This document shows, piece after piece, positions 1 to 64,000 of a stretch of DNA of 64,000 nt (the stretch's first letter is position 1; each line of letters starts with the position of its first letter). A program made the translations under genes and the position numbers. Source of the DNA: a virus. The notes below the pieces were generated by a model. That model was not told where the DNA came from. It made no database searches and saw only the letters and a list, made by a program, of their open reading frames with translations. The stretch covers positions 16,706 to 80,705 of the IMG/VR virus record IMGVR_UViG_3300025853_008930. One strand, written 5' to 3'.

Positions 1-819
1 ATTTGTAAACTTACCCATTTTACTCATTTCAATAGACTTATCTCTTGCTTCTTCTAATAGTTTAATTTGTTCTTCTGCCGCTTCTCTTATTTTAGTAAAT
101 TCATCTTCGGTAATTTTTCCTTTCGCCATTTGACGACCTGCATCTCTAACTCTTTTCTTTTCTTCTCCTATTGCTACACCGAACCCTTTACTTACATTAC
201 CTATTCTTTTAGTTTCTTCAAAGCCCGATTTTATTTTGCCAAATATATTAAAATCGCCTTTTTTCATTTTCATTATTTTAGGAAAAGACAACAAACCTCT
301 AACCATCTTTTTAAAGATATTATCTATGTTTTCTCCTTCTGCGGAGGTTTTTCTAAATATACCTCCTAAAAATCTAAACGAAGTAGAGATTTTATTTACT
401 AACCTAAACATACCGGGTGGTAAGAAACCATACATCACTTTTCTTGCCAATGCCGCTTCTACGCCAAATATCTTTACTCTTTGATTAGCACTAGATAAAG
501 CCAAGTCAAAGAAATCGAAGGCATTACCTCCTGCATCTCTAAAGGCATCAAATGATTTCTTAGAAATAACTTCAAACTTCTTTATCTCTTGTCCACCTTC
601 TCCTAGTAGTTTAAATGCTTCTTTGAGAACTTCCTCTCTTGTAACTAACTCTTTATTCAAGGCTTCTTCTGCTTTTGCGGCTTTTTTAGTTTGTTCAGTA
701 AATGTTTTTTGTTGCCGATTAAATCCTTCTAATCCGTCAGCAACTTTATTTAATGTTTTTCGCATAGCCTCCAACATATCGTTGTTTTTTTGTAATGTTG
801 CAGTATATGACACTATCAC
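1..819 (-). CDS. Tape measure protein, N-terminal part (runs off left edge)
   Basis: Open frame of about 273 residues that continues past base 1. It starts at GTG 819 (in-frame alternative GTG at 813), two bases after the frameshifted tail-assembly-chaperone stop. The N-terminus is a long helical, coiled-coil-like stretch rich in K, E, Q and A, followed by a Gly/Phe-rich hydrophobic part (about residues 110-190), as in tape measure proteins that set tail length and cross the membrane at infection. Identity rests mainly on position: tail tube, then frameshifted chaperone, then this gene is the classic siphovirus order. No conserved motif was recognised. Confidence 0.75.
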   Translation of the reverse strand, partial: MIVSYTATLQKNNDMLEAMRKTLNKVADGLEGFNRQQKTFTEQTKKAAKAEEALNKELVTREEVLKEAFKLLGEGGQEIKKFEVISKKSFDAFRDAGGNAFDFFDLALSSANQRVKIFGVEAALARKVMYGFLPPGMFRLVNKISTSFRFLGGIFRKTSAEGENIDNIFKKMVRGLLSFPKIMKMKKGDFNIFGKIKSGFEETKRIGNVSKGFGVAIGEEKKRVRDAGRQMAKGKITEDEFTKIREAAEEQIKLLEEARDKSIEMSKMGKFTN

Positions 820-820
820 A

Positions 821-1419
821 TCACCTGAACCTGTTTACTCCACTCTTTGCTTGCCTATCTAGTTTATCCATCTCTTCTTGTTCTAATTCCAACATTACTC
901 TATGAACACTTAATAAATCTATTACTAAACTTGCGGGCATTTTGTATATTTCTAGCGGGCTTATCGCTAAAGCCTTTGATAACGAATAAACAATCACTAA
1001 GGAAATATCTTGAGGGTCGCCTTGCTTACCTCTTAATATTCCCTTTATTCTTCGTTTTTTTCTTCATCCCCCTCAAAAGCCGTAAATGGATTAGGGAGGA
1101 TTTCCTTAATTTGATTTCCAATATAAGGAGTTAATCTAAGAATATCAATTGCAGAAAGTTTTGGTTCTGTTTTAACTACAAAATTTTCTACCATAAATCT
1201 AAACATGGCATTTAAATCTAATTCCATGTCTTGCCTTCTAGTATCTATTTTCATCATACTATTCATGGCTTTGTCTACCTCAAGCCAAGTGGGTTCTTTT
1301 ACCCATACCTTGAGATATTCTTCACTTTCGGGTGCTACTTTAATATAATGTAGCGTAGGCTCGGTTAGTGCAAATAGCACACTCTTATCACTTACAATTT
1401 TCTTTTCCATGTTATCCAC
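821..1419 (-). CDS. Tail assembly chaperone, -1 frameshift fusion product (gpGT-like)
   Basis: Reading the upstream frame (1419 to 1057), slipping back one base at the A_AAA_AAC heptamer (1060-1054) and continuing in the -1 frame gives a product of about 199 residues ending at TGA 821-823. The downstream frame is open for 77 codons, has no start codon near its beginning, and continues exactly from the slip site (R-R-I-K-G-I-L-R-G-K). In lambda and many tailed viruses such a G/GT pair escorts the tape measure protein during tail assembly. Position between tail tube and tape measure supports the call. The frameshift itself is inferred. Confidence 0.8.
1045..1419 (-). CDS. Tail assembly chaperone, short (zero-frame) product (gpG-like)
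   Basis: 124-residue acidic, mainly alpha-helical protein ending in a D/E-rich tail (E-G-D-E-E-K-N-E-E). The start ATG follows a GGTGGATAAC leader. It lies directly downstream of the tail tube gene and its small AT-hook neighbour. By analogy with lambda gpG it would be the abundant unshifted chaperone. Family membership is inferred from position, size and the slippery site near its stop, not from a recognised sequence motif. Confidence 0.75.
   Translation of the reverse strand: MDNMEKKIVSDKSVLFALTEPTLHYIKVAPESEEYLKVWVKEPTWLEVDKAMNSMMKIDTRRQDMELDLNAMFRFMVENFVVKTEPKLSAIDILRLTPYIGNQIKEILPNPFTAFEGDEEKNEE
1054..1060 (-). promoter_or_regulatory. Programmed -1 ribosomal frameshift slippery heptamer A_AAA_AAC
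   Basis: On the minus strand the zero-frame codons are GAT GAA GAA AAA AAC GAA GAA TAA. The heptamer A_AAA_AAC is in the correct X_XXY_YYZ phase three codons before the stop. The -1 frame continues open to 821-823. I did not identify a convincing downstream stimulatory hairpin by eye. Confidence 0.8.
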
Positions 1420-1459
1420 CTTTTATACCAACAAACAAACAAACGGTGTTGGTGGAATA

Positions 1460-1570
1460 TTACTTTTTATTGCTCTTTTTTGGGCGACCTCTTTTTTTGG
1501 GTTTGCTCTTTTCAAGAGCCTTCTTTATTTTCTCTTGGTTCTTTTCATATGCTGATGGCAAACAAATCAC
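1460..1570 (-). CDS. Small basic AT-hook-like protein
   Basis: 36 residues from GTG 1570, overlapping the stop of the tail tube gene (GTGA). The C-terminal half is Lys/Arg-rich and contains K-K-R-G-R-P-K-K, the core of an AT-hook that binds the minor groove of AT-rich DNA. GTG is the only start that keeps the basic region. It sits between tail tube and tail assembly chaperone genes. It could be a DNA-binding peptide or a small tail accessory. Confidence 0.5.
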   Translation of the reverse strand: MICLPSAYEKNQEKIKKALEKSKPKKRGRPKKSNKK

Positions 1571-3576
1571 CCCTGTAATAGCCAATGAGTAGTTACTTCA
1601 CAAAGCGAGCAAGTTCTAGGCATGACAGTTGCTTCTACAACAATTGGCCCCTTATCTTCGGCTATTGGGAAATTATTAGCAGTTAAGAAGTAGTTTTGGA
1701 AGTTTAGTTTTATGTTTTCTCCGGTTGATTTAGTAAATACTAATTCAATTGTGCTATTATTACCATTAGCAACAGAATTTTCTGTATTGTTTATTAATTC
1801 ATTATACAGTAAATCATCAGTAACATGACCAGTAAAAGATATTTCATATGTTCTTTGTGCAGGGATGGCTTCTTGTATAGTCTTACTACCGACTCCCAAG
1901 AATCTTCTATCTTGTAGATTGTTATTCATGGTTAGAGTAAGGGTATTTATTTTTAAGAAACTCTCACCAAAGCACTTGAACACTCCATCGGAAAAGAAAA
2001 ATGGTTCTCTTAGTTCCGGTATTGAAGCATAATTCAAGAATGAAGTTTCATCAGTAATGCCTCTTCTAGCATCATAACTTTCTGTTTTTTCTAATGTGTG
2101 AACATTTCTAGTGTTTGCATTGACAGTCATTTTAACTTCTTCATTTTCATTAGCAGTTATTGTTAGAGTATTAACTCTACAGCCTCTAGCAATCTTAACG
2201 AAGTTGGTGTCTTCATTATCGTTATCAGTATTTGTTCTAAAGGTGTTAGAAGAAGGTAACTTGCTTAATACCTGTTCTAAAGCAAATGAAGGTAGTAAAT
2301 CTCCATCTTGTTCTGCAAAGGTATATTCAATGGCATTTTGTAACTTGCCTCCATTCAAAGAAAAAGCACCCAATGGGTCTAAGTCTCCAAATGTTTCTGT
2401 TGCAGGATTTACCGGAGGAGTCATAACTGTTCCTACGCTTCTGTGAATAATTGGCCCTGTTTCGGTTACTGAATTATAATCAATGTAAAGTTTGTTAGAA
2501 GCACCTACGAAGGCTGTTGGGGCTGAACCACTAGGCGCACTTTCGCTAAGGCTATTATCAGCACCTATGTTTCCAATATCTACATCTGTGCATTTTCCTA
2601 AGAAATAATACAACCATGTTCCGTGATTTGCTACTAAATTAATATCAGCCGCACCTGCTGTTTCTATTCCTTTGTATTGATAAGTAAAGTTTCTAGTGCT
2701 TCCTAGTGAAAGATTAGTTTGTTTCATTTCGATTTCTGTTGTTGGGAAAGTAAGTGATTCTACAATTCCTAGCCATGTATCTGCTAGTAGTCTTTTACCA
2801 GTAGCGGTTGAAGTAGTTGTTCCTACGGTCATTGATGTAATTGAAAGTCCTGTATCTGTTGTGGCTGAACCTCCTAATCCTGTAATTGTTGTAGCAATTC
2901 CGTTTGCCCCTCCGTGGTCATTAGTAACAGTAACAACAGCCCCGTTTCTAGTGACTGTTAAATCATCTAAAGTATCTACAGCAATAGCAAAAATAGCGGC
3001 ATATTCTTCTCTTGTATTGTCCGACGAAGAATGTATTTGTGCTTCTGCAACAACACCGGAACCAGTATGTTGAGTATATGTTGCGCTATTATCATGGTCA
3101 ATAAAAGCGGCTCTTTCTGTAGCACTACCGCCATCAGCCGCCAATGTTCTAAATACAACAGCAGTATCGTCATAATCTGCTTTAACATCCGAATTAAAAG
3201 TTATAACAGTTACAGCCGCAGTATGTGTTGTTCCCGAAGCCGCTTTTTCAGCAGGACATGGTGCGCCATATGATTCTAAAACAAAGTAGTCATTGCTTGC
3301 TAGTGTTGCTACTGCGGGAGAAAAGGAGATAGTAGTATCTGTATTAGCGGTAACTCTATGCATTCCTTGAAAAACATTAGAAACATTATACCTCTTAAGA
3401 ATACACCCAACATATAGATTATTTACTAAAGCAAAATTTCCGGTTATATCACCGTGTAAGGTAAAGGTTGTTTTATTTGACCCTGCGCTTCCAGTTGTTA
3501 TTTTACAATAAAAGTCCAATTCCGGCACTTTTGTTATGCTTGCTCCACTTCCTAAAAATATATCTTGTGCTACCAT
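1567..3576 (-). CDS. Probable major tail tube protein with inserted domains
   Basis: 669 residues, Thr/Ser/Val/Gly-rich and beta-strand-like throughout, with few charged helices. It lies between the neck genes and the frameshifted tail assembly chaperone, where the tail tube gene normally is. It is 2-3 times longer than typical siphovirus tube proteins (200-300 aa). The section around residues 110-260, with repeated Ala/Thr/Val stretches, could be an Ig-like or surface insertion. The C-terminal part (about 470-660) has the N-T-L-T-L-T-M-N-N-N-L pattern seen in tube subunits. No catalytic motif is visible. Alternative: a tail sheath-like or fibre protein. Confidence 0.6.
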   Translation of the reverse strand: MVAQDIFLGSGASITKVPELDFYCKITTGSAGSNKTTFTLHGDITGNFALVNNLYVGCILKRYNVSNVFQGMHRVTANTDTTISFSPAVATLASNDYFVLESYGAPCPAEKAASGTTHTAAVTVITFNSDVKADYDDTAVVFRTLAADGGSATERAAFIDHDNSATYTQHTGSGVVAEAQIHSSSDNTREEYAAIFAIAVDTLDDLTVTRNGAVVTVTNDHGGANGIATTITGLGGSATTDTGLSITSMTVGTTTSTATGKRLLADTWLGIVESLTFPTTEIEMKQTNLSLGSTRNFTYQYKGIETAGAADINLVANHGTWLYYFLGKCTDVDIGNIGADNSLSESAPSGSAPTAFVGASNKLYIDYNSVTETGPIIHRSVGTVMTPPVNPATETFGDLDPLGAFSLNGGKLQNAIEYTFAEQDGDLLPSFALEQVLSKLPSSNTFRTNTDNDNEDTNFVKIARGCRVNTLTITANENEEVKMTVNANTRNVHTLEKTESYDARRGITDETSFLNYASIPELREPFFFSDGVFKCFGESFLKINTLTLTMNNNLQDRRFLGVGSKTIQEAIPAQRTYEISFTGHVTDDLLYNELINNTENSVANGNNSTIELVFTKSTGENIKLNFQNYFLTANNFPIAEDKGPIVVEATVMPRTCSLCEVTTHWLLQG

Positions 3577-3605
3577 TTTATTCTCCCCCTTTCCTAACTA
3601 ACATA

Positions 3606-4115
3606 CTAGGGAATGCTTAATGCGAATCGTTTTGCCTCTACTGTCAATTTATATCCGAATAACCTCTTTGACCTGTCGTTACTTTCGCTTCTTGAACCAA
3701 CAAATATTTGATTAAACCTAGAACCATCATTTGCGGTGTAACCTTTACGACCTCGCTCAAGCGTATGACGGGCTATCAAGTATAAAGCCTTTAGCCTATC
3801 TTTGCCAAAGTTAGCATCCGTTCCTGCTCTTTCATCATGAATGGTTCTTATGTGCATTGTAAAAGAATAAGTTTCATTTCTTACATCATAATGTATTGTT
3901 GGGTATTCTAAACTTTGCGAATCTTCAAAGAATATAATTACATCTTTAGCAGTTAAGTCATATCTAACTCCTCTATTTTTATCTAATGTTCTAACATCAA
4001 CAAAGTTAGGAGTTCCTGCATGGTCAGCAGTTATCTTCCCTTCGCTAATTAAAGTAGTAACAGAAGAACTCCAATTAGAAGAAACTAAATCTATAAGTAA
4101 ACTTACTTCATCCAT
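3606..4115 (-). CDS. Tail terminator / tail completion-like protein
   Basis: 169 residues, mixed alpha/beta, ending L-T-V-E-A-K-R-F-A-L. It lies just upstream of the tail tube gene and overlaps the end of the preceding small gene by 10 bases. Size, position and a beta-strand pair around H-Y-D-V-R-N-E-T-Y-S-F-T fit gpU/gp10-type terminators that cap the tail and join it to the head. Assigned by synteny only. Confidence 0.5.
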   Translation of the reverse strand: MDEVSLLIDLVSSNWSSSVTTLISEGKITADHAGTPNFVDVRTLDKNRGVRYDLTAKDVIIFFEDSQSLEYPTIHYDVRNETYSFTMHIRTIHDERAGTDANFGKDRLKALYLIARHTLERGRKGYTANDGSRFNQIFVGSRSESNDRSKRLFGYKLTVEAKRFALSIP

Positions 4116-4312
4116 CTTTTCATCATCCTTTCAGTTTCTTTATTTATGTATTCTTCTAATTTTTCTTCTGCGAATTGTATTATTTCTTCATCACTAAAAC
4201 TAACATCAACGCCTAATATTTCTGATAGTTCCCTTGTAGCCTGTTGTCTTTCTTTTTGTATTTCTATTAGTTCTTGCATTTTAGAAATCAAATTGACAGA
4301 CAAGATAATCAC
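4103..4312 (-). CDS. Small helical neck-region protein
   Basis: 69 residues, from a GTG that overlaps the upstream stop. It is almost entirely helical and highly charged, with a coiled-coil pattern from residue 12 on. It lies between the connector and tail terminator genes. Function unknown; it could be a small neck or joining factor. An internal ATG at residue 12 is an alternative start. Confidence 0.5.
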   Translation of the reverse strand: MIILSVNLISKMQELIEIQKERQQATRELSEILGVDVSFSDEEIIQFAEEKLEEYINKETERMMKRWMK

Positions 4313-5427
4313 TCCAAAAGATAAACCAAGTCACCCTTTCCTCTCAGTATATCCATTGCCTCTTTAGTTAGAATATCATATTTTTCTTTTGTAGATATAT
4401 TGCCGCCAGTTTCAGCAATCATAATTGTTTGGTCATCATGTCGTAATAATTCAGCCGCCACTAACATCGTCGTGGCTTTGTGTATAGCCGATGGCACACG
4501 GCTTGAACCCGCAACATATGTAATAATGATAGAGTTTTGAGTATGATATGGATAGTCCCTCAAAAAGAATATTCTACCATCATCCTTGATGCTCCAAAAA
4601 CTACCTAGTCTTTTCATGTCCTGTTTATCAGTAAATACTTCCGAAGTGGACTGTGAGTTCTGCCCTGCTTTATCCGCAAGTGTTATTGTGCATCCCGAAC
4701 CATCTTCTCCTGCTAATAAACTTGAGATATTAATTTTATATCCGTTATCGGGGTCAATCGAAGCATAAAAGAAGTCACTTATGCTTAAATTGTTTGGAGA
4801 AGAAGACCTCTCTTTTTCTCTATTCGCCCCTGTAAATTGTGCAGTATTAGCAGGGAACTCTTCATTGATTAAATGACAAATATCTCTTGCTGTTGTCTTT
4901 GCGCCAAATCTACTATCGAATGTATTGTGTGCTGACATAGACCCTTCTGCATGGTGAAATAAAGTAAAAGTATCTCCGCCATTTGGTAATTGTAGTGTTA
5001 TGCTTCTAAGGTGTTGAAAGTTGTCGGGATTTAGTGTAATGCTTGCTTGGGCTGATGCTAACTCAAGATAACTGTTGCCTTGCCAAACTTTGAGAGATAT
5101 AACTTTCTTTAGTTTCATAGTTGCCAATTGTATAAACCCAACATAACCGCCATAATATGCTTGCATTGGATGTCTCACAAATTCAAAATCGTGAAATTCA
5201 TCTTTGTGTATGATAGGTCTGTATGACCGCTTTACTTTGTCATCAACAATACCTTCTATGTTTTTAATTATCTTACCGACCTGTGCTTGGCTAGGATATG
5301 TAGAAGATGAAAAGGCAGGAACTTGTAGCATATCCGAGACAGCATCTTTGTCTGTGTAATATCCTTTTCCTGTTGCATAGTCTACATCAATAGATGTGTA
5401 GTCACTTGGTGATGATGCTATTGCCAT
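4309..5427 (-). CDS. Head-tail connector (adaptor-like) protein with inserted beta domain
   Basis: 372 residues. The N-terminal helices (about 45-70) and C-terminal helices (about 315-360, containing V-P-S-A-I-H-K-A-T-T-M-L-V-A-A-E-L-L) resemble the helical bundle of gp6/gp15-type adaptors that dock below the portal. The middle (about 90-300) is beta-rich and looks like an insertion. It lies between head genes and the tail terminator. Assignment is by architecture and synteny. Confidence 0.55.
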   Translation of the reverse strand: MAIASSPSDYTSIDVDYATGKGYYTDKDAVSDMLQVPAFSSSTYPSQAQVGKIIKNIEGIVDDKVKRSYRPIIHKDEFHDFEFVRHPMQAYYGGYVGFIQLATMKLKKVISLKVWQGNSYLELASAQASITLNPDNFQHLRSITLQLPNGGDTFTLFHHAEGSMSAHNTFDSRFGAKTTARDICHLINEEFPANTAQFTGANREKERSSSPNNLSISDFFYASIDPDNGYKINISSLLAGEDGSGCTITLADKAGQNSQSTSEVFTDKQDMKRLGSFWSIKDDGRIFFLRDYPYHTQNSIIITYVAGSSRVPSAIHKATTMLVAAELLRHDDQTIMIAETGGNISTKEKYDILTKEAMDILRGKGDLVYLLE

Positions 5428-5431
5428 TGTA

Positions 5432-7411
5432 TCAAACCTCTCTTTCTAATATATTTAGTTCTTCTTTGATGTCAAATATAAAATCTCTTGCCTTTCTTGT
5501 TGATTCTAAATCGGGTTGAGAATCTTTCTTATATGCCATTTGTAATTTTCTTAAGTTCACATTTTTATATTTTATAGTGCTAGGTTGTCCGTTAAACTTA
5601 CCTAAAGAGTATGTATAACTAGTTGAAGTTTCTCCATCGGAATCTTTTGCAGTAAAGGCGAATCTATCAATAACTAGTCTAAAGTCCATAACTTTAGTAA
5701 CATCTCCTATGGTTTCACCAAAGTATTCTTTGTCTAATACTTTATTTGGGCTATTGTATAATACTTCTAACATTTCACTAGTTTCAGTTTCTTCTGCATC
5801 CCTAGCAGGTAAACCCTTATCGCTTTCTTTTATTCTCTTATCAATATATCTTCTTTTATTAGCCAAATAATTTTTAAATATTGGCTTCAAAAGATTTCCG
5901 CTATCTTTACCTTTACCTAACTCAATTTCATATCTACTTTTATCGAAATCCGGCAACAACAATAGATGCTTTGCTTTTAACGGGTTATTCTTTGGATTGT
6001 TATGTCCTATAACTCTCATTTGACTCAACATATCTCTATGTGTTGTAACAGTGTCGGCCACATTACCAAAACCTTTACCGCCTATTTTTACTTCACTAAG
6101 AACTCTTTTTAAGTCGGCTATTGTGCCATCTTCAATAGGTTCATCAACAATCTCTTTTAAAAAATCCTTAACGAAACCTTGTGTTTTTTCTTTTTCTTTT
6201 TCGGTAGTTTCTTCTATTATTTTCTCTTCTTTTTCTCTAAAGTCTTTCTCTTCTTCGGGGCTTTCGAGTCTATCAAACATTGCATCTACTTCTTCTTCCG
6301 TAGCATCTTTAATGTATGATTCAATATCTCTCAATGCAGGGTTTCTTTCTAAAAGCAATTCTCTTAAACTATCAATATACTCATCGAATACAGGCTTAAG
6401 TTTATCTGTTTCTCTTTTAAGTTTAGAATATTCTAATGCCGCTTTTTTTCCTTCTTTCGTGTCTTCGTATTGTTTTCCAAATATTATTTCTAAACTATCT
6501 GCCGCAGTTTTTTGTTCTCTACCTGTTGTTGTGGCTATGGGTATAACTTGTTCTCTATAAAGAGGGCTACTTTCCAAAGATAACTTTTCCTCATCTCCGC
6601 CCCCAATAGTCATTTTAGTTTCTTGTTGGATTTTTTTACTTGTTATAATGTTAGGAAGTAATATATTCCTTAAGTCTTTTTCTTCTCTAACAAAACCTGC
6701 TGTGATTAATGCCGACGCTTTTGGATAATACTGTTGATAAGTTACCCTTTTTCCGTCTTCTTCTACCTCAACATCTTTTGTTAAATTGTCTACATAGGCA
6801 TCATTACTTAATTCATTAAATGTAATGATTTTGGTTTCTTTGTTTTTGTTTCTGTGAGACTTCTTTTCAACATTGAAAATGCTATTGCCACTAGAATCTT
6901 TATATTTTTTAAGTTCGTCTAACTCACTTTTAGTCAAACCCTGTCTAATCTTAGATTGACTTTCTTTTGTTGCTTTGGTATCTCTAAAAACACTTGCTAG
7001 TTTTTGACTTGTTAAATCTTTTAATTTTATTTGTGCGAGTTCCTTTCCGATTTCATTAGTTTTTAAAAAATCTTCAATGTCGTCTTTTAGACGCAGTTGA
7101 AACCTATCGTCATCTATTATACCTTTTGAAACCACATTTCCCTTTTTGTTTAATTGACTTAAAAGCGATTTGTTCTTTAATGCTGACAATGCTTTTTTAT
7201 AAACAGTTATGAATTTAGTTTCATCATATGCTTCAGCACCAAAGTTCTTTTCTTTTACATCATCGGGGTCTACTCTTTCAGCGTAATCTTCTGTTCCTTT
7301 TCCGGTAGAACCTTCCGCTAAATAATCAAACAAAATGAACTCGGCAAATCTTTGAGTTGCTATAGGTTGAGTCCAAGATAAAGGACTACCTTTAGCATCT
7401 TTTATTCTCAA
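5432..7411 (-). CDS. Large charged protein of the head-neck region, unknown
   Basis: 659 residues, Lys/Glu/Asp-rich, mostly helical with long coiled-coil-like runs around 345-425. No signal peptide, membrane segment or catalytic motif was seen. It is one of five giant charged proteins in this arm (also at 15.5, 19.3, 30.6 and 33.1 kb). It begins 12 bases after the preceding gene and is part of the head/neck operon. Virion-internal or morphogenesis roles are possible but unproven. Confidence 0.65.
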   Translation of the reverse strand: MRIKDAKGSPLSWTQPIATQRFAEFILFDYLAEGSTGKGTEDYAERVDPDDVKEKNFGAEAYDETKFITVYKKALSALKNKSLLSQLNKKGNVVSKGIIDDDRFQLRLKDDIEDFLKTNEIGKELAQIKLKDLTSQKLASVFRDTKATKESQSKIRQGLTKSELDELKKYKDSSGNSIFNVEKKSHRNKNKETKIITFNELSNDAYVDNLTKDVEVEEDGKRVTYQQYYPKASALITAGFVREEKDLRNILLPNIITSKKIQQETKMTIGGGDEEKLSLESSPLYREQVIPIATTTGREQKTAADSLEIIFGKQYEDTKEGKKAALEYSKLKRETDKLKPVFDEYIDSLRELLLERNPALRDIESYIKDATEEEVDAMFDRLESPEEEKDFREKEEKIIEETTEKEKEKTQGFVKDFLKEIVDEPIEDGTIADLKRVLSEVKIGGKGFGNVADTVTTHRDMLSQMRVIGHNNPKNNPLKAKHLLLLPDFDKSRYEIELGKGKDSGNLLKPIFKNYLANKRRYIDKRIKESDKGLPARDAEETETSEMLEVLYNSPNKVLDKEYFGETIGDVTKVMDFRLVIDRFAFTAKDSDGETSTSYTYSLGKFNGQPSTIKYKNVNLRKLQMAYKKDSQPDLESTRKARDFIFDIKEELNILEREV

Positions 7412-7423
7412 AAAGAATCACCC

Positions 7424-8107
7424 TCACATTAACCATTTAGCCCAAGCCGCACCCTTTTGTATAGCACTACCTAAACCTAATCCGCTTTGTGGAGGTTCGT
7501 AACTCATCTGTCCTTGAGCATCTATCCAATATGGCCTTCCATAATTATCAGTTCCCGATGGTGGAATAGGATAGCCACTACCATTATTCATAGCACCTTG
7601 CATTTGATTATATTGTTGCATGTTACCTGTTAATCCTGCTACTGCGGAAGCGGCTGTTGGTTGTGCCATTTGTTGCATTTGCATACCACCGCCACCACTA
7701 AATCCTTGAGATTCTAGGTATTGTTGCTTTGCTAACTTTCTTTGATTGACAACTTCTGTATTGATTGCCGCATCTAATATGTTCTTAATATCTAACTCAA
7801 TGTTTTCTTGAGTAATCTTTTCAAATTCTCTCATTGCATCATTGTGTATCTTTAACATACCTGTTGTAGAATCAGTTGTAAATTGTAACTTAGCCAACAT
7901 CTTGCTAACTACTCTTTCTACAACATCTTCCATAAGTTTCTCCATCTGTGTCAAAAACATTTGACCATGATATTGAAAGAACTCTTCGACATGATTATCT
8001 TGTAAAGAAAGTAAGTTATTTACATTCTTGAATTGTTGGTCACTTTGTTGCTGAACTGCACCTAAAACTGTGCCATTACTTGTTCCGAATATTCCCATGT
8101 TACTCAC
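7424..8107 (-). CDS. Helical protein with Gly/Gln-rich C-terminal tail, unknown
   Basis: 227 residues. Residues 20-125 are helical with coiled-coil character. From about 140 on the chain is low complexity (G-G-G-G, M-Q-M-Q-Q-M, N-Q-M-Q-G) and ends W-A-K-W-L-M. It overlaps the upstream gene by 8 bases. The mix of helical and Gly/Gln-rich parts suggests a structural virion or assembly component. Function not recognised. Confidence 0.6.
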   Translation of the reverse strand: MSNMGIFGTSNGTVLGAVQQQSDQQFKNVNNLLSLQDNHVEEFFQYHGQMFLTQMEKLMEDVVERVVSKMLAKLQFTTDSTTGMLKIHNDAMREFEKITQENIELDIKNILDAAINTEVVNQRKLAKQQYLESQGFSGGGGMQMQQMAQPTAASAVAGLTGNMQQYNQMQGAMNNGSGYPIPPSGTDNYGRPYWIDAQGQMSYEPPQSGLGLGSAIQKGAAWAKWLM

Positions 8108-8732
8108 CCTTCGCTCCCTTTAATAAATGATTTATCCTTTCTGTATTTAATTGTATTTCAGTATTCAATCTTACTATTTCTGCCAGTTGTGTTTCTTCGT
8201 CTGCTATTGGAGTTGGTGGCGTTATAGTCCATCCCATGCTAGTCAGCCTCATAACATCTTCTTTTGTTAAGTCAGTTATTTGTTGTCTTTTCAACATAGA
8301 GGGCATTTTCGCTTTAGGAATAAATGCCTTGAAATCTAATCCGTGTTCATCTGCTAATATTTGTTGTTGTAGCATTTCCATTTGCTTATGGATAGCCGCA
8401 TGTCTAGGACAATAAGTTCCTCTAAGTGGTCTTCCTTTCTCTACTTTATCTAATGGTATTGGTGGTCTTAGATAATCACCGGACTCCCAAACATGGTGAG
8501 TTCCGCATACTACACATCTATCTTTAAAGTTAAACTTGTGACCATATCTTAAGAAAAGAATTTTTTTCTTTTCCGGCAACAATACTTTTCTTATTTCTTT
8601 CATTTGCTTCTTTGGCTTTAGCGCATCAAACTTATAATCTTCAATTGGCCCAATTGCTCTATACTGTTGTAGTTTAGGCAAAAAAGCGTTCTTTGCTTGT
8701 TGCGTGTTTATCAAATTCGGTTGCTGATACAT
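8100..8732 (-). CDS. Zinc-binding protein, unknown
   Basis: 210 residues. A C-x-x-C-x-x-H-H cluster at about 74-79 and a later C-P-R-H-A-A-I-H form a probable zinc site. The N-terminal 60 residues are basic and Pro/Gln-rich. The C-terminus is helical with a leucine-repeat pattern. It shows partial resemblance to HNH-type zinc sites, but no complete nuclease motif is visible. It is coupled by overlap to the Gly/Gln-rich gene downstream. Confidence 0.6.
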   Translation of the reverse strand: MYQQPNLINTQQAKNAFLPKLQQYRAIGPIEDYKFDALKPKKQMKEIRKVLLPEKKKILFLRYGHKFNFKDRCVVCGTHHVWESGDYLRPPIPLDKVEKGRPLRGTYCPRHAAIHKQMEMLQQQILADEHGLDFKAFIPKAKMPSMLKRQQITDLTKEDVMRLTSMGWTITPPTPIADEETQLAEIVRLNTEIQLNTERINHLLKGAKGE

Positions 8733-8735
8733 CTT

Positions 8736-9302
8736 TCATTCCTCTAAATTCTTTCTCCAATTCTTCGATTCTCTTACTTCTTCTACTTGTTCGGGTGTAA
8801 GATACATAGCAGGGTGAATATTTGCTCCCATCATACCGAATCTTTCAATTATTTCTTTTTGCTTTTCATTAACAAATTGCTTTACTTGTGGATTTTCTTC
8901 AAAGACATATATTTCAATATGAGAGGGGTCGCCATATTGACCTAAAGCATGAAAATAAATAACATCTGTAGGAAGATTAAATAAATAATCTTCCCCTAAT
9001 CTTTCTTTATCTTGTTCATCAATACCATAATATGTAATTGCATCAACTTGATTATCTATTGCCCCTCCCCCAATATCTTCTCCTCCAAAATCACCATCTA
9101 TTAAATCTCTCAATATCATATCTTTAGCAATATTGACTGAATATTCTTTTGACATATAAATAATCATACGCTGAGAATCCGAAAATACCTTACTGTCTTT
9201 CCCGTATATTCTTTTAAGTTCATCTAATATTTCTTTGGTTAAATCACCAAGATATTTTTGAGCCGAAGCCCTATCCATTCTTTTTAATATATTGAACCAC
9301 AT
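8736..9302 (-). CDS. Tagged acidic protein downstream of the GTPase
   Basis: 188 residues from ATG 9302. This start is preferred over an upstream TTG because it gives the shared N-terminal peptide M-W-F-N-I-L-K. The body is acidic and mixed alpha/beta, with a Gly/Asp-rich segment around 80. It lies directly downstream of the small GTPase gene and may be its partner or effector. No family was recognised. Confidence 0.6.
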   Translation of the reverse strand: MWFNILKRMDRASAQKYLGDLTKEILDELKRIYGKDSKVFSDSQRMIIYMSKEYSVNIAKDMILRDLIDGDFGGEDIGGGAIDNQVDAITYYGIDEQDKERLGEDYLFNLPTDVIYFHALGQYGDPSHIEIYVFEENPQVKQFVNEKQKEIIERFGMMGANIHPAMYLTPEQVEEVRESKNWRKNLEE

Positions 9303-9307
9303 AATAA

Positions 9308-9970
9308 TCAATAATCCTTTATCATACTAGTTATTCCTTTATACACCATTTCGGGGTCGGACTTTGCTGATACTATGTATTTGAAACAAGGTATGCCCTT
9401 GTCATTCAACTGCCTCATCCCGTATGTAAATGGTTCAAATATTTCATGTTTATCTATGGGCTTATCGCTTTTATATTTCTCTCCCCACATATCATATTTG
9501 TTAGCCCATATTCCGACAGCCATAGGATAATCCACTTCTTTTTTCTTTTTACCCGAAGGCCACCTATCTGCTACAATGGTATCTACTAAAAACTTCCATG
9601 CTAATTGATGGTCTAAATTAGAAGGTGAATCTAAATGTCTATGGTCTATCATGAAAATAATATACTTTACTCTACGCTTCTGCATATCTTTAACCCATTC
9701 TTTCCAATAGATTGCTTCGCCTCCTAAGTCAGCACTTTTAATTGTATGAGAATTTCCATCAATCTTAACATTCTTTCTAGTGGCTCTATGTAAGCCAACC
9801 GTTCTTTCGCTTATTGTAGGAACTTCCCCCCTTGTTCTAAGTTGGTGGCTTAAGGTTGTTTTACCAACCATTGTAGAACCGTAAACTCCAAAGTTAATTG
9901 CATGAACTTTTTTGTAAAAACCTATTATGGCTTCACCAACAAGAATAGCAAAGCCTGTCATTATGGACAT
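9308..9970 (-). CDS. Membrane-anchored small GTPase (Ras/Arf-like fold)
   Basis: 220 residues from ATG 9970 (GTG 9979 also possible). All nucleotide-binding motifs are visible: G1 P-loop G-S-T-M-V-G-K-T (31-38), a G2 Thr near 52-57, G3 D-L-G-G (81-84), G4 N-K-Y-D (157-160) with Asp for guanine specificity, and G5 S-A-K (201-203). A hydrophobic segment at about 4-18 precedes the domain and could anchor it in the membrane. DLGG in place of DxxG with Gln is more Arf/SRP-receptor-beta-like than Ras-like. Membrane-anchored GTPases are very rare in tailed viruses. The role could be host membrane manipulation or assembly timing. Confidence 0.8.
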   Translation of the reverse strand: MSIMTGFAILVGEAIIGFYKKVHAINFGVYGSTMVGKTTLSHQLRTRGEVPTISERTVGLHRATRKNVKIDGNSHTIKSADLGGEAIYWKEWVKDMQKRRVKYIIFMIDHRHLDSPSNLDHQLAWKFLVDTIVADRWPSGKKKKEVDYPMAVGIWANKYDMWGEKYKSDKPIDKHEIFEPFTYGMRQLNDKGIPCFKYIVSAKSDPEMVYKGITSMIKDY

Positions 9971-9975
9971 TTTAT

Positions 9976-10497
9976 TCACCCAAAATATTTTTCTAACATT
10001 TTTTTCATATGCTCTTTTGTTTCCATTACATCTTCATCTAGCGATAGTTCCATCCCTGCCGCACTTCTAAAATACCCTGTAATTTTAGGATAGTCATATT
10101 CTGTTGCATCATCTATTAAATTCATTAACTCCGTCGCTTTCTTTTTTACTACTTTGTCGGGTAGATATTTATATTCTATATCTTCGTCGTGAGAAATACC
10201 TCTAGGCATTCCCATTTCTTTTTTGTTTCTTATGTTTCTATTAACAGTGTATTCTCCATCGCCTTCTAGCCATTTTTCTTTATTTGTTTTCAAGGCTTGC
10301 TTTATCATGGGTTTTCCTTCATCTTTTATTGAATAAATTTTAGAACCAAAAAAAGCATAAATTAATGCTTCATCTAAAGAAGGAGTCCAATATCGAGTAT
10401 CTTCTTTTCCCTGTGTTCCTTGAAACAACTTACTGTAAGCATTAACATAATCTTTTGATTGTATTTTGTAAGGTGCTTTTAAAATATTTTTCCACAT
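9976..10497 (-). CDS. Tagged protein, unknown (M-W-K-N-I-L-K N-terminus)
   Basis: 173 residues. It starts M-W-K-N-I-L-K-A-P, the shared tag of this arm. The remainder is Lys/Glu/Tyr-rich without a recognised motif. The first seven codons and 20 bases upstream are a near-identical copy of the start of the next tagged gene at 10521-10814. It lies upstream of the small GTPase gene. Confidence 0.6.
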   Translation of the reverse strand: MWKNILKAPYKIQSKDYVNAYSKLFQGTQGKEDTRYWTPSLDEALIYAFFGSKIYSIKDEGKPMIKQALKTNKEKWLEGDGEYTVNRNIRNKKEMGMPRGISHDEDIEYKYLPDKVVKKKATELMNLIDDATEYDYPKITGYFRSAAGMELSLDEDVMETKEHMKKMLEKYFG

Positions 10498-10517
10498 ATT
10501 AATGCCCCCAAATATCC
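10477..10517 (-). repeat. 41-bp direct repeat, copy A
   Basis: Copy of 10794-10834 with one mismatch (T for C). It covers 20 bases of leader plus the first seven codons of a tagged gene. The leader part still reads as the C-terminal codons D-I-W-G-H-stop of the small membrane protein at 10816. Confidence 0.9.
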
Positions 10518-10519
10518 AT
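10499..10519 (-). pseudogene. C-terminal remnant of the 10816 membrane protein gene
   Basis: A 21-base stretch reads M-D-I-W-G-H-stop. The last five residues match the C-terminus of the intact gene ending at 10816. It marks a duplicated junction: the nucleotidyltransferase gene at 10521-10814 appears inserted between this remnant and the intact copy. Confidence 0.6.
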
Positions 10520-10520
10520 T

Positions 10521-10814
10521 TTATTCACCTATGAATACATCTAAACCTACAAAATCCCCGTCTATTTGTTTTTCATAGTTCCAAAAAATCTCACCGTTAA
10601 ACTCATCTTCATCCGCATATCTCAATTTCCAACCTAACTCATTTAATTTTTTATTTAGTTTATCCCAATCTACATCTAAAGGAAACAACAAATCAATATC
10701 TTTTGGGTCTTCCTTTTTACCAACCGAACCCACTATTTTAGGTTTAAAATATTCTAAATCTTTTAACAATTGATTAGCAATAGAGACATAATTTTTAAGA
10801 ATATTTTTCCACAT
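10521..10814 (-). CDS. Tagged minimal nucleotidyltransferase-like protein (pol beta superfamily)
   Basis: 97 residues. After the tag M-W-K-N-I-L-K comes I-V-G-S-V-G-K-K-E-D-P-K-D-I-D-L-L-F, which matches the nucleotidyltransferase signature hG-S-x(8)-D-x-D. A third acidic residue lies in F-V-G-L-D-V-F near the C-terminus. The size is that of MNT proteins, which AMPylate or transfer nucleotides, often as toxin-antitoxin components. No HEPN partner is adjacent. Flanked by 41-bp direct repeats, so it is probably a recent insertion. Activity is inferred. Confidence 0.65.
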   Translation of the reverse strand: MWKNILKNYVSIANQLLKDLEYFKPKIVGSVGKKEDPKDIDLLFPLDVDWDKLNKKLNELGWKLRYADEDEFNGEIFWNYEKQIDGDFVGLDVFIGE

Positions 10815-10834
10815 ATTAATGCCCCCAAATATCC
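10794..10834 (-). repeat. 41-bp direct repeat, copy B
   Basis: Second copy of the 10477-10517 repeat. It overlaps the 3' end of the membrane protein gene (A-K-D-I-W-G-H-stop), the ribosome-binding region and the first tag codons of the nucleotidyltransferase gene. Confidence 0.9.
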
Positions 10835-11016
10835 TTAGCCCTCTCTATAATCCAACCCATTATATTGATGTCAAAGACTCCCATGATATTACCTATCAAA
10901 AACGATGATAAGGCCGCACAAGAACCCCAAAAATACATCTTCATTTTTATAAAGAACATATCTGCTGAATGCGCCCGACTTTGATTATACACATAGTCGG
11001 ACTCACTAAAGCCCAT
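10816..11016 (-). CDS. Small single-pass membrane protein
   Basis: 66 residues from ATG 11016 (an upstream TTG at 11034 is possible). One hydrophobic segment at about 24-47 (W-G-S-C-A-A-L-S-S-F-L-I-G-N-I-M) is followed by a short charged end, D-I-W-G-H. It could be holin-like or a membrane partner of the GTPase. Its 3' end is duplicated at 10499-10519. Confidence 0.55.
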   Translation of the reverse strand: MGFSESDYVYNQSRAHSADMFFIKMKMYFWGSCAALSSFLIGNIMGVFDINIMGWIIERAKDIWGH

Positions 11017-11045
11017 TATGTCGCCAAAGACCAATCAACCACAAC

Positions 11046-11453
11046 CTATTGTTGTATAGTCGCTAAGAATTCATTACCTATTGTATTGTCGTCGTATTCT
11101 TCGTTAGCCATTACTCCGCCTCGCCATGATTCACGCCTTACTGTTCCGTATTGCTTCATGCTTTCTTGTAGTTTAGCCTTGATTTGTTCTTCCCTTTGTA
11201 GTCTTTGGAAGTGATTTTCTATTTGTCTGTCTAGTAACCTAATCTCAATCTTATCATTTAGTGATAGGTCAAACAATGCTTTCATAACCATTATTCCACC
11301 AACTGTAATAAGACCAAACAAAACAGAATGTGCTAATGCCGTATAAGGAAAGTTCATTCCATATGTAGAATAGAAATATACATTCGCTCCGCTAACTGTT
11401 CCGACAAATAAAATTGTCATAATCAACCTTGTATCTTGACTTAGTGCCGCCAT
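11046..11453 (-). CDS. Two-TM protein with charged helical tail
   Basis: 135 residues. There are two predicted membrane helices (about 10-28 and 38-60) and then a charged coiled-coil-like stretch (65-110). Two TMs plus a charged tail is a common holin layout, but it lies between decoration-like genes and another membrane protein, so a virion membrane role is also possible. Confidence 0.55.
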   Translation of the reverse strand: MAALSQDTRLIMTILFVGTVSGANVYFYSTYGMNFPYTALAHSVLFGLITVGGIMVMKALFDLSLNDKIEIRLLDRQIENHFQRLQREEQIKAKLQESMKQYGTVRRESWRGGVMANEEYDDNTIGNEFLATIQQ

Positions 11454-11462
11454 AATAAAACC

Positions 11463-11768
11463 TCAGTTGAACTCGACTGAAACATTGGCTGTAGAAATTC
11501 CTGCTTCTGTTACTTCCAAAAATATTCCGTTTCTACACAAAACACCATGCATATCGTATTCAAGATTGTAATGTCCTGTAACTGCATGATGTATTCTAGC
11601 AACTTCTGTTCCTGTGTTATCTGTTCCGTTGAAAACCTTAACTGTAACTGCCGCATTAGAAGCAATTGTGATTGCCGCATGAATGCTAATTAACTTAGCA
11701 CCTTCATTGCTTACAACCGCACTTGCACCTAATACGCCACTACTTCTACAACCGCCTATGCCTGTCAT
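11463..11768 (-). CDS. Small beta-rich virion protein (decoration-like)
   Basis: 101 residues, Ala/Val/Thr-rich, predicted all-beta, with no charged helices. It belongs to a run of three small beta proteins downstream of the capsid gene. Candidate head decoration or fibre-tip protein by context only. Confidence 0.5.
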   Translation of the reverse strand: MTGIGGCRSSGVLGASAVVSNEGAKLISIHAAITIASNAAVTVKVFNGTDNTGTEVARIHHAVTGHYNLEYDMHGVLCRNGIFLEVTEAGISTANVSVEFN

Positions 11769-11820
11769 ACTCTCACCTGTTCAATTGACGGAGATAGACT
11801 CCACCTATTTAATGTAGCGA

Positions 11821-12165
11821 TTACTCTTTCTTTGTTTTAGAAGGAGTTTTTGCTTTTGGTTTAGGCTTTGGTTTAGGTTTAGGCTTAGGCTTCTCTTTCT
11901 TAGGGAGAAGTTCATCTGCTAATTGTTTAGCAGTTGAAATATCCTTACCTGTTTCCTTACAACCCATTAGAACAAGTTTTTCATTAAGTGCTAATAACTC
12001 TTCACGGTCTTCTTCACCGAAAGTAAAGAAATAATTTGGGTCGGAAAGACGAAGGACAGCCCATTTTACCGAGACTGTCGCTTCTTCTTTCCTTGTTATT
12101 TCTTGCTTTGGTGTAATGTTAAGTCTACCGATTTTTGAATTATCAGATAATCTAACTGTTACCAA
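11821..12165 (-). CDS. Protein with Lys-Pro repeat tail
   Basis: 114 residues. The N-terminal 80 residues form a small domain. The C-terminus is a (K-P)n repeat (about eight K-P units) ending in a basic S/T/K tail. Such tails bind DNA or act as flexible linkers. It lies among head-decoration-like genes. The DNA repeat is a simple tandem of CCAAAA-type units, so length may vary between strains. Confidence 0.55.
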   Translation of the reverse strand: MVTVRLSDNSKIGRLNITPKQEITRKEEATVSVKWAVLRLSDPNYFFTFGEEDREELLALNEKLVLMGCKETGKDISTAKQLADELLPKKEKPKPKPKPKPKPKAKTPSKTKKE

Positions 12166-12175
12166 TCAAGCCACC

Positions 12176-12538
12176 TCAAAGGTTGCCCCAAACTCTTACT
12201 CTTACGCTCATGTCAGTAATATTTCCGGTAGCGGCCGCATTTGTTCCGTCGTTTGCTACAAAAACTAATGCAAATTGTGTGCTACTTTCATATTCACCTG
12301 CGGAATTTACAGGATGGTTTCCTACTTCAACATAGGCTTGGTAAGTAGCAGAAAGACCGTTTCCGGTTATTGCTACACAATGAACTGTGCTTAGTCCGAA
12401 AGAACTAGCCTCTATTACTTCTCCACCGCTTGTTGCGTCTGTTACTCTAACATAACCATCAACTACATATTCATTACCGCTAACTTTAGGTCGTGTAATG
12501 CCATTATGGTCAGGTAATAATGCTACTGTATGTGTCAT
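12176..12538 (-). CDS. Beta-rich small virion protein
   Basis: 120 residues, Val/Thr/Gly-rich, ending V-R-V-R-V-W-G-N-L. Predicted all-beta. It lies two genes downstream of the major capsid protein. Plausible decoration or head-spike protein; no motif was recognised. Confidence 0.5.
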   Translation of the reverse strand: MTHTVALLPDHNGITRPKVSGNEYVVDGYVRVTDATSGGEVIEASSFGLSTVHCVAITGNGLSATYQAYVEVGNHPVNSAGEYESSTQFALVFVANDGTNAAATGNITDMSVRVRVWGNL

Positions 12539-12549
12539 TATTAATCACC

Positions 12550-12813
12550 TTACTGTCCAATAGCCATGAAATAAACTACATCACCGCTAACACAATGTAT
12601 TGCTACATCACCACTTTCTAGTGGTAAATCTGCATTAACTACTGCTGTTGCCGCTTCTTCTGCACTTCCCTTGTGGGTAAATACAAGACTTTCAACTAGT
12701 GATAGCCCAGTTTCAATGTTTCCATCGGTGCTATCCGAAGTAGTTTGACCACAAACTATCTTTCTGTTTCCTTCTAAATTCATTTCTAAATGTATTACTG
12801 TTGCAAATGCCAT
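12550..12813 (-). CDS. Small beta-rich protein next to the capsid gene (decoration candidate)
   Basis: 87 residues, predicted beta-sandwich-like, begins M-A-F-A-T-V-I-H-L. It is the first gene downstream of the major capsid protein, the usual site of small head-stabilising proteins. Assigned by position and size. Confidence 0.5.
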   Translation of the reverse strand: MAFATVIHLEMNLEGNRKIVCGQTTSDSTDGNIETGLSLVESLVFTHKGSAEEAATAVVNADLPLESGDVAIHCVSGDVVYFMAIGQ

Positions 12814-12835
12814 ATATATCCTCTCCTTTTTTTCC

Positions 12836-14173
12836 TCACTGTATGTTTGTTATCTTTCCTTGACCCTTGAAGAAGGAACATCCGACTTCACCAATTGTTC
12901 GATACAAAGCCCTGTTACCTAGAGTTCCAACACCGAATGGGTTTCCATTGGCGATACCATCTTCAAAGTATTGTGTTGGTTTCATAACCGATAGCCACAA
13001 ATGGTCTGTATCAAGGAATAGTAAATCACTTAGTTTTGTTGAAGCACTACCTGTTTGGCACATATCCTTAACAGGGATTAGTGGAATATCGTAGTATGTT
13101 GCTACTCTAAATCCAACTTCTTGACCTTTAACTCCTCTAACACCGTTTACAGTTGGCACGACTTCTTTTCTGTCCATGAATCTTTCTTGGCTTTGTAGTA
13201 AGTCAGCAAGTGCTTGAATAGTATCATAACCTGTTAGAATAACCTTTGGAGAACCACCGGCTAGTCTTAGGTTTCTAATCATATCATTTAGTCTTGTTAG
13301 AGTTAGTGAACGAACATCTCCTGCCGCATATCCACTACCAAAGTCTACTTCTGCATCAAGGAAAGATGCCGCAGTAAATCTCTCACTACCGTAAATCTTT
13401 CCTAGAGCGTTAGAAGCGGAAGTTGTATCAGTAGCGATAACTCCACCGTCAATTGCTAGTAGTTCTGCTCTTGAGGTAATAACCTTGTTTAGAGAAGTAT
13501 AGTTGTTTCCGATATTTGGCATAGCGGATGATTCACCATAATGCTCTAGTGGCATAACCAACATTTTGTTTTGAACTTCAGCGTGATGCTTACCCATATC
13601 TTCACGCATTTGCGCTCTAATATCGCCAATACCATCATCAATTTGTGCCATTTCCATAGCAAGTTCACTGAAATCAAATTGATGTGCAACTACTTTAGGA
13701 CTCATGTTGAGTTGTGCATAAGTTGGTGCAATTGGGCCAAGTCCATCTTGTGCTGTTGAAAGTCCTGCATTTTCAGGAACACCACCAATCATATCTGCTC
13801 TTGGGCTATCCGAACCTAGTTCTGCTAAGTTTTCTGTTCCGCTTGCATCAACAGTAAACAAGTTACCGCTTCCACCGGCAGGTCGTGACTTTAGAACTCT
13901 CCAACCACTAGAAGAATATGGCCTCTTTGAAATCATTGAAAGAGCATTAACTTCTCTATTCAACATTGACCATACTTTCTGTCCGTAAACAATGTTGTAA
14001 AGTGCTGATACATCACTAACAGCACTACCGGAGAATGATGGAGAACCATCATGTCCTGTGTGTATTCCACCAATAGCACCGGCTTGCTTCAAAAGAGCGT
14101 TACCGGCAGGTAGATTGTTTATTCCATATGTGCTTGCTTCTAAATCTGCGATTGTGTTAATATAACCTGTCAT
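12836..14173 (-). CDS. Major capsid protein (HK97 fold)
   Basis: 445 residues, located directly after the protease-scaffold gene (1 base apart). It has an N-terminal helical region, a long stretch around 150-215 (D-F-S-E-L-A-M-E-M-A-Q) resembling the spine helix and E-loop, and a C-terminal part with V-I-L-T-G-Y-D-T-I-Q and Y-Y-D-I-P-L-I-P-V typical of A-domain/P-domain strands in HK97-type capsid subunits. Size and synteny are strong; the fold is inferred from pattern. Confidence 0.8.
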   Translation of the reverse strand: MTGYINTIADLEASTYGINNLPAGNALLKQAGAIGGIHTGHDGSPSFSGSAVSDVSALYNIVYGQKVWSMLNREVNALSMISKRPYSSSGWRVLKSRPAGGSGNLFTVDASGTENLAELGSDSPRADMIGGVPENAGLSTAQDGLGPIAPTYAQLNMSPKVVAHQFDFSELAMEMAQIDDGIGDIRAQMREDMGKHHAEVQNKMLVMPLEHYGESSAMPNIGNNYTSLNKVITSRAELLAIDGGVIATDTTSASNALGKIYGSERFTAASFLDAEVDFGSGYAAGDVRSLTLTRLNDMIRNLRLAGGSPKVILTGYDTIQALADLLQSQERFMDRKEVVPTVNGVRGVKGQEVGFRVATYYDIPLIPVKDMCQTGSASTKLSDLLFLDTDHLWLSVMKPTQYFEDGIANGNPFGVGTLGNRALYRTIGEVGCSFFKGQGKITNIQ

Positions 14174-14174
14174 C

Positions 14175-15449
14175 TTAAATTCCTCCTACCATTTTGTGAA
14201 TGTCCGACCAATCCATTTCAGCCATCTCATCCATACTTGGGAGTTTAATTGCGGATTCTTCTTGAGCCTTTAGGATAGTTTCCTTTTCTGCTGTCAAAGA
14301 TTTCCTTAGTTGTGTAAATTCATCTTTAAGAGAAGCAATCTCGCTTTGTGCATCATAGTTTTGCTTTGCGATAACATTCTCTCTTGTTGAAACTTCTCTT
14401 GCGAATCTTGCTTCAAAAGACTTCTTTAGGTTGTCATAAGCAAGTGATTCAAGTTGTTCTTGTCGGAAAGCCTCATATGCTTTCTCAATGTTTCCAACTG
14501 ACAAATCAAGAGTATCAAATTCTCCATTGTTAAATGCCTTTACAACAGGCATGTCGGATGAAGTTGGCTTACCGTTGTTAATAACAATACGGTCAGCAGG
14601 TTCTCCAATTTGGTTTCCTGCACCATCAAGAGTTCTCAAGTAAGCCTTTGCTTCTTCATCTTGGTATTCTCCCATTCCCTTCTCATCTTCTGCATCCATG
14701 TCTTCTTCATCTTCTTTGTCCATGCCGTAGTCTCCTCTCTCCATGTCATCATCAGCCATTTCTGTTTCTTTCATACCCTTTTCATCAAGAGCCTCTTCTT
14801 CTTTACGAAGCGTATTTACTTCTTCTAGCAAAGTGTCTAGTTCTGCTAGGGCTTTTTCCAGTTTATCACTCATATTATTGTCTCCTTTATCTTGTTTCAA
14901 AATATCGAATCTCGCTTCGGGGTTAATTCCTTTTTCGCATATAGTAATTTCATGCAATTCTAACTTGCTGATTTCATTATACTCACCCAAGTTTTCATTA
15001 CTTTTCTTTACTTTTTGGAGGGCTTGACCTCCTATGCTAAAAGACCTTAATGACCCTTTGCGAATGTTTCTGCCAACTTCTTTGGCTTTTTCTATATCAT
15101 CTCGTAGTTTAATTACTACAAAGAAACCAACATCATCTACTTCAGATTTCCAAAGTCTACCTGTGCTGTCTCTATAAGAATCCACAACTTCTCCAACTTG
15201 AACATTGGAATGGTTTGTCATGACATTTCTAAATTTAGAATCTTTCATGAACTTAACAACTGCTTCTTTCAAAGCAGATAGTGTAATTAAATCATTTTGC
15301 TTATCAACAATTTCAATGCTAGCATAGCCGCCAATCATTAAGTCGTCACTTCTAGCCTTAAGGATGGTAAACCCATCATTCCTAGTTGCTAGAACTGCCG
15401 ATGCCATTTCGCTCAAAGGGAAAAAATTTCCTTTTAATATATAATACAC
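14175..15449 (-). CDS. Prohead protease fused to scaffold (HK97-type, U35-like)
   Basis: 424 residues. Residues 25-185 carry the caudovirus prohead protease pattern: G-G-Y-A-S-I-E-I-V-D near the start, catalytic His in M-T-N-H-S (about 100), catalytic Ser in R-S-F-S-I-G-G (about 157) and a following E-L-H-E-I-T. Residues 195-424 are acidic and helical, as in a scaffold (D/E-rich 215-265). The extreme C-terminus is M-D-W-S-D-I-H-K-M-V-G-G-I, strikingly like the N-terminal tag of many other proteins here. The start is uncertain; M15 (15407) is an alternative to the GTG. Confidence 0.85.
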   Translation of the reverse strand: MYYILKGNFFPLSEMASAVLATRNDGFTILKARSDDLMIGGYASIEIVDKQNDLITLSALKEAVVKFMKDSKFRNVMTNHSNVQVGEVVDSYRDSTGRLWKSEVDDVGFFVVIKLRDDIEKAKEVGRNIRKGSLRSFSIGGQALQKVKKSNENLGEYNEISKLELHEITICEKGINPEARFDILKQDKGDNNMSDKLEKALAELDTLLEEVNTLRKEEEALDEKGMKETEMADDDMERGDYGMDKEDEEDMDAEDEKGMGEYQDEEAKAYLRTLDGAGNQIGEPADRIVINNGKPTSSDMPVVKAFNNGEFDTLDLSVGNIEKAYEAFRQEQLESLAYDNLKKSFEARFAREVSTRENVIAKQNYDAQSEIASLKDEFTQLRKSLTAEKETILKAQEESAIKLPSMDEMAEMDWSDIHKMVGGI

Positions 15450-15466
15450 ACGGTTATTTTAAACAA

Positions 15467-18016
15467 TTAATCCTCTTTTGGAGGTAATTCAAGACTACTA
15501 TATTTATCTTCATAAATATTCCATAATCCTTTATCAGCATCAGTATCAGCAGGTTTTTGTTCATAGCCTGTCCATGCTAGCCACATTTTCTTTCCTTTAA
15601 CTTCAAGCATTCTAACATGAAGTTTAGTTTCAAACTTATTACCCTCTAAGAAATATTCGTGATAGCCTTCCTTTTGAACACCTAACTTAACATCACCACT
15701 ATCAATCAATTTACGCTTGGATATGTTCTTAGCAACAATAGCAGGGAACTTCCCTGCCTTGCCAAATAGTTCAAAGACATCATCTTGTGAATCTAATCTA
15801 ACCATCCAATTAATGCTTTCATCACCTAACTTCATTACTATGTTTAGGCTATCGTCGTCTCTAAGATATATTTTAAACTCGCCACTTCTGTATTTTTCAG
15901 GTGTCTCATATTCTTTCTTGATAGTGTCCATTAATATCTTATCATGCTCGGCAAACAACTTTTTTGTTTTAGCATCAAAGGATATTCCATCTCTATTTTC
16001 AAACCAATCCTTAACTCTACTTTCTTTGCTTTCTAATATATCTTGATATTCTTTTTTATTATTCTTTACCAAAAAGTTGTGAACTTCTTTAGGAGTCTTT
16101 GCTCCTTTCTCTTTCAAGTAATTAAATATAGCAACAGTAAGTTTAGATTGTTTCGTTTTCATTATCTCTTCTGCTTGTTCTTTCCACAAGTCTAAATCCA
16201 TTAAGGCATTTTTAGCCATTAGATTATCTTGCTCAAAGCCATAGATAGTAAAACCATCCATATCGCTCTTAATTATAATGCTAGCCTCACCGTGAATATG
16301 GTCAGTAATTACAATGCCTTTCTCTACTTCTTCTACATTATATTTGAGAGACTTGTCAGTATCATTGATTAGCATTTGTAATGTAACTAATTTATCCGGT
16401 GTTTTACTTTCTGCAATCTCAGTTATCTTTGCGGAATAAACTACAGGCTTACCCTTGACTTCTTTTACCTTATCAATAGAGACTCTAACTACTTCTCCAA
16501 CATCTGCTGAAACTTTAGTGTTAGTAGCACTACCAACTTCAAGATAGTTTACTCCTTCTATCTTTTCATCTCCTTCTTCAACCGGCCCTGCCCCTAATTT
16601 GTAAGAAAAGTTAGAACCGTTTTTCTTTTTATCAAGAACAATTAAATCTAGTTCTACAAATGGTTTCCAACGAATCCACTTAGGATTCTTTTTCGTTCCC
16701 AAGAAATATGTAGATGTAGAATCTTTAATCATAGCCCCTTCTGCTGTTGGTATTTCCATAATTTTCTTAGCATATTCTTCAACATCTTTTAGGCTGTCTG
16801 CAACCCTAGTATCTTTTTTAGATGGGAATGTTAAGTCCTCACTAGAATGTATAGAATAGTTGTTAAACATTATTTGCATTCTATTTTGTAGCGTATCTTC
16901 CATGAGGTTTTCTTCATTGTGTCTCATAATGTCAAACACATGAATTCTAACCTTGCCTTCTCTTTTTCCCTCTAAGTATTCTGCGGCTTCTTTTCTTTTA
17001 AGAGAATCTTCTCCGTCAAATAAAACTAAAGAAGCATCTAAGATACAATCACCAAAATGTTTTTTCTTTAGTTCCTCAACTGCTTCTTTACACTTTGATG
17101 TAATGTCTTTTCCTGTATAATCATAGACTTTTATATTCTTATCTATTTTATGTAATTGAATTCTAAAACCATCGTATTTTTCTTGAACATAAAACTCACC
17201 ACTAAATCCCTTTAGTTCGTTCATATCTTCTATTGTAAATATTCTATACATTGGTTTGTTAGGGATTATGAAATCACTTTGGGCTTTTTCTTCATCGGAC
17301 TTCTTTTCTTTTAGAATAACTTTATCGTCTTGTTCCTTATCTTTAGTGGCTTTTTCTTCATCCATATCTGTATCTATGTCTTCTAATTCAGCCCACTCTT
17401 CTTTAGTGTTTTTAGATAAGAATATTAATTCTAACATATTCATAGCGGCTTTTACTTTAGCCTCTACTTTTTTAGAGTCTTTACCATCACCATAATGTTC
17501 TATAATGTAAAGTGCAACATCATCTACTTCTAGGTCTAATCCCATAAGTCCTTCTGTGATGTCATCCGGTTTCATATCTTTAATTGAATATGCTTCTTTT
17601 GGTAGTGCTTTATCATCTTCTCTAATAGCATAATGAACAAACTTAATCATAAGTTCGGGTGATTCTAATAATGCTTCTAATACATTGCCTTTGAATTTTT
17701 TAGCGAAGGGGTCACTAACTTCTTCCGAAGAATACCTAAGTGCCTTTATTGCTTCATACAATTTTTCAGCATTATTTGTGCTAACATCGGAGACATCATC
17801 CGCCTCTAATAAGTCATCATCAATATAATCCTTGAGTTCATTTGAAAGAGCATCCGTCATTTCATATGCGTCTTTAATTCTATTTACTGCGTTTCTCCAT
17901 TTAGAACCGTATTCCTTTGGGTCGGTTCTTGCTGAAAGATAAGCGACTCTCGTTCTTTCAAAGAGTCTTAGAATATCTGTGGATATTGACTTATCCTTCT
18001 CAATAAGGAGAGGCAT
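15467..18016 (-). CDS. Large head-region protein with ATP-dependent DNA ligase-like domain
   Basis: 849 residues. The N-terminal 240 are helical and acidic. Residues 255-460 match the nucleotidyltransferase domain of ATP-dependent DNA ligases: motif I E-K-Y-D-G-F-R (Lys280), motif IIIa V-F-D-I-M, motif IV E-G-A-M-I-K (about 426) and motif V W-I-R-W-K (about 447). Motif III reads L-D-A-S-L where ligases have D-G-E, so a key Glu is missing. An OB-like region follows (about 470-560), then a 270-residue unknown domain. It sits between protease and portal-side genes, not with replication genes. It may be a catalytically altered, packaged or DNA-binding ligase relative. Confidence 0.7.
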   Translation of the reverse strand: MPLLIEKDKSISTDILRLFERTRVAYLSARTDPKEYGSKWRNAVNRIKDAYEMTDALSNELKDYIDDDLLEADDVSDVSTNNAEKLYEAIKALRYSSEEVSDPFAKKFKGNVLEALLESPELMIKFVHYAIREDDKALPKEAYSIKDMKPDDITEGLMGLDLEVDDVALYIIEHYGDGKDSKKVEAKVKAAMNMLELIFLSKNTKEEWAELEDIDTDMDEEKATKDKEQDDKVILKEKKSDEEKAQSDFIIPNKPMYRIFTIEDMNELKGFSGEFYVQEKYDGFRIQLHKIDKNIKVYDYTGKDITSKCKEAVEELKKKHFGDCILDASLVLFDGEDSLKRKEAAEYLEGKREGKVRIHVFDIMRHNEENLMEDTLQNRMQIMFNNYSIHSSEDLTFPSKKDTRVADSLKDVEEYAKKIMEIPTAEGAMIKDSTSTYFLGTKKNPKWIRWKPFVELDLIVLDKKKNGSNFSYKLGAGPVEEGDEKIEGVNYLEVGSATNTKVSADVGEVVRVSIDKVKEVKGKPVVYSAKITEIAESKTPDKLVTLQMLINDTDKSLKYNVEEVEKGIVITDHIHGEASIIIKSDMDGFTIYGFEQDNLMAKNALMDLDLWKEQAEEIMKTKQSKLTVAIFNYLKEKGAKTPKEVHNFLVKNNKKEYQDILESKESRVKDWFENRDGISFDAKTKKLFAEHDKILMDTIKKEYETPEKYRSGEFKIYLRDDDSLNIVMKLGDESINWMVRLDSQDDVFELFGKAGKFPAIVAKNISKRKLIDSGDVKLGVQKEGYHEYFLEGNKFETKLHVRMLEVKGKKMWLAWTGYEQKPADTDADKGLWNIYEDKYSSLELPPKED

Positions 18017-18022
18017 GTGGCA

Positions 18023-18541
18023 TCACTTTGTTATTGGCCCAACTCTATCTTTTTTGAGTCTTGGACTTGTTGGAGGAATGACTTTTATTTTTTCAATAAT
18101 ATATCTTTCCGAACTACCATCTGCTGACTTGGCTATAATCTGTAATTTTGCATCAGCAATAAAACTAGGATTAGATGAGGAAGAAGATTCTTGTTTTACA
18201 TCACCAAATCGGTTAGCAAGGGTTTCCGTAAGTTTATCCATAGAAAATGTTTTACCAATCAAGGATTTTCCAACTAATTGTAAACCCCCCTCATCTTGTT
18301 TCTTCAAACTCTCACCTGCTAAACCATAGCCTTCTTTCTTTTGAGTTTGATTAGTAATCTTAGAAGCGTCTTGCACCTTTGGCCTCTTAATCTTCTCAAC
18401 TTCGGGGTCTGTATCTATTTCCAATACTTGAGTTGGCTCAATGTTCTTTCTTTGTTTTGCGCTTAATTCTTCCTTAGCCTTTCTTGCTTTTTCGATAGCA
18501 AGACTAATTATTCTTTCTTCTTTTGTTACTCTTTCCGGCAC
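18023..18541 (-). CDS. Charged protein, unknown
   Basis: 172 residues, basic N-terminal half with coiled-coil-like helix, Ser-rich linker around 120 and a small beta-like C-terminus (L-Q-I-I-A-K-S-A-D-G-S). Its stop is 6 bases from the ligase-like gene and its start abuts the next upstream gene. No family was recognised. Confidence 0.55.
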   Translation of the reverse strand: MPERVTKEERIISLAIEKARKAKEELSAKQRKNIEPTQVLEIDTDPEVEKIKRPKVQDASKITNQTQKKEGYGLAGESLKKQDEGGLQLVGKSLIGKTFSMDKLTETLANRFGDVKQESSSSSNPSFIADAKLQIIAKSADGSSERYIIEKIKVIPPTSPRLKKDRVGPITK

Positions 18542-18789
18542 TACTGACCACCTACATTTTCTACCATCTTATGAATGTCTTTCCATTCCATGTTTCCTAC
18601 ATCCTTTAATGGAGAACCACCAATGGTTCCGTTATTCATCTTAGGAGTCGGACTATCAACAACAACAAAGCCGGACTTCATTAGTAAGTTATCGTCATTG
18701 TAAACTGCTTTCTCTAAACTTTCTATCTTAGCACTAAGGGCTTTAATAATCTCAAGTAGTTCTTGATTAATTGTATTTTCTTCACTCAT
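18541..18789 (-). CDS. Small coiled-coil protein with C-terminal W-x-D-I motif
   Basis: 82 residues from ATG 18789. A short coiled coil (about 8-32) is followed by a flexible linker and then M-E-W-K-D-I-H-K-M-V near the C-terminus. This is almost the same peptide as the C-terminus of the protease-scaffold (M-D-W-S-D-I-H-K-M-V). It could be a mini-scaffold or capsid-docking adapter. Confidence 0.6.
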   Translation of the reverse strand: MSEENTINQELLEIIKALSAKIESLEKAVYNDDNLLMKSGFVVVDSPTPKMNNGTIGGSPLKDVGNMEWKDIHKMVENVGGQ

Positions 18790-18794
18790 ATTTA

Positions 18795-18983
18795 TCACTT
18801 CATTTTATCCGCTAGGACAAACGGTGGACTCCCGTTATACACAAGAACCTTCTCACGGTTCTTATTAAAAATATATCCTATTGCGTATATTGCCTTTCCA
18901 GTATCCAAGTCTTTTCTTTCTCTCACAACTATTCTCTTAGTGTATAGAGGCAAGTCTTCTTTAATTATATTTTTCCAACTCAT
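18795..18983 (-). CDS. Small tagged protein (M-S-W-K-N-I-I-K)
   Basis: 62 residues. After the tag M-S-W-K-N-I-I-K-E-D the chain is basic and beta-like (R-I-V-V-R-E-R-K). Stop and start overlap with both neighbours (4 bases). Unknown function. Confidence 0.6.
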   Translation of the reverse strand: MSWKNIIKEDLPLYTKRIVVRERKDLDTGKAIYAIGYIFNKNREKVLVYNGSPPFVLADKMK

Positions 18984-19339
18984 CTCTTTTCCTCCTTTGG
19001 TGGATATACTAAATCTCTTAGTTGTCTGTAAAGCAACTCATAGTCCTTACGGAGTTCGGTAGCCGAAGCGACTATATCTACATTCCGTTCATCCATAGAC
19101 TTCATTTTCTTTGTAAGTTTTTTATCGGACTTAACTAACTCTACATCTTTTAATGCTCTAATTAACTCACCTAACTTAGTAAAATCTTGACCAAAAAATT
19201 CTGTTGGTTGTGCGGCTTGTAGTGTTTTCTTTAGACGCTTAGTTTGTTTCTTATCTAATGTGTCTAATATATTCTTCTTTATTTTTTCTTCTTTCTTTAT
19301 GGTAAATTCTTTACCTTCTTCATAATAATCCCATGTCAT
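18980..19339 (-). CDS. Helical basic protein, unknown
   Basis: 119 residues from ATG 19339 (GTG 19342 possible). The N-terminus M-T-W-D-Y-Y-E-E is only loosely like the tag. The rest is Lys/Glu/Leu-rich helix. It overlaps the stop of the giant protein gene. Unknown function. Confidence 0.5.
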   Translation of the reverse strand: MTWDYYEEGKEFTIKKEEKIKKNILDTLDKKQTKRLKKTLQAAQPTEFFGQDFTKLGELIRALKDVELVKSDKKLTKKMKSMDERNVDIVASATELRKDYELLYRQLRDLVYPPKEEKR

Positions 19340-22300
19340 CACTTATCACCTTTTTTTCCAATACCCATAGCCTGACTATAAAGAGACAGTATTCTTTCTA
19401 AATATCCTAGTGGTTCTGTTTTGTCATCTAATTGTCCTTTCTCATCTATTCTATTCAAATTAGTTTCTAGGGTTTTAAGTTGTTCTATTTTAAAATCCAC
19501 TACATCTATAAATTGAACTTCTAATCTATTTGCGGCCTTAACTGATTCTTCGTGTTCTTTTTCTAATCTTCTTAACTCTCTTAGATAGTCTCTAAACTCA
19601 TCAACTGCAAAAGCCGCTAATGTCATTCGACTGAAGCCTTCCTTTTCGGGGTCTAATACTTCTGCTGTCTTTTCTTCTTTTATTTGCCTTCCAATATCAA
19701 AAGCATCATATAACGAAACTAGTTCCTTTTCTCCCTGCCTTCCATCAATCATGGGTATGTATTCAAATCTTAATTGAGACAAGTCCATAAAGGTTTTATT
19801 TTTACTAAATGCTTCTATTAAATTCTCAATTCCTTTGTTTACTTCTTTGATATTCTCGTTATATCTATCAATGATTCCCTTAGACCTATCTCTAACTTTA
19901 TTGGTTAAAAGGTATTTTTCTATTGCTTTTTGTATATTTTTTAATGCATCTTTTTTAATTTTAGGAACCCTTAGAAGTCTTTTATCCTCAACCACTATTA
20001 GTATATCACTAAGTTTTGGATATAACTTATCTATGATAGTGAATACCTCTTTGCCCGTCAATGGAACGATGTCTTTTGTTAAGGAAACAGGTAAATCTAA
20101 ATACATTTTTAATGCTCTTTCTGTTATTGTTTCTTCCAGTTCTCCTGTGGGTATTTCTTTAAGAGCATTAGTAACAATGACTTCTTTAGGCTTTCTTGCA
20201 TAAGCCCCACCCTTAAAATCTCTAACATCTTTTTGAGTCATAAATTTAAATTCTTCTTTTACAGTCGTTAGTTTTCTTACAGTATTAGCATCAATAAGTT
20301 CTCGTTCAATCTTTTTAGTATAGGCTTGTGCTATTTTTGCTATTCTTTTCTTGTCTTTTCCTGCGTAAATAGAATCTCTTTCTCCTTCTAATTGCCCTAT
20401 TATATTTTGAAAACTCGCAAGCATTTCAGTAAAATCATCTAGTGCATCAAAAAGATTTTCTCCGGTTTCAGCATCTTTGATATTTTTCTTCAAAAATTCA
20501 GAAATAGCCTTGTAGTTTTTTTCTGCCCTAGACTTATTTTGTTCGGCAAATTCTTTTTTCATCAATTGATTAGATTTCATTAATATCCGTAGTTCTTGAC
20601 GAACCTTATCTAGTAATTTTTGTCCTTCTTTGCTTAGAGTTTTCTCCTTTATTTTTCCCTCTTTAGGGTCAAAATCTTGAAGACCGGCTATTGCTTTTAT
20701 CTTCTTTTTGATTTGTTCTTCAGTATAATTCAAAATTTGTATTTGTTTAGAAGGTTTACCGGCTTTCAACTCTTTTTCTAGTCTTTCTGCCCTTTCTATG
20801 TATCTATCCCAAACCTGTTCTAATACTTCGGGAGTTGTTAGTTTTTCATTATCTTTTGATTCTATTGAAGGAAAGTAAGAAACATATTTTGGTTTTTCTA
20901 TTTCTTTGTTATACCTCAAACCTTTTTCATCTAAGGTTATTTTCTTTACCATCGGTGTAACAGTTTTTGCCCGAACCTTCAAGTCTCCTTCTGTGTCTTT
21001 TTCATCATTCACAACTATGCTATCATCTACCGTTAATACTCCACTAATTATTCGCATTTTAGCAAGTCTCTCTAATACCTTGAAAAGACCTGTAGATGCT
21101 TCTTCTTCTGCTTTTATGTATTTATTTACAACAGTCTTTGGTATTCCTATACCTGCAATCATCATTTTTCTGCGTCTATCTGTTATCTTTTTGAATCTCT
21201 TTTCTTTGATACTTCTCAACTTCTTTCTTTTCTTTTTAGTTTCAGTATCTATACCTTGAACAGTTCTTCCTGTAAGTTCTTCAAATGTATCTGCAACGAC
21301 ATCCATTACTTTACTATCTTTCAAAATACTACTAAGACCATCTATTACTGCTTTCAGTGTATTAACTCCTTTTTCTCCGTCAGCAAGTGGAGAGTCCCTA
21401 GCATCCCACATCCACTTTCCTTTTACTTTCTTAGCATCAAAATACCTAAACATTTCACCAGTATCTTGTTTCTTGAATTGTAATTTTTTTCTTTCTGCTT
21501 CTCTTTGTCTTCTTGAAGCATCCGATAACACCCCCGAACCTGCTCTTTTTCCTCTTATTCTTTCTTTATCAAAGACTTTTCTTCCAAACAACTCTCTTTT
21601 AGGGTATTTATCTTCCGAAAGACTAGATTCTTCCGGTTTTGTTTTTGGAGATTCTTCTTTTGGCTTCATCCTGTTTAAAACAATATTTATTCCATCCATA
21701 ATAAATTGAGGATTATCATAATTAGTATTTTTAAACATAGTTCTTAACTTATTAGAAGCACCAGTTTTACCGCCTTTCTCTAAGTTTTCTTTTACTTCTT
21801 CAAGATTTTTCAACAAGAAATCAAAAAATTTAGGAGTGCTTTCACTAACTTCTTGTTCTTTTCTTTTGTCAGCAAACAATTTGTTATCTACTACTTCTTT
21901 TCTGTTTGCTAGCATATCTATGAAGTCTTGAATTTTCTTTCCTTTTTCGGGATTTTCTTTCTTTGTTTTGTTAAGAGCAGTAACTAGTTGATTGTATATT
22001 TTGATATAAGTGTTTTTTATTTTTCCATATCCAGTGGTATCTTTCATTCCCTTCGGGCTTTCTTTACCCGACGCTAATCTATCTAGTTGGGTTTTTATCT
22101 GCTTATCGCTTAATCTCTTTCCTTTGCGCTGTAGCCTAATTGTTTTCTTAGACATTGTATCTAATACCCTTTTAACTTCGGGATTATCTTTGAGTGTTTC
22201 TAATTCTGCTACAGTGTCTTTACCGCTATAAATTCCCAACAATCTTTTTGGGCTTATTGCTTCAAAATCGCTTTCTTCCGGTGAAGTCGGCTGAAAAAAA

Positions 22301-22716
22301 GGTTTACCCTTTCTTGCTTTACGCCTTATTACTTCTAGTCTTCTTTCCTCAAACTCATCAATATTTTTTTTCTTTTTTGCATCGAATTTGGCTTTTTCTT
22401 TACTCCATAGTTTTAGGGCTTCGTTTTGTCTCTTTTGTCGTGCCTTTCTCTCTCTTTCCAATACTTTGAGTCTAACAGGGTCTAAATAAGGACTTTGTTT
22501 AAACTCTTTTTCTTTTCTTTTTTGTTCTTCATGCAATCTAACAGACTCAAAATATGCTTCTGCTTTTTTTCGTTGTTCGGGAGTTAGATTGTTCATAACA
22601 ATCATTTGAACCGGATTATATTTAAGAATAGCCTTATCCTGTAACTCTTCTATCAAACACTTCAAAAGAAAATGAAGGTCATCTTCTCTATTGTGTAAGA
22701 TAGCCTTCATAAACAT
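19339..22716 (-). CDS. Giant charged protein (1125 aa), unknown, adjacent to portal
   Basis: 1125 residues, extremely Lys/Glu/Arg-rich and almost wholly helical. It begins in the ATG after GAGGCGATAAT. No membrane segment, Walker motif or metal-binding cluster was seen. The N-terminal 160 residues are a very basic helix region. It is coupled to the portal side by the 75-aa gene upstream. It could be an internal virion protein ejected with DNA, a large scaffold or a DNA-condensing factor. No family was recognised. Confidence 0.65.
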   Translation of the reverse strand: MFMKAILHNREDDLHFLLKCLIEELQDKAILKYNPVQMIVMNNLTPEQRKKAEAYFESVRLHEEQKRKEKEFKQSPYLDPVRLKVLERERKARQKRQNEALKLWSKEKAKFDAKKKKNIDEFEERRLEVIRRKARKGKPFFQPTSPEESDFEAISPKRLLGIYSGKDTVAELETLKDNPEVKRVLDTMSKKTIRLQRKGKRLSDKQIKTQLDRLASGKESPKGMKDTTGYGKIKNTYIKIYNQLVTALNKTKKENPEKGKKIQDFIDMLANRKEVVDNKLFADKRKEQEVSESTPKFFDFLLKNLEEVKENLEKGGKTGASNKLRTMFKNTNYDNPQFIMDGINIVLNRMKPKEESPKTKPEESSLSEDKYPKRELFGRKVFDKERIRGKRAGSGVLSDASRRQREAERKKLQFKKQDTGEMFRYFDAKKVKGKWMWDARDSPLADGEKGVNTLKAVIDGLSSILKDSKVMDVVADTFEELTGRTVQGIDTETKKKRKKLRSIKEKRFKKITDRRRKMMIAGIGIPKTVVNKYIKAEEEASTGLFKVLERLAKMRIISGVLTVDDSIVVNDEKDTEGDLKVRAKTVTPMVKKITLDEKGLRYNKEIEKPKYVSYFPSIESKDNEKLTTPEVLEQVWDRYIERAERLEKELKAGKPSKQIQILNYTEEQIKKKIKAIAGLQDFDPKEGKIKEKTLSKEGQKLLDKVRQELRILMKSNQLMKKEFAEQNKSRAEKNYKAISEFLKKNIKDAETGENLFDALDDFTEMLASFQNIIGQLEGERDSIYAGKDKKRIAKIAQAYTKKIERELIDANTVRKLTTVKEEFKFMTQKDVRDFKGGAYARKPKEVIVTNALKEIPTGELEETITERALKMYLDLPVSLTKDIVPLTGKEVFTIIDKLYPKLSDILIVVEDKRLLRVPKIKKDALKNIQKAIEKYLLTNKVRDRSKGIIDRYNENIKEVNKGIENLIEAFSKNKTFMDLSQLRFEYIPMIDGRQGEKELVSLYDAFDIGRQIKEEKTAEVLDPEKEGFSRMTLAAFAVDEFRDYLRELRRLEKEHEESVKAANRLEVQFIDVVDFKIEQLKTLETNLNRIDEKGQLDDKTEPLGYLERILSLYSQAMGIGKKGDK

Positions 22717-22725
22717 ATTATCGCC

Positions 22726-22953
22726 TCAAAATGGAATATTCTCTTTCTTACCTCTCCTCTTTTGTGGGGGTAAGATAACATCGGGAACATCATTAGATGC
22801 TCTTATTGCTTTATGAGTTGTATCCGGTGGTAGTCCACCAACAGAAAAATCACGATTCTTCGTGGTCTTTCTAGTATCATTTGCATTCTGTGTTCTAACT
22901 TTCGCTAATTCTTTCTTTAGTCTAATCTCTTTCTGTCTATTATCTTCTGTCAT
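22726..22953 (-). CDS. Small basic protein between portal and giant protein
   Basis: 75 residues, basic N-terminal helix and a Pro/Arg/Lys-rich C-terminus. Its start overlaps the portal stop by one base (22953). No function recognised. Confidence 0.55.
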   Translation of the reverse strand: MTEDNRQKEIRLKKELAKVRTQNANDTRKTTKNRDFSVGGLPPDTTHKAIRASNDVPDVILPPQKRRGKKENIPF

Positions 22954-24599
22954 TAACCTGTCCTCCTTTCACTCCTTCTATCTACATTTTGATTACCTGC
23001 GTCTTCCGGTAATCCGCTTAATCTTTTATCCGGCCCAACACTCATAGAAGGTTTATTTCTAGTAGCCGGTGGATTTTCTTGTGGCTTACTACCGCCACCT
23101 TCTGCAAACATTCTTGTTTGTTCATCTAAATCTCTTTGGTCTAAATTAGAACCTGCTAGTGGGTCTTTTTCTATGGGTCTTCCATCATCATCCATTTGTT
23201 GTTCATCTTCTTTTGGTTCGGGTTTCTTGTAAGTAAAGTTACCATCCTCATCCATATCAACTTCAAAGCCTAAGTTCTTTATTGATGCCGCAATATTGAC
23301 TTCAATCTCTTTCTTTCTTAGTCCTGCAATCTCATCTTCTTCTTCGCTAGGAGGCAACTTCAACTTCCAATCTGTAATGCCAAATTGCTTTACAAGATAA
23401 GGAAATACATATTCATTGTAAACATTCTGTGCCATTTGAACTGCTCTATTAGTTACAAGTATTTGCATACCTTCATTGTTTAAGCCGCCACTTGTAGTAT
23501 TATCAGCCATGAAGACTTTACTGACACCATAGAACGCTGATATTCTATCTCTCAAATCATCCTTAACAGAAATATAATCCATTTCTTTTAGGCTATCCAT
23601 GAACTTAATCCACTCAACAGCACCTTTACCGCCTTCTGCTTCTATACCCATAACAGGAATAAAGTGCGGGTCTGCCTCCATCTTTTCTTTTACTCCTCTC
23701 CAAAAGGCTCTCATTGAATCCATGTTTCTAGTTTGAACCGCTAACAAACCTCTTGGCATTCTGCTCTTAGTATAGGCTGAATTGACATAGTTCTCCATAG
23801 CAATTAAAGTCATGATATGATTGTAAAGTGTAATTACAGGGGAAAAACCGTAAAGTCTTGAAGGACTATACTTACTAAAATGTAATACTTCTCCTTCGAT
23901 GAAATACTGTTCATCACCTTTTGCTCGATTGACATAATGAATAGGCATAAGAGGAGAGCCACAAGTTTCACAACTATCGTGTGGTTCTGTTGAAATAATA
24001 TCTCTATGATGAACACAAGTAAATCCTTTGTTACCCTTTACGCCATCTTCATCGGCATAAATAAACATAGTAACAGGGTCGCCACGATACACTTCCTTAA
24101 CACGGTGCATTCTAATTTTACCATTACCATCCAAGAAATATTCTTTGACCATAACTATGTATGCGTCATCCATAATATTCAAATCGTCTTCCAATTCCTT
24201 CAACACATCAATAAATAATTGCTCGGATGAGTTTACATAACCCTCTAAGAACTTTTCAGCATATTCTAATTGCTTAACATCGGGTATTTTTAAATCAGTA
24301 GAGCCACATCTTGAACACTCTTGAACAGGTCTTGTGTGGGTTTTTCCGCAATTGTTACACTTTGCTTCAAATGCTTTTTCCCAAACATAGCCTCTTCTGT
24401 AGACTTCCTGCTTTAGTTGAGTTATACAAGTTCTAACAATTACTGATTGTTGAACCATAGAATAGATGATGGGGGCTGTCATCATGTAATTGTTCTGCCT
24501 TTCTTGAATACCCATGTTGTAGATATTCCTGTCAGCAGGTTTCGGAGTAGTGCGCCTGAAAAGATTAGTGAAAGAGAACCGCCTTCTTTTTTCTGCCAC
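22953..24599 (-). CDS. Portal protein with zinc-ribbon insertions
   Basis: 548 residues. The central part (about 225-350) contains L-Y-G-F-S-P-V-I-T-L-Y-N, N-Y-V-N-S-A-Y-T-K-S and V-F-M-A-D, a typical portal pattern, followed by an acidic Pro-rich C-terminus. Unusually, there are two zinc-ribbon-like inserts: C-N-N-C...C-S-R-C at about 81-98, and C-V-H-H...C-E-T-C around 195-215. The portal forms the dodecameric ring for DNA packaging and exit. Position between TerL and protease/capsid fits. Confidence 0.8.
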   Translation of the reverse strand: MAEKRRRFSFTNLFRRTTPKPADRNIYNMGIQERQNNYMMTAPIIYSMVQQSVIVRTCITQLKQEVYRRGYVWEKAFEAKCNNCGKTHTRPVQECSRCGSTDLKIPDVKQLEYAEKFLEGYVNSSEQLFIDVLKELEDDLNIMDDAYIVMVKEYFLDGNGKIRMHRVKEVYRGDPVTMFIYADEDGVKGNKGFTCVHHRDIISTEPHDSCETCGSPLMPIHYVNRAKGDEQYFIEGEVLHFSKYSPSRLYGFSPVITLYNHIMTLIAMENYVNSAYTKSRMPRGLLAVQTRNMDSMRAFWRGVKEKMEADPHFIPVMGIEAEGGKGAVEWIKFMDSLKEMDYISVKDDLRDRISAFYGVSKVFMADNTTSGGLNNEGMQILVTNRAVQMAQNVYNEYVFPYLVKQFGITDWKLKLPPSEEEDEIAGLRKKEIEVNIAASIKNLGFEVDMDEDGNFTYKKPEPKEDEQQMDDDGRPIEKDPLAGSNLDQRDLDEQTRMFAEGGGSKPQENPPATRNKPSMSVGPDKRLSGLPEDAGNQNVDRRSERRTG

Positions 24600-24636
24600 G
24601 ACAACAACCCCCGTTTACTTTGGACTATTCTATCTA

Positions 24637-24870
24637 TTATAGAATCTTCGCAAAGGCTTTCCTCAATACATTTCTCCAATTACCTTTTTTTCTACCATAA
24701 TTTTTTGTTTCGTATTGTTTAGGATTTTTATTTGCATAAAGAGCCGCCATGTATTTTTTTGCCCTAGATTTGGACAAAGGGGTTTTATTTTTGGCCTTAC
24801 CTGTATCGGTATTAATAACATAGTAGCCGTTTTTTCCGACTCTTAATTCATAAGGCAAGGCATTCACCAC
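24637..24870 (-). CDS. Small basic protein with C-terminal W-R-N-V-L-R-K
   Basis: 77 residues, Lys/Tyr/Asn-rich. The middle (G-Y-Y-V-I-N-T-D-T-G-K and S-R-A-K-K-Y-M-A-A-L-Y-A-N) resembles short proteins I recall from large marine viruses. The C-terminus N-W-R-N-V-L-R-K-A-F resembles the W-x-N-[IV]-L-K tag placed at the other end of the chain. Overlaps its upstream neighbour. Probably a packaged basic protein; inference. Confidence 0.55.
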   Translation of the reverse strand: MVNALPYELRVGKNGYYVINTDTGKAKNKTPLSKSRAKKYMAALYANKNPKQYETKNYGRKKGNWRNVLRKAFAKIL

Positions 24871-25151
24871 AACTTCTTACATGCTAGACATTTAGGTGTT
24901 GTGATTCTACCTTTGCATTGGTCACAATTATGTCTTGCTTTAAAATTAGCCCTACGCTTTTTGTTGGTATGAGTTCCACCGCCCCTATTCTTTCCTTTGC
25001 CTTTGTAATTGCCATATCCTTTAGCACCTGCATGAATCTTTTTTCCTTCATGAGTAAGCATCATAATTTTTTTACCTTCTCTATCGGAAGGATATACACG
25101 ACCTACTCGCATGTCTTTCTTATCTTTTTTACACACATCGAACCAAGTCAT
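24864..25151 (-). CDS. Small basic zinc-binding tagged protein
   Basis: 95 residues. It starts M-T-W-F-D-V-C-K-K-D, a variant tag. The body has H-A-G-A-K-G-Y-G-N-Y and K-K-R-R-A-N-F-K-A-R-H-N-C, then C-D-Q-C...C-L-A-C for zinc. This layout recalls a domain seen in giant and marine viruses (DUF5754-like, from memory). Very basic; a likely nucleic-acid binder. Operon-overlapped on both sides. Confidence 0.6.
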   Translation of the reverse strand: MTWFDVCKKDKKDMRVGRVYPSDREGKKIMMLTHEGKKIHAGAKGYGNYKGKGKNRGGGTHTNKKRRANFKARHNCDQCKGRITTPKCLACKKLW

Positions 25152-25552
25152 TGCTTACCCCTCATTTGATTTTCTTTAGAACGCTTATCGTCTTTTATCG
25201 GGCCGCCTTTAGCCCATGTTCTACAAGACCTAGCCGAATGACATTTAAAATGGTGCATCCAACAATAACCTAATTTACCATCATCATCTAATTCTAACGG
25301 CATACATTTTTCCATTCTAGGACTAATATCAAACGCTACACAATTACCGCAGTTAGAATCCATAGCGGCTTCTACTGATGTATTCCAAAAGTCTGCAATA
25401 TCTTCCCAATAATCTTCGGGCTTGTCTATATTAAGTGGGCCATATTGTATATGTTCTGCTTTTATGGCGGCATTTCTATTCTTAGTGTTTAACTTCAAAT
25501 CCTGTGTTGCTCTAGGACAAGTAAGTTCCTTTAGAATAATATGCCAACTCAT
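25148..25552 (-). CDS. Tagged Cys/His-rich protein
   Basis: 134 residues from ATG 25552, chosen because it gives M-S-W-H-I-I-L-K-E-L. Contains C-G-N-C-V-A-F-D-I-S-P-R-M, G-Y-C-W-M-H-H-F-K-C and a final C-R-T-W-A-K-G-G, so at least six conserved-looking Cys/His residues. Similar Cys clusters occur in uncharacterised marine phage proteins (from memory). Probably a metal-binding virion accessory. Confidence 0.65.
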   Translation of the reverse strand: MSWHIILKELTCPRATQDLKLNTKNRNAAIKAEHIQYGPLNIDKPEDYWEDIADFWNTSVEAAMDSNCGNCVAFDISPRMEKCMPLELDDDGKLGYCWMHHFKCHSARSCRTWAKGGPIKDDKRSKENQMRGKQ

Positions 25553-25556
25553 AATA

Positions 25557-25973
25557 TCATCTCGGACTATGTGTGTAAATATCTCCATCTTTGTGCATGA
25601 ATATTTTACCTTCTTTTTCTAATTTCTTCAAGGCCGCTTTAATCTCGGTTTCCTTTCCAAATTGTTTTAGGTTTTTCATTCCTAATGCTCCGCCCTCTTT
25701 CTTAATTTCTCTTAAGATTTGACGCTCTAATTTTGCTGTCTTCATTCTAGGACTAATGTTCATAAAGTCTGTCATTTCTTCGGGGTCTTTACCAAAAATA
25801 GATTTCTTAACCTTTCTTCGTTTAAGTTCATCAAAATCTGCACCTGTTATTTTTCCTTTCGGTTTAGCCACATCTAATTTTTTTTGCCCACCATAAAGCA
25901 TCTTTTCATCTTCTTTATGAGTTCCACAATGGGCTTTCTCATCTTCTGTTTTTAGTATGTCTTTCCAACTCAT
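25557..25973 (-). CDS. Tagged protein with winged-helix-like C-terminus
   Basis: 138 residues. Tag M-S-W-K-D-I-L-K. Residues 85-135 resemble a winged helix (R-Q-I-L-R-E-I-K-K ... L-K-K-L-E-K-E-G-K-I). Shares the I-S-P-R-M phrase with the Cys-rich neighbour at 25148. DNA binding is plausible; function unknown. Confidence 0.6.
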   Translation of the reverse strand: MSWKDILKTEDEKAHCGTHKEDEKMLYGGQKKLDVAKPKGKITGADFDELKRRKVKKSIFGKDPEEMTDFMNISPRMKTAKLERQILREIKKEGGALGMKNLKQFGKETEIKAALKKLEKEGKIFMHKDGDIYTHSPR

Positions 25974-26320
25974 CTTGTAAATCCCCTGCCTCTACTTTTT
26001 GTTTTTTCTTTACTCGCTTCCTTTCTTTGCTTGGCGTAAGTGTGTGCCGCTTTTAGCCTTTTCTTTACTTTACGGTCTTTAGCATTTTTAACTGCGGCTC
26101 GTAATCTTTGCTCCACTAAATTGATTATTTGTGATTGTCTTTTATGAGACTTAGATTTGAATGCACTACTACTAAATGTTTCTTGAACATCTTTAACGGT
26201 TCTAAATTTTACAGGAACAGTATCTTTTGGGTTTTCATCTGTGTATAATCTTCTTGCTGAACCTTTTGGTTTTTTACCCGTTCCTTTTTTCGGGTCAGCC
26301 TTCAAGATATTCTGCCACAT
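25970..26320 (-). CDS. Tagged very basic protein
   Basis: 116 residues, N-terminus M-W-Q-N-I-L-K-A-D, about one third Lys/Arg. Middle helix Q-I-I-N-L-V-E-Q-R-L-R-A-A-V. No cysteines. It overlaps the upstream tagged gene stop. Predicted DNA-condensing or packaged protein by composition. Confidence 0.6.
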   Translation of the reverse strand: MWQNILKADPKKGTGKKPKGSARRLYTDENPKDTVPVKFRTVKDVQETFSSSAFKSKSHKRQSQIINLVEQRLRAAVKNAKDRKVKKRLKAAHTYAKQRKEASKEKTKSRGRGFTR

Positions 26321-26631
26321 TATGCTCCCTTCCTCCTTTTGTAAGTTTTACAAGCGGCACAAGTTGGCCTACATCTTTGTTTAGTTCCTTTAGAAGCATC
26401 CGGTCTTCCGCAAGGTTTTGTTCCTTTTTTATCATCTTCACATGATTGACAAGAAACCCAACCTTTTGCTTTACCACTACCGCCTCTTCTTTGAAACCAT
26501 CCATGAAGACCGGACTCTTTTTCTCTCTTGAAATTGTCTCCGCCCTTTCTTCTTTGTTTCTTCTTATATCTTTTAGCACCGCTTCTTCTTCGAGCCTTGC
26601 TCTTTTTTTGAAGAATGTCCTGCCATGTCAT
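26320..26631 (-). CDS. Tagged basic zinc protein, paralog of 26637 gene at N-terminus
   Basis: 103 residues from ATG 26631. M-T-W-Q-D-I-L-Q-K-K-S-K is almost identical to the next gene's N-terminus. The C-terminal half has C-Q-S-C, P-C-G-R and C-R-P-T-C-A-A-C, a zinc-binding pattern with P-C-G-R reminiscent of DUF5872/6321-type viral proteins (recalled, not searched). Highly basic. Confidence 0.6.
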   Translation of the reverse strand: MTWQDILQKKSKARRRSGAKRYKKKQRRKGGDNFKREKESGLHGWFQRRGGSGKAKGWVSCQSCEDDKKGTKPCGRPDASKGTKQRCRPTCAACKTYKRRKGA

Positions 26632-26636
26632 ATTAA

Positions 26637-26867
26637 TCACTTCTTAGATTTGTTGCCCCAATTATCCGCACCAACTTTACGACATCTAACTAAAGCACCG
26701 CTAGCATAAGCGGAAGGCCACTTATCATATCTGCTACGAACTTTGTAATAACAAGCATCTTGTTTTTTATCGGACTTACGATTTCTGCGGCCTTTTTTCT
26801 TAGCCCGCTTAGAACCTTTTTTTCTTCGAGACTTACTCTTTTTTTGAAGAATATCTTGCCAACTCAT
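26637..26867 (-). CDS. Tagged basic protein with C-Y-Y-K / W-P-S-A-Y-A-S-G domain
   Basis: 76 residues. Tag M-S-W-Q-D-I-L-Q-K-K followed by 30 mostly Lys/Arg residues. The second half, A-C-Y-Y-K-V-R-S-R-Y and W-P-S-A-Y-A-S-G-A-L-V-R-C-R-K, is a short domain widespread in large eukaryotic and marine viruses (recalled). Probably virion-associated DNA or RNA binding. Confidence 0.65.
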   Translation of the reverse strand: MSWQDILQKKSKSRRKKGSKRAKKKGRRNRKSDKKQDACYYKVRSRYDKWPSAYASGALVRCRKVGADNWGNKSKK

Positions 26868-26992
26868 TTCTTCATCACCTTTGGTTTATCTGCTTGTTCC
26901 CAACATCTCCTACAAAAGCCAAATGGGTGAACATCTCTTGTCATGTAACATCTACCACAATACTTGAATTGTAGTTTTTGTTTACTAATCAC
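26864..26992 (-). CDS. Micro-protein, zinc ribbon
   Basis: 42 residues from GTG 26992; stop overlaps the next gene's ATG (ATGA). Contains Y-C-G-R-C ... F-C-R-R-C, two CxxC pairs spaced for one zinc. No ATG is in frame, and an AGGAGG lies about 30 bases upstream, so the exact start is uncertain. Confidence 0.45.
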   Translation of the reverse strand: MISKQKLQFKYCGRCYMTRDVHPFGFCRRCWEQADKPKVMKK

Positions 26993-27006
26993 CCATTCTT
27001 TTGTAT

Positions 27007-28362
27007 TTATGCTATCACTCCTCCAATATTTTCCATACTATCCATTAAAGACATTTTACAGTTGTCTTTGTATTTCTGTATGTTATCAAGATATATACCT
27101 TCTTTTAGCCAATCAAAACCAACATGGTCTTTGTGATTTTCCCACTTCATCAGTTTAAAAATCTCATCACATCTTCCCTTATACCAATCTTCTTTCTTGT
27201 AGGATTTTTTCATCCGTATAAGTTCCATAAGTAATTTAGCATTACCTTTTTTTAATCTAAAATGAGGGAGGCATTTTTCCAATAAACCATAAACATCATC
27301 TTGAGAATAAAAATTTAATCTTTGAACAGGTCTAGTTTGTTGCGGAGACTTTTGATTTAGATGCAACTTACCAAAGCCTATACTCTTGTGCATTTCTTCC
27401 ATGAATGCTCTACCTCTTTCTCCTGTGGCAATAAGTCCAACTCTAGGGTTATGGTTTCTATCCATTGTAATGTAACCATCCGAATCAATAAATGCCGCAG
27501 TATAAGCCCAAATGTTTTTCTTAAGCATTGTTGGTAATTTGTAATATGCCCCATCAACATTAGCAACATCTAACTTCTTTACCATTTTAGAAATCATATT
27601 TGTTGTTGTGCTTTTATGCAAAGTGTTTGGCATTCTATCATGTATTTGTTTAGCACCGATAGAAGGACTTTTGATAATTTCACTTTCAATAAATGACATG
27701 ATTCTTTCTTTCTTACTCTTAGTAATAGATTGGTCTGTAATATTTTTTATTTGTTGCTTGTAATCTCTTTTAGCGAGACGACATTCTTTTTCTAATTGAG
27801 CATATTCTTTAGAGTAAACCATATCTGTTTTCTTTAGGTCACTCTCCCAATACTTACATATTGCATCAATAATATTTCTTCTACCATTTACAGAATCAAT
27901 CTTATTTATTTTCATGAGGTCTTTCTCACTAAAGCCCATCTTAAGTATCGCAGGTTTGTATGGTTTAATCCAATAGATAGAATCTATGCACTTATTGATA
28001 TGGTCGGAATATCCATCAATAACAGTATCAATAGCCTTAGCCATTCTAGTTCGCTGTTCTCCTTTTAACTTCCTTCGAGCCTTTCTCATTTTCTTCACAA
28101 GGTCGGGTATGTTTTCACCATCAATAGAATATTCACTAGGGAAAGAACTCAATTGTTTTCTAGCATCACTAGCATTAATGTTTAGATTCTTAGAAAGTAA
28201 ATTTACTGCTTCATAATCCGACATAATATAATCATTTACAGAAGCCAATTTATTTCCCAACGCTTCTTCAATTTCATCCTTAGTTTCGTCTTGCTCTCTT
28301 TGAAGTTCAGCAAGCCTAGCCATGTTTCGTGAACCTTCTTCATACTCTTCTGCTGTTGGCAT
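27007..28362 (-). CDS. Winged-helix plus LAGLIDADG endonuclease-like protein
   Basis: 451 residues. The N-terminal 215 are helical. A winged-helix-like region (about 215-280) precedes a LAGLIDADG domain: A-A-F-I-D-S-D-G-Y-I (about 292-301) carries the metal-binding Asp of this homing endonuclease family, followed by typical strands and C-terminal helices. It lies directly after TerL. It could be a free-standing homing endonuclease, or a domesticated DNA-binding protein (for example, a packaging factor). A single motif suggests a dimer. Confidence 0.7.
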   Translation of the reverse strand: MPTAEEYEEGSRNMARLAELQREQDETKDEIEEALGNKLASVNDYIMSDYEAVNLLSKNLNINASDARKQLSSFPSEYSIDGENIPDLVKKMRKARRKLKGEQRTRMAKAIDTVIDGYSDHINKCIDSIYWIKPYKPAILKMGFSEKDLMKINKIDSVNGRRNIIDAICKYWESDLKKTDMVYSKEYAQLEKECRLAKRDYKQQIKNITDQSITKSKKERIMSFIESEIIKSPSIGAKQIHDRMPNTLHKSTTTNMISKMVKKLDVANVDGAYYKLPTMLKKNIWAYTAAFIDSDGYITMDRNHNPRVGLIATGERGRAFMEEMHKSIGFGKLHLNQKSPQQTRPVQRLNFYSQDDVYGLLEKCLPHFRLKKGNAKLLMELIRMKKSYKKEDWYKGRCDEIFKLMKWENHKDHVGFDWLKEGIYLDNIQKYKDNCKMSLMDSMENIGGVIA

Positions 28363-28371
28363 TCACATCAC

Positions 28372-29802
28372 CTAAAAGTTAATTCCCATGACTCCTTGAG
28401 AGCGTTTATACTTATTGACCTTTGGCGGGTCAAATAACCCCATGTCATCTAAGAGTATGAATGTTTCACTCATCGTATGAGTAGCGGCATTAGCCAACGC
28501 TAAACTCATAACCATGTCGTCATGCGCCCCTATTCCCTCAAACTTTCCTTTGTCTGTAATAGCAAACATAGATAATTCTTCTATTAAAGTAGAAGTAACT
28601 CGACGACTTTCTTCATTAGCGTAAGGTAATATTATCTTACCATTTTCAAAGTTCATTTGTAGACTTAGAATAATCTCTTCTTTCTTTTTCCTAGTGGTGT
28701 TAAAGTCGTGAACATTTAAATCTGTAACATTTCTAATCTCTTGTGTAAATGATTTAGCAAATGTATTTGTTTCAAACAATATTGCTTCGGGCTGAAATAC
28801 TTTACCGATTAATTTCACCTTCTGTATATTCTCTCTAAACTCTACATTCTTAGAACGGTCAATATACACAATAGTTTTGTTATCATTTTCATCAACTTCT
28901 AATACAGTAATTACATTATAATCTCCATCAGTAGAAATAGCGGGGTCAATGCCAACATAATATTTGTAGCCCTCTCTACGCATTGGTTTCAAAACATGGT
29001 CTTTGCTCTTTGCCGCTTCCAAATATTCGGGATTGAATAGAGAAGTTCCTGTAGATATTGGAACACACATATATTCTCTTGTAAACATTAGAGAGCCGAC
29101 TTCAGCCTTTCTCGCCATAAGAGCATCATAATCCCATCTATTCGGCCATAGCGGTTCGTTAAGAGCATTAAGACAAGGATATGTTCTAAGAGTATATGCA
29201 GGGTTTTCAGCGAGTTGTTGGTAAATATCTGTATAACTAAATGGAGTTCCAATAACTCTTAGAGAAGCAGTATGGTGAAGTGTTGGTATCATGTCACCAT
29301 AAAACCAATCTGTAACCTTTTGAATTCCTGTCATACTAAACTCTTTCAAAGGGTCGTCAATGATAATCTCTTGAGGGTGAAGTCCACGAATCTGTGAACC
29401 GACAGAACGCTCTAAGATTTGATTACCATTAGTAAGTGTGATATTTCCAATTGCCCAACCCTTTGCCGGTTTGTATTTCTTTAACATTGGATGATTGAAT
29501 AGTTTATCTATATCTCTCATGTGAACCAAAGTCTGTTTTTGGTTAGAAGAAATGTATAGCATTTGATATGGTGGTTCTCTAAACACTAAATTCCATACAA
29601 CCCAAGCATGCATAAATACTGATTTACCGTGACCTCTTGAACAAATGATAACAGTTCTTTGTGTATCGTTCATCAAATCGTGCCACTCTTCTTGGTGCTT
29701 GGCGAACTCCCAACCTAGAACTTGCTGAAAGAAATAAGGAAATGAGTTTTTAGATAATTCCATATCCATTTGATGCTCAAAGTTAAATGCGTCTATATCC
29801 AT
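28372..29802 (-). CDS. terL: Terminase large subunit
   Basis: 476 residues. Walker A-like C-S-R-G-H-G-K-S at about 53-60, Walker B I-I-I-D-D-P around 146-151, and a nuclease domain starting at Y-Y-V-G-I-D-P-A-I-S (catalytic Asp, about 275) with further acidic residues (E near 350, D near 438). Supplies ATP-driven packaging and end cleavage at the portal. Order TerL, LAGLIDADG, small basic genes, portal is slightly stretched compared with the usual TerL-portal neighbours. Confidence 0.9.
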   Translation of the reverse strand: MDIDAFNFEHQMDMELSKNSFPYFFQQVLGWEFAKHQEEWHDLMNDTQRTVIICSRGHGKSVFMHAWVVWNLVFREPPYQMLYISSNQKQTLVHMRDIDKLFNHPMLKKYKPAKGWAIGNITLTNGNQILERSVGSQIRGLHPQEIIIDDPLKEFSMTGIQKVTDWFYGDMIPTLHHTASLRVIGTPFSYTDIYQQLAENPAYTLRTYPCLNALNEPLWPNRWDYDALMARKAEVGSLMFTREYMCVPISTGTSLFNPEYLEAAKSKDHVLKPMRREGYKYYVGIDPAISTDGDYNVITVLEVDENDNKTIVYIDRSKNVEFRENIQKVKLIGKVFQPEAILFETNTFAKSFTQEIRNVTDLNVHDFNTTRKKKEEIILSLQMNFENGKIILPYANEESRRVTSTLIEELSMFAITDKGKFEGIGAHDDMVMSLALANAATHTMSETFILLDDMGLFDPPKVNKYKRSQGVMGINF

Positions 29803-29810
29803 AATCCCAC

Positions 29811-30593
29811 CTACTGATATAGTTCTCTCTTTCTTCTTTGAATAATCTTATTTAGTTCTTCTTTGAGTTCCTTTCCATTTTTATATTTGGTTTCTATTAT
29901 CTCAACAATTTCACCAAATTTTCTCATAATGTCTTTATGTTCAGCACCCTCTCCCATATAAGCAACCATTTGAATTATGTCTGTTATAGCAAACCAATTC
30001 CTTCCTGTTCCTCTATCTAATTTACCTTGCATTTCATATATTGAATTTATAAAAACTTGCATCCATTCTTCCATTTCATTTAATGGAGTAAAACTTTTTT
30101 TTAATACCATCTGCCACTTTTTTATTCCATCAGCCGGTTTAATTCCCCAAGCCACATCTTTGCTCTCAACATATTCTGTTATTTTCTTAACTATATTTTC
30201 GGGAACAGAATCAAGTAGTTCTTTACTCTTATTTTCTATTTTCCAACCTATGCCCTCACTTGCCGCTATCCATCTTGGTTCGTTTACAAATGTAGCCAGT
30301 TGGGGTTTATCGCTAGAAATTTTCTTTTCTCTATAGGGAACTAAATCAGCCATATGACCCTTTGCAGAACCTTTAATGGATTTAGTTCCACCAATCATAA
30401 TATATTCGGGATGTTCGTTCCACCCTGTAGTGGATATAGTTTTATCATTATCATCAACTCTAATAATCCACTCATTCAAATCATACCAAGAAGGAACCTG
30501 CCCCATTCTAGCATAAGGTTCATTTGGGTTATCAGTATTCCACCTTTCTTTCATTTCTTCAAAAGAAAACACTTGGTCTAATACTCTTGGCAC
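29811..30593 (-). CDS. Unknown protein upstream of terL
   Basis: 260 residues, mixed alpha/beta. Contains G-G-T-K-S-I-K-G-S-A-K-G-H and a Trp/Glu-rich C-terminal helical half. No catalytic motif was recognised. Eight bases separate it from terL, so co-transcription is likely. Confidence 0.55.
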   Translation of the reverse strand: MPRVLDQVFSFEEMKERWNTDNPNEPYARMGQVPSWYDLNEWIIRVDDNDKTISTTGWNEHPEYIMIGGTKSIKGSAKGHMADLVPYREKKISSDKPQLATFVNEPRWIAASEGIGWKIENKSKELLDSVPENIVKKITEYVESKDVAWGIKPADGIKKWQMVLKKSFTPLNEMEEWMQVFINSIYEMQGKLDRGTGRNWFAITDIIQMVAYMGEGAEHKDIMRKFGEIVEIIETKYKNGKELKEELNKIIQRRKRELYQ

Positions 30594-30599
30594 AACAAA

Positions 30600-33056
30600 T
30601 CACCTAAAATTAGCCTTAATAAAATACACATGCTCGCTATTTATTCCGTATGCCTTACTAATACTGTCGAAAGAGTCAATCTCATTAACGATGCTAACTA
30701 GTTCACTAGCCGACATATCTACATTATATTTAGTTTCCATTTTCTGTAGCATAGCATCCACATCATCAAAGTCTTCTTCATTTCTCTTAGCAAAGAATAT
30801 TTCCTTTCCTTTGAGTATTCTCAAAGAATCGTGTGCTTCTAATATTCTACTGTAAATTGTAGACTTGGCTATCCTATCAACCTGTTTCAAGAACTCTAAA
30901 GTTTGCTTATACAATGATTCGTTTTCTGTTTCCAAAACCTTTTGTTTTTCTCTAAGAGTATCTATTAGAATCCTAATTGGTGTCATTTCATCAATGTCAT
31001 CAATGCCTCTACTCCTAAATGCGTCGGAGGTGTTTAATCCCATAAACTTGTCAAGTATCTTTTTACCCGATGACATTGATTCTAAGCCGCCAAAAATAGA
31101 TGCTACATCTTTTTTTATTTGTTGCTTTATGCTAGACTTACCCCGATATATTTCACTAAGAGCATTAACAAAACTCTCGGCTTTCTTTTCACTTTGTTTT
31201 GGATTTGTGAATATTTCACCGGAGTTTATTGACTTGAGGAAAGGCATAAGTTTTTTCAATCTTCTCGGTTTAATAAATCTACTTTGCGAATCAACAATTT
31301 TATCATTCATGGTTCGATAGGCTTGATATTTTTCTCCTGTTATTTGAGTAGAAACTATGATTCTCAAATGGCCATCTTTCGCAAATGGTAGTGCAACTCC
31401 TAATGTATTTTTGGAATGTATTGGCTCTAAAAATAATTCACCTACCATTTCCGATATTTCCTTGAAAAGAGTTTTCATATCTTCTGTTATTTCTTTTGAG
31501 GCTCTAACCATACCTCTTCTTCCCAATGTGGTTTTCATATACTTTTCATACGCTCTATGTTGAAAACCGGAATCCTTTACTCCTTTACCTGTCATATCCA
31601 AGTATGTTGTGAAGTCAAATAGGGTTTTTTCTTCTTCTAATAATTCAGCAAACAAACGCAAAAATTCCTGTATGTTTTCTCTTTTTTCGTTTGCCCTGCT
31701 GACTTCCGAACTATACCTTTCCCTTAGTGCAGGTTCTTTGAATATTTCAAAAGGTAAAGAAAAAGTAGTTTCGTCTAATTTGTCTATTGATTTAATTGTG
31801 GCCTTTAGTTTATTTAGGGTAGTTTGTGTATCTTCACCGTCTAGTATTTCTTTTACTTCGTCTTTAATGGATAAGAAAAACTCTTCCACCGTTTCTACAA
31901 AATTAACATCATTAAAAGTATCAACTATTCCATCCATTTCGTCTTTCAAATACAAAATAGCCAACGGGTCTAAATCTATATCTTCAAGAAGTGGCTTACT
32001 TTCAGTATTAGAAATAGTATCTTTAGCAGACATTATATCGCTAATCTCACGCATTTCTTTTTCTTCTCCTGTTTCGGAGTCTTGCACTTTATCATAAATT
32101 AATTCTATATCGGTTTCATCGGTTAATGCGCTCAACGCTCTAATTTCTGTGAGAAAGTTTGTTATTAGTTTATCTGCTCTTTCATATACATCTTCTAACT
32201 GATAGGTCTTTTTTGTTGAAGCAGATATATAATTTAAAGAGTCTTTATCAAATCCACCTATCAGTTCTACGAATGCTTTAGCGTCTTCGGCCAAAACTTC
32301 ATCTTTACTTTCTTGTAGTGGCTCAATCAACTTAGTTAATTCTAATATCTTTGCATGTAAGTCTGCAAACTTAGGAGACATATCTTCCCAAAACTGATAG
32401 ATGTCACCTCTTTTTGATATGTCTTTCAGTTTTTTATTTCCTAATAAGTAAGCAACATCAATATCTACAATTTTAAATTCAAAGAGACTCCTATCTTCAT
32501 AAGCACCTTCTATTTCATCTATAATCATCCCTACATTTTTAACAATGGTTTCGTCTTCTATTGTGTCTTTTACACCATTAAATTTATTCCTCATAATTTT
32601 AGTATCGAATAAGTCTTCGCCATCTTTATCCTTTAGATTTATTGAAGAAGAATCTATGCTTAAATTAGGATTTTCTAAATCTCTTTCTAACAAATTATTT
32701 CCGTCAGTTTTCTTAATTGTCCTTATGCCCCTACCTTTCTTGAACAATATCTCATCTTTAAAAACTTCAATTGCTGTCTGTAAGTCGGTGTTATCATCTT
32801 CCTCTACTACTCTTCTATCAGCAAGAGTTAGAGTTTTTGCTAGATTTTTCTTAACATACTCAAGAACTTCATTGTTTATATCTCTCTTTACTGCGAACTT
32901 AGCACCTTCGGGATATTTTATATTGGCTTTCTTTTTAATTAATTTTTTTAGTTCTTTGTCTCGTTGTTCTAAATTAGAATATTCTCTATATATGTCTAAG
33001 AATTCAGCCTTTATTTCTTGCAGGAAGCCTTCAGGGTTGTCTAGGTATTCCATCAT
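30600..33056 (-). CDS. Giant charged helical protein (818 aa), unknown
   Basis: 818 residues, Asp/Glu/Lys/Leu-rich and helical, with long coiled-coil-like stretches. No membrane segments, Walker motif or cysteine clusters. Its start overlaps the end of the 773-aa gene, so the two are probably co-translated. Possibly internal virion or DNA-ejection proteins; inference only. Confidence 0.6.
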   Translation of the reverse strand: MMEYLDNPEGFLQEIKAEFLDIYREYSNLEQRDKELKKLIKKKANIKYPEGAKFAVKRDINNEVLEYVKKNLAKTLTLADRRVVEEDDNTDLQTAIEVFKDEILFKKGRGIRTIKKTDGNNLLERDLENPNLSIDSSSINLKDKDGEDLFDTKIMRNKFNGVKDTIEDETIVKNVGMIIDEIEGAYEDRSLFEFKIVDIDVAYLLGNKKLKDISKRGDIYQFWEDMSPKFADLHAKILELTKLIEPLQESKDEVLAEDAKAFVELIGGFDKDSLNYISASTKKTYQLEDVYERADKLITNFLTEIRALSALTDETDIELIYDKVQDSETGEEKEMREISDIMSAKDTISNTESKPLLEDIDLDPLAILYLKDEMDGIVDTFNDVNFVETVEEFFLSIKDEVKEILDGEDTQTTLNKLKATIKSIDKLDETTFSLPFEIFKEPALRERYSSEVSRANEKRENIQEFLRLFAELLEEEKTLFDFTTYLDMTGKGVKDSGFQHRAYEKYMKTTLGRRGMVRASKEITEDMKTLFKEISEMVGELFLEPIHSKNTLGVALPFAKDGHLRIIVSTQITGEKYQAYRTMNDKIVDSQSRFIKPRRLKKLMPFLKSINSGEIFTNPKQSEKKAESFVNALSEIYRGKSSIKQQIKKDVASIFGGLESMSSGKKILDKFMGLNTSDAFRSRGIDDIDEMTPIRILIDTLREKQKVLETENESLYKQTLEFLKQVDRIAKSTIYSRILEAHDSLRILKGKEIFFAKRNEEDFDDVDAMLQKMETKYNVDMSASELVSIVNEIDSFDSISKAYGINSEHVYFIKANFR

Positions 33057-35374
33057 TTCTCCTCCTTGAATAGTTTTCCGTCTATCATTTGTCTTAGCAA
33101 ATTCTCATCGTAGTATAATGTCTTATAGTTCTCCGGCCTATTTGCTATGTCTTCTAATTTCTTCTTTAAAGATTTCTTAAACAACTCTCTTATTTTGTTT
33201 AAATCTTCATTGACTTTATTGGCGAGTTCTTCTATGGCTTCTTTAAGAGATTCATTTTCTAGTGAAAGATTCTCTCTAGCAATATCGCCAACTATCTCTT
33301 TCAAAGGTTTATCTGCTTCAACAACTATTTCGTTTTCGTCGGCATCTAAGTCTTTCACTTGCACTTTCTTTTTGTATTCAGCCGCAGGGAATAAAAGTTC
33401 TGCTGTGTATAGGGCGACAGCAAAGGCTTGAGACTTATCCATTTTTTTAGACAATAAATTTTCTATATTCGTTTTTGATATAACTTTGCCTAATGTTTGG
33501 TTTTTAGGCAAGGAAACTAATAATTCATAAAACGCTTTGGCGATTTCGCTAGAAAAATCATCGGCTGTTATTGGTTCTAAGTCTTCTAGTTCATCAATAA
33601 ATTCACCTAGTTTTTCATCATCTTCATCCCAAGATTCCTCTTCTGTCATTGTCTCTCTTACAAGAGGTTCTAGTGTTTTAATGAAGTTTCCTAACTCTTT
33701 ATTTGTTGTAATATATTTATTTCCTGCTCTTATCAAATATTTACTCTTATCATCTGTATTTTGAGTATCTAGGTTTTGAGTTCTAAACTTCCCATAAAGG
33801 TCTGCAAAGGTATCATCCTCCAAATTTTCTTTGCTGAATAGCCATTTTATCACTTCTGCATCAAACTCTTCAAAGTTTTCATCTCCGACCAATTCATTGT
33901 ATTCTTTTTCTGTTTCTGCTAATTGTTTATCGTCTAATTGAGACATGCTGATGCCTAGTTTTCTAGCGGCTGTCGCTTTAGCAGAATCTAAAGAATATTT
34001 TGCGGTTCTTTTTGATAGTCCTTTACTTGCTTCAAAAAAAGCATCCGAACCGCTAGTAGTTAGCAATTGTTCAAAAAATGGGTGAATTTCTAACTTTCTT
34101 GCTCCTCTAGCACCTTTTTGAAACATAAGATTATCAATTTTTTCATTATTTATCTTGAAAAGTAAAGGAGTTTTGTCCAATTGTCGCTTTGCTCTCTTTT
34201 CTCCACGAACTTTTATGCCAAATTGCATTTTGCTTGCTCCTAAAACATTCAAATATGTCTCTACTTGTTTTTCTCCGACATTTTCAGCAATCAACTTAGT
34301 CAATTCGGCATCTTCCATAGCATATCCGCCAATTTTTGTTTTATTTTGCAGTTTTTCATCTGAACTCACTAATAATTCATATAATTCGGGATAATCAACA
34401 TAAAAAAGTATTCTTGCTTTACGATTTGCTTTCATTTTAGCGGCTCTTTGTGAATATTCAGCCGGTTTTATGTCTTTTTCTGCTATATCCTTGAATGATT
34501 TTTCGCCACCACGAATAATTCTTTTCTTTGTCCTTGCTTCAGCCGTAAATCCTTCTCTAAATGTCAAACGAACACCATCTTTATCAACAAATTTAGATAA
34601 AAATTCTTCTTGTTCAATTTTTTTCCTTACGGGGATGTCTACAACCTTACCATAAAGCGTAAGATTTTCTTTTATCTTGTTTTTTGACTTAAATTTGTTG
34701 CTATTCGCTGTAAATTTTTTGAAATCCCCTACCTTTTTAGCATAAACTATGCCTTCAATGTTCTCAATTCCAATCACAATCAAGGCTTTATTGAAAATAA
34801 CACGGTCTTTAAAAAAATCTTGAACACTTACATTACTATCCTTGATACTGTTTTTCAAAATAGTAGTTAATTTTTTTAGATTTTGCTGTCCTATTACCTT
34901 TCTTAGTCTATCTTTGCCTCCACCGGACAAATTTTTCCTTTGTTCTTCTAGTGAATTTCTCAAGTCTTGTAGTTGGTTTGAATTTAGCGTTTCTAAATTA
35001 GCATATTTGTTTATTTTTTCTATAAAACTTAAAGATTTTATTTCTCTTTCTTCAGGTTTATCTTTACTATAATCTCTTTTAGTGGCCATGTGTTTTTCCA
35101 TAACCTTTGTGAATCTTTCGTGAACTTCCTCTAGCCTGTCTTTGTATTTTCTGTATGCCTCATTGAAATTCCTACGAAAAATATTTTTAAATTCTGTAAC
35201 ATTTGAGTAAAAATATTCTACTGAACCGGAAGAGGTGGTTTTTCCAAACTTAGACAGAACTTCTCTTTTAGCATCCTTTTTGTTTTCTGTTTTCTTATTA
35301 GAAAGCATGTCTTGATAAGTAGAATCACCCATCAAAAAATCCCAAAAGAAAGAAGCAGGAAAAGGAAATACCAC
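33053..35374 (-). CDS. Giant charged protein (773 aa), unknown
   Basis: 773 residues from GTG 35374 after GTAGGTGG; Met15 is an alternative. Near that Met is S-T-Y-Q-D-M-L-S-N-K-K, loosely tag-like with Tyr for Trp. The body is Lys/Glu-rich, with beta-containing parts around 180-420 (R-V-I-F-N-K-A-L-I-V-I-G) and acidic segments near 500-600. Unknown function; pairs with the 818-aa protein. Confidence 0.6.
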   Translation of the reverse strand: MVFPFPASFFWDFLMGDSTYQDMLSNKKTENKKDAKREVLSKFGKTTSSGSVEYFYSNVTEFKNIFRRNFNEAYRKYKDRLEEVHERFTKVMEKHMATKRDYSKDKPEEREIKSLSFIEKINKYANLETLNSNQLQDLRNSLEEQRKNLSGGGKDRLRKVIGQQNLKKLTTILKNSIKDSNVSVQDFFKDRVIFNKALIVIGIENIEGIVYAKKVGDFKKFTANSNKFKSKNKIKENLTLYGKVVDIPVRKKIEQEEFLSKFVDKDGVRLTFREGFTAEARTKKRIIRGGEKSFKDIAEKDIKPAEYSQRAAKMKANRKARILFYVDYPELYELLVSSDEKLQNKTKIGGYAMEDAELTKLIAENVGEKQVETYLNVLGASKMQFGIKVRGEKRAKRQLDKTPLLFKINNEKIDNLMFQKGARGARKLEIHPFFEQLLTTSGSDAFFEASKGLSKRTAKYSLDSAKATAARKLGISMSQLDDKQLAETEKEYNELVGDENFEEFDAEVIKWLFSKENLEDDTFADLYGKFRTQNLDTQNTDDKSKYLIRAGNKYITTNKELGNFIKTLEPLVRETMTEEESWDEDDEKLGEFIDELEDLEPITADDFSSEIAKAFYELLVSLPKNQTLGKVISKTNIENLLSKKMDKSQAFAVALYTAELLFPAAEYKKKVQVKDLDADENEIVVEADKPLKEIVGDIARENLSLENESLKEAIEELANKVNEDLNKIRELFKKSLKKKLEDIANRPENYKTLYYDENLLRQMIDGKLFKEEK

Positions 35375-35382
35375 TAAACCAC

Positions 35383-35526
35383 CTACTTCATAGCATATCT
35401 TTCTATTTCATCTATCGCTGTCTTAACATACTTAGGGGCTGACTTCATACTATCTCTTAGTGTTGCTAAGGCTTGAGCAATCATAGCCTCATCTATATCT
35501 TCTTTAATTATATCTTGCCAATTCAT
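35383..35526 (-). CDS. Small tagged helical protein (M-N-W-Q-D-I-I-K)
   Basis: 47 residues: the tag M-N-W-Q-D-I-I-K-E-D plus one amphipathic helical body (A-M-I-A-Q-A-L-A-T-L-R). GTGATTAC precedes the ATG. The shortest tagged protein besides 40570, it shows that the tag alone plus one helix is retained. Confidence 0.65.
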   Translation of the reverse strand: MNWQDIIKEDIDEAMIAQALATLRDSMKSAPKYVKTAIDEIERYAMK

Positions 35527-35535
35527 TGTAATCAC

Positions 35536-35976
35536 CTAATATGAGCCTTGCCAATCAATGTCTCCTCTATACTCGAATTGGTTTTTATCTTTTTGATTTT
35601 TCATATCAATGTAAACTGTAACACTCGAAACATTAAAACTAGGGCTTTCGTATGAGTCGGGCATATGATTATCTAATTTATCTGCATCAAACTCTACATC
35701 ATATTCAGTTTCGTCTTGCTCAAATGTATCTGTCTCTACAACATAATTAAAGTTTAGACGGACTTTACTCGCATAAGACCCAACACCCTTTACTCCCCAA
35801 CTTCTAAGTTCAACATCAAATCTTCCGTCTACATATCCAGTTGCATTGTCAATGTATGAGTCATTTTTTTCTTCGGGAGCATTTTCTAAAAAAACACTTA
35901 GCATTCTGCCATCTATTTCCCAAGTAATGTCTGCCATTTTTTTAATATCTTCTTTTACTATATCTTTCCAACTCAT
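35536..35976 (-). CDS. Tagged beta-rich protein (M-S-W-K-D-I-V-K)
   Basis: 146 residues. Tag, then alternating hydrophobic/charged beta strands (F-D-V-E-L-R-S-W, V-R-L-N-F-N-Y-V-V) rich in Asp and Ser. Unknown function. It overlaps the zinc-finger gene upstream by 4 bases. Confidence 0.65.
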   Translation of the reverse strand: MSWKDIVKEDIKKMADITWEIDGRMLSVFLENAPEEKNDSYIDNATGYVDGRFDVELRSWGVKGVGSYASKVRLNFNYVVETDTFEQDETEYDVEFDADKLDNHMPDSYESPSFNVSSVTVYIDMKNQKDKNQFEYRGDIDWQGSY

Positions 35977-36629
35977 TGTAATTTCTCCTGCATTCTTTTC
36001 TTAATGTCTAACCAAATTTCGGGATTGTTTTCAGCAAGCACTTCTTGGACAATTTGCATCTGTGCAAATATAATTGTGTCCTGTCTCTTATGTATAAGTT
36101 TGCCCTTAAACTCCATAAGATATTTTAGCGACTCCCTAACTTCTTTCGCAAGTTTAGTTAGGCTATCTATTTCTCTAGGTTCTAAATCAACTGCACCGAA
36201 CAAGTCATCTAACTTGCTATCCAGTCTTTGTATGTTATTACTTAGCAAATCAATCTCATTAACTTCTTTCTTTGCTATTATTACTGCGGCTGACTCTTGA
36301 ACAATCGGTGCTAGATGGTGTTTCATGTGTCGTTGCACTTGTTCCTTTGTAGTGTCTAATGCTTCGGCAATTGCTTCAGCACTTATTTCACCATTGGCTA
36401 AGTTTTCTTCGTAGTGCTTTCTCATTGGGTCTGTGCATAATACACACTTAGGATTACTACTATTGACATAATCTCCCATGTGATTTCTTTGGTGTTGTGC
36501 CGCAGTTCCACTTCTCCAATCGTGTCTTGAATCTAAATCATCACAAGAAACCTCACCGGCTTCCAACATTCTTTCAAGTTCTTCTCTATCTTCATGTTGG
36601 CAAAAGCCACAACGCTTTCTTGTTACCAT
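35973..36629 (-). CDS. Zinc-finger/HTH protein, possible terminase small subunit
   Basis: 218 residues with two similar zinc modules: C-G-F-C...H-Q-R-N-H (about 7-49) and C-V-L-C...H-M-K-H-H (about 62-105). Each includes an HTH-like helix pair (A-I-A-E-A-L-D-T-T-K-E-Q-V). The C-terminal half is a coiled coil. DNA-binding head plus oligomerising coil is the TerS layout, but terL is 6 kb away, so TerS is an inference. It could instead be a transcription regulator. Confidence 0.5.
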   Translation of the reverse strand: MVTRKRCGFCQHEDREELERMLEAGEVSCDDLDSRHDWRSGTAAQHQRNHMGDYVNSSNPKCVLCTDPMRKHYEENLANGEISAEAIAEALDTTKEQVQRHMKHHLAPIVQESAAVIIAKKEVNEIDLLSNNIQRLDSKLDDLFGAVDLEPREIDSLTKLAKEVRESLKYLMEFKGKLIHKRQDTIIFAQMQIVQEVLAENNPEIWLDIKKRMQEKLQ

Positions 36630-36643
36630 TTTAAATCACCTCA

Positions 36644-37003
36644 TCACTTGTAGAACTTGAAGGAAATCAAAGGTTCATTATCAAATTCTTCACTATCAAT
36701 AAAAACACTTTCCGGTTCTAAATCTCCTAAGAATCCATGTTTTACATTTTGGAAATCTATACCTAAAATTTGTATTAGATAGCCCTCCATATTTGTAAAT
36801 TCAAATGGTTCAAAACCATCTTTAAATTCTACTTTGTGAACTTCTAATGCCATAGCAATAGTTTCGCTACTTCTATCAATATCCAAACTCCATGTAACAA
36901 AACATTTCTGTCCATCTTGGTCTTTGTATTTTTTACTATCTTTAGACATTACTCTACATTCAGTCGTCAGTTTATCTTGCTTTTTCAGTTCGTCTTTCCA
37001 CAT
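36644..37003 (-). CDS. Tagged protein (M-W-K-D-E-L-K-K)
   Basis: 119 residues from ATG 37003, with a variant tag. The body is beta-rich (C-F-V-T-W-S-L-D-I-D, G-Y-L-I-Q-I-L-G-I-D-F). No family recognised. Its ATG overlaps nothing but lies within 2 bases of the next tagged stop. Confidence 0.6.
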   Translation of the reverse strand: MWKDELKKQDKLTTECRVMSKDSKKYKDQDGQKCFVTWSLDIDRSSETIAMALEVHKVEFKDGFEPFEFTNMEGYLIQILGIDFQNVKHGFLGDLEPESVFIDSEEFDNEPLISFKFYK

Positions 37004-37004
37004 T

Positions 37005-37286
37005 TTAAACACCTAATTTTTTCTCCATACTTTCGACGAACTTTCTTAAAGAGGCAATTAGATTATCTATTTGCCTTATAGGAATATTATCATCAATAAA
37101 TCTATCTAGTCTTTTATTTTCTTTCTTTTCCATCAAGTCTTCTTTGTAGTCCAAAAGAGACTCTATCATGCTCTCGGCTCTTGTAATTACTGAACCCTTT
37201 TCTGCTCTTAGCATGTCTTCGTGCATACTTGACATATTTTGCCTAAAGGCATCAAACTTGTCTTCTTTTAGTATGTTCTTCCACAT
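37005..37286 (-). CDS. Tagged helical protein (M-W-K-N-I-L-K-E-D)
   Basis: 93 residues from ATG 37286. The upstream longer frame (to 37331) lacks a good ribosome site and overlaps the next gene. Fully helical, with coiled-coil repeats. Unknown function. Confidence 0.6.
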   Translation of the reverse strand: MWKNILKEDKFDAFRQNMSSMHEDMLRAEKGSVITRAESMIESLLDYKEDLMEKKENKRLDRFIDDNIPIRQIDNLIASLRKFVESMEKKLGV

Positions 37287-37290
37287 TTTA

Positions 37291-38418
37291 TCAACTCCAT
37301 AAATATTCATGCCATGACTTTTGTATATCATCCTGTGGAACTTTTAATCCTTTTAGATTTAGATGTTCGCCCCACGCTAACTTCTTTGATTTACCCTTTC
37401 CAACAACCGCTACAATCAGTGATGACATAGCAGTTGCTTGAAAGGGCTTTAATGAAAATGTTTTGATTTGACCCGCAGGTGGTTCTATACCTGCTATCTT
37501 TGAAAGTGCTTCTTTACTTGTCTTTTTGTTATCCAATGTAAACTTCATACCCGAAAAAGTGCTTGCCATTTCTACCAACTTAGGTATTCCATTTTCTTTA
37601 AACAAGGCTTTTCTTTTTAGCAATCCCAATACATGCTTTCTAACAGGTGGGAAAATTGCCAACTTAGAAGGTAATTTAACTTGTAAGTGCATATTTTCTA
37701 TTGCTTTATTTGATTCTGCTAAAGCAATCTTCAATATATCTTTTAATCCAACTTTGATTAAATCACCTCTACCAAAAAGTGCTTGAGCCAAAGGTGGATT
37801 AGCAGTATTTGGTGTATCGCTATACCATGTCGGAGGTGCTTTCTTTCCATATTTTTTCTTATACCATTCATTTGCATAGTGGCCAAAAACCTTGTCTTTT
37901 TCTTTACCTATGGCATTACCATCAGCATCCGACTTTGCAGGAAAATTAAATACAGTATTTCTAGGATTTAATGTGCTTGTTGCTTCTTCAAATCCTTCAA
38001 TGGCTTCTTGAAATTCTTGTAGTTTTTTTACATGGCTTACTAACAGAATCTTATCTTCTTTGAATTCTTCCATAAATTCTTCTATGTCATCTAATAGAGT
38101 AAATGCTCCTGTGCTTCCCCTATTTGGCGACCTATCCCTTCTATATCCGCTAGTTACATGCTCTTTCAATTGTAAATATAGATTAGCAGGGTGAGGCTGT
38201 CCACTCTTAGTATCTATTTGTCCAACCTTCTTTCCCTCTCTAGGTTTTCTAATTCTTCTACCTTCACTAAGTAATTTTTTTCTACCTATACCTTCACACT
38301 TCTTAACCCAAGCCTCATACTCATCAATAAACTTGAATGAGCCTCTAACTTCAATATCGGTGCTTCCAACCCTAATCACGGACTTTTTCTTTTCGTCTTT
38401 TCTTACCACGCTTTCCAC
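37291..38418 (-). CDS. Basic protein (375 aa), unknown
   Basis: 375 residues, Lys-rich, mixed alpha/beta. It starts at GTG 38418 or GTG 38409, just downstream of GGAGGTG, overlapping the preceding tagged gene by about 40 bases. No catalytic motif or membrane segment was seen. One of the few non-tagged proteins in this stretch. Confidence 0.55.
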   Translation of the reverse strand: MESVVRKDEKKKSVIRVGSTDIEVRGSFKFIDEYEAWVKKCEGIGRKKLLSEGRRIRKPREGKKVGQIDTKSGQPHPANLYLQLKEHVTSGYRRDRSPNRGSTGAFTLLDDIEEFMEEFKEDKILLVSHVKKLQEFQEAIEGFEEATSTLNPRNTVFNFPAKSDADGNAIGKEKDKVFGHYANEWYKKKYGKKAPPTWYSDTPNTANPPLAQALFGRGDLIKVGLKDILKIALAESNKAIENMHLQVKLPSKLAIFPPVRKHVLGLLKRKALFKENGIPKLVEMASTFSGMKFTLDNKKTSKEALSKIAGIEPPAGQIKTFSLKPFQATAMSSLIVAVVGKGKSKKLAWGEHLNLKGLKVPQDDIQKSWHEYLWS

Positions 38419-38767
38419 CTCCGTATTCTATATTGAATAATTCAGGATTAGCCCCATGACCACCAAAAGAAACGCCTCCGGCTTCTTTTTCAAAAGTATC
38501 ACTAGTGTTTTCTACAATGTCGTTGAACTCTTCCATGAAACTATTAAATTGTTTTTTCATAGATTTGGCTAATGCTTCCTCATCTAATATTTCATCGTAT
38601 GGGTCTGTGTGTAAGTAGCCCAAATAGTCACTCAAACCCATAAAATTACCGCTATCAAACTCAAGTAAACCTAATAGAGCCTTATGGTGTTTTTCTAAAG
38701 CCCTTTTGAGTTTGACAGCAACCTCCTCAAGTTCTTGGTTGCGCTTCAATACTTCTTCCCAACTCAT
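38372..38767 (-). CDS. Tagged helical protein (M-S-W-E-E-V-L-K)
   Basis: 131 residues. Tag variant M-S-W-E-E-V-L-K-R-N. Acidic coiled-coil-like body and a Gly-rich, basic C-terminus (G-G-G-K-R-G-K-K-R-R-K). Its 3' end overlaps the start of the 375-aa gene in another frame, so the overlap is long and unusual for this genome. Confidence 0.6.
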   Translation of the reverse strand: MSWEEVLKRNQELEEVAVKLKRALEKHHKALLGLLEFDSGNFMGLSDYLGYLHTDPYDEILDEEALAKSMKKQFNSFMEEFNDIVENTSDTFEKEAGGVSFGGHGANPELFNIEYGGGKRGKKRRKEKVRD

Positions 38768-38779
38768 GTCAAACCCTCT

Positions 38780-39079
38780 TTAATCATCTAAAGCAATAGA
38801 CATGATTTTTTCTATCTCTTTTTCGAGTCCTTTTATTGTTCTATTCATTGACTCTCTTTTTTCAGCATCAAAATCTTTACTCATCGTTTGTAATTCCTTG
38901 ATTGTTTTCTTTAGTTCATCTACTCTTTTCAAAAAGTAACTCATGTCTCTTTTCTCTTGGCCTCTAACCGCTTTGCCCTTTAGTCTTCTTCTTTCCAAAG
39001 CCCTTTGCTTTCTTCTGCGAATTCTATCTTTCTCTCGTTCAAAACGACTATCTTCTTTAATTATGTTTTCCCAGTTCAT
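38780..39079 (-). CDS. Tagged basic helical protein (M-N-W-E-N-I-I-K-E-D)
   Basis: 99 residues. Tag followed by an Arg/Lys-rich helix (about 12-45, R-R-R-K-Q-R-A-L-E-R-R) and a coiled coil. Basic N-terminal body, acidic end. Likely DNA- or capsid-binding by composition. Confidence 0.65.
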   Translation of the reverse strand: MNWENIIKEDSRFEREKDRIRRRKQRALERRRLKGKAVRGQEKRDMSYFLKRVDELKKTIKELQTMSKDFDAEKRESMNRTIKGLEKEIEKIMSIALDD

Positions 39080-39080
39080 A

Positions 39081-39308
39081 TCAAGCCCTCGCTAAACTTC
39101 CAAGTATTCTCTTAATGCTATCCATAGTAGTCTTATGCAATCTATGATATTCTCCGGCAATGTCTTCAAACTCTTCAGCATCAATCATTTCTTCACCTTG
39201 ATACTGTCTAACAATTTCATCCAACTCTTTCAAAACATCCCTTTGTCTGCCAAAGTTATCAATGGCATTTTGCGTGGTGTTACGCTTTAGAATACTTTGC
39301 CATGCCAT
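39081..39308 (-). CDS. Tagged helical protein (M-A-W-Q-S-I-L-K)
   Basis: 75 residues. Tag variant M-A-W-Q-S-I-L-K-R-N, then acidic helices with heptad-like spacing. Ends L-G-S-L-A-R-A. Unknown function. Confidence 0.6.
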   Translation of the reverse strand: MAWQSILKRNTTQNAIDNFGRQRDVLKELDEIVRQYQGEEMIDAEEFEDIAGEYHRLHKTTMDSIKRILGSLARA

Positions 39309-39310
39309 AA

Positions 39311-39760
39311 TTAACTCTCCATCGCATTCTTATCTTGGAAACCCCTACTAAATCCCTGCTCAAAGTCTATTCGCTTAACTTCTTTAACCGCACTAGTAGT
39401 AGGGTCGTCTTTTATTTCTTTAAATCTCATAATAGCCAAATCTACAAAAGATTCTATTCCTTCGGGAGTCAATCGCATTATAGTATCATTTTTTGGACTG
39501 TTGCCCCCGAAAAGGTCTACTGTTACAAAGGGCGTATCATCTTCCCCTGTGTCAATAAAAGCAATTTCATATGCCTTATATGAATGAGGGTCTTGTAATT
39601 TGCCGTGAGGAATTGACCCTAATCTATCTCCTGCTACCACGCTTAATTCTAAATCGGGTGCAATTTCAGTTCTTGAGTGATAGCCTCTCCTGTCATTATA
39701 CGGCTTAAACTCAATATCTTGGAATCTAAATTGTTTCTTAAGAATATCTTGCCAAGTCAT
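39311..39760 (-). CDS. Tagged beta-rich protein (M-T-W-Q-D-I-L-K-K)
   Basis: 149 residues. After the tag comes a beta-rich body (E-L-S-V-V-A-G-D-R-L-G, F-I-D-T-G-E-D-D, F-V-T-V-D-L-F-G-G-N). It may be an enzyme-like or jelly-roll fold but no motif was recognised. Four-base overlap with the next tagged gene. Confidence 0.6.
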   Translation of the reverse strand: MTWQDILKKQFRFQDIEFKPYNDRRGYHSRTEIAPDLELSVVAGDRLGSIPHGKLQDPHSYKAYEIAFIDTGEDDTPFVTVDLFGGNSPKNDTIMRLTPEGIESFVDLAIMRFKEIKDDPTTSAVKEVKRIDFEQGFSRGFQDKNAMES

Positions 39761-40113
39761 TTCTTACCCACCTGTCTGCCTTCTCCTGAAAATGGATTAT
39801 ATGGAATATTTCTCGCTTTTCTTCTAGCCCTCATAGGCATTGAGTTAGTTTTATTACCTGCCATTCCAAACCCTACCTTTTTTCCTTTTCTTTGCTTAGT
39901 TTTACCCTTTGGTTGTGGTTGTCCAAAACTAGGTGAATCTGTTACATTACCAAACTCTTCTTCTAGTTCTTGCATTTCTGCATCTCTAACCTTTTTAGAA
40001 CTTCGTCGTTCAACCCCAAGTTTCTTTTTTTGACGGTCATCTATTTTCCTTTCTATTGCTCTCAACCTACCTTCGGTAAAATATGGCTTTTTTAGTATAT
40101 CTTGCCAAGTCAT
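39757..40113 (-). CDS. Tagged very basic protein (M-T-W-Q-D-I-L-K-K)
   Basis: 118 residues. After the tag comes a Lys/Arg-rich chain with a Gly/Pro segment (Q-P-K-G-K-T-K-Q-R-K-G-K-K) and a basic end. Basic composition suggests DNA condensation or virion packing. It overlaps the tiny gene at 40110 by ATGA. Confidence 0.6.
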   Translation of the reverse strand: MTWQDILKKPYFTEGRLRAIERKIDDRQKKKLGVERRSSKKVRDAEMQELEEEFGNVTDSPSFGQPQPKGKTKQRKGKKVGFGMAGNKTNSMPMRARRKARNIPYNPFSGEGRQVGKK

Positions 40114-40217
40114 TTCTTACCACCTGTAACAAAACACTTCTTTGACTTTGCCTCTTTCTCATCAACTTCTTTTGACTTTGCATCAAACCACTTATCGAGA
40201 TAACTACACCTTGTCAT
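40110..40217 (-). CDS. Micro-protein, 35 aa, basic
   Basis: M-T-R-C-S-Y-L-D-K-W-F-D-A-K, then a charged helix and a basic C-terminus with one further Cys. ATGA overlap with the downstream gene and GGTGAATAATATG upstream support translation. No tag. Confidence 0.45.
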   Translation of the reverse strand: MTRCSYLDKWFDAKSKEVDEKEAKSKKCFVTGGKK

Positions 40218-40218
40218 A

Positions 40219-40560
40219 TTATTCACCTTCGGGGCCATAATCTCCTACATATCGAGCAAGTCTTAAAATTTCTTCAGCCACATCTCTAGCCTCAAATTCC
40301 AAACCTGCTAATTTATCATAGAACTCTATTATTTTATTCTCATCATAATCTCTATTATCCCTGTTGTAGTCTCTTACTTTTTCAAAGAGTTTTATGTAGT
40401 AATCTCTTGCGTCTACAGCCGGATTTTTTTCGTGCATTTCCATTAATTCAAATTTTGTTCTCACTAAACCTCTTATTAATTTAGACCTTGAGTCCATAGA
40501 CCTTTCTCGTCTATCAATTGCATCTCCTAAATCTTTTCTTATTTCGTCTTTCCATGTCAT
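40219..40560 (-). CDS. Tagged helical protein (M-T-W-K-D-E-I-R-K-D)
   Basis: 113 residues from ATG 40560. Tag variant with Glu at the I position. All-helical charged body with Arg/Asp/Tyr-rich repeats (Y-N-R-D-N-R-D-Y-D). Unknown function. Confidence 0.6.
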   Translation of the reverse strand: MTWKDEIRKDLGDAIDRRERSMDSRSKLIRGLVRTKFELMEMHEKNPAVDARDYYIKLFEKVRDYNRDNRDYDENKIIEFYDKLAGLEFEARDVAEEILRLARYVGDYGPEGE

Positions 40561-40569
40561 ATTATTCAC

Positions 40570-40716
40570 CTACTGTAATTTTTTCAACATTAGTGCCGCT
40601 TTAGAACAAACTTTCCTTAGTAGGTCTGCATCATACATATCTTGTTTACTTGCATCCTCTAAATAATCTATCACATGCTCAAGCCCTTTTTGTTTAATTA
40701 TATCTTCCCATGTCAT
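40570..40716 (-). CDS. Small tagged helical protein (M-T-W-E-D-I-I-K)
   Basis: 48 residues: the tag, then two short helices ending K-A-A-L-M-L-K-K-L-Q. Preceded by GGTGAATAATATG. Its stop lies 9 bases from the next tagged ATG. Confidence 0.6.
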   Translation of the reverse strand: MTWEDIIKQKGLEHVIDYLEDASKQDMYDADLLRKVCSKAALMLKKLQ

Positions 40717-40758
40717 ATTATTCACCTTTTATTTTAAACGCTTTTTTCAAAAATTTTT

Positions 40759-41136
40759 CTAGGATTTTTTTCTACCGGCTTCTTTCATTTCATCACGATA
40801 TTCAAATAGAGTTTCCTGTATTGCTTTTTCTATTGCTTGTGTTATTTTATAAAAGCGATTATTAGGGAATGAAAAACCCACAACAGGGTAGGCTTCAAAC
40901 TTGTCTGCAAAATAAAGATAGGATTTATGTAATATCTCTCGTATATTTGCATAATCTAAATAATCAACCCCATCAACTATCTCAAAGGGGGTTTTTTCAT
41001 TAAGATTATAATGTTCTCTACCATCAAAAATAATACTTTTCGCCTCTTCTCGGCTCATTGAACCACCCGCCTTTCTTCTAGCATCTATGTTTTCACTATG
41101 CTCACTCGTTTTTTTAACGGTATCTTTCCAATTCAT
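40759..41136 (-). CDS. Tagged protein (M-N-W-K-D-T-V-K-K)
   Basis: 125 residues. Tag variant, then a mixed alpha/beta body (F-E-I-V-D-G-V-D-Y-L-D-Y-A). Ends in a basic K-K-S. The most upstream tagged gene of the arm. Confidence 0.6.
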   Translation of the reverse strand: MNWKDTVKKTSEHSENIDARRKAGGSMSREEAKSIIFDGREHYNLNEKTPFEIVDGVDYLDYANIREILHKSYLYFADKFEAYPVVGFSFPNNRFYKITQAIEKAIQETLFEYRDEMKEAGRKKS

Positions 41137-41255
41137 TCAAATTCAACTCTTTTTTCAAAAAATGTGGCGGAATTTTTGTAGCACTAGCGTAAAATTTTTT
41201 TTTATAACTATTGTATTTCCAGAATAAAAGTTATACTATTCATTATTAATCATGC
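41137..41255. other. Short noncoding gap
   Basis: AT-rich, 119 bases. A weak inverted repeat (TATAACT ... AGTTATA) near 41205-41240 is the only structure I see. No ORF or clear terminator for the minus-strand operon was recognised. Confidence 0.3.
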
Positions 41256-41612
41256 TTAGTTATAATCAAATAAACTAGTATTCTTAGTTTCTTTAACTTC
41301 ACCCTGCATAGTTATTTTATGCTTGGCTTTAACATCTCTAATGTATCTTAGTAGTGTGTTTAACTTAGTTTTAAGCCCTTTTAACTCACTATCCAATTCA
41401 TCAGTATATTCATTACCCTTAGTTTGAGTTTCTTTAAGTAACTCTCTAAGTTTTTGTGATATTGTATTTAGCCTTGATAATAAGCCAAAGTCAATATCCT
41501 TACTAATGCAACAACCTCCTTTGAAGGGTCGTAGTAATATAAGGGTAATAAATGTAGTAGTTTTATGGGTTAATATGTTATACACAGTAGTTAATAGGTC
41601 AAAATTAACCAT
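41256..41612 (-). CDS. First gene of the left-arm operon, helical, start uncertain
   Basis: Up to 118 residues. The charged helical part (from about residue 37) has coiled-coil repeats (L-K-G-L-K-T-K-L-N-T-L). The ATG at 41612 has no ribosome site. An AGGAGG lies at about 41515, just before an ATT in frame, so the translated part may be only about 82 residues with a non-ATG start. The first 35 residues look noncoding-like. Confidence 0.4.
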   Translation of the reverse strand: MVNFDLLTTVYNILTHKTTTFITLILLRPFKGGCCISKDIDFGLLSRLNTISQKLRELLKETQTKGNEYTDELDSELKGLKTKLNTLLRYIRDVKAKHKITMQGEVKETKNTSLFDYN

Positions 41613-41690
41613 GAATGCTTATATTATTCAAAATTAACAAAGAAAAAAATTTTGGAACAAAGCCATATGGTTGTAGAGCAACCGATTAAC

Positions 41691-41730
41691 AAGCATATGG
41701 TTCACTTTGCGGAACCCGCCATATATACTT
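41691..41730 (+). promoter_or_regulatory. Array promoter P1
   Basis: AAGCATATGGTTCACTTT followed by GCGGAAC and a TATA-like ATATATACT, about 25 bases before ATG 41748. First copy of the shared element. Unlike P2-P9 it has no inverted-repeat arm upstream. Lies in the divergent gap where the two arms meet. Confidence 0.65.
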
Positions 41731-41747
41731 TACAGGAATGAGTAGTC

Positions 41748-42131
41748 ATGTCACTGAACATAGTATATCAAAGAAGCATAAAAGAGGAGAACGAAGACAG
41801 TATTGAGATAAGTTGCTGTAAAGAAGGCAACGAATATTGGGCATATGCCTTAAAAGTCCTTACTTCAATAGCCAACAAGTCAAACACACGGCCACACATC
41901 TATTTTGATTGGGGAAAGAGTAGTAAATGCACCATGAGAGTAGCGGGTTCTTGGAATGCCGAAAGCATGAGTAGTTTCCTAAGAAAAGCATCAAGCAAGA
42001 GAGCAATCGAAAGCGGTCTTTTCAATGGTCGCAGAACTTGGGTTTTCAATCATAAAACTGAAGAATACGAGCGAGTGAATGAAGAAGATGTAGATGCTTT
42101 ACCTAGAGATACCTACGCTATGATGGAGTAG
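41748..42131 (+). CDS. Cassette 1 protein, unknown
   Basis: 127 residues. Mixed alpha/beta with Cys-Cys near 24 (I-S-C-C-K-E-G). Basic Arg/Ser-rich middle (F-L-R-K-A-S-S-K-R-A) and acidic end. The ATG is only about 25 bases after the TATA-like stretch, so the mRNA may be leaderless. Its terminator is 15 bases downstream. No family recognised. Confidence 0.6.
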   Translation: MSLNIVYQRSIKEENEDSIEISCCKEGNEYWAYALKVLTSIANKSNTRPHIYFDWGKSSKCTMRVAGSWNAESMSSFLRKASSKRAIESGLFNGRRTWVFNHKTEEYERVNEEDVDALPRDTYAMME

Positions 42132-42146
42132 ATAAATACGGTTAAA

Positions 42147-42190
42147 AAAACCCTGCAAGGTTTCGGCCTTGTGGGGTTTTACCTTTTTTT
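42147..42190 (+). terminator. Cassette 1 terminator
   Basis: Hairpin AACCC-t-GCAAGG with loop tttcgg and CCTTGTg-GGGTT, followed by a run of T. Same pattern (AAACCC-stem-GGGTTT-ACC-T7) recurs after cassettes 3, 4 and 9. Confidence 0.7.
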
Positions 42191-42196
42191 GGTCAA

Positions 42197-42267
42197 GGTT
42201 TGGTGCTTACGCTACGCTCTAAATTCATTATATAAATTACATTTATTATATGAATTTACACCAAACC
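42197..42267 (+). repeat. Cassette boundary inverted repeat a
   Basis: Arms GGTTTGGTG (42197-42205) and CACCAAACC (42259-42267), 9 bp. A second AT-rich imperfect inverted repeat lies inside. The right arm runs into P2. Confidence 0.8.
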
Positions 42268-42300
42268 ATATGGTTCACTTTCGGAACCCAGAATATATAT
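42264..42300 (+). promoter_or_regulatory. Array promoter P2
   Basis: AACCATATGGTTCACTTT, CGGAAC and AATATATAT. Palindromic core AACCATATGGTT; GTTC-n7-GAAC is a second inverted repeat. Starts cassette 2. Confidence 0.7.
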
Positions 42301-42317
42301 CTTCCATCAAGGAGTAT

Positions 42318-42914
42318 GTGTCTAGCCGGCATAATAGACAAGAACAGACCGGAGTTAAGCGGCCTATCGGCTTAACACTATGGCCTAATGACGAGAGGAA
42401 ACTTGGAATAGAGGTAAAGTGGCTAGAAAAACATGGCGATGGATATGAACGCCCGTATCTAACAAATCAAGTGTTTTTTGCAGGACTAGGGGATATAGGC
42501 TCTCCCCTAGTCCAAGTTTTTTTATCGAGGTTTGGTGTCGTTATATATTATAACGGTGAATGTGACACCAAACCATATGGTATGCTTTCAATACCCGTTT
42601 CATATAGTTGTATAGTAATAGTATGCATGTCAGTAGTACAAAAACCGATTAGGCCTAATATTGAAGATTACCAAATTGATAGTGAAAATGATTGGATTGA
42701 AACATTTTGGAGAGATATGGAAACATATAACAATGAAATGAGATTGTGGAATTTTCGCCAACAGTGGTTAAGTGAATATGGAGTAACTGAAGAAATGTGG
42801 ATTCAAACACCTGTTGAACTTCAGCGAATTATGGTCGAGTTACATCATGAATGTGAGAAGCAAAATCAACTCATGTATGACCTTGAGGAATGGCGTGACT
42901 CAATGCCCATTTGA
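42318..42914 (+). CDS. Cassette 2 reading frame without its own stop (possible fusion or noncoding)
   Basis: From GTG 42318 the frame reads V-S-S-R-H-N-R-Q and looks protein-like for about 55 codons (R-P-I-G-L-T-L-W-P-N-D, W-L-E-K-H-G-D-G-Y). It has no stop before the terminator at 42483 and the inverted repeat, and continues in frame into the cassette 3 gene ending at 42914. An 18-codon ATG frame starts at 42316. Either the stop was lost, or cassette 2 makes a structured RNA (long-range TCTAGCC/GGCTAGA pairing, GTTAAGC/GCTTAAC hairpin). Confidence 0.25.
   Translation: MSSRHNRQEQTGVKRPIGLTLWPNDERKLGIEVKWLEKHGDGYERPYLTNQVFFAGLGDIGSPLVQVFLSRFGVVIYYNGECDTKPYGMLSIPVSYSCIVIVCMSVVQKPIRPNIEDYQIDSENDWIETFWRDMETYNNEMRLWNFRQQWLSEYGVTEEMWIQTPVELQRIMVELHHECEKQNQLMYDLEEWRDSMPI
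42483..42523 (+). terminator. Cassette 2 terminator
   Basis: Strong 11-bp hairpin GGACTAGGGGA ... TCCCCTAGTCC followed by AAG and T7. Confidence 0.8.
42529..42574 (+). repeat. Cassette boundary inverted repeat b
   Basis: Arms GGTTTGGTGTC (42529-42539) and GACACCAAACC (42564-42574), 11 bp, with an inner CGTTATA/TATAACG hairpin. Right arm runs into P3. Confidence 0.8.
42571..42612 (+). promoter_or_regulatory. Array promoter P3 (divergent copy)
   Basis: AACCATATGGT is kept but the downstream part has drifted (ATGCTTTCAATACCCG, then CATATAG). Located about 20 bases before ATG 42627. Confidence 0.5.
42627..42914 (+). CDS. Cassette 3 protein, unknown
   Basis: 95 residues, M-S-V-V-Q-K-P-I-R-P at the start, strongly acidic, Trp/Glu-rich and helical. 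Acidic small early proteins of viruses sometimes mimic DNA or block host factors; nothing here proves that. Followed by a terminator at 42929. Confidence 0.55.
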   Translation: MSVVQKPIRPNIEDYQIDSENDWIETFWRDMETYNNEMRLWNFRQQWLSEYGVTEEMWIQTPVELQRIMVELHHECEKQNQLMYDLEEWRDSMPI

Positions 42915-42928
42915 GGCATTAGTCGGTC

Positions 42929-42974
42929 AAAAAACCTCCCTTGCTTTCGGGCTTGGGAGGTTTTACCTTTTTTT
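42929..42974 (+). terminator. Cassette 3 terminator
   Basis: AACCTCCC ... GGGAGGTT stem with a 14-base loop, then ACC and a T-run. Confidence 0.75.
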
Positions 42975-42979
42975 ATTGA

Positions 42980-43025
42980 GGTTTGAGGTCGTTTTAATTA
43001 ACTTACTAGATAGTAACCTCAAACC
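42980..43025 (+). repeat. Cassette boundary inverted repeat c
   Basis: Arms GGTTTGAGGT (42980-42989) and ACCTCAAACC (43016-43025), 10 bp. Confidence 0.8.
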
Positions 43026-43064
43026 ATATGGTTCACTTTAGGAACACGAATTATATATTATATC
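43022..43064 (+). promoter_or_regulatory. Array promoter P4
   Basis: AACCATATGGTTCACTTT, AGGAAC, then TTATATATTATATC about 20 bases before GTG 43085. Confidence 0.7.
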
Positions 43065-43084
43065 TATATTAGAGGGTAGAAAGA

Positions 43085-43495
43085 GTGATTAAAATGGTGT
43101 GCGAAGAATGTGGAAGAGGATTGAGATATAATACAGAAAGCGGTTTATGTAGTATGTGCATGAATGATTTAATAGACGAGACGCTAGAGCGTTTTATGCA
43201 AGAAGAGTATAAGGCAGAAGGCGAAAAGGTGTTTAAATGCCCTAAGTGTAATCGCTTAGACTGTATTCAAGGAGACTTTGTTTTGAATGATTGGGAAGAG
43301 TTTAAACCTATACTAAAACCGACAAATACTGATATGTGGTGTCAATATATGTATAAGGGTAAAATGGTTCAAGGTAACACTTTACTGGATGAAATTCAGG
43401 AGTTAAGAATGGAATGCAAGTATTGTGGATATGACTTTGACGGCCAAGACGACGAACTTAACAACAACACAGTTATTACTCATGGAGGTGTCTAA
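43085..43495 (+). CDS. Cassette 4 zinc-ribbon protein
   Basis: 136 residues from GTG 43085 (ATG 43094 in frame). Three CxxC pairs: C-E-E-C, C-S-M-C, C-P-K-C, plus C-K-Y-C near the end, giving two probable zinc sites. A possible nucleic-acid or protein-binding adaptor. Coupled to the small gene 43498. Confidence 0.6.
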   Translation: MIKMVCEECGRGLRYNTESGLCSMCMNDLIDETLERFMQEEYKAEGEKVFKCPKCNRLDCIQGDFVLNDWEEFKPILKPTNTDMWCQYMYKGKMVQGNTLLDEIQELRMECKYCGYDFDGQDDELNNNTVITHGGV

Positions 43496-43497
43496 TA

Positions 43498-43680
43498 ATG
43501 ATAGTAATAACAGGTTGGGCAGTTTGGGATAATGAGGCATGGAGGACAGATTTTCGGAACATATACCCCACAAAGGAACTTGCTATGGAAGCGGCTAAAA
43601 AGCATTATAGTTACTTAGGAGACACAGAAGAAGACTATGGCGACCACATGATAAGTCCGGTTGAAATAACGGTTCATTGA
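43498..43680 (+). CDS. Cassette 4 second protein, unknown
   Basis: 60 residues, begins M-I-V-I-T-G-W-A-V-W, one small alpha/beta unit. Starts 3 bases after the zinc-ribbon stop with GGAGGTG upstream, so it is translated from the same mRNA. Confidence 0.6.
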   Translation: MIVITGWAVWDNEAWRTDFRNIYPTKELAMEAAKKHYSYLGDTEEDYGDHMISPVEITVH

Positions 43681-43691
43681 GTTAAACGGTA

Positions 43692-43738
43692 AAAAAACCC
43701 CTTGTTTTTAGGAGCAAGGGGTTTTTACCTTTTTTTTA
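43692..43738 (+). terminator. Cassette 4 terminator
   Basis: AAACCCCTTG ... CAAGGGGTTT stem and T8. Same design as the cassette 1 and 3 terminators. Confidence 0.75.
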
Positions 43739-43742
43739 TTGA

Positions 43743-43787
43743 GGTTTGAGGTCGTTTTATACTTATTACTGTTAGTAACCTCAAACC
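43743..43787 (+). repeat. Cassette boundary inverted repeat d
   Basis: Arms GGTTTGAGGT (43743-43752) and ACCTCAAACC (43778-43787), 10 bp, same arm sequence as repeat c. Confidence 0.8.
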
Positions 43788-43820
43788 ATATGGTTCACTT
43801 TCGGAACTCGGATTATATAT
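43784..43820 (+). promoter_or_regulatory. Array promoter P5
   Basis: AACCATATGGTTCACTTT, CGGAAC, then ATTATATAT. Drives cassette 5, which has no long plus-strand ORF. Confidence 0.65.
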
Positions 43821-44320
43821 CGAACAGGGTGGAGTATGCATGTCGGGAGTCATGAACCGGCAGGGATTGACCGAACACCCTATTGAACGGGGGTAAGGTG
43901 CAATGTTCCGAGTAGTTTCGGCTTATGTAATTATGATGCTCTAATGAGTGAGTTTTTACCTCTAAGAAAAAGTCCTTGAACCTCAAAAGGGGAGTTATTA
44001 CTAGTAACTTGGATAACATTGGCAGTATGGCTCTTAAGAATCAAAGAATCAAGAGAGCGTTCAAAGTGAGTGCGACCCAATCGTATCATACTTGAAGATA
44101 CCCAACTCTTCATCCCATCCTATTCCAATGGCTATTAGTGGCCATAACACCATTGAGAAACAAAGGCGAAAGTCAAAGTTGAAAATGTAAGGCGGCAGAA
44201 AATAGAAAGAGATTGTAAGTTATCTAAATACTAGTTAGTTAGTGACCTCTCATCAAACCTACTAAGCATCACGCATTCCCTTGCTTTGAACGAGTAGCCG
44301 GAGTTTCTCACTTTTTTTAT
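43821..44320 (+). ncRNA. Cassette 5: ORF-less module, RNA candidate or decayed gene
   Basis: About 500 bases between P5 and repeat e without a plus-strand ORF of usable length; the first ATGs (43836, 43840) give 16 and 18 codons. The 43840 peptide M-S-G-V-M-N-R-Q resembles the starts of cassettes 2 and 3, so a decayed gene is possible. Local pairings include CAATGG/CCATTG near 44130-44155. A T7 run ends the module at 44312-44318 without a clear stem. Confidence 0.35.
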
Positions 44321-44323
44321 CGA

Positions 44324-44375
44324 GGTTTGGCATCGTTATTATTATGAATTACTTTACCTATGGTAATGCCAAACC
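44324..44375 (+). repeat. Cassette boundary inverted repeat e
   Basis: Arms GGTTTGGCAT (44324-44333) and ATGCCAAACC (44366-44375), 10 bp; compared with d, both arms changed together. Confidence 0.8.
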
Positions 44376-44410
44376 ATATGGTTCACTTTGAGAACACGGT
44401 TCTTATACCG
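44372..44410 (+). promoter_or_regulatory. Array promoter P6
   Basis: AACCATATGGTTCACTTT, GAGAAC, then TTCTTATACC. Followed by a longer leader than the other cassettes. Confidence 0.65.
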
Positions 44411-44428
44411 AATCATAGGTAGTAGTCG

Positions 44429-44445
44429 CTTCAAGGGGTTGAAGT
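44429..44445 (+). promoter_or_regulatory. 5' leader hairpin complementary to the 3' flank (cassette 6)
   Basis: CTTCAA-GGGG-TTGAAG hairpin in the leader. Bases 44432-44443 (CAAGGGGTTGAA) are a perfect 12-base complement of 44954-44965 just after the stop codon. The same layout exists in cassette 8 with a different sequence. Confidence 0.7.
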
Positions 44446-44469
44446 GTAATTATCATTGAGGTGAAAATT

Positions 44470-44946
44470 ATGAATTTGGAAAAACTAGAAACTAATAGAA
44501 ATAACATACGAACATGGATGAAGGAAAACGAAAGCCCGCTTAATGATGCTTTAGAGGGTCTACTCACAGCATCGGAGTTGGCTAAAACTGATGATGAGGC
44601 GGTCAAGTATTGGTCGTCAATTCGTTCACTTTGTGGCAACATGAGTCCTTCTCCTGTTAGAAAAGGTGTGCAATCAAAATACAGTGTCGAGCAATTGGCA
44701 GTATTAGACGCTATTGGAACAGAAGTTGATGAGGCTTCTGTCCGCTACCACAACGACGGTATTATGTCTAAGGTATTGTTTTCTCACGGTAAATCCGGTG
44801 GAAAAACTATGCTTGCAGAAGTATTTGGTAAGACTATGAGAAATATGACCATCAGCAAACTTAAGAAAAAGTTAGATGCAGGAATATGGGATGGAACTCT
44901 AGCCGGTTTAGACTCCTTGACCGAAACAACGGAGGATAATGAGTGA
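44470..44946 (+). CDS. Cassette 6 protein, family X paralog 1
   Basis: 158 residues from ATG 44470 after GAGGTG (GTG 44461 also in frame). Helical. Shares with the genes at 45755 and 47657 a core S-I-R-S-L-C-G-N-M-S-P-S-P-V-R-K-G and a C-terminal G-I-W-D-G-T-L-A-G-L. One Cys in the core. Function unknown. All three copies are flanked by stable RNA-like elements, so an RNA-linked role is worth testing. Confidence 0.65.
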   Translation: MNLEKLETNRNNIRTWMKENESPLNDALEGLLTASELAKTDDEAVKYWSSIRSLCGNMSPSPVRKGVQSKYSVEQLAVLDAIGTEVDEASVRYHNDGIMSKVLFSHGKSGGKTMLAEVFGKTMRNMTISKLKKKLDAGIWDGTLAGLDSLTETTEDNE

Positions 44947-44949
44947 TTA

Positions 44950-45080
44950 ACATTTCAACCCCTTGTTGCCCCCACTCCCGATTAGGCCGAATAGTGAAAC
45001 TACTCTTACAGTGCAGTAAATAAGCACTTCTTAAGAGATTTGAAAAAATAGTTTCACTATTCGGTCTAAGTTTTTTTATT
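44950..45080 (+). ncRNA. 3' structured element of cassette 6
   Basis: Starts with 44954-44965, the complement of the leader hairpin, then GTTGCCCC, then a 21-bp stem (44982-45002 with 45049-45069, one G-U pair). The loop contains inner stems CTCTTA/TAAGAG and GTGC/GCAC. A T7 run follows, so it also acts as a terminator. The layout is kept in cassette 8 with different stem bases. Confidence 0.65.
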
Positions 45081-45083
45081 TAG

Positions 45084-45133
45084 GGTTTGATGCGGCCTTC
45101 GGCCTAAATGTTTAAAGAACATTTCATCAAACC
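45084..45133 (+). repeat. Cassette boundary inverted repeat f
   Basis: Arms GGTTTGATG (45084-45092) and CATCAAACC (45125-45133), 9 bp; inner GCGGCC-TTC-GGCC hairpin. Confidence 0.8.
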
Positions 45134-45170
45134 ATATGGTTCACTTTAAGAACCCGATTGATATATCTAT
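45130..45170 (+). promoter_or_regulatory. Array promoter P7
   Basis: AACCATATGGTTCACTTT, AAGAAC, then GATATATCT about 18 bases before ATG 45186. Confidence 0.7.
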
Positions 45171-45185
45171 TGGCATGGAGATAAC

Positions 45186-45533
45186 ATGCGAAAAATAACA
45201 CAAGACGCAATAAGAGCATTTGAACAGCATAAGAAATTTAAGCGAAGCAATACCGAAGTTGAAGTAAGTGGAAGCGGATTATTTGCCGAACTAAAACTAC
45301 ATGGGAATACAATCGCCAAAAGTGGAATATTTGAAGGTTTGATGATTTCATCAGCCGGATGGAATACCAACACCACAAAAGAACGCTTAAACGGATTTGA
45401 TGGAGTTCACATCCATCAAAAAGACTTCACATGGTATTTGAATGGCCGTGAATGGACAGGCGAATGGGTTGATGTTGATGATTTCACCAAACACGGCCAT
45501 TATTGTCAATTCGTTGGCGGAACATCATTCTAA
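45186..45533 (+). CDS. Cassette 7 protein, marine-phage-type small protein
   Basis: 115 residues, alpha then beta. Contains N-T-E-V, L-K-L-H-G-N-T-I-A, G-W-N-T-N-T-T-K-E-R-L-N and W-Y-L-N-G-R-E-W, a pattern I recall from uncharacterised proteins of many marine phages. Function unknown. Confidence 0.6.
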   Translation: MRKITQDAIRAFEQHKKFKRSNTEVEVSGSGLFAELKLHGNTIAKSGIFEGLMISSAGWNTNTTKERLNGFDGVHIHQKDFTWYLNGREWTGEWVDVDDFTKHGHYCQFVGGTSF

Positions 45534-45565
45534 TTATGAACTGATATAGTTTGAGGACTATAACT

Positions 45566-45604
45566 GCCTTTCTCGACCCTTCGGGGTCGGGATTGGCTTT
45601 TTTT
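45566..45604 (+). terminator. Cassette 7 terminator
   Basis: CGACCC-TTCG-GGGTCG stem-loop with flanking GCC/GGC, then a T-run. Confidence 0.75.
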
Positions 45605-45606
45605 GG

Positions 45607-45655
45607 GGTTGTGAGTAATGTATTTTATAATACTAGGGGAGTATTACTCACAACC
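45607..45655 (+). repeat. Cassette boundary inverted repeat g
   Basis: Arms GGTTGTGAGTAAT (45607-45619) and ATTACTCACAACC (45643-45655), 13 bp perfect. The most diverged arm sequence, yet still fully paired. Confidence 0.85.
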
Positions 45656-45690
45656 ATATGGTTCACTTTGAGAACTTGATTCATATACTA
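45652..45690 (+). promoter_or_regulatory. Array promoter P8
   Basis: AACCATATGGTTCACTTT, GAGAAC, then TTCATATACTA; precedes a long leader like P6. Confidence 0.65.
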
Positions 45691-45708
45691 TTAAGGAAAT
45701 AGTAGTTG

Positions 45709-45725
45709 CTTCACGGGGTATGAAG
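45709..45725 (+). promoter_or_regulatory. 5' leader hairpin complementary to the 3' flank (cassette 8)
   Basis: CTTCA-CGGGGTA-TGAAG. Bases 45712-45720 (CACGGGGTA) are the perfect complement of 46276-46284 after the stop. Differs from the cassette 6 sequence by compensatory changes on both sides. Confidence 0.7.
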
Positions 45726-45754
45726 TAAACTTACAAACATCGGAGTGATAAAAA

Positions 45755-46264
45755 ATGATGGAATATAGTAAAATAATTAGCAAAACAGACGATATATTGA
45801 CTTGGCTTGATGTCAATGATGCAGGTGCTTTGGATAGTGCCATTCGAGGCATCATTGCAGTTGCTAGAGTCGAAGGACAGACAGAAAAACAATACGGTAA
45901 CTATTGGGGTAGTATTCGCCAAATGTGCGGCAACCTCCCAAACTCACCTATCCGCAAAGGAACTCAACCGTCACTACCTGTCGAAGCACAAGCGGTTGTG
46001 GATTCTGTAATGACTCAAGTAACAGATGCTTTTGCGGGTATTACTGAAAACACTGGACTACTTCTTGAAGTTATCCTACCTTTCAGAAATACAACCGGCA
46101 AAGGCTTTGAGTCTATGGATGACCTAGCCGCATATATGGCAGGTCGAGCCCGTGATGCATTAATTAAGGCTCATAAAGATGGTCGTTGGGATGGAACTCT
46201 TAACGACGGACTAACAGGTATGACCCCTCCTCAACCTGCATCAAAGAAGGAGGCTAGTAAGTAA
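45755..46264 (+). CDS. Cassette 8 protein, family X paralog 2
   Basis: 169 residues after CGGAGTGATAAAAA. Shares S-I-R-Q-M-C-G-N-L-P-N-S-P-I-R-K-G-T-Q and R-W-D-G-T-L-N-D-G-L with paralog 1. The C-terminus is Pro/Lys/Ala-rich (E-A-S-K). Overall identity to paralog 1 looks low, so the duplication is old. Function unknown. Confidence 0.65.
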   Translation: MMEYSKIISKTDDILTWLDVNDAGALDSAIRGIIAVARVEGQTEKQYGNYWGSIRQMCGNLPNSPIRKGTQPSLPVEAQAVVDSVMTQVTDAFAGITENTGLLLEVILPFRNTTGKGFESMDDLAAYMAGRARDALIKAHKDGRWDGTLNDGLTGMTPPQPASKKEASK

Positions 46265-46269
46265 GGCTA

Positions 46270-46412
46270 ACCGATTACCCCGTGTTGCCCCTCTACTAAA
46301 TTAATTCAACAAATAGCACCCAAAGGACATTACAACTCATACAGTCAAGAGAGTTCACGACTTCTTATGAGATAGTAAAAAATAAAGTGTCCTTTGGGTG
46401 TCTATGCTTTTT
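46270..46412 (+). ncRNA. 3' structured element of cassette 8
   Basis: 46276-46284 complements the leader hairpin, then GTTGCCCC. A main stem ACCCAAAGGACA with TGTCCTTTGGGT (about 46318-46329 and 46387-46399) encloses CTCATA/TATGAG and AGTC/GACT inner stems, followed by TTCTTATGAGAT and an A-run. Same arrangement as 44950-45080, with covarying stems, and it ends at a T7 run. Confidence 0.65.
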
Positions 46413-46420
46413 TTATGCAG

Positions 46421-46467
46421 GGTTTGAGGCGTAGAATAATATTCAACAAAAGAATGTGCCTCAAACC
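46421..46467 (+). repeat. Cassette boundary inverted repeat h
   Basis: Arms GGTTTGAGGC (46421-46430) and GCCTCAAACC (46458-46467), 10 bp. Confidence 0.8.
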
Positions 46468-46500
46468 ATATGGTTCACTTTCGGAACACAATTGATATAC
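46464..46500 (+). promoter_or_regulatory. Array promoter P9
   Basis: AACCATATGGTTCACTTT, CGGAAC, then TTGATATAC about 20 bases before ATG 46520. Confidence 0.7.
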
Positions 46501-46519
46501 GCCTCGACCTATAGATACC

Positions 46520-46792
46520 ATGACGGTAATAGATTGGCATGAGCAAGTAAGAGAATACAAAAAACACTATGATGATGATGATGGGATTCATGAATATATA
46601 GAAGGGTTACTCCCTGTATATTTCGGTGACATCAACCAAGTATATCATGATGAGATAGGAACACCTCTCAATATTGAGATTGAACCTCATCATGTCGGCC
46701 TTGAGTTTTGGCGAATAATGATAGGTCATATTTTCGAGGAATATGTTGAGAAATTCTTAGAGGCTTGGCATGAAGTAGAGGAGGAAGAGTAA
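46520..46792 (+). CDS. Cassette 9 acidic protein, unknown
   Basis: 90 residues, very acidic, with an Asp/His-rich start (Y-D-D-D-D-G-I-H) and a helical C-terminus. Its stop is directly followed by the next ATG. Candidate DNA-mimic-like or regulatory early protein by charge only. Confidence 0.55.
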   Translation: MTVIDWHEQVREYKKHYDDDDGIHEYIEGLLPVYFGDINQVYHDEIGTPLNIEIEPHHVGLEFWRIMIGHIFEEYVEKFLEAWHEVEEEE

Positions 46793-47011
46793 ATGATACC
46801 GAGATGGAACGACGAAGTTTATCCGGTAATATCTTCCTTAGACGGTTTCAATAATTCAGCAATTGAAGCGATATGTAGCACATACAAAGACGCAAAAAAT
46901 TATGTTGCTAAATTAGAGAGTAGAGAGGCGTTAAAGGGTCTTGAGTTCGCTATCCTATGCTTCGACATAATAGAATGCGGGGAAATAGTAGACAGTAAAA
47001 TACTGGAATAA
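46793..47011 (+). CDS. Cassette 9 second protein, unknown
   Basis: 72 residues, helical, with Cys near 26 and 56. Translationally coupled to the acidic gene. No family recognised. Confidence 0.55.
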   Translation: MIPRWNDEVYPVISSLDGFNNSAIEAICSTYKDAKNYVAKLESREALKGLEFAILCFDIIECGEIVDSKILE

Positions 47012-47028
47012 ATCACACTCGGTCAAAA

Positions 47029-47070
47029 AAACCGGCTATCTTTCGGGGTAGTCGGTTTTTACCTTTTTTT
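47029..47070 (+). terminator. Cassette 9 terminator
   Basis: AACCG-GCTA ... TAG-TCGGTT stem with loop tctttcgggg, then ACC and T7. Confidence 0.7.
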
Positions 47071-47073
47071 CGA

Positions 47074-47123
47074 GGTTTTGTGCAGTTATTATTTATTTAA
47101 CCCCTTGACAGTTGCACAAAACC
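47074..47123 (+). repeat. Terminal inverted repeat i of the array
   Basis: Arms GGTTTTGTGCA (47074-47084) and TGCACAAAACC (47113-47123), 11 bp. Followed only by a decayed promoter (ACCATACCACATTA), so this ends the array. Confidence 0.75.
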
Positions 47124-47656
47124 ATACCACATTATAACCATAAGCCTTCACTTGGTAGCAACAATTACTACCCAAGATTCCCACACCCTCGATAATATTA
47201 TTTTCAATTGAGTGTATAAATAATGAAAATAATAATAAAAATATCAATATCATATACTATATAATAGTAAGAAAAACATTATTTTGGGTCAGCAGGAGGA
47301 GTGAAAATAAAAGTGAAAATAAAATTCTTGAAGGTAAAGGGGAATAACTGTGAAGTTATTATATAATAAATATATTATTTTATTATTTTATTATTTTCAA
47401 TACTACTCTCTTTCTTCCCTCCCCTCCTCGATTTTTACTGTCAAGATTCTTGAGGGTTATTTTCCAAAGGATTTTTTTTCTCTCTCGGAAGCAGGGCAAA
47501 ATAATGAAAATAACAAAATATTAGAGCAGTTGCCCGTTTAGCGTTCAAAATAATCTAAAAATAATCCAAAATAATAACTTGAGTTGGCAAAGTTCATCTA
47601 AATCAAAATAGAAATAAAGGCTTTCTTTAAATGTAATTTAAACGGTAGGATAAAAC
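47124..47656. other. AT-rich noncoding gap, possible replication origin
   Basis: Over 500 bases with no convincing gene. It has repeated ATTATTTTCAAT and AATGAAAATAA motifs on both strands, runs of alternating A/T (47210-47270, 47360-47400) and an AATAACT-gtg-AAGTTATT hairpin near 47342-47360. A short GTG frame after AGGAGG near 47300 (about 20 codons) and a 63-codon hydrophobic frame from GTG 47350 could be translated but look AT-driven. Located between the array and the replication operon. I could not identify a classical origin recognition box. Confidence 0.35.
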
Positions 47657-48127
47657 ATGGAAGAAGATAAATGGGAAAATATCAAATTAGATGTAGTTGA
47701 ATACCTAGAATCGGGGGCAGAACTTTCTGTTGGATTGAGGCAAGTAATAGAATTAAACTTGCAGGTTGGAGATAATGACGAAAAGGCTAGAACAGGTGTG
47801 CTTAAATCATTGAAAGCGTTGCTAAGTGGTAAGGAAGGAACTCCTTTCCACAAGGGTAACAAGAGCGACCTCCCTGCTAAGGTGAGGGTCAATGTGCAAA
47901 AGTTAGGTAAGATAATGCATGGTGCTTCAATGGCATATATGGAATATGACGAATTGATGCAACTCATCACACCACGACATAAAAAATCCGGTGGTGGTTT
48001 CTATAAAACTCACAAAGAGTTCGCTAATGCTAATAAGAAGAGACTGATGACGAGGCTCAAAAAAGAATATCGTTTAGGTCTGTGGGATGGAACAATAGAT
48101 GGTTTATTGCCTCTTGAAGAAGAGTAA
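47657..48127 (+). CDS. Family X paralog 3
   Basis: 156 residues. Shares the G-T-P-F-H-K-G core position and L-G-L-W-D-G-T-I-D-G-L end with the paralogs in cassettes 6 and 8, but lacks the Cys-Gly-Asn. It lies outside the array, without the shared promoter. Followed by its own hairpin-rich region. Function unknown. Confidence 0.6.
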   Translation: MEEDKWENIKLDVVEYLESGAELSVGLRQVIELNLQVGDNDEKARTGVLKSLKALLSGKEGTPFHKGNKSDLPAKVRVNVQKLGKIMHGASMAYMEYDELMQLITPRHKKSGGGFYKTHKEFANANKKRLMTRLKKEYRLGLWDGTIDGLLPLEEE

Positions 48128-48389
48128 TGTCACTATAGGTCATTTTTAGCCCGTCGGCATCCATCCGAGTCGGCCTTTATATAGTCAAGGGGAGGGAGGA
48201 GGCAATCGGGTCACTCGGTGACTCACCCCCCAACCGTAACTTGAGTAGTGAATCTACTCGACTTACGCTCACGGTTGAATTAGTTTAAAGCAAGGGGCAA
48301 CAAAGAAGTATATCATTTGATATTACCATGTTTCGGGGGGAACATGCGATGCTTAACTAATTCAACCACCTCACACTCCCCAAATAAAA
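48128..48389 (+). ncRNA. Hairpin-rich region after family X paralog 3
   Basis: No ORF. Contains GTCAC-tcg-GTGAC (about 48216), AACCGT...ACGGTT enclosing GAGTAG-tgaat-CTACTC (about 48230-48275), a 13-bp stem GGTTGAATTAGTT (48273-48285) with AACTAATTCAACC (48355-48367), and CATGTT-tcgggggg-AACATG. AAGGGGCAAC (48292-48301) is nearly complementary to GTTGCCCGTT at 47529. Likely structured RNA and/or the operon leader of the helicase. Confidence 0.5.
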
Positions 48390-49835
48390 ATGGTGATAAA
48401 AATGATAAAAGGAACAATAGAACAAGATGAAATATGGAATGAAATAACAAACACAACCAATGATGTAATAGTCAATGCCGGTGCAGGAACAGGTAAGACT
48501 TTCACAATCGTAGAAGGTGCTAATAGAGCAAATGAAGTAAGAAAGGGTTTTCTATGCTTTAACAAATCTATTCAAACCGAACTACAAGAAAGACTACCCG
48601 AAGGTGTAGAGGCAAAGACATTTCACGCATTGGGTATGAAAGCAGTTAGAGATGTAGTTGGTAAAACTAAAGTAAACAATTGGAAAGTAAAGAATATCAT
48701 TGATACTATTCTAGGCCGTGACTATCACGCACAACCACTTGTCAAACTAATTAGTCTAATCAAAGGCTCAATGGTTGATTGCACTAACGAGCGAGAAATC
48801 TACAAATTAATTGATGAATATAATATTCAATTTCACGATGACCGAGAAGAAGCACTAGGTGTTAGCGTTGTTTGTCAAATACTTGACGAATGTAAATCAA
48901 TCACTCATGAAATTGACTTCGATGATATGATTTGGCTACCACTAGTCAATGGTTATCCTCTACCACAATTTGATATTCTATTCGTTGATGAAGCACAAGA
49001 CTTCAATGAAATGCAAAGACAACTAGTTTTGTCATGCACTAAAAACGGTAGATGTATTATTGTTGGTGACAAGAATCAAGCAATCTATGGCTTTAGAGGA
49101 GCAGATAGCGGTAGTATTGCTATCTTCAAGAATCAACTAGAAGCAAGAGGTAAAACTGTTGTAGAGTTTGGTTTGACTCTAACATGGAGATGTCCTAAGT
49201 TAGTGGTTGCAGAAGCAAACAGATATGTCAAAGACTTCAATTGTTTAGAAACTGCTGAAACAGGTAATGTTCATGTTAATGCGTATCTAAACCCACAGAA
49301 GGGTGACATGGTATTATGCAGATATAATGCACCATTAGTTAGTGCATTCTATGACTTGATTACTCAAGGTAAATCAGCATATATTCTAGGCCGTGACATG
49401 CACAAAGGTTTGGTAAACTATGTCAAAAAGATTACCAAGAACGAAGGTATGTCATCCGAGGAATTTTGCGAACTACTTGAAGTAAGTTATAATGCTGAAT
49501 ATGCTAAGTTGCTTAAGGCTGAAAAGCAAAACCAAGCAAACACACTTAGCGATAAATATGAATGTATCAAGATATTTGCTAGTAAGGCAAACTATGTTGG
49601 TGGCATTATCAAAGAAATCGAAAAACTGTTTAACAGTAAAACAAGAGGCGATATTAAATTATCAACTGTTCACAAGGCTAAAGGTCTTGAGGCTGATAAT
49701 GTATTCATCTTAGCAACTGAAAGAATGCCACATCCAAAAGCATCTAATATGCAAGAGGAAAGAAACATTTGTTATGTTGCTATAACAAGGGCTAAGAAAA
49801 ACCTATATTATTGTGGCCCAAGACCAAAGAATTGA
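48390..49835 (+). CDS. UvrD/Rep-like SF1 DNA helicase
   Basis: 481 residues (ATG 48402 is an alternative start). Motif I A-G-A-G-T-G-K-T, motif II V-D-E-A-Q-D, motif III G-D-K-N-Q-A-I-Y-G-F-R-G-A, motif V S-T-V-H-K-A-K-G-L-E-A-D, and motif VI Y-V-A-I-T-R-A-K-K. Short 2A/2B insertions, so it is compact compared with UvrD (about 720 aa). 3'-5' helicase for replication or recombination, first gene of the right-arm operon. Confidence 0.85.
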   Translation: MVIKMIKGTIEQDEIWNEITNTTNDVIVNAGAGTGKTFTIVEGANRANEVRKGFLCFNKSIQTELQERLPEGVEAKTFHALGMKAVRDVVGKTKVNNWKVKNIIDTILGRDYHAQPLVKLISLIKGSMVDCTNEREIYKLIDEYNIQFHDDREEALGVSVVCQILDECKSITHEIDFDDMIWLPLVNGYPLPQFDILFVDEAQDFNEMQRQLVLSCTKNGRCIIVGDKNQAIYGFRGADSGSIAIFKNQLEARGKTVVEFGLTLTWRCPKLVVAEANRYVKDFNCLETAETGNVHVNAYLNPQKGDMVLCRYNAPLVSAFYDLITQGKSAYILGRDMHKGLVNYVKKITKNEGMSSEEFCELLEVSYNAEYAKLLKAEKQNQANTLSDKYECIKIFASKANYVGGIIKEIEKLFNSKTRGDIKLSTVHKAKGLEADNVFILATERMPHPKASNMQEERNICYVAITRAKKNLYYCGPRPKN

Positions 49836-49849
49836 ATGGAGGAATAAAA

Positions 49850-51139
49850 ATGGAAACAGAAATAATTAGAGCAAAAAGAAGTTTAGGTGACGGACATTGG
49901 GATAAGAAACTCATTGCCAATATGGTAGAGTTATCTAATGCCGACAACTATGAGGAGGCAAAACATGAATGGATTGCTACCGGAGATGTTTGGTGGAGTG
50001 GTAATTCTAACGAAAGACCATCATGGGTTAATGACCATGCAGGTAAGTGTCTTTGTGGACATAGAGTTGTCTATCACTTCAAGATAATGAACACCGAAAA
50101 CGGTAATGAAGAATGTGTCGGTAGTGAACATATTGGTTCGTATCTTATTCTTAGAGAAATCAAAGAAAGAACCGGACTTAAAGAATCCGAGATTACTGAT
50201 GAGATGATTCAAGAATGGATTAACGAAAGAACACAATCTATGATTCAAACCGCATGGTGGCATACTAATGGTGAACACTTTACTGAAATGTTTGATGCTA
50301 TCAAAGAGGCTGATTTGAGAATCAATGTTAAGTCTAAAGACCAATATTGGTGTTGGACTGATAAGAAATACAAAATAAGAAGTCGTGTGTTAAAGCGTGG
50401 TAGTGGTAAACTCGGTGAAGAGGGTTATCAAATGTCATCTATTGTATGGCGTTGGAGTCATCCAAATAATCCTAAGAATCAACGAACAACTAGAGGCTAT
50501 CCGAATGATAAACTTTGGAATGACTTAGTTTACTTCCATGCTATGTATCTTGTTGAGCATAAAGTGAGATTAGACGCTGAAGATGCTAGACTCGATAAAG
50601 CAACTCAACAACAACATGAAAGAATGGCTAGACAGGAACAAGAGCGTTTAGAAAGACAAGAACGCCAACGACTTAGAGAGCAAGAATGGGAAAGACAACG
50701 GGCTGAAAGACAGGCTAAGTATGAACAAGAAGAAAAAGAGCGTAAGGCAAATCTTCTAATCACTAATGCGGATAAACTAACTCAAGAGCGACAACAACTA
50801 AACGACCTATCTATGTTTAACAACACAGAAGTTACCGAGTTCAAGAATATGTGCGACTACTATGGCTTACCTGTCTTTGACGGTAACTTCCCTATATCAA
50901 TATGGGAATCTTCTTTCTTGTTAGACATTAGAAGAAGAATGGCTAGTGGTAGAGAGTTATCACCGAATCAACTACAAACTCTCAAGAATATTTGTAGTGG
51001 TGAACCTGCTACATCTAAGCAAGTTCAATACTTAGAAAACTTAGGCTATGAAGGTAGTTTTGACGGTATAACTAAAAGAAAGGCTAGCATCATGATTACC
51101 AACAAGAAGCAATACGACACTTTTGAGGGAGAACAATGA
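49850..51139 (+). CDS. Zinc-site and coiled-coil protein, unknown
   Basis: 429 residues from ATG 49850 (GGAGGAATAAAA leader). N-terminal zinc-like site C-L-C-G-H...N-E-E-C-V-G-S-E-H (about 73-103). A long Arg/Gln/Glu coiled coil (about 245-310, Q-E-R-L-E-R-Q-E-R-Q-R). C-terminal helices. The C-x-C-G/E-C-V-G-S pattern occurs in uncharacterised phage proteins. Unknown function, next to the helicase. Confidence 0.6.
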   Translation: METEIIRAKRSLGDGHWDKKLIANMVELSNADNYEEAKHEWIATGDVWWSGNSNERPSWVNDHAGKCLCGHRVVYHFKIMNTENGNEECVGSEHIGSYLILREIKERTGLKESEITDEMIQEWINERTQSMIQTAWWHTNGEHFTEMFDAIKEADLRINVKSKDQYWCWTDKKYKIRSRVLKRGSGKLGEEGYQMSSIVWRWSHPNNPKNQRTTRGYPNDKLWNDLVYFHAMYLVEHKVRLDAEDARLDKATQQQHERMARQEQERLERQERQRLREQEWERQRAERQAKYEQEEKERKANLLITNADKLTQERQQLNDLSMFNNTEVTEFKNMCDYYGLPVFDGNFPISIWESSFLLDIRRRMASGRELSPNQLQTLKNICSGEPATSKQVQYLENLGYEGSFDGITKRKASIMITNKKQYDTFEGEQ

Positions 51140-51318
51140 CACAAAAGAAAGGTAATAAACGACAAACTCGCTCAAAGCCTAAAGAAGACTTGAATAAAGA
51201 TGCAGAATATCTTGTAGGTCTAATCAAGGAATTTGATAAGTTTCTCGATGAACACTCTCACCATCGAGTGAGAAAGGTTATCGAAGCCTACAAGAAATTC
51301 TTTAAGGGTCAATTGTGA
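51136..51318 (+). CDS. Small basic protein, unknown
   Basis: 60 residues. Lys/Arg-rich start, one helix with H-S-H-H-R. ATGA overlap with the previous stop. No family recognised. Confidence 0.55.
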   Translation: MTQKKGNKRQTRSKPKEDLNKDAEYLVGLIKEFDKFLDEHSHHRVRKVIEAYKKFFKGQL

Positions 51319-51322
51319 TTGA

Positions 51323-51568
51323 ATGCTTAATTGGCTCAAGCAGTTCTTTGTTAAAGAGCGTAAAGAGAAAATTCCTAAGTGCTACAAATGTGGGTTAGTA
51401 GCATCAACGATGGTGTTTATGGAATTTAAAACAATGGAACTAGAAGAAATAGAAAATAATATTCTAGTTCAACTTTGTAGTCATTGTCATACAGAATTAT
51501 TTGTTTTGTATGACAAAGACTACATCCCACCAATAATAAATAAAAATGGAGATGAAAATAATGGATGA
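51323..51568 (+). CDS. Small zinc-binding protein
   Basis: 81 residues. C-Y-K-C (about 21) and C-S-H-C-H (about 52) give one zinc site. Amphipathic N-terminal helix. Unknown function. Confidence 0.55.
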   Translation: MLNWLKQFFVKERKEKIPKCYKCGLVASTMVFMEFKTMELEEIENNILVQLCSHCHTELFVLYDKDYIPPIINKNGDENNG

Positions 51569-51779
51569 AGAAATATATAAAATAATAACAGATAGTTACG
51601 GGACTGTCTTTGAACCTGCTCCTAGAGAGCAAATAGAAGTGCATAAGAAACATGCAAATGAGGGCATGGATATTGCCCTTCGTCATTTCAAAAGAAACCC
51701 AAGTGCAGAAAATTTCAACTTGCTAAAAGTGGCTATGCTAACTTATCAGTATTGGGTGCAAAAGAGGGTGATGCAATGA
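51561..51779 (+). CDS. Small acidic helical protein
   Basis: 72 residues from ATG 51561; the upstream ATG 51546 lies within the ribosome site GGAGATG. Helical with His/Lys/Asn-rich middle. Stop overlaps the next ATG. Confidence 0.55.
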   Translation: MDEEIYKIITDSYGTVFEPAPREQIEVHKKHANEGMDIALRHFKRNPSAENFNLLKVAMLTYQYWVQKRVMQ

Positions 51780-52414
51780 ATATATTTGCACTATCAAAAA
51801 GCCCTGTAGAATCAGCACAACAAATGATAAACAAGCATGTAGTAAAAATGCCAACTGAAACTTGTCAAATGCTACATACTAATGCTTTGTTTAAAGAATA
51901 CACGGATAGATACGGACAAGAACCAACTCTAGCACAACTAAAACAATACCACGAAGATACAGAATCTATCTTAATGAAACCTGCTATGCTTAACCACCCT
52001 AGCACTATTTGGGCTAGACAAAACAATGATAATACTATGTGGTTGTTTGAACATGGTATGGCTCTTTGTGAAGAGTATTCACTAAGATACTACAATAAAA
52101 GACATGGCACTCACAAAAGACTATTACAAACACCAATAGAATATGATGCAGACAGCAGTTTAGCGACACCCGTAACCATTGCTATGTTTGATAGTTATAG
52201 AATACCAAATGAGTATGGAGAACATTGTTGGGAATATGTAGTTGATTCTTATAGACACTACTACCTTGAAGGTAAGTGGAGATTCGCACAGTGGACTAAA
52301 AGAGAAGAACCTAGTTGGTGGCCTAAAAATCATGCCATCAATAAGGGCAATGAAATAATCATAGATTACAACGAAAGATTCGGTGCTAACATAAAACTGT
52401 TGGAGGTAAAATAA
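51776..52414 (+). CDS. Marine-phage-type conserved protein, unknown
   Basis: 212 residues, starts M-N-I-F-A-L. Contains K-H-V-V-K-M-P-T-E-T-C-Q-M-L, a core that I recall in proteins of many cyanophages and other marine viruses. His/Trp-rich, with W-W-P-K-N-H-A near the end. Possibly enzymatic (conserved His/Glu/Trp), but activity unknown. Confidence 0.6.
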   Translation: MNIFALSKSPVESAQQMINKHVVKMPTETCQMLHTNALFKEYTDRYGQEPTLAQLKQYHEDTESILMKPAMLNHPSTIWARQNNDNTMWLFEHGMALCEEYSLRYYNKRHGTHKRLLQTPIEYDADSSLATPVTIAMFDSYRIPNEYGEHCWEYVVDSYRHYYLEGKWRFAQWTKREEPSWWPKNHAINKGNEIIIDYNERFGANIKLLEVK

Positions 52415-52707
52415 TGGAATGTGAAAAATGTAATGGAACAGGATGGGTAGATAGTTGGAGTATAGGTCACGATGTAATGTTGAAAGAACAATGTTATGAT
52501 TGTATGGCCCACGAAAGAGATAAAGTTCAACTTGGTATGGAAATATCTAAACTACTATCTACTCTTAGTAGAGAGAGACTCGCAATAAATTTAGCCCAAC
52601 TATTAGTAGAGTTGTCGGACAAACACTACGACTTAACTAAACTCGATGAACTAGTTGCGGCTAAAGATAAAGAAGGAATAATGATGGAAATAAAATATAT
52701 GATGTGA
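52414..52707 (+). CDS. DnaJ-type zinc-motif protein
   Basis: 97 residues. C-E-K-C-N-G-T-G-W...C-Y-D-C is half of a DnaJ-like zinc centre. The rest is helical. Could help a chaperone or bind nucleic acid. One-base overlap with the previous gene. Confidence 0.6.
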   Translation: MECEKCNGTGWVDSWSIGHDVMLKEQCYDCMAHERDKVQLGMEISKLLSTLSRERLAINLAQLLVELSDKHYDLTKLDELVAAKDKEGIMMEIKYMM

Positions 52708-52711
52708 TAAA

Positions 52712-52981
52712 ATGAAAAAGAATGTAGAATTTAGTATAGTGCAAGATTTAGAGTTACCCCCGTTGGTAATCTCGATGAATGAATATGATGTTCCTAAAGT
52801 TATGTTGAATACTCAACATAAAATATGGTTGTCTTTAAATAGACGATTAATCTTAGGAATCTTTGAAGCCCTGCCGGAAAAACTAGATATGATTTTAGAC
52901 GGTTATCTTAGGGAACAAAGAATGTATGAAATTGATGACAATAACATGCAAAAGCAAATTAACGGTAGAGGTGAAGAATAA
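52712..52981 (+). CDS. Small protein, unknown
   Basis: 89 residues, alpha/beta with a Leu/Arg-rich helix (W-L-S-L-N-R-R-L-I-L-G-I-F). No motif recognised. Confidence 0.5.
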   Translation: MKKNVEFSIVQDLELPPLVISMNEYDVPKVMLNTQHKIWLSLNRRLILGIFEALPEKLDMILDGYLREQRMYEIDDNNMQKQINGRGEE

Positions 52982-53076
52982 ATTGGTAAATGATTTATTT
53001 TCATTCACTCGAAGCCGGAATGAAATTAGGCTCGCTTTAAATAGTGATTAAAATAAAATAAATAGGAGAGAAAAAT

Positions 53077-53193
53077 ATGTGGAAAGGAATTTTGAAAGTA
53101 GCATTTTGGGGAACGGTAGGACTATCAACTGGCTTGGTCGGACTAGCGTTACTAGCACAAGACGACGACTTAGGTAGTGGTCGTTTAGAATAA
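53077..53193 (+). CDS. Membrane micro-protein with tag-like N-terminus (M-W-K-G-I-L-K)
   Basis: 38 residues. M-W-K-G-I-L-K is the same form as the left-arm tag, followed by one hydrophobic helix (A-F-W-G-T-V-G-L-S-T-G-L-V-G-L-A-L-L-A) and an acidic D-D-D-L end. AGGAGAG lies 8 bases upstream of ATG. The only tag-like protein in the right arm. Confidence 0.6.
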   Translation: MWKGILKVAFWGTVGLSTGLVGLALLAQDDDLGSGRLE

Positions 53194-53220
53194 AAAAATA
53201 AAAAAAAGGAGATGAAAAAT

Positions 53221-53421
53221 ATGGTAAAAGTAAGAATATTGAACGAAACAGGACATACGGAACTTCAACTAGAAGTTCAAGAGGTTATTGAGCAAATTGA
53301 CACACACCCTACACATTGGGTTTTCGTTGATGGTGAAATGGTTAGCCGTGAATCTATCAATGAAATCAATTGGGATGCAGTAGACAGCGTTGATTTGACC
53401 CCTGCTATCGTAGGCGGCTGA
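53221..53421 (+). CDS. Small protein, unknown
   Basis: 66 residues from ATG 53221 (AAAGGAG spaced correctly; the ATG at 53212 is too close). Beta-alpha-beta-like, with W-V-F-V-D-G-E-M-V. Possibly ubiquitin-like/beta-grasp in size, ends A-I-V-G-G, but I cannot establish the fold. Confidence 0.5.
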   Translation: MVKVRILNETGHTELQLEVQEVIEQIDTHPTHWVFVDGEMVSRESINEINWDAVDSVDLTPAIVGG

Positions 53422-53500
53422 ATTAGTATCTACTGATTCTTCTCAATAATGATGGAAGAGGGGAGAAGGGGTTATTACACTCCTTCTCCCCGTTTGTGGT

Positions 53501-53851
53501 GTGAAGATAGATTATGAGGACTTCATTGAATCCTCTTTCACCATAATAAATGGTTGGGATTACAAGGTTGAATCGTGGATTATAGATAGATTTGAAATGG
53601 TTGTTTCAAGTAGAAGTCAAAAATCCATGATAAAATTTTCAGTAAGTCAATTATTAGACAACATATTATGGGGAGTCCCTATAGCAGTTAATCGAGGTTT
53701 TTATGAATGGAAGATTGAGAATCTTCCTCTTAGATTAGAAGCAATGAAATTCCATAGAGAAAATTGTAGTGGTCATGACAATTGTAAAATGTGTAAGTTA
53801 GAAAAACAATGGAGTGAATTTAATGAAAGAACAAGACCCGAACTATGTTAG
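53501..53851 (+). CDS. Small protein with Cys/His C-terminus
   Basis: 116 residues from GTG 53501. Mixed alpha/beta. Residues 92-103 have C-S-G-H-D-N-C-K-M-C-K, a zinc-like cluster. No family recognised. Confidence 0.5.
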   Translation: MKIDYEDFIESSFTIINGWDYKVESWIIDRFEMVVSSRSQKSMIKFSVSQLLDNILWGVPIAVNRGFYEWKIENLPLRLEAMKFHRENCSGHDNCKMCKLEKQWSEFNERTRPELC

Positions 53852-53990
53852 TAGCCATAGAGCGTATAAGAAAAGAATTGCTACTAGATGCCGTGTATGC
53901 GGTGGGCAACTATTATTGCCCGAAGAAATTAAATTAGAAAGGCACAAGAAATGTGTGCCGAAATCAGATTCAAAAATATATATGATGTGA
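53823..53990 (+). CDS. Small zinc-finger protein
   Basis: 55 residues, overlaps the previous gene's end. C-R-V-C-G-G...H-K-K-C (about 27-47) is a C2HC zinc site. Basic. Could act in transcription or translation control. Confidence 0.5.
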   Translation: MKEQDPNYVSSHRAYKKRIATRCRVCGGQLLLPEEIKLERHKKCVPKSDSKIYMM

Positions 53991-53995
53991 TAAGA

Positions 53996-55162
53996 ATGAA
54001 GAAAATAGAAATTGAAATAAGAAAGCCGGATGATGGAGCCAATTATTATACGACTTATGTAAAGTCCGACCTGCTACGCTACAGTAGAAATAAAACTGTA
54101 AACCCTGATAGGTCAGCAAAAGACCCTTTACATGGAGCGTTAAAGACTATGTTCAAAAACATACTAAAACAACCTAGAACGAATAGATGGGGTTACACTA
54201 ACAAACTAAACTATTTTGGTGAAGGTGATTTTAGTGGAGTATTTTGGATAAAAGAATGTCCAATTGCCCTATCAAGAACCAATGGTAAATTTAGAATAAA
54301 TGGTAAAGCAGAAAGTATGGAAACTATCGCCAATGCTTTTGCTAGAGTTGCATTCAAATCTTGCTTTAGTGATGATAATTCTCAACTAATGCAGACCTTA
54401 TTTACTTCTCTAAGTCTTAGTGAAGATATTAAATATGTATTAGAAAATAGAGTTCCTTATCATTACTTTAGAGATTTTGAAAAGCAAGAAGTTAGACTTA
54501 ATGTTGCTCAAATAGGTGACAAGGAGTTTGCTATTGAAATTGGTGATGGGGTGTGGGGTAATATCTCAATGAAAGATTTACAGTCATTTTGTAACTACTA
54601 TATTCATGGTAAGAAGAATAGTAAGTTTAGAAGAATGGGCCTAAAAAGACTATACGAAGCACTAGTCGGTAGAGAACCACTAGACTCGGACATTAAAGTT
54701 ATGAGGGAGTTTCTAGCACAAAACAGAACCGAAGACCTTATTGAGAATAGAGCCAAAGAACTGTTAAGAGACATCACTAAACAATATCCTAATAGAATTA
54801 AACTAATAGAAGATGAAAACAACGAACCGGAAACAATGTATATTGCAGGTAATGAATACGATTGGAAACTATCTAATAGCAAATACAAGAGCGACATACA
54901 AATGGTATCTACTTTTGTTAGACAGAAGCGAGATATTATTGTTGATGATGAAACCACTAAAGAAGAGTGGTATTGGAGTGGGCCAATATGTATAGATAAT
55001 ATGGCTAGAGGTTCTTCACTAGGCGACCAATTCGCAACTAGGGCATTTGCTCTACTTAATGATAATATGACAGTAGCAAGAGTTAGCACAATTAAAGGCT
55101 ACTTAAAATACAAACCAAATGAAAATGAAAGAGTGGATATAAATGAAATGCATGGAGTGTAA
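53996..55162 (+). CDS. Unknown protein upstream of TFB
   Basis: 388 residues from ATG 53996. Mixed alpha/beta. Basic N-terminal part (Y-S-R-N-K-T, K-T-M-F-K-N-I-L-K) and an acidic middle. Ends inside the TFB gene start (20-base overlap), suggesting coupled expression. No motif recognised. Confidence 0.55.
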   Translation: MKKIEIEIRKPDDGANYYTTYVKSDLLRYSRNKTVNPDRSAKDPLHGALKTMFKNILKQPRTNRWGYTNKLNYFGEGDFSGVFWIKECPIALSRTNGKFRINGKAESMETIANAFARVAFKSCFSDDNSQLMQTLFTSLSLSEDIKYVLENRVPYHYFRDFEKQEVRLNVAQIGDKEFAIEIGDGVWGNISMKDLQSFCNYYIHGKKNSKFRRMGLKRLYEALVGREPLDSDIKVMREFLAQNRTEDLIENRAKELLRDITKQYPNRIKLIEDENNEPETMYIAGNEYDWKLSNSKYKSDIQMVSTFVRQKRDIIVDDETTKEEWYWSGPICIDNMARGSSLGDQFATRAFALLNDNMTVARVSTIKGYLKYKPNENERVDINEMHGV

Positions 55163-55979
55163 TGGAACACAATTTGAAATGGATGAAAGAATGGGCGAAC
55201 TATCTTGTATAGATTGCGGCTACATAGCAGTAACAGAACTGTTTGAACAAACAACCTTGCCTGTTAATAAAGATGGTGAGTTTATTCATTCTGCTGATAA
55301 GTTATTGGGGTCAAGAACAAACCACAACGAAAAGGCGTGGCTTAGAAATTCTAATCACCATTTAGAGAAAGGGCTTAGAATGTGCAATATGTTATTGGCT
55401 ACATTGATGCCTAATCATCCATTAAAGGATAGAGTAGAAGAGTGTTATATCTCTCTTTATAGAAGTAACACTCTTACTACTTTAGGTGTTGAAGAAAAGG
55501 CAACTGCTGTTGTATATTATGTTCTAAGAGAAAACAGAACACCTGTATCTCTTAAAGAGTTAAGGCAAGAGTTTTCTTGTAATACTAGAACATTAAATCA
55601 AGCAATAAAAAGAATCAACAAGCATTTCAATAATGTAAATGCCTATACTAAGATTGACCCGCATTATATGTTAAAGACGGTTACAAGTAAAATTACTGAT
55701 GACTTAACATTTGCATCTAAATGTCAAGATGTGTTAGAATTATTTGAGCCTCTAACACAAAATGTAGATTGTGTAAAAGGCACAGTATATTATTCTAGTA
55801 TTTGTTGGATTGCCAAGAATATTTACTTGCATCCAATAAAACAGAAAGAGATTGCAGAAAAGGCTAATGTGTCTTTATCTTCAATTAAACTAACCACAAA
55901 GAAACTGTTGGCTTTGATTGGTTATGAAAAATGCTCTCAAGTGAGAGGTAAACAGATAAATGAATTAAGGAGAAATTAA
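55143..55979 (+). CDS. Transcription initiation factor TFB (TFIIB family)
   Basis: 278 residues. N-terminal zinc ribbon C-M-E-C...C-I-D-C (about 3-27), a linker with D-K-L-L-G-S-R-T like the TFB B-finger/linker, then two cyclin-like repeats (about 75-160 and 175-265) with V-E-E-K-A-T-A-V-V-Y and Q-K-E-I-A-E-K-A-N-V-S. A virus-borne TFB would direct host RNA polymerase to viral promoters, possibly those of the cassette array. Strong evidence for an archaeal host. Confidence 0.85.
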   Translation: MKCMECNGTQFEMDERMGELSCIDCGYIAVTELFEQTTLPVNKDGEFIHSADKLLGSRTNHNEKAWLRNSNHHLEKGLRMCNMLLATLMPNHPLKDRVEECYISLYRSNTLTTLGVEEKATAVVYYVLRENRTPVSLKELRQEFSCNTRTLNQAIKRINKHFNNVNAYTKIDPHYMLKTVTSKITDDLTFASKCQDVLELFEPLTQNVDCVKGTVYYSSICWIAKNIYLHPIKQKEIAEKANVSLSSIKLTTKKLLALIGYEKCSQVRGKQINELRRN

Positions 55980-55980
55980 A

Positions 55981-56181
55981 ATGATAAATGAAGAATGGAT
56001 TGAATATTATGTATATTTAGAAGAATTACGGCAAAGTGGAGAAACCAATATGTTTGGTGCTACTCCGTATTTGAGAGAAGAATTTGGCTTAGGCCGAAGA
56101 GAAGCAATAAAGATTCTAAGTAGTTGGATGGATAACTACGAAGAACTAGTAGAAAAAGGAATAATAAATAGAGGTGACTAA
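55981..56181 (+). CDS. Small phage-type conserved protein
   Basis: 66 residues: L-R-Q-S-G-E-T-N-M-F-G-A and Y-L-R-E-E-F-G-L form a pattern I recall from many myovirus small proteins. Predicted helical. Unknown role. Confidence 0.55.
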   Translation: MINEEWIEYYVYLEELRQSGETNMFGATPYLREEFGLGRREAIKILSSWMDNYEELVEKGIINRGD

Positions 56182-56183
56182 GT

Positions 56184-56396
56184 ATGAAGGATGAATTACA
56201 ATATCCAACATTAGCAATACAGTTAGTAAATCCACAGGGCATGCCTTATGATATGCCGGATGATTGGATGGAAACCGTTATTTCTATTGCGGCTATGATT
56301 AATGCCAAGTATAAGATTGGCGTTGATACAGTCTATGGAACAGCATCAAGAGAAGGATTTGAGATATTAAGTGAAGAATGTGGACAGGTGGAATAA
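56184..56396 (+). CDS. Small protein before the E1-like gene
   Basis: 70 residues. One beta strand then a long helix (W-M-E-T-V-I-S-I-A-A-M-I-N). Ends E-E-C-G-Q-V-E. It lacks a C-terminal Gly-Gly, so it is not an obvious ubiquitin-like substrate of the next genes. Overlap with the E1-like frame is minimal. Confidence 0.45.
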   Translation: MKDELQYPTLAIQLVNPQGMPYDMPDDWMETVISIAAMINAKYKIGVDTVYGTASREGFEILSEECGQVE

Positions 56397-56398
56397 AA

Positions 56399-56962
56399 AT
56401 GAAAAGAAAAATATTAGTAATTGGAGCAGGTGGAATAGGAAGTTATCTTATTTCATTTTTGAATAACTTAGACTTGTATGAGATACAAGTGAATGACGAT
56501 GATAAAGTAGAGACAAAGAATCTAACATATCAAAACTTCAATAGTGGCGATGTTGGTTTCCATAAAGTCAATAGAATGAAGAATAAGTTTGGAGATACTG
56601 TAAAGGTAGCAAGCCCCTATCCTATCTTAACACCCAATCAACTTGAAGGATTTGACCTAGTAGTTTGTTGTGTAGATAACTTAGGCACTAGAAGAATGCT
56701 TTACAATTCAAATGTAAAGTGGCTAGACCTGCGTTCTCAAGGTAGAAATGCGGCCTATGTTTCTTATCAAGCAGACCCATCAATGTATGATAGTTTGCTA
56801 GCAGGTAAGGAAGGTTCGTTTAGTTGTCAAGGAGAATCATGGGATGGTTCTCAAGAAGGAATACATTTCATGCACATGGCTATTGCAGGTATGGGCGCAC
56901 AATGGATTCAAAGATGGTTTAATGGTGAAAGTGTAAACTCTTTTGCCGTAGTAAATGTATGA
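56399..56962 (+). CDS. E1-like (ThiF/MoeB family) adenylating protein
   Basis: 187 residues from ATG 56399. Rossmann ATP site I-G-A-G-G-I-G-S (6-13), D-D-D-K-V-E...N-L-T-Y-Q-N (acidic plus Asn/Gln of the adenylation site), V-D-N-L-G-T-R-R, and a short C-terminal part. It is smaller than ThiF/MoeB (about 250 aa), with one Cys near S-F-S-C-Q-G. Predicted to adenylate the C-terminus of a small partner. It lies next to a JAMM gene. Confidence 0.8.
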   Translation: MKRKILVIGAGGIGSYLISFLNNLDLYEIQVNDDDKVETKNLTYQNFNSGDVGFHKVNRMKNKFGDTVKVASPYPILTPNQLEGFDLVVCCVDNLGTRRMLYNSNVKWLDLRSQGRNAAYVSYQADPSMYDSLLAGKEGSFSCQGESWDGSQEGIHFMHMAIAGMGAQWIQRWFNGESVNSFAVVNV

Positions 56963-56971
56963 GGTGATAAA

Positions 56972-57520
56972 ATGGTAGATATAGAAATAGAAAAATTAGA
57001 AGATGCTAGAGTTAGAGCAGAACAACACATACTGAATGTGTGGGCTGAAGAAGGTATGTTAGAGTTAAATGCTATTGGTGTTGATTGGAATAATAAACAT
57101 AAAGTAGATATGACTTCATATAAAGATAAAAGATTCTTTAATGCTATTTGGCATGCTTCCACAGAAATACTACCTGCCTTAGAAGTGCAAGTGGTTATTG
57201 ATGGTAAGAATGATTGTTATGTTACAACTGGTTCATCCGGCTATGTTGAGTTTGGTATGCAACCTCCTGTTGGTATGAGTTTACCGATTAAGTGTTGGAT
57301 TCACACTCACCCATTCGGTGCGGCTTATTTTAGTGGTGTTGATTGGGGAACAGTAAATGTATGGAAGTCATTAATGCACGAAGCCTATGTATTGGGCGGT
57401 GTAGAACACTATGGTTATTGGCATAATTCAAAGCCGGACTTATTAATGATTAGATACTTGGATGAAAATGGATTAGAGACTTTTAGAGGTCAAGTGCAGA
57501 ATAGAGGTGAAGAAGAATGA
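56972..57520 (+). CDS. JAMM (MPN+) metalloprotease-like protein
   Basis: 182 residues. W-I-H-T-H-P-F-G-A-A-Y-F-S-G-V-D fits H-x-H-P-x6-S-x2-D exactly, the zinc and catalytic site of JAMM deubiquitinases. An upstream Glu around E-I-L-P-A-L-E could be the general acid/base. N-terminal helical extension of 50 residues. Follows the E1-like gene by 10 bases. Likely cleaves an isopeptide or peptide bond in a ubiquitin-like system. Confidence 0.75.
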   Translation: MVDIEIEKLEDARVRAEQHILNVWAEEGMLELNAIGVDWNNKHKVDMTSYKDKRFFNAIWHASTEILPALEVQVVIDGKNDCYVTTGSSGYVEFGMQPPVGMSLPIKCWIHTHPFGAAYFSGVDWGTVNVWKSLMHEAYVLGGVEHYGYWHNSKPDLLMIRYLDENGLETFRGQVQNRGEEE

Positions 57521-57729
57521 AAGCAGTAGGAAAATGGGTATTAGTAGAAAAAGTAAATGAAAAGAGTGGGGCAATCATATCTAAAGTAGATAACAAAGGC
57601 GTAGTTGTAGACTGTCGCTGTGATAAAAACTTGAGAGATAAGATTGTCTACTTTAATGAAAGAAAAGATTATGTTAAAGTGAACGACTTTATTGCAGTTC
57701 ACTATGATGATATATTGGCGGTGGAATAA
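57517..57729 (+). CDS. GroES-like co-chaperonin (short)
   Basis: 70 residues. V-L-V-E-K-V...S-G-A-I-I, then K-G-V-V-V-D, D-K-I-V-Y-F-N and D-I-L-A-V-E at the end, the GroES strand pattern (compare ...D-I-L-A-V). Shorter than GroES (about 95), with no standard mobile loop. Overlaps the JAMM stop and abuts the GroEL ATG, so the pair is co-expressed. The lid function is inferred. Confidence 0.7.
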   Translation: MKAVGKWVLVEKVNEKSGAIISKVDNKGVVVDCRCDKNLRDKIVYFNERKDYVKVNDFIAVHYDDILAVE

Positions 57730-59240
57730 TGATAATACATGGCAATGAAGTAAAAGAAAAGTTATTACAAGGAATAGACATAGTAGCGAATACAGTAAAG
57801 CCCACACTTGGGCCACAAGCGAGAACAGTAATATTACAAGGTAATCCTCCGGTAGTAATTAACGACGGAGTTACAATTACTAGGTATATTAGTCACGAAG
57901 ACCCTTATGTTCAAATGGGCATTCAGTTAGTGCAGAATCTAGCAAGTAAAGCACAAGAAGGTAGTGGTGATGGAACTACCACCGCTTGTATTCTTGCTCA
58001 AGCACTATGTCATAATATGTTAGATGCACCGGAAATGAATGTTCATCAGTTTAATAGTTTGATTAATACTTTGAAAGAAAAGACAACCTTTCATTTAGAC
58101 CAAGCATCGGAAGAAGTCGAGGATATAGATATACTTGGAGTAGCAACCATAGCGGCAAACAACGATAACAAACTAGGTATGTTAATTGCTGATGCAATAA
58201 ACAAAGTTGGCCGTGATGGTATTATTACTGTGGAAGAATCTAAAACACACAATACTGATATTGTTGTTAGGGAAGGTTTAGAGATTGATGAAGGCTACAT
58301 GAGTCACCTTATGGCTAATAGCGAGGATGGTAAATGCACATTCAGCAACCCACTAATCTTCTTATCTAATTTAGCGATTAGAAACTTTAGTGAGATACTA
58401 CCTATGATGGAACATGCGGCAAATAACAAACAACCTCTAGTTATATTCTGTAAAGGGATGGATGGTAATGCTATGAATAATGTAGTTATGAATCTATTAC
58501 AGAAGACAATAGAAATTGCTGTAGTTACCGCACCTAACTTTGGTGATGCTCAATTAGATGAGTTAGCCGATATTGCAGGTGTTGTTGGTGGAACTCTTTA
58601 CACAGATGAAAGCAAAGATGACCCTAAAGAATTACATGCACATACTTTCGGAACTTGTGATAGTATTACTATTACTAAAGATAAAACAATTTTTGTGGGG
58701 GGTAACAGACCACTAACAGAAAATAGAATAGCGACACTAAAAGGAACTTATGAAGATAGTCAAGACGAATATGATAAACTTAGACTTAAGAAAAGAATAG
58801 CAAGACTTAGTGGTGGCGTTGCTACCATTAGAGTTGGTGCTTCTTCATCTATTGAAATGAGAGAAAAGAAAGAAAGGTTAGACGATGCTCTTAACGCTAC
58901 AAAGGCCGCACTAGAAGAAGGTATTATTGTTGGTGGTGGATTAACTCTAGCGAGAGCCGCCAAACAAGCAACAAAGACAATGAAGAATGCTAAGTGGTTT
59001 GAGTTAGCCATGCAAGAACCTATCAAAGTATTACAAAGAAATAGTGGTATAAATACACCAACTGTTAATTTTGGTAAAAAGAACATAGGTTTCAATGCAC
59101 TTACAGGTAAGACCCAAGACTTGAAAGCGGCAGGTATTTTCGACCCTGTTAAAGTTACTAAAAATAGTTTCTTAGCGGCTATGTCTATCGCACAACTTTT
59201 CTACTCTACTGATGTAGCGGTTTTGTTACCGGAGGAATAG
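57729..59240 (+). CDS. Group I (GroEL/Hsp60-type) chaperonin
   Basis: 503 residues. P-T-L-G-P near the N-terminus, G-S-G-D-G-T-T-T-A (about 77-85, ATP/Mg binding), R-I-A-R-L-S-G-G-V-A-T-I-R-V-G-A and a late G-G-G motif match GroEL rather than the archaeal thermosome. Slightly short (GroEL about 548). No Gly-Gly-Met tail; ends V-L-L-P-E-E. With the adjacent GroES-like protein it likely folds viral capsid or tail proteins. Group I chaperonins are uncommon in archaea and their viruses. Confidence 0.9.
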   Translation: MIIHGNEVKEKLLQGIDIVANTVKPTLGPQARTVILQGNPPVVINDGVTITRYISHEDPYVQMGIQLVQNLASKAQEGSGDGTTTACILAQALCHNMLDAPEMNVHQFNSLINTLKEKTTFHLDQASEEVEDIDILGVATIAANNDNKLGMLIADAINKVGRDGIITVEESKTHNTDIVVREGLEIDEGYMSHLMANSEDGKCTFSNPLIFLSNLAIRNFSEILPMMEHAANNKQPLVIFCKGMDGNAMNNVVMNLLQKTIEIAVVTAPNFGDAQLDELADIAGVVGGTLYTDESKDDPKELHAHTFGTCDSITITKDKTIFVGGNRPLTENRIATLKGTYEDSQDEYDKLRLKKRIARLSGGVATIRVGASSSIEMREKKERLDDALNATKAALEEGIIVGGGLTLARAAKQATKTMKNAKWFELAMQEPIKVLQRNSGINTPTVNFGKKNIGFNALTGKTQDLKAAGIFDPVKVTKNSFLAAMSIAQLFYSTDVAVLLPEE

Positions 59241-59242
59241 AG

Positions 59243-59335
59243 TTGAAATGTCCGACTTGTTGGAGAAACATGCAAGGATATTACGCTAGAAGATTTGGTA
59301 AGTGTAAATATTGTTTGGAGAGTAGAAAGAAATGA
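59243..59335 (+). CDS. Micro-protein, zinc ribbon
   Basis: 30 residues from TTG 59243 after GGAGGAATAGAG. C-P-T-C...C-K-Y-C gives one zinc site. Stop overlaps the next ATG. Confidence 0.45.
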   Translation: MKCPTCWRNMQGYYARRFGKCKYCLESRKK

Positions 59336-59568
59336 TAACAGCAGATGATTGGAAAGGAGAATATAGAGATATTAAATATGAAATATCGGCAGAAAATAAA
59401 GTTAGTAAACCTTTTTTAAAGGTTCTATTCTATGTTTATGATATAGAAATGGATGAATACTTACCTGCTGATGACGAAGATATTGCTCATCATGGTTATA
59501 GTTATACTCTAAAACAAGCACACCAAGTTGCTAGAAGTCTTATAGATGAAAAGTTAGGTGAATACTAA
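59332..59568 (+). CDS. Small protein, unknown
   Basis: 78 residues, acidic, beta then helix (F-L-K-V-L-F-Y-V-Y-D-I-E). Ends in a helix with A-R-S-L-I-D-E-K. No motif recognised. Confidence 0.5.
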   Translation: MITADDWKGEYRDIKYEISAENKVSKPFLKVLFYVYDIEMDEYLPADDEDIAHHGYSYTLKQAHQVARSLIDEKLGEY

Positions 59569-59966
59569 TGAAGAAAAGAGCAGTAACAGTAACATTACCT
59601 GCGCCACACAAAGCGCAGATTAAATGCCCTATTTGTAAAGGTAACAAATGTGTTGTTTGTAAGATGACAGGCAACTTAGCAATAGATGTTGCACCAAAGA
59701 TACCAATACAAAGAGCGCACATTATCAAATATGTTATGGAGAACATGCAAGATGTTTCTCAAGAACTAACTAGAATGTATGGCTTAGTGCCGGAGATAGG
59801 AACTAAAGAAGTAGTTGTTGTCAATGAGGGTCAGTATGAGATAGTCCAAGTATCATCTTTAGGTGGTGCTTGTTGGGTAGTAAATAGATTAGATGAATTA
59901 GAAACTCCACGATATTTTACTGCTTTGAAAGACTTAAAGAAATTTAAAGAGGGGTGGATGAGTTGA
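59568..59966 (+). CDS. Zinc-binding protein, unknown
   Basis: 132 residues. C-P-I-C-K-G-N-K-C-V-V-C-K near 22-35 resembles a DnaJ-like or rubredoxin-like zinc site, then alpha/beta. Ends K-K-F-K-E-G-W. Unknown. Confidence 0.5.
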   Translation: MKKRAVTVTLPAPHKAQIKCPICKGNKCVVCKMTGNLAIDVAPKIPIQRAHIIKYVMENMQDVSQELTRMYGLVPEIGTKEVVVVNEGQYEIVQVSSLGGACWVVNRLDELETPRYFTALKDLKKFKEGWMS

Positions 59967-60160
59967 GTGATTTAGAAACAAAGGGAACAATAGCCCGTAA
60001 CGCAACTGATGAGATATTAGTGAAGCGTGGAAACTATTGGAACATTGAAGTCTTTGATGTTCGTTGGTATAGTAATGATAAACCAACAAGAAAAGGTATT
60101 CGTATGAATATTGAAGAGGCTAAATTATTATTAAAAATATTGGAGAGAGAATTAGAATGA
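59954..60160 (+). CDS. Small protein, unknown
   Basis: 68 residues from GTG 59954; TTG 59963 overlapping the previous stop is equally possible. Strand-rich (Y-W-N-I-E-V-F-D-V-R-W-Y) with one C-terminal helix. Possibly an RNA/DNA-binding small fold. Confidence 0.5.
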   Translation: MDELSDLETKGTIARNATDEILVKRGNYWNIEVFDVRWYSNDKPTRKGIRMNIEEAKLLLKILERELE

Positions 60161-60423
60161 CGAAAATAATTAGTGATGTGCAAATAAAGAAATTAATGAG
60201 GGCGTATAACCCTAAAAGAGAATGGTCGGAAGGTTGTGTAGAACAACTTAGACAAAACTCTTGGCAGTTAATCAATTTCATGTTAAGTGAGATTGAAACA
60301 AACATGGAAGGAAATAAAAGAGTTCAATCGCAGGATATTGTTAATGCTTACAATTTTATTGCTAATGCAATAATGTTGGCTAAACAACCTGTATTAAGAC
60401 ATTTCATAGGAGAGGAAGAATAA
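60157..60423 (+). CDS. Small helical protein
   Basis: 88 residues. Helical, with Asn/Arg-rich turns (Y-N-P-K-R-E-W). No motif recognised. Translationally coupled on both sides (4-base and 1-base overlaps). Confidence 0.5.
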   Translation: MTKIISDVQIKKLMRAYNPKREWSEGCVEQLRQNSWQLINFMLSEIETNMEGNKRVQSQDIVNAYNFIANAIMLAKQPVLRHFIGEEE

Positions 60424-60779
60424 TGTTCAAGTATGTTAGAATTTGGCAGAATGATAAGAAGTTAGACGAATGGGCTAAGAAGGTTAGAAAAGAAATCAAG
60501 AACGAAAGATTGCTAGAAGCCTTTGAGGTAGATTTTAGTCAAATCAAAAGGACTAATGAATTTACAAGAGCATCCTTTGTTATGTATTGGGAAATACAAA
60601 CTAATAGCCAACTGGCTACACTTGCACCACCTTTGGTTCAAGCCACTTTAGTATCTATGACTAATAGATTAGTAGAGATGGAAAGAATGGATGAAGCGCA
60701 AGTAGTTAATGCTATGATGATTAACTTTACTAGAGTATTAGGAATAATCAATAGTGGTGCTAACGATGAAGAAGAGTGA
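60423..60779 (+). CDS. Helical protein, unknown
   Basis: 118 residues. Helical, with a basic N-terminal third (K-K-V-R-K-E-I-K) and acidic end. Stop overlaps the start of the next gene. Confidence 0.5.
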   Translation: MFKYVRIWQNDKKLDEWAKKVRKEIKNERLLEAFEVDFSQIKRTNEFTRASFVMYWEIQTNSQLATLAPPLVQATLVSMTNRLVEMERMDEAQVVNAMMINFTRVLGIINSGANDEEE

Positions 60780-60990
60780 ATGGATTTACTTAGCAAATGC
60801 TATGTGGGCATACTCGGATAAACATGAAGGTGAAATATCCCGCCTTCTAAAAGAAGTGGTAATTAAAATTAATAAAAATATGGAGATGATTATAGATGAT
60901 AGATTGGAAAATGATGAGCCGGTTGTTAGAATCCACGAAGGGAAAGACACCAACAAAACAAGTAAAATTGATAGCAACAGAACTAGATAA
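60766..60990 (+). CDS. Small helical protein overlapping the ligase gene
   Basis: 74 residues from ATG 60766. Helical (L-L-K-E-V-V-I-K-I-N). Its last third (60896-60990) overlaps the ligase start in another frame, which is unusual; either the ligase starts later (ATG 60911) or both are real. Confidence 0.45.
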   Translation: MKKSEWIYLANAMWAYSDKHEGEISRLLKEVVIKINKNMEMIIDDRLENDEPVVRIHEGKDTNKTSKIDSNRTR

Positions 60991-62428
60991 GTTCGATACA
61001 CATAAGAGCGCAGTAATACAATTACTTGCTAGAGAATATCCTAACAATAACATTGGTTTGGCTAAGGCTAAGTCTTGGCTTGCTAAGATGTTTGATTGTT
61101 TTGATGATGAGATAGAAAGCCTATTCGCTATTGATGATGAATTGGGAGAGGCTATCTATATGTTAGATACAAGTGCAGAAACAGAACGAAACATAAGTAT
61201 AACTTCTGTCTTAAGAGTTTTAGAAACTAATTGTGGTGCTGTAGACGATTCTTCTTATCTCTTAGTTAAAGATGTATTATCAAATATGTCAGCATTAGAA
61301 AGAAGGTGGTTTGTTAGATATTGGATTCGTTCCCCTACTAATGGAATAGACGAAGGAGTAGTTAAGAAAGTATTAGCAAAACATTACGATAAGAAACTAA
61401 GTGAAGTTAAGAAACATGCTAACTTCAATACCTTGTATAATGTTACCATGTATTATGAAATGAAAGAAGACCCTCCGTGTAATTTATCACATGGTTCTTT
61501 TGTAAAACCAATGCTAGCAAAGGAAGTTCTTATGAATAAGTGGCCGGAAAATAAGATAGTAGATTACAAGTATGATGGTAACAGATACCAAATACACAAA
61601 CAAGGAGATAATGTAATTATTTTTAATCGTAAAGGCTCTATCGTTACTCCACAGTTTCAAGATGTCGTAGAGACAGTTAGACAGTATGAAGTAGATTGTA
61701 TTCTTGATGGTGAGATATATCCAATTAAGGATGATGGTTCACCTGCTGAACATAAACTAATGGGAACAAGAGTTCATTCTAAAGACCACGCAGAAGCAAG
61801 AGAGAGGGTTAAAGTCAAGTGGGTTATATTTGATTGCCTTAAAATCGGTAATGAAACTATAATGGACTTATCTTATAGCGATAGATTAGGTAAGTTTTCG
61901 CAACTCCCCGACCAAGCACATAGAATGGAAGAGGGCGGTGATGTTCTAGCATTCTATAATAGAGCGATTAACGATGGTTTTGAGGGCATTATTGTCAAAG
62001 ATACTAATTTACCCTATGAGGCAGGTAAAAGAAGCGCAGGATGGGCTAAATACAAGCCTCCTCGCATTGAATTAGATGTGGCTATTACTACTGCTAAATA
62101 TGGCGAAGGCTCAAGAGCAAATGTGTTTGGAACTTTTGGTATTTCTGTAAAGAGTGATAGTGGTTTCAAATCAGTAGGTTCTATCGGAACGGGCTTTAGT
62201 GATGCTGATTTAGTTTGGCTAACTAATGAACTTAGAAAGAATGTAGAGACTTACAACAATGGCACATACAATTTATTACCGAGAGTTGTCTTAGAAGTAT
62301 CAGCAGACTTAGTTACTCAAGATGCAAAGGGCAACTATGGATTAAGATTCCCACGATGTAAAAGAATACGGCATGATAAGTTTGTTGCTGATATAAATAC
62401 AATAGAAGATGTGGAGAGACTACTATGA
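60896..62428 (+). CDS. ATP-dependent DNA ligase (archaeal/eukaryal type)
   Basis: 510 residues. Helical DNA-binding N-terminal domain (1-195), catalytic Lys225 in D-Y-K-Y-D-G-N-R (motif I), I-L-D-G-E-I (motif III), V-I-F-D-C-L (IIIa), E-G-I-I-V-K-D (IV) and W-A-K-Y-K-P (V), then an OB fold to the end. Close to archaeal/eukaryal ligase size. Works in replication or repair; sits in the early operon. It differs from the degenerate ligase-like domain at 15.5-18.0 kb. Confidence 0.9.
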   Translation: MIDWKMMSRLLESTKGKTPTKQVKLIATELDKFDTHKSAVIQLLAREYPNNNIGLAKAKSWLAKMFDCFDDEIESLFAIDDELGEAIYMLDTSAETERNISITSVLRVLETNCGAVDDSSYLLVKDVLSNMSALERRWFVRYWIRSPTNGIDEGVVKKVLAKHYDKKLSEVKKHANFNTLYNVTMYYEMKEDPPCNLSHGSFVKPMLAKEVLMNKWPENKIVDYKYDGNRYQIHKQGDNVIIFNRKGSIVTPQFQDVVETVRQYEVDCILDGEIYPIKDDGSPAEHKLMGTRVHSKDHAEARERVKVKWVIFDCLKIGNETIMDLSYSDRLGKFSQLPDQAHRMEEGGDVLAFYNRAINDGFEGIIVKDTNLPYEAGKRSAGWAKYKPPRIELDVAITTAKYGEGSRANVFGTFGISVKSDSGFKSVGSIGTGFSDADLVWLTNELRKNVETYNNGTYNLLPRVVLEVSADLVTQDAKGNYGLRFPRCKRIRHDKFVADINTIEDVERLL

Positions 62429-62802
62429 ACAGGCCTAAAGAAGTAAAAAGACTAGTTGCTAAATATGGAATAGCATCTATATTCACCTTTGCCACATATT
62501 CCGATATTGGTGAAGAAGAGTTGTTTATTTTAACTAAGGGATTGTTTGTGGCTCTAAGAGTAAACTCGGATGTAGAACTAGTGAAAGACTTTGAAAAGAA
62601 CATGGTTATTATAGAAAGTGAAGAACCGGAGGATGTTGCTAGAATATTCAATAGAGAAGAAAATATTAACTTGAATATAGTATTAGGTGGCTCTTTTAAG
62701 AAACATGAAGATTTTATTAGATATTTACTACACGAAGGACTAGAATACATGAAAGTAGATAGCGAATATGTTGGATTTTGTGAGGTAGAATCCGATGTTT
62801 AG
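62425..62802 (+). CDS. Unknown protein after ligase
   Basis: 125 residues, alpha/beta, acidic C-terminus. Contains F-T-F-A-T-Y-S-D-I-G and L-N-I-V-L-G-G-S-F. No motif recognised. Overlaps the ligase stop by four bases. Confidence 0.5.
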   Translation: MNRPKEVKRLVAKYGIASIFTFATYSDIGEEELFILTKGLFVALRVNSDVELVKDFEKNMVIIESEEPEDVARIFNREENINLNIVLGGSFKKHEDFIRYLLHEGLEYMKVDSEYVGFCEVESDV

Positions 62803-63193
62803 TAGAGATAACTTGACAGGAATATTCTTATCTATTGCTAATACAGAAATAATAGTAGAAAGAAACAACTCTCTACAGATAGGATATAGAGTTAAACTAA
62901 AAATAAGTATTAGAGGAACAGAAAAGTTCCTAAATGCTTTACAAAGAAGCCTCCTTCAGCACGAAATAAGTAGTAAATTATTTCTTGAAGAGAGCAAAAA
63001 AAGACCTAGACCTATATTGAAAATAGGCGGTATCAAGAACATAGTGTATATTTTACAGAACTTCTGTAAATCCCTACCCGATGCAAAAGGAGAAATGGAT
63101 TCCTTTAGAAAAGCAACTAGAATAGTTGCAGAAGGCAGACATTTACAACTAGAAGGATTAGAAGAATTATTTAAATTAAAGGAGTTGATGTAG
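62795..63193 (+). CDS. Probable degenerate LAGLIDADG-type protein
   Basis: 132 residues. After an N-terminal L-T-G-I-F-L-S-I-A-N-T-E, where the catalytic LAGLIDADG helix would sit, come strands (Y-R-V-K-L-K-I-S-I), a helix, G-G-I-K-N-I-V-Y-I-L and P-D-A-K, the usual order of a LAGLIDADG half domain. The acidic residue is in a shifted context, so the enzyme may be inactive. Stop is just before the AAA+ gene. Confidence 0.5.
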   Translation: MFSRDNLTGIFLSIANTEIIVERNNSLQIGYRVKLKISIRGTEKFLNALQRSLLQHEISSKLFLEESKKRPRPILKIGGIKNIVYILQNFCKSLPDAKGEMDSFRKATRIVAEGRHLQLEGLEELFKLKELM

Positions 63194-64000
63194 TGGGATT
63201 AACCACAATGAATAAAAATAGACCAATAATAATTACAGGAAAGACAGGAACAGGAAAGACGACTAAAGCAAAAGAGATGCTTCCAGATGCTACGATGTTA
63301 TTTGCGAATGAAATTGAAATAGACGCAAATTCACTTAATGTTGAAAATGGACTTATTATAGAAGATATACATTACAATGCACAGAAAGATGCTATATTGA
63401 ATATAATTAGACGGTATAGAGGAGAGTTGATTATGACTTCCCTCAATGAAAAGAACATTCCAAAAGAAATCAAGGCTTTGTGTAAAATAAAAAGAGCAGG
63501 TTCAACCAAGCACTTATATGATTCAATACTAAATATTGCTCCAAGAAGTGAAGAACCATTCTCATTGCAGAAAGATACTTTTAGTCTTGTAAGTTATTTC
63601 TTGAAGGAAACTGATAGAGACTTAGTTTGTAAAGTATTGAAGGTGAACAAGCCTTCCGATACTCAACTTATGAATTGGCTGTGTGTAAACTCAAACCCCA
63701 ATAAGTTATTATTTATTGATGGTAGAGTTAGAAGAAGATGGTCGCAGGACTACTTCTATGAAATGCTTGCTTATGTCTATGATGGTAGATTCTATGGAAG
63801 AATGAATATGCCGATTAGGAAGCAGTATTCTAAAGTTCCTTCGTTGTTAAGGCGACTAGGAATAAAGAATGCTGATAAGAGAATTTTCAAACAATTAACT
63901 AAGGATGAAGAGTTTGTGAAGTTTGCCAAAAGCAAACTAAATAATAGTGAGTGCCGCCTTTTAGGTTTAGGTGAGAAGCGGGTTCGTAAATCGAAACCCG
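63193..64000 (+). CDS. AAA+ ATPase, clamp-loader-like (runs off right edge)
   Basis: Open to the window end (269 codons visible), from GTG 63193 or ATG 63208. P-loop T-G-K-T-G-T-G-K-T (around 16-24) and Walker B I-I-E-D-I-H (about 62-67), a sensor-1-like M-T-S-L-N, and C-terminal helices with Y-D-G-R-F-Y-G. Walker B with D-I-H is unusual. Resembles clamp loader small subunits or a DnaC-type loader; position after ligase supports replication. Confidence 0.6.
   Translation, partial: MGLTTMNKNRPIIITGKTGTGKTTKAKEMLPDATMLFANEIEIDANSLNVENGLIIEDIHYNAQKDAILNIIRRYRGELIMTSLNEKNIPKEIKALCKIKRAGSTKHLYDSILNIAPRSEEPFSLQKDTFSLVSYFLKETDRDLVCKVLKVNKPSDTQLMNWLCVNSNPNKLLFIDGRVRRRWSQDYFYEMLAYVYDGRFYGRMNMPIRKQYSKVPSLLRRLGIKNADKRIFKQLTKDEEFVKFAKSKLNNSECRLLGLGEKRVRKSKP

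Follow-up and report, generated by a model that had tools for sequence, protein, structure and literature searches.

Ubiquitin-like tagging is known as a tool of cells and as part of bacterial anti-phage defence, and the presence of genes for an E1-like enzyme and a JAMM protease side by side in a virus raises the question of whether a virus can own such a system, with which modifier and to what end. The locus lies in a stretch of 64 kb (hereafter the window) out of an 80.7-kb IMG/VR virus record, where a first-pass annotation had read the pair as a viral ubiquitin-like module. This proposal is supported by the beta-grasp fold of a third protein and by the co-occurrence of the pair in other records, and we regard it as probable (roughly 0.68) that the locus encodes a self-contained, magrovirus-encoded ubiquitin-like protein-modification system resembling SAMPylation, in which the conjugation step, the targets and any E2 are inferences. 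The relevant features are the following:

53221 to 53421, plus strand: ubiquitin-like protein (Ubl), 66 aa, VGG end (AlphaFold2, PDB fold matches, VGG conservation)
53413 to 53418, plus strand: G65-G66 of the Ubl
53951 to 55162, plus strand: 403-aa protein of unknown function between Ubl and TFB, with an invariant Cys347 in GPICIDN
55143 to 55979, plus strand: TFB-like transcription factor, context outside the machinery (matches below cut-off)
56399 to 56962, plus strand: minimal E1/ThiF-type activating enzyme, 187 aa (PF00899, profile matches, invariant residues)
56423 to 56440, plus strand: nucleotide loop of the E1, G9-x-GGIG
56825 to 56827, plus strand: invariant C143 of the E1 (SFSCQG), candidate thioester cysteine
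56972 to 57520, plus strand: JAMM/MPN+ metalloprotease, 182 aa (Prok-JAB in homologues, AMSH-LP/Rpn11 profile matches, invariant residues)
57182 to 57184, plus strand: upstream catalytic E71 of the JAMM
57302 to 57343, plus strand: JAMM motif H111-T-H113-P-x6-S121-xx-D124

The genes follow one another as a co-oriented block in the order Ubl, 403-aa protein, TFB-like factor, E1 and JAMM, the last two being 9 bases apart in the window. The TFB-like protein matches the TFIIB zinc ribbon (6.9e-6) and the TFIIB model PRK00423 (1.9e-6), both below cut-off.

The activating enzyme, the protease and the modifier

The adenylation motifs and the perfect HxHPx6SxxD noted at first pass in the two adjacent genes are both confirmed, by a match of the E1 to Pfam ThiF (PF00899, E=1e-15, 57.8 bits; cut-off 28.1) and by invariant catalytic residues, and the identification of the two enzymes is far beyond chance. 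In 110 distinct E1 homologues, GxGGIGS, DxD, K56, D93 and C143 vary little or not at all, and the family profile matches UBA5 (7.6e-10), Cap2 (2.2e-9), Uba4 (1.2e-8), NEDD8 E1 (1.4e-8) and MoeB (1.9e-8) in the PDB, as well as BubCD structures. Among NCBIfam models the leading match is adenyl_thiF (2e-12), followed by PRTRC_ThiF (5.2e-12); since the protein remains below the curated cut-offs of UbaA (NF047750, 39.3 bits; cut-off 450), PRTRC ThiF (45.6 bits; cut-off 144.75), MoeB and ThiF, the system is not counted as a member of any of these groups. The E1 begins directly at the Rossmann strand, without N-terminal extension, and lacks the usual zinc cysteines (CxxC). Most E1 relatives carry an (S)NLxRQ motif with Arg; here the motif is KNLxYQ (K40-N41-L-x-Y44-Q45), with Tyr in place of Arg in 110/110 homologues, a replacement given which ATP handling could differ. 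The Arg is also missing in the E1s of crAss-like phages; it varies within the family and does not strictly define it, the E1 assignment resting on PF00899. The C-terminal part contains the single invariant Cys143, whose position is only roughly comparable to that of the crossover-loop Cys of E1 enzymes.

The window JAMM itself has no Pfam match at E<=1, and Prok-JAB is matched by 35 of 45 homologues. Its residues E71, H111, H113, S121 and D124 are invariant in 98 distinct homologues, with identity down to 31%, and the family profile matches AMSH-LP/STAMBP (7.5e-5) and archaeal Rpn11 (1.7e-3) in the PDB, placing it closest to the AMSH and Rpn11 isopeptidases by sequence similarity.

No clear ubiquitin-like partner had been recognised at first pass, and the 66-aa protein at 53221 was considered a distant candidate; its lack of a beta-grasp fold was set beforehand as one of two outcomes that would refute the module. 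The candidate stands, whereas the qualification as distant does not: the protein passes this test and is a clear Ubl. AlphaFold2 (45 homologues) predicts a beta-grasp fold with pLDDT 92 and a flexible C-terminal tail, in the order beta-beta-alpha-beta-beta-helix-beta (strands 2-8 and 11-17, helix 19-28, strands 32-36, 39-41 and 56-61). The leading Foldseek matches of this model in the PDB are nearly all ubiquitin, NEDD8, ISG15, SUMO and MoaD (probability up to 1.00, best E 4e-3, TM about 0.5), modest E-values and TM scores being unsurprising for a 66-residue chain. Because a profile search against PDB sequences gave nothing useful, the identification of the protein as the ubiquitin-like partner of the module is based on its fold, its C-terminus and its linkage.

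The C-terminus is telling only when the homologues are compared, as GG near a stop is not rare by itself (4/343 reading frames). All 97 distinct complete homologues end in VGG or in VGG plus a short tail, with 0, 1, 2 or 7 further residues in 15, 20, 61 and 1 of them, respectively; in 79 aligned sequences the V-G-G columns have zero entropy, against 3.24 and 2.41 bits in the two columns that follow, and identity to the window protein is 55-83% in the aligned set. A chance end was rejected on account of this invariance in 97 homologues with variable tails. The very variable tail (82/97) is the signature of a precursor that needs trimming, the job expected of the JAMM, and the 15 others, including the window Ubl, already end at GG without such a need. 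Weak Pfam matches to PinA, the phage T4 inhibitor of Lon protease, were also seen in 14/45 Ubl homologues (best 1.4e-4). The 70-aa protein at 56184 was rejected as an alternative Ubl, having a homologue in only 6/152 loci and thus not being a regular part of the block.

Linkage, core status and the virus

The other outcome that would have spoken against a module, a pair never found together elsewhere, is not met. JAMM is present in 71/71 loci selected by E1, and Ubl in 37 of the 38 with enough upstream sequence; conversely, both E1 and JAMM occur in 73/73 loci selected by Ubl with 10 kb downstream. As a control for selection effects, records were re-chosen by terminase alone and then searched with the three profiles. 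All three genes were found in 16/16 records of at least 83.9 kb, while five records of 57-78 kb, which probably miss parts of the genome, held the full set in one case, a lone Ubl close to the contig end in another and none of the genes in the remaining three. Ubl, E1 and JAMM are core genes of this terminase-defined clade, and their linkage is no selection effect. Ubl was also found in 11 records without chaperonin gene (fetched by an E1 query) and therefore reaches beyond the GroEL-bearing clade. All three genes are under purifying selection, with median dN/dS of 0.19 (Ubl), 0.20 (E1) and 0.41 (JAMM). A scan of host genomes returned just three contigs, all from MAGs of bacteria and probably viral sequence binned in error, and the Ubl had no match in a phage collection. 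In many relatives (a 72-locus cluster), not in the window, a DNA-binding-looking protein of ~350 aa lies between E1 and JAMM (L010:8558-9622); recurrent inserts at this position were clustered and judged by eye only, and none was E2-like.

In the window, the minus-strand arm carries tailed-virus structural genes and the plus-strand arm replication and expression genes, with a change of sign in GC skew near 40 kb. The plus arm includes the TFB-like factor, GroES- and GroEL-like genes and an ATP-dependent DNA ligase. The GroES- and GroEL-like genes directly follow the JAMM (57517-59240), GroES being recognised by eye and position, without family match. PolB is absent from the record of the window, which is incomplete; a near-complete relative (G014, 96 kb; Pfam scan of 73 proteins) encodes a split PolB, ERCC4, a pyrimidine-dimer glycosylase (Pyr_excise), ligase and GroEL. 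An archaeal-histone-fold protein and a Cas4-family match were additionally noted in this relative (L339-L343). The gene set of the two matches the published content of Magrovirales (PMC10768690, PMC10160649), and the traits checked, i.e., opposite structural and replication arms, PolB, ATP ligase, ERCC4, TFB and often GroEL/ES, are met, the arms being taken from the window and split PolB, ERCC4, Pyr_excise, ligase and GroEL from the relative. By gene content, without phylogeny, we assign the record to the tailed viruses of archaea of magrovirus type; a host among the Poseidoniales is inferred from the same content and not directly shown.

Probable protein tagging and its rivals

What is observed is three proteins with recognisable folds or motifs, the precursor pattern, the strict linkage and the core status in the terminase-defined clade; adenylation, thioester formation, conjugation and deconjugation are inferred by analogy with known systems, and a role in takeover or replication, as opposed to the virion, is inferred from gene position. 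By this analogy, the Ubl would mostly be made as a precursor with 1-2 extra residues past Gly-Gly and trimmed where needed by the JAMM, exposing GG. The E1 would then adenylate the C-terminal glycine, Cys143 would probably receive the Ubl as a thioester, and the Ubl would be attached to lysines on proteins of the virus or the host, with no E2 involved, as in UbaA/SAMP, or by way of an unrecognised one. Finally, the JAMM would take the Ubl off again, and in the window virus it would be mainly a deconjugase, since the Ubl already ends at GG. Viruses with their own Ubl, activator and trimmer thus probably mark proteins during infection with a tag that they encode themselves. The position of the block in the non-structural arm (TFB, helicase, ligase) leans against a purely virion role, and its adjacency to TFB makes, purely by inference, action on transcription, replication or host proteins likelier than virion decoration. 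No E2 or E3 was recognised for the module, and no E2 is among the families listed for the near-complete relative; PADLOC returned matches solely to the E1 part of E1-E2 models, and the CBASS/Bil criteria (E2, CD-NTase or Bil partners) were not met.

The main rival, which we consider unlikely, is a sulfur carrier: a ThiS/MoaD-like Ubl adenylated by the E1 would receive a C-terminal thiocarboxylate from a sulfur donor and hand the sulfur on to a cofactor or tRNA, the part of the JAMM being limited to exposing GG, as in CysO/Mec-type pairs. Ubl-E1 pairs serve sulfur transfer too, and fold alone cannot decide between the two roles. The E1 is equally near ThiF/MoeB, as its adenyl_thiF match indicates, by eye the Ubl C-terminus, LTPAIVGG, is similar to the ends of MoaD-type proteins, a MoaD structure ranks 35 among the fold matches, weak ThiS Pfam matches occur in 3/45 Ubl homologues, and CysH is found in some magroviruses (PMC10160649). 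However, no sulfur-relay family (thiouridylase, MoaE, ThiG, rhodanese or cysteine desulfurase) is among the 25 families listed of 41 in the Pfam scan of the relative, and together with the absence of zinc cysteines from the E1 and the nearness of the JAMM to isopeptidases, this leads us to prefer tagging over sulfur transfer.

The higher dN/dS of the JAMM could alternatively reflect counter-defence, in which the viral Ubl would block or saturate a host Ubl antiviral pathway and the JAMM would mainly strip host modifiers off viral proteins. Bacterial Ubl systems do oppose phages, and JAMM deSAMPylases are numerous in Borg elements (PMC12660748). Nonetheless, stripping of host tags requires a JAMM alone, without a Ubl and E1 of its own, the strong conservation of the Ubl is unlike that of typical arms-race genes, and the module is core rather than sporadic, so that this explanation appears very unlikely. 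A divergent PRTRC-type cassette (ThiF, JAB and small proteins, known from plasmids and in a related form from crAss-like phages), serving genome maintenance rather than tagging, appears extremely unlikely despite the second-best NCBIfam match of the E1 and the Prok-JAB gene directly 5' of the ThiF gene in those phages, given a score far under the PRTRC ThiF cut-off, the lack of any PRTRC A/B/C/E/F match for JAMM, Ubl or the 403-aa protein, and a different gene order and different gene sizes.

Known systems and the 403-aa neighbour

The known relatives of the module belong to cells (SAMP/UbaA/JAMM, Caldiarchaeum ubiquitin, Bil, CBASS) or else are E1-JAB pairs of phages, which are distant. As in haloarchaeal SAMPylation (SAMP1/2, UbaA, HvJAMM1/2), where Ubl conjugation proceeds without a dedicated E2 (PMC4895103), a GG-ending beta-grasp modifier is combined with a ThiF/MoeB-type E1 and a JAMM desampylase, and no dedicated E2 is known; however, SAMPylation is cellular with scattered genes, whereas the viral E1 is minimal (187 aa) and the viral Ubl usually has a short pro-tail. 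The viral Ubl-JAMM linkage is itself unusual, because cellular archaeal Jab genes are rarely found beside Ubl genes (PMC2948915). The ubiquitin operon of Caldiarchaeum subterraneum (Ub, E1, E2, RING, Rpn11) provides a precedent for the precursor pattern in its VGG-plus-extension pro-modifier: there, pro-ubiquitin ending in VGG plus nine residues is trimmed by the co-encoded JAMM/Rpn11 protease, which also deconjugates, and is then activated (PMC5654768). In contrast, the viral module has no recognised E2, RING E3 or nine-residue pro-peptide. Bacterial Bil/Bub and type II CBASS Cap2-Cap3 likewise couple an E1 with a JAB protease acting on a C-terminal glycine, but are cellular with a fused or separate E2, while the virus encodes its Ubl as a stand-alone protein and lacks any E2 that could be recognised.

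Among mobile elements, a Prok-JAB gene with a ThiF/E1 gene immediately behind it was seen in crAss-like phages and their relatives (L350:3222-5651; L349:3601-5654), with an E1 only 28-31% identical and bearing an N-terminal extension, and a JAB protein of different architecture from the viral JAMM. The N-terminus of one protein of such a phage (L349:1526-2284) looks beta-grasp-like by eye. The neighbouring Ubl and JAB domains of lambda tail proteins I and K (PMC1779556) differ from the module in lacking an E1 and acting in tail assembly. Borg elements of Methanoperedens resemble it as archaeal mobile elements with AMSH-like JAMMs, and SAMP is present in one Borg; in the accessible part of the report (PMC12660748), however, the JAMMs are multicopy, the E1 is reported in the host and not the Borg, and no fixed Ubl-E1-JAMM block is described.

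The magrovirus literature searched contains no mention of the module; this search did not include the main magrovirus descriptions, and priority is not claimed. A widespread virus group, kin to viruses of abundant marine archaea, appears to own the whole activation-and-removal set as core genes. The module would offer a small and testable system in which to ask how protein tagging benefits viruses, and a new data point on the movement of pro-modifier, E1 and JAMM units between cells and viruses.

The 403-aa protein is a constant member of the block (matched in 143/152 loci). Its AlphaFold2 model (pLDDT 84) has no confident fold match, only two weak ones to BRCA1-A/BRISC complexes (probability <=0.09); searches of its sequence gave no PHROG, NCBIfam, Pfam E2 or significant PDB match, only weak scattered Pfam matches, and BLASTP showed no homology to the crAss neighbour. 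In hhalign against three E2 sequences, the only match spans 14 columns (probability 0.7%) but puts Cys347 in register with the E2 catalytic Cys (GPICIDN/GSICLDIL). The protein is a candidate E2-like factor or substrate, as a lead and not as evidence. That it is an unrecognised E2-like conjugating enzyme, with its invariant Cys after a beta-hairpin and before a helix, seems to us quite unlikely; if it were, these viruses would encode a complete eukaryote-like cascade of pro-modifier, E1, E2 and JAMM as core genes.

Finally, on the minus strand (9976-41136), 14 otherwise different proteins of the structural strand share an N-terminal peptide of the type M(S/T/N)W(K/Q/E)(D/N)ILKK (e.g., 25557-25973, 35536-35976, 39311-39760, 39757-40113 and 40759-41136), a pattern with one other occurrence in 19,543 aa. 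This start, which may be a capsid-targeting or packaging leader, is shared by a few proteins in two related viruses.
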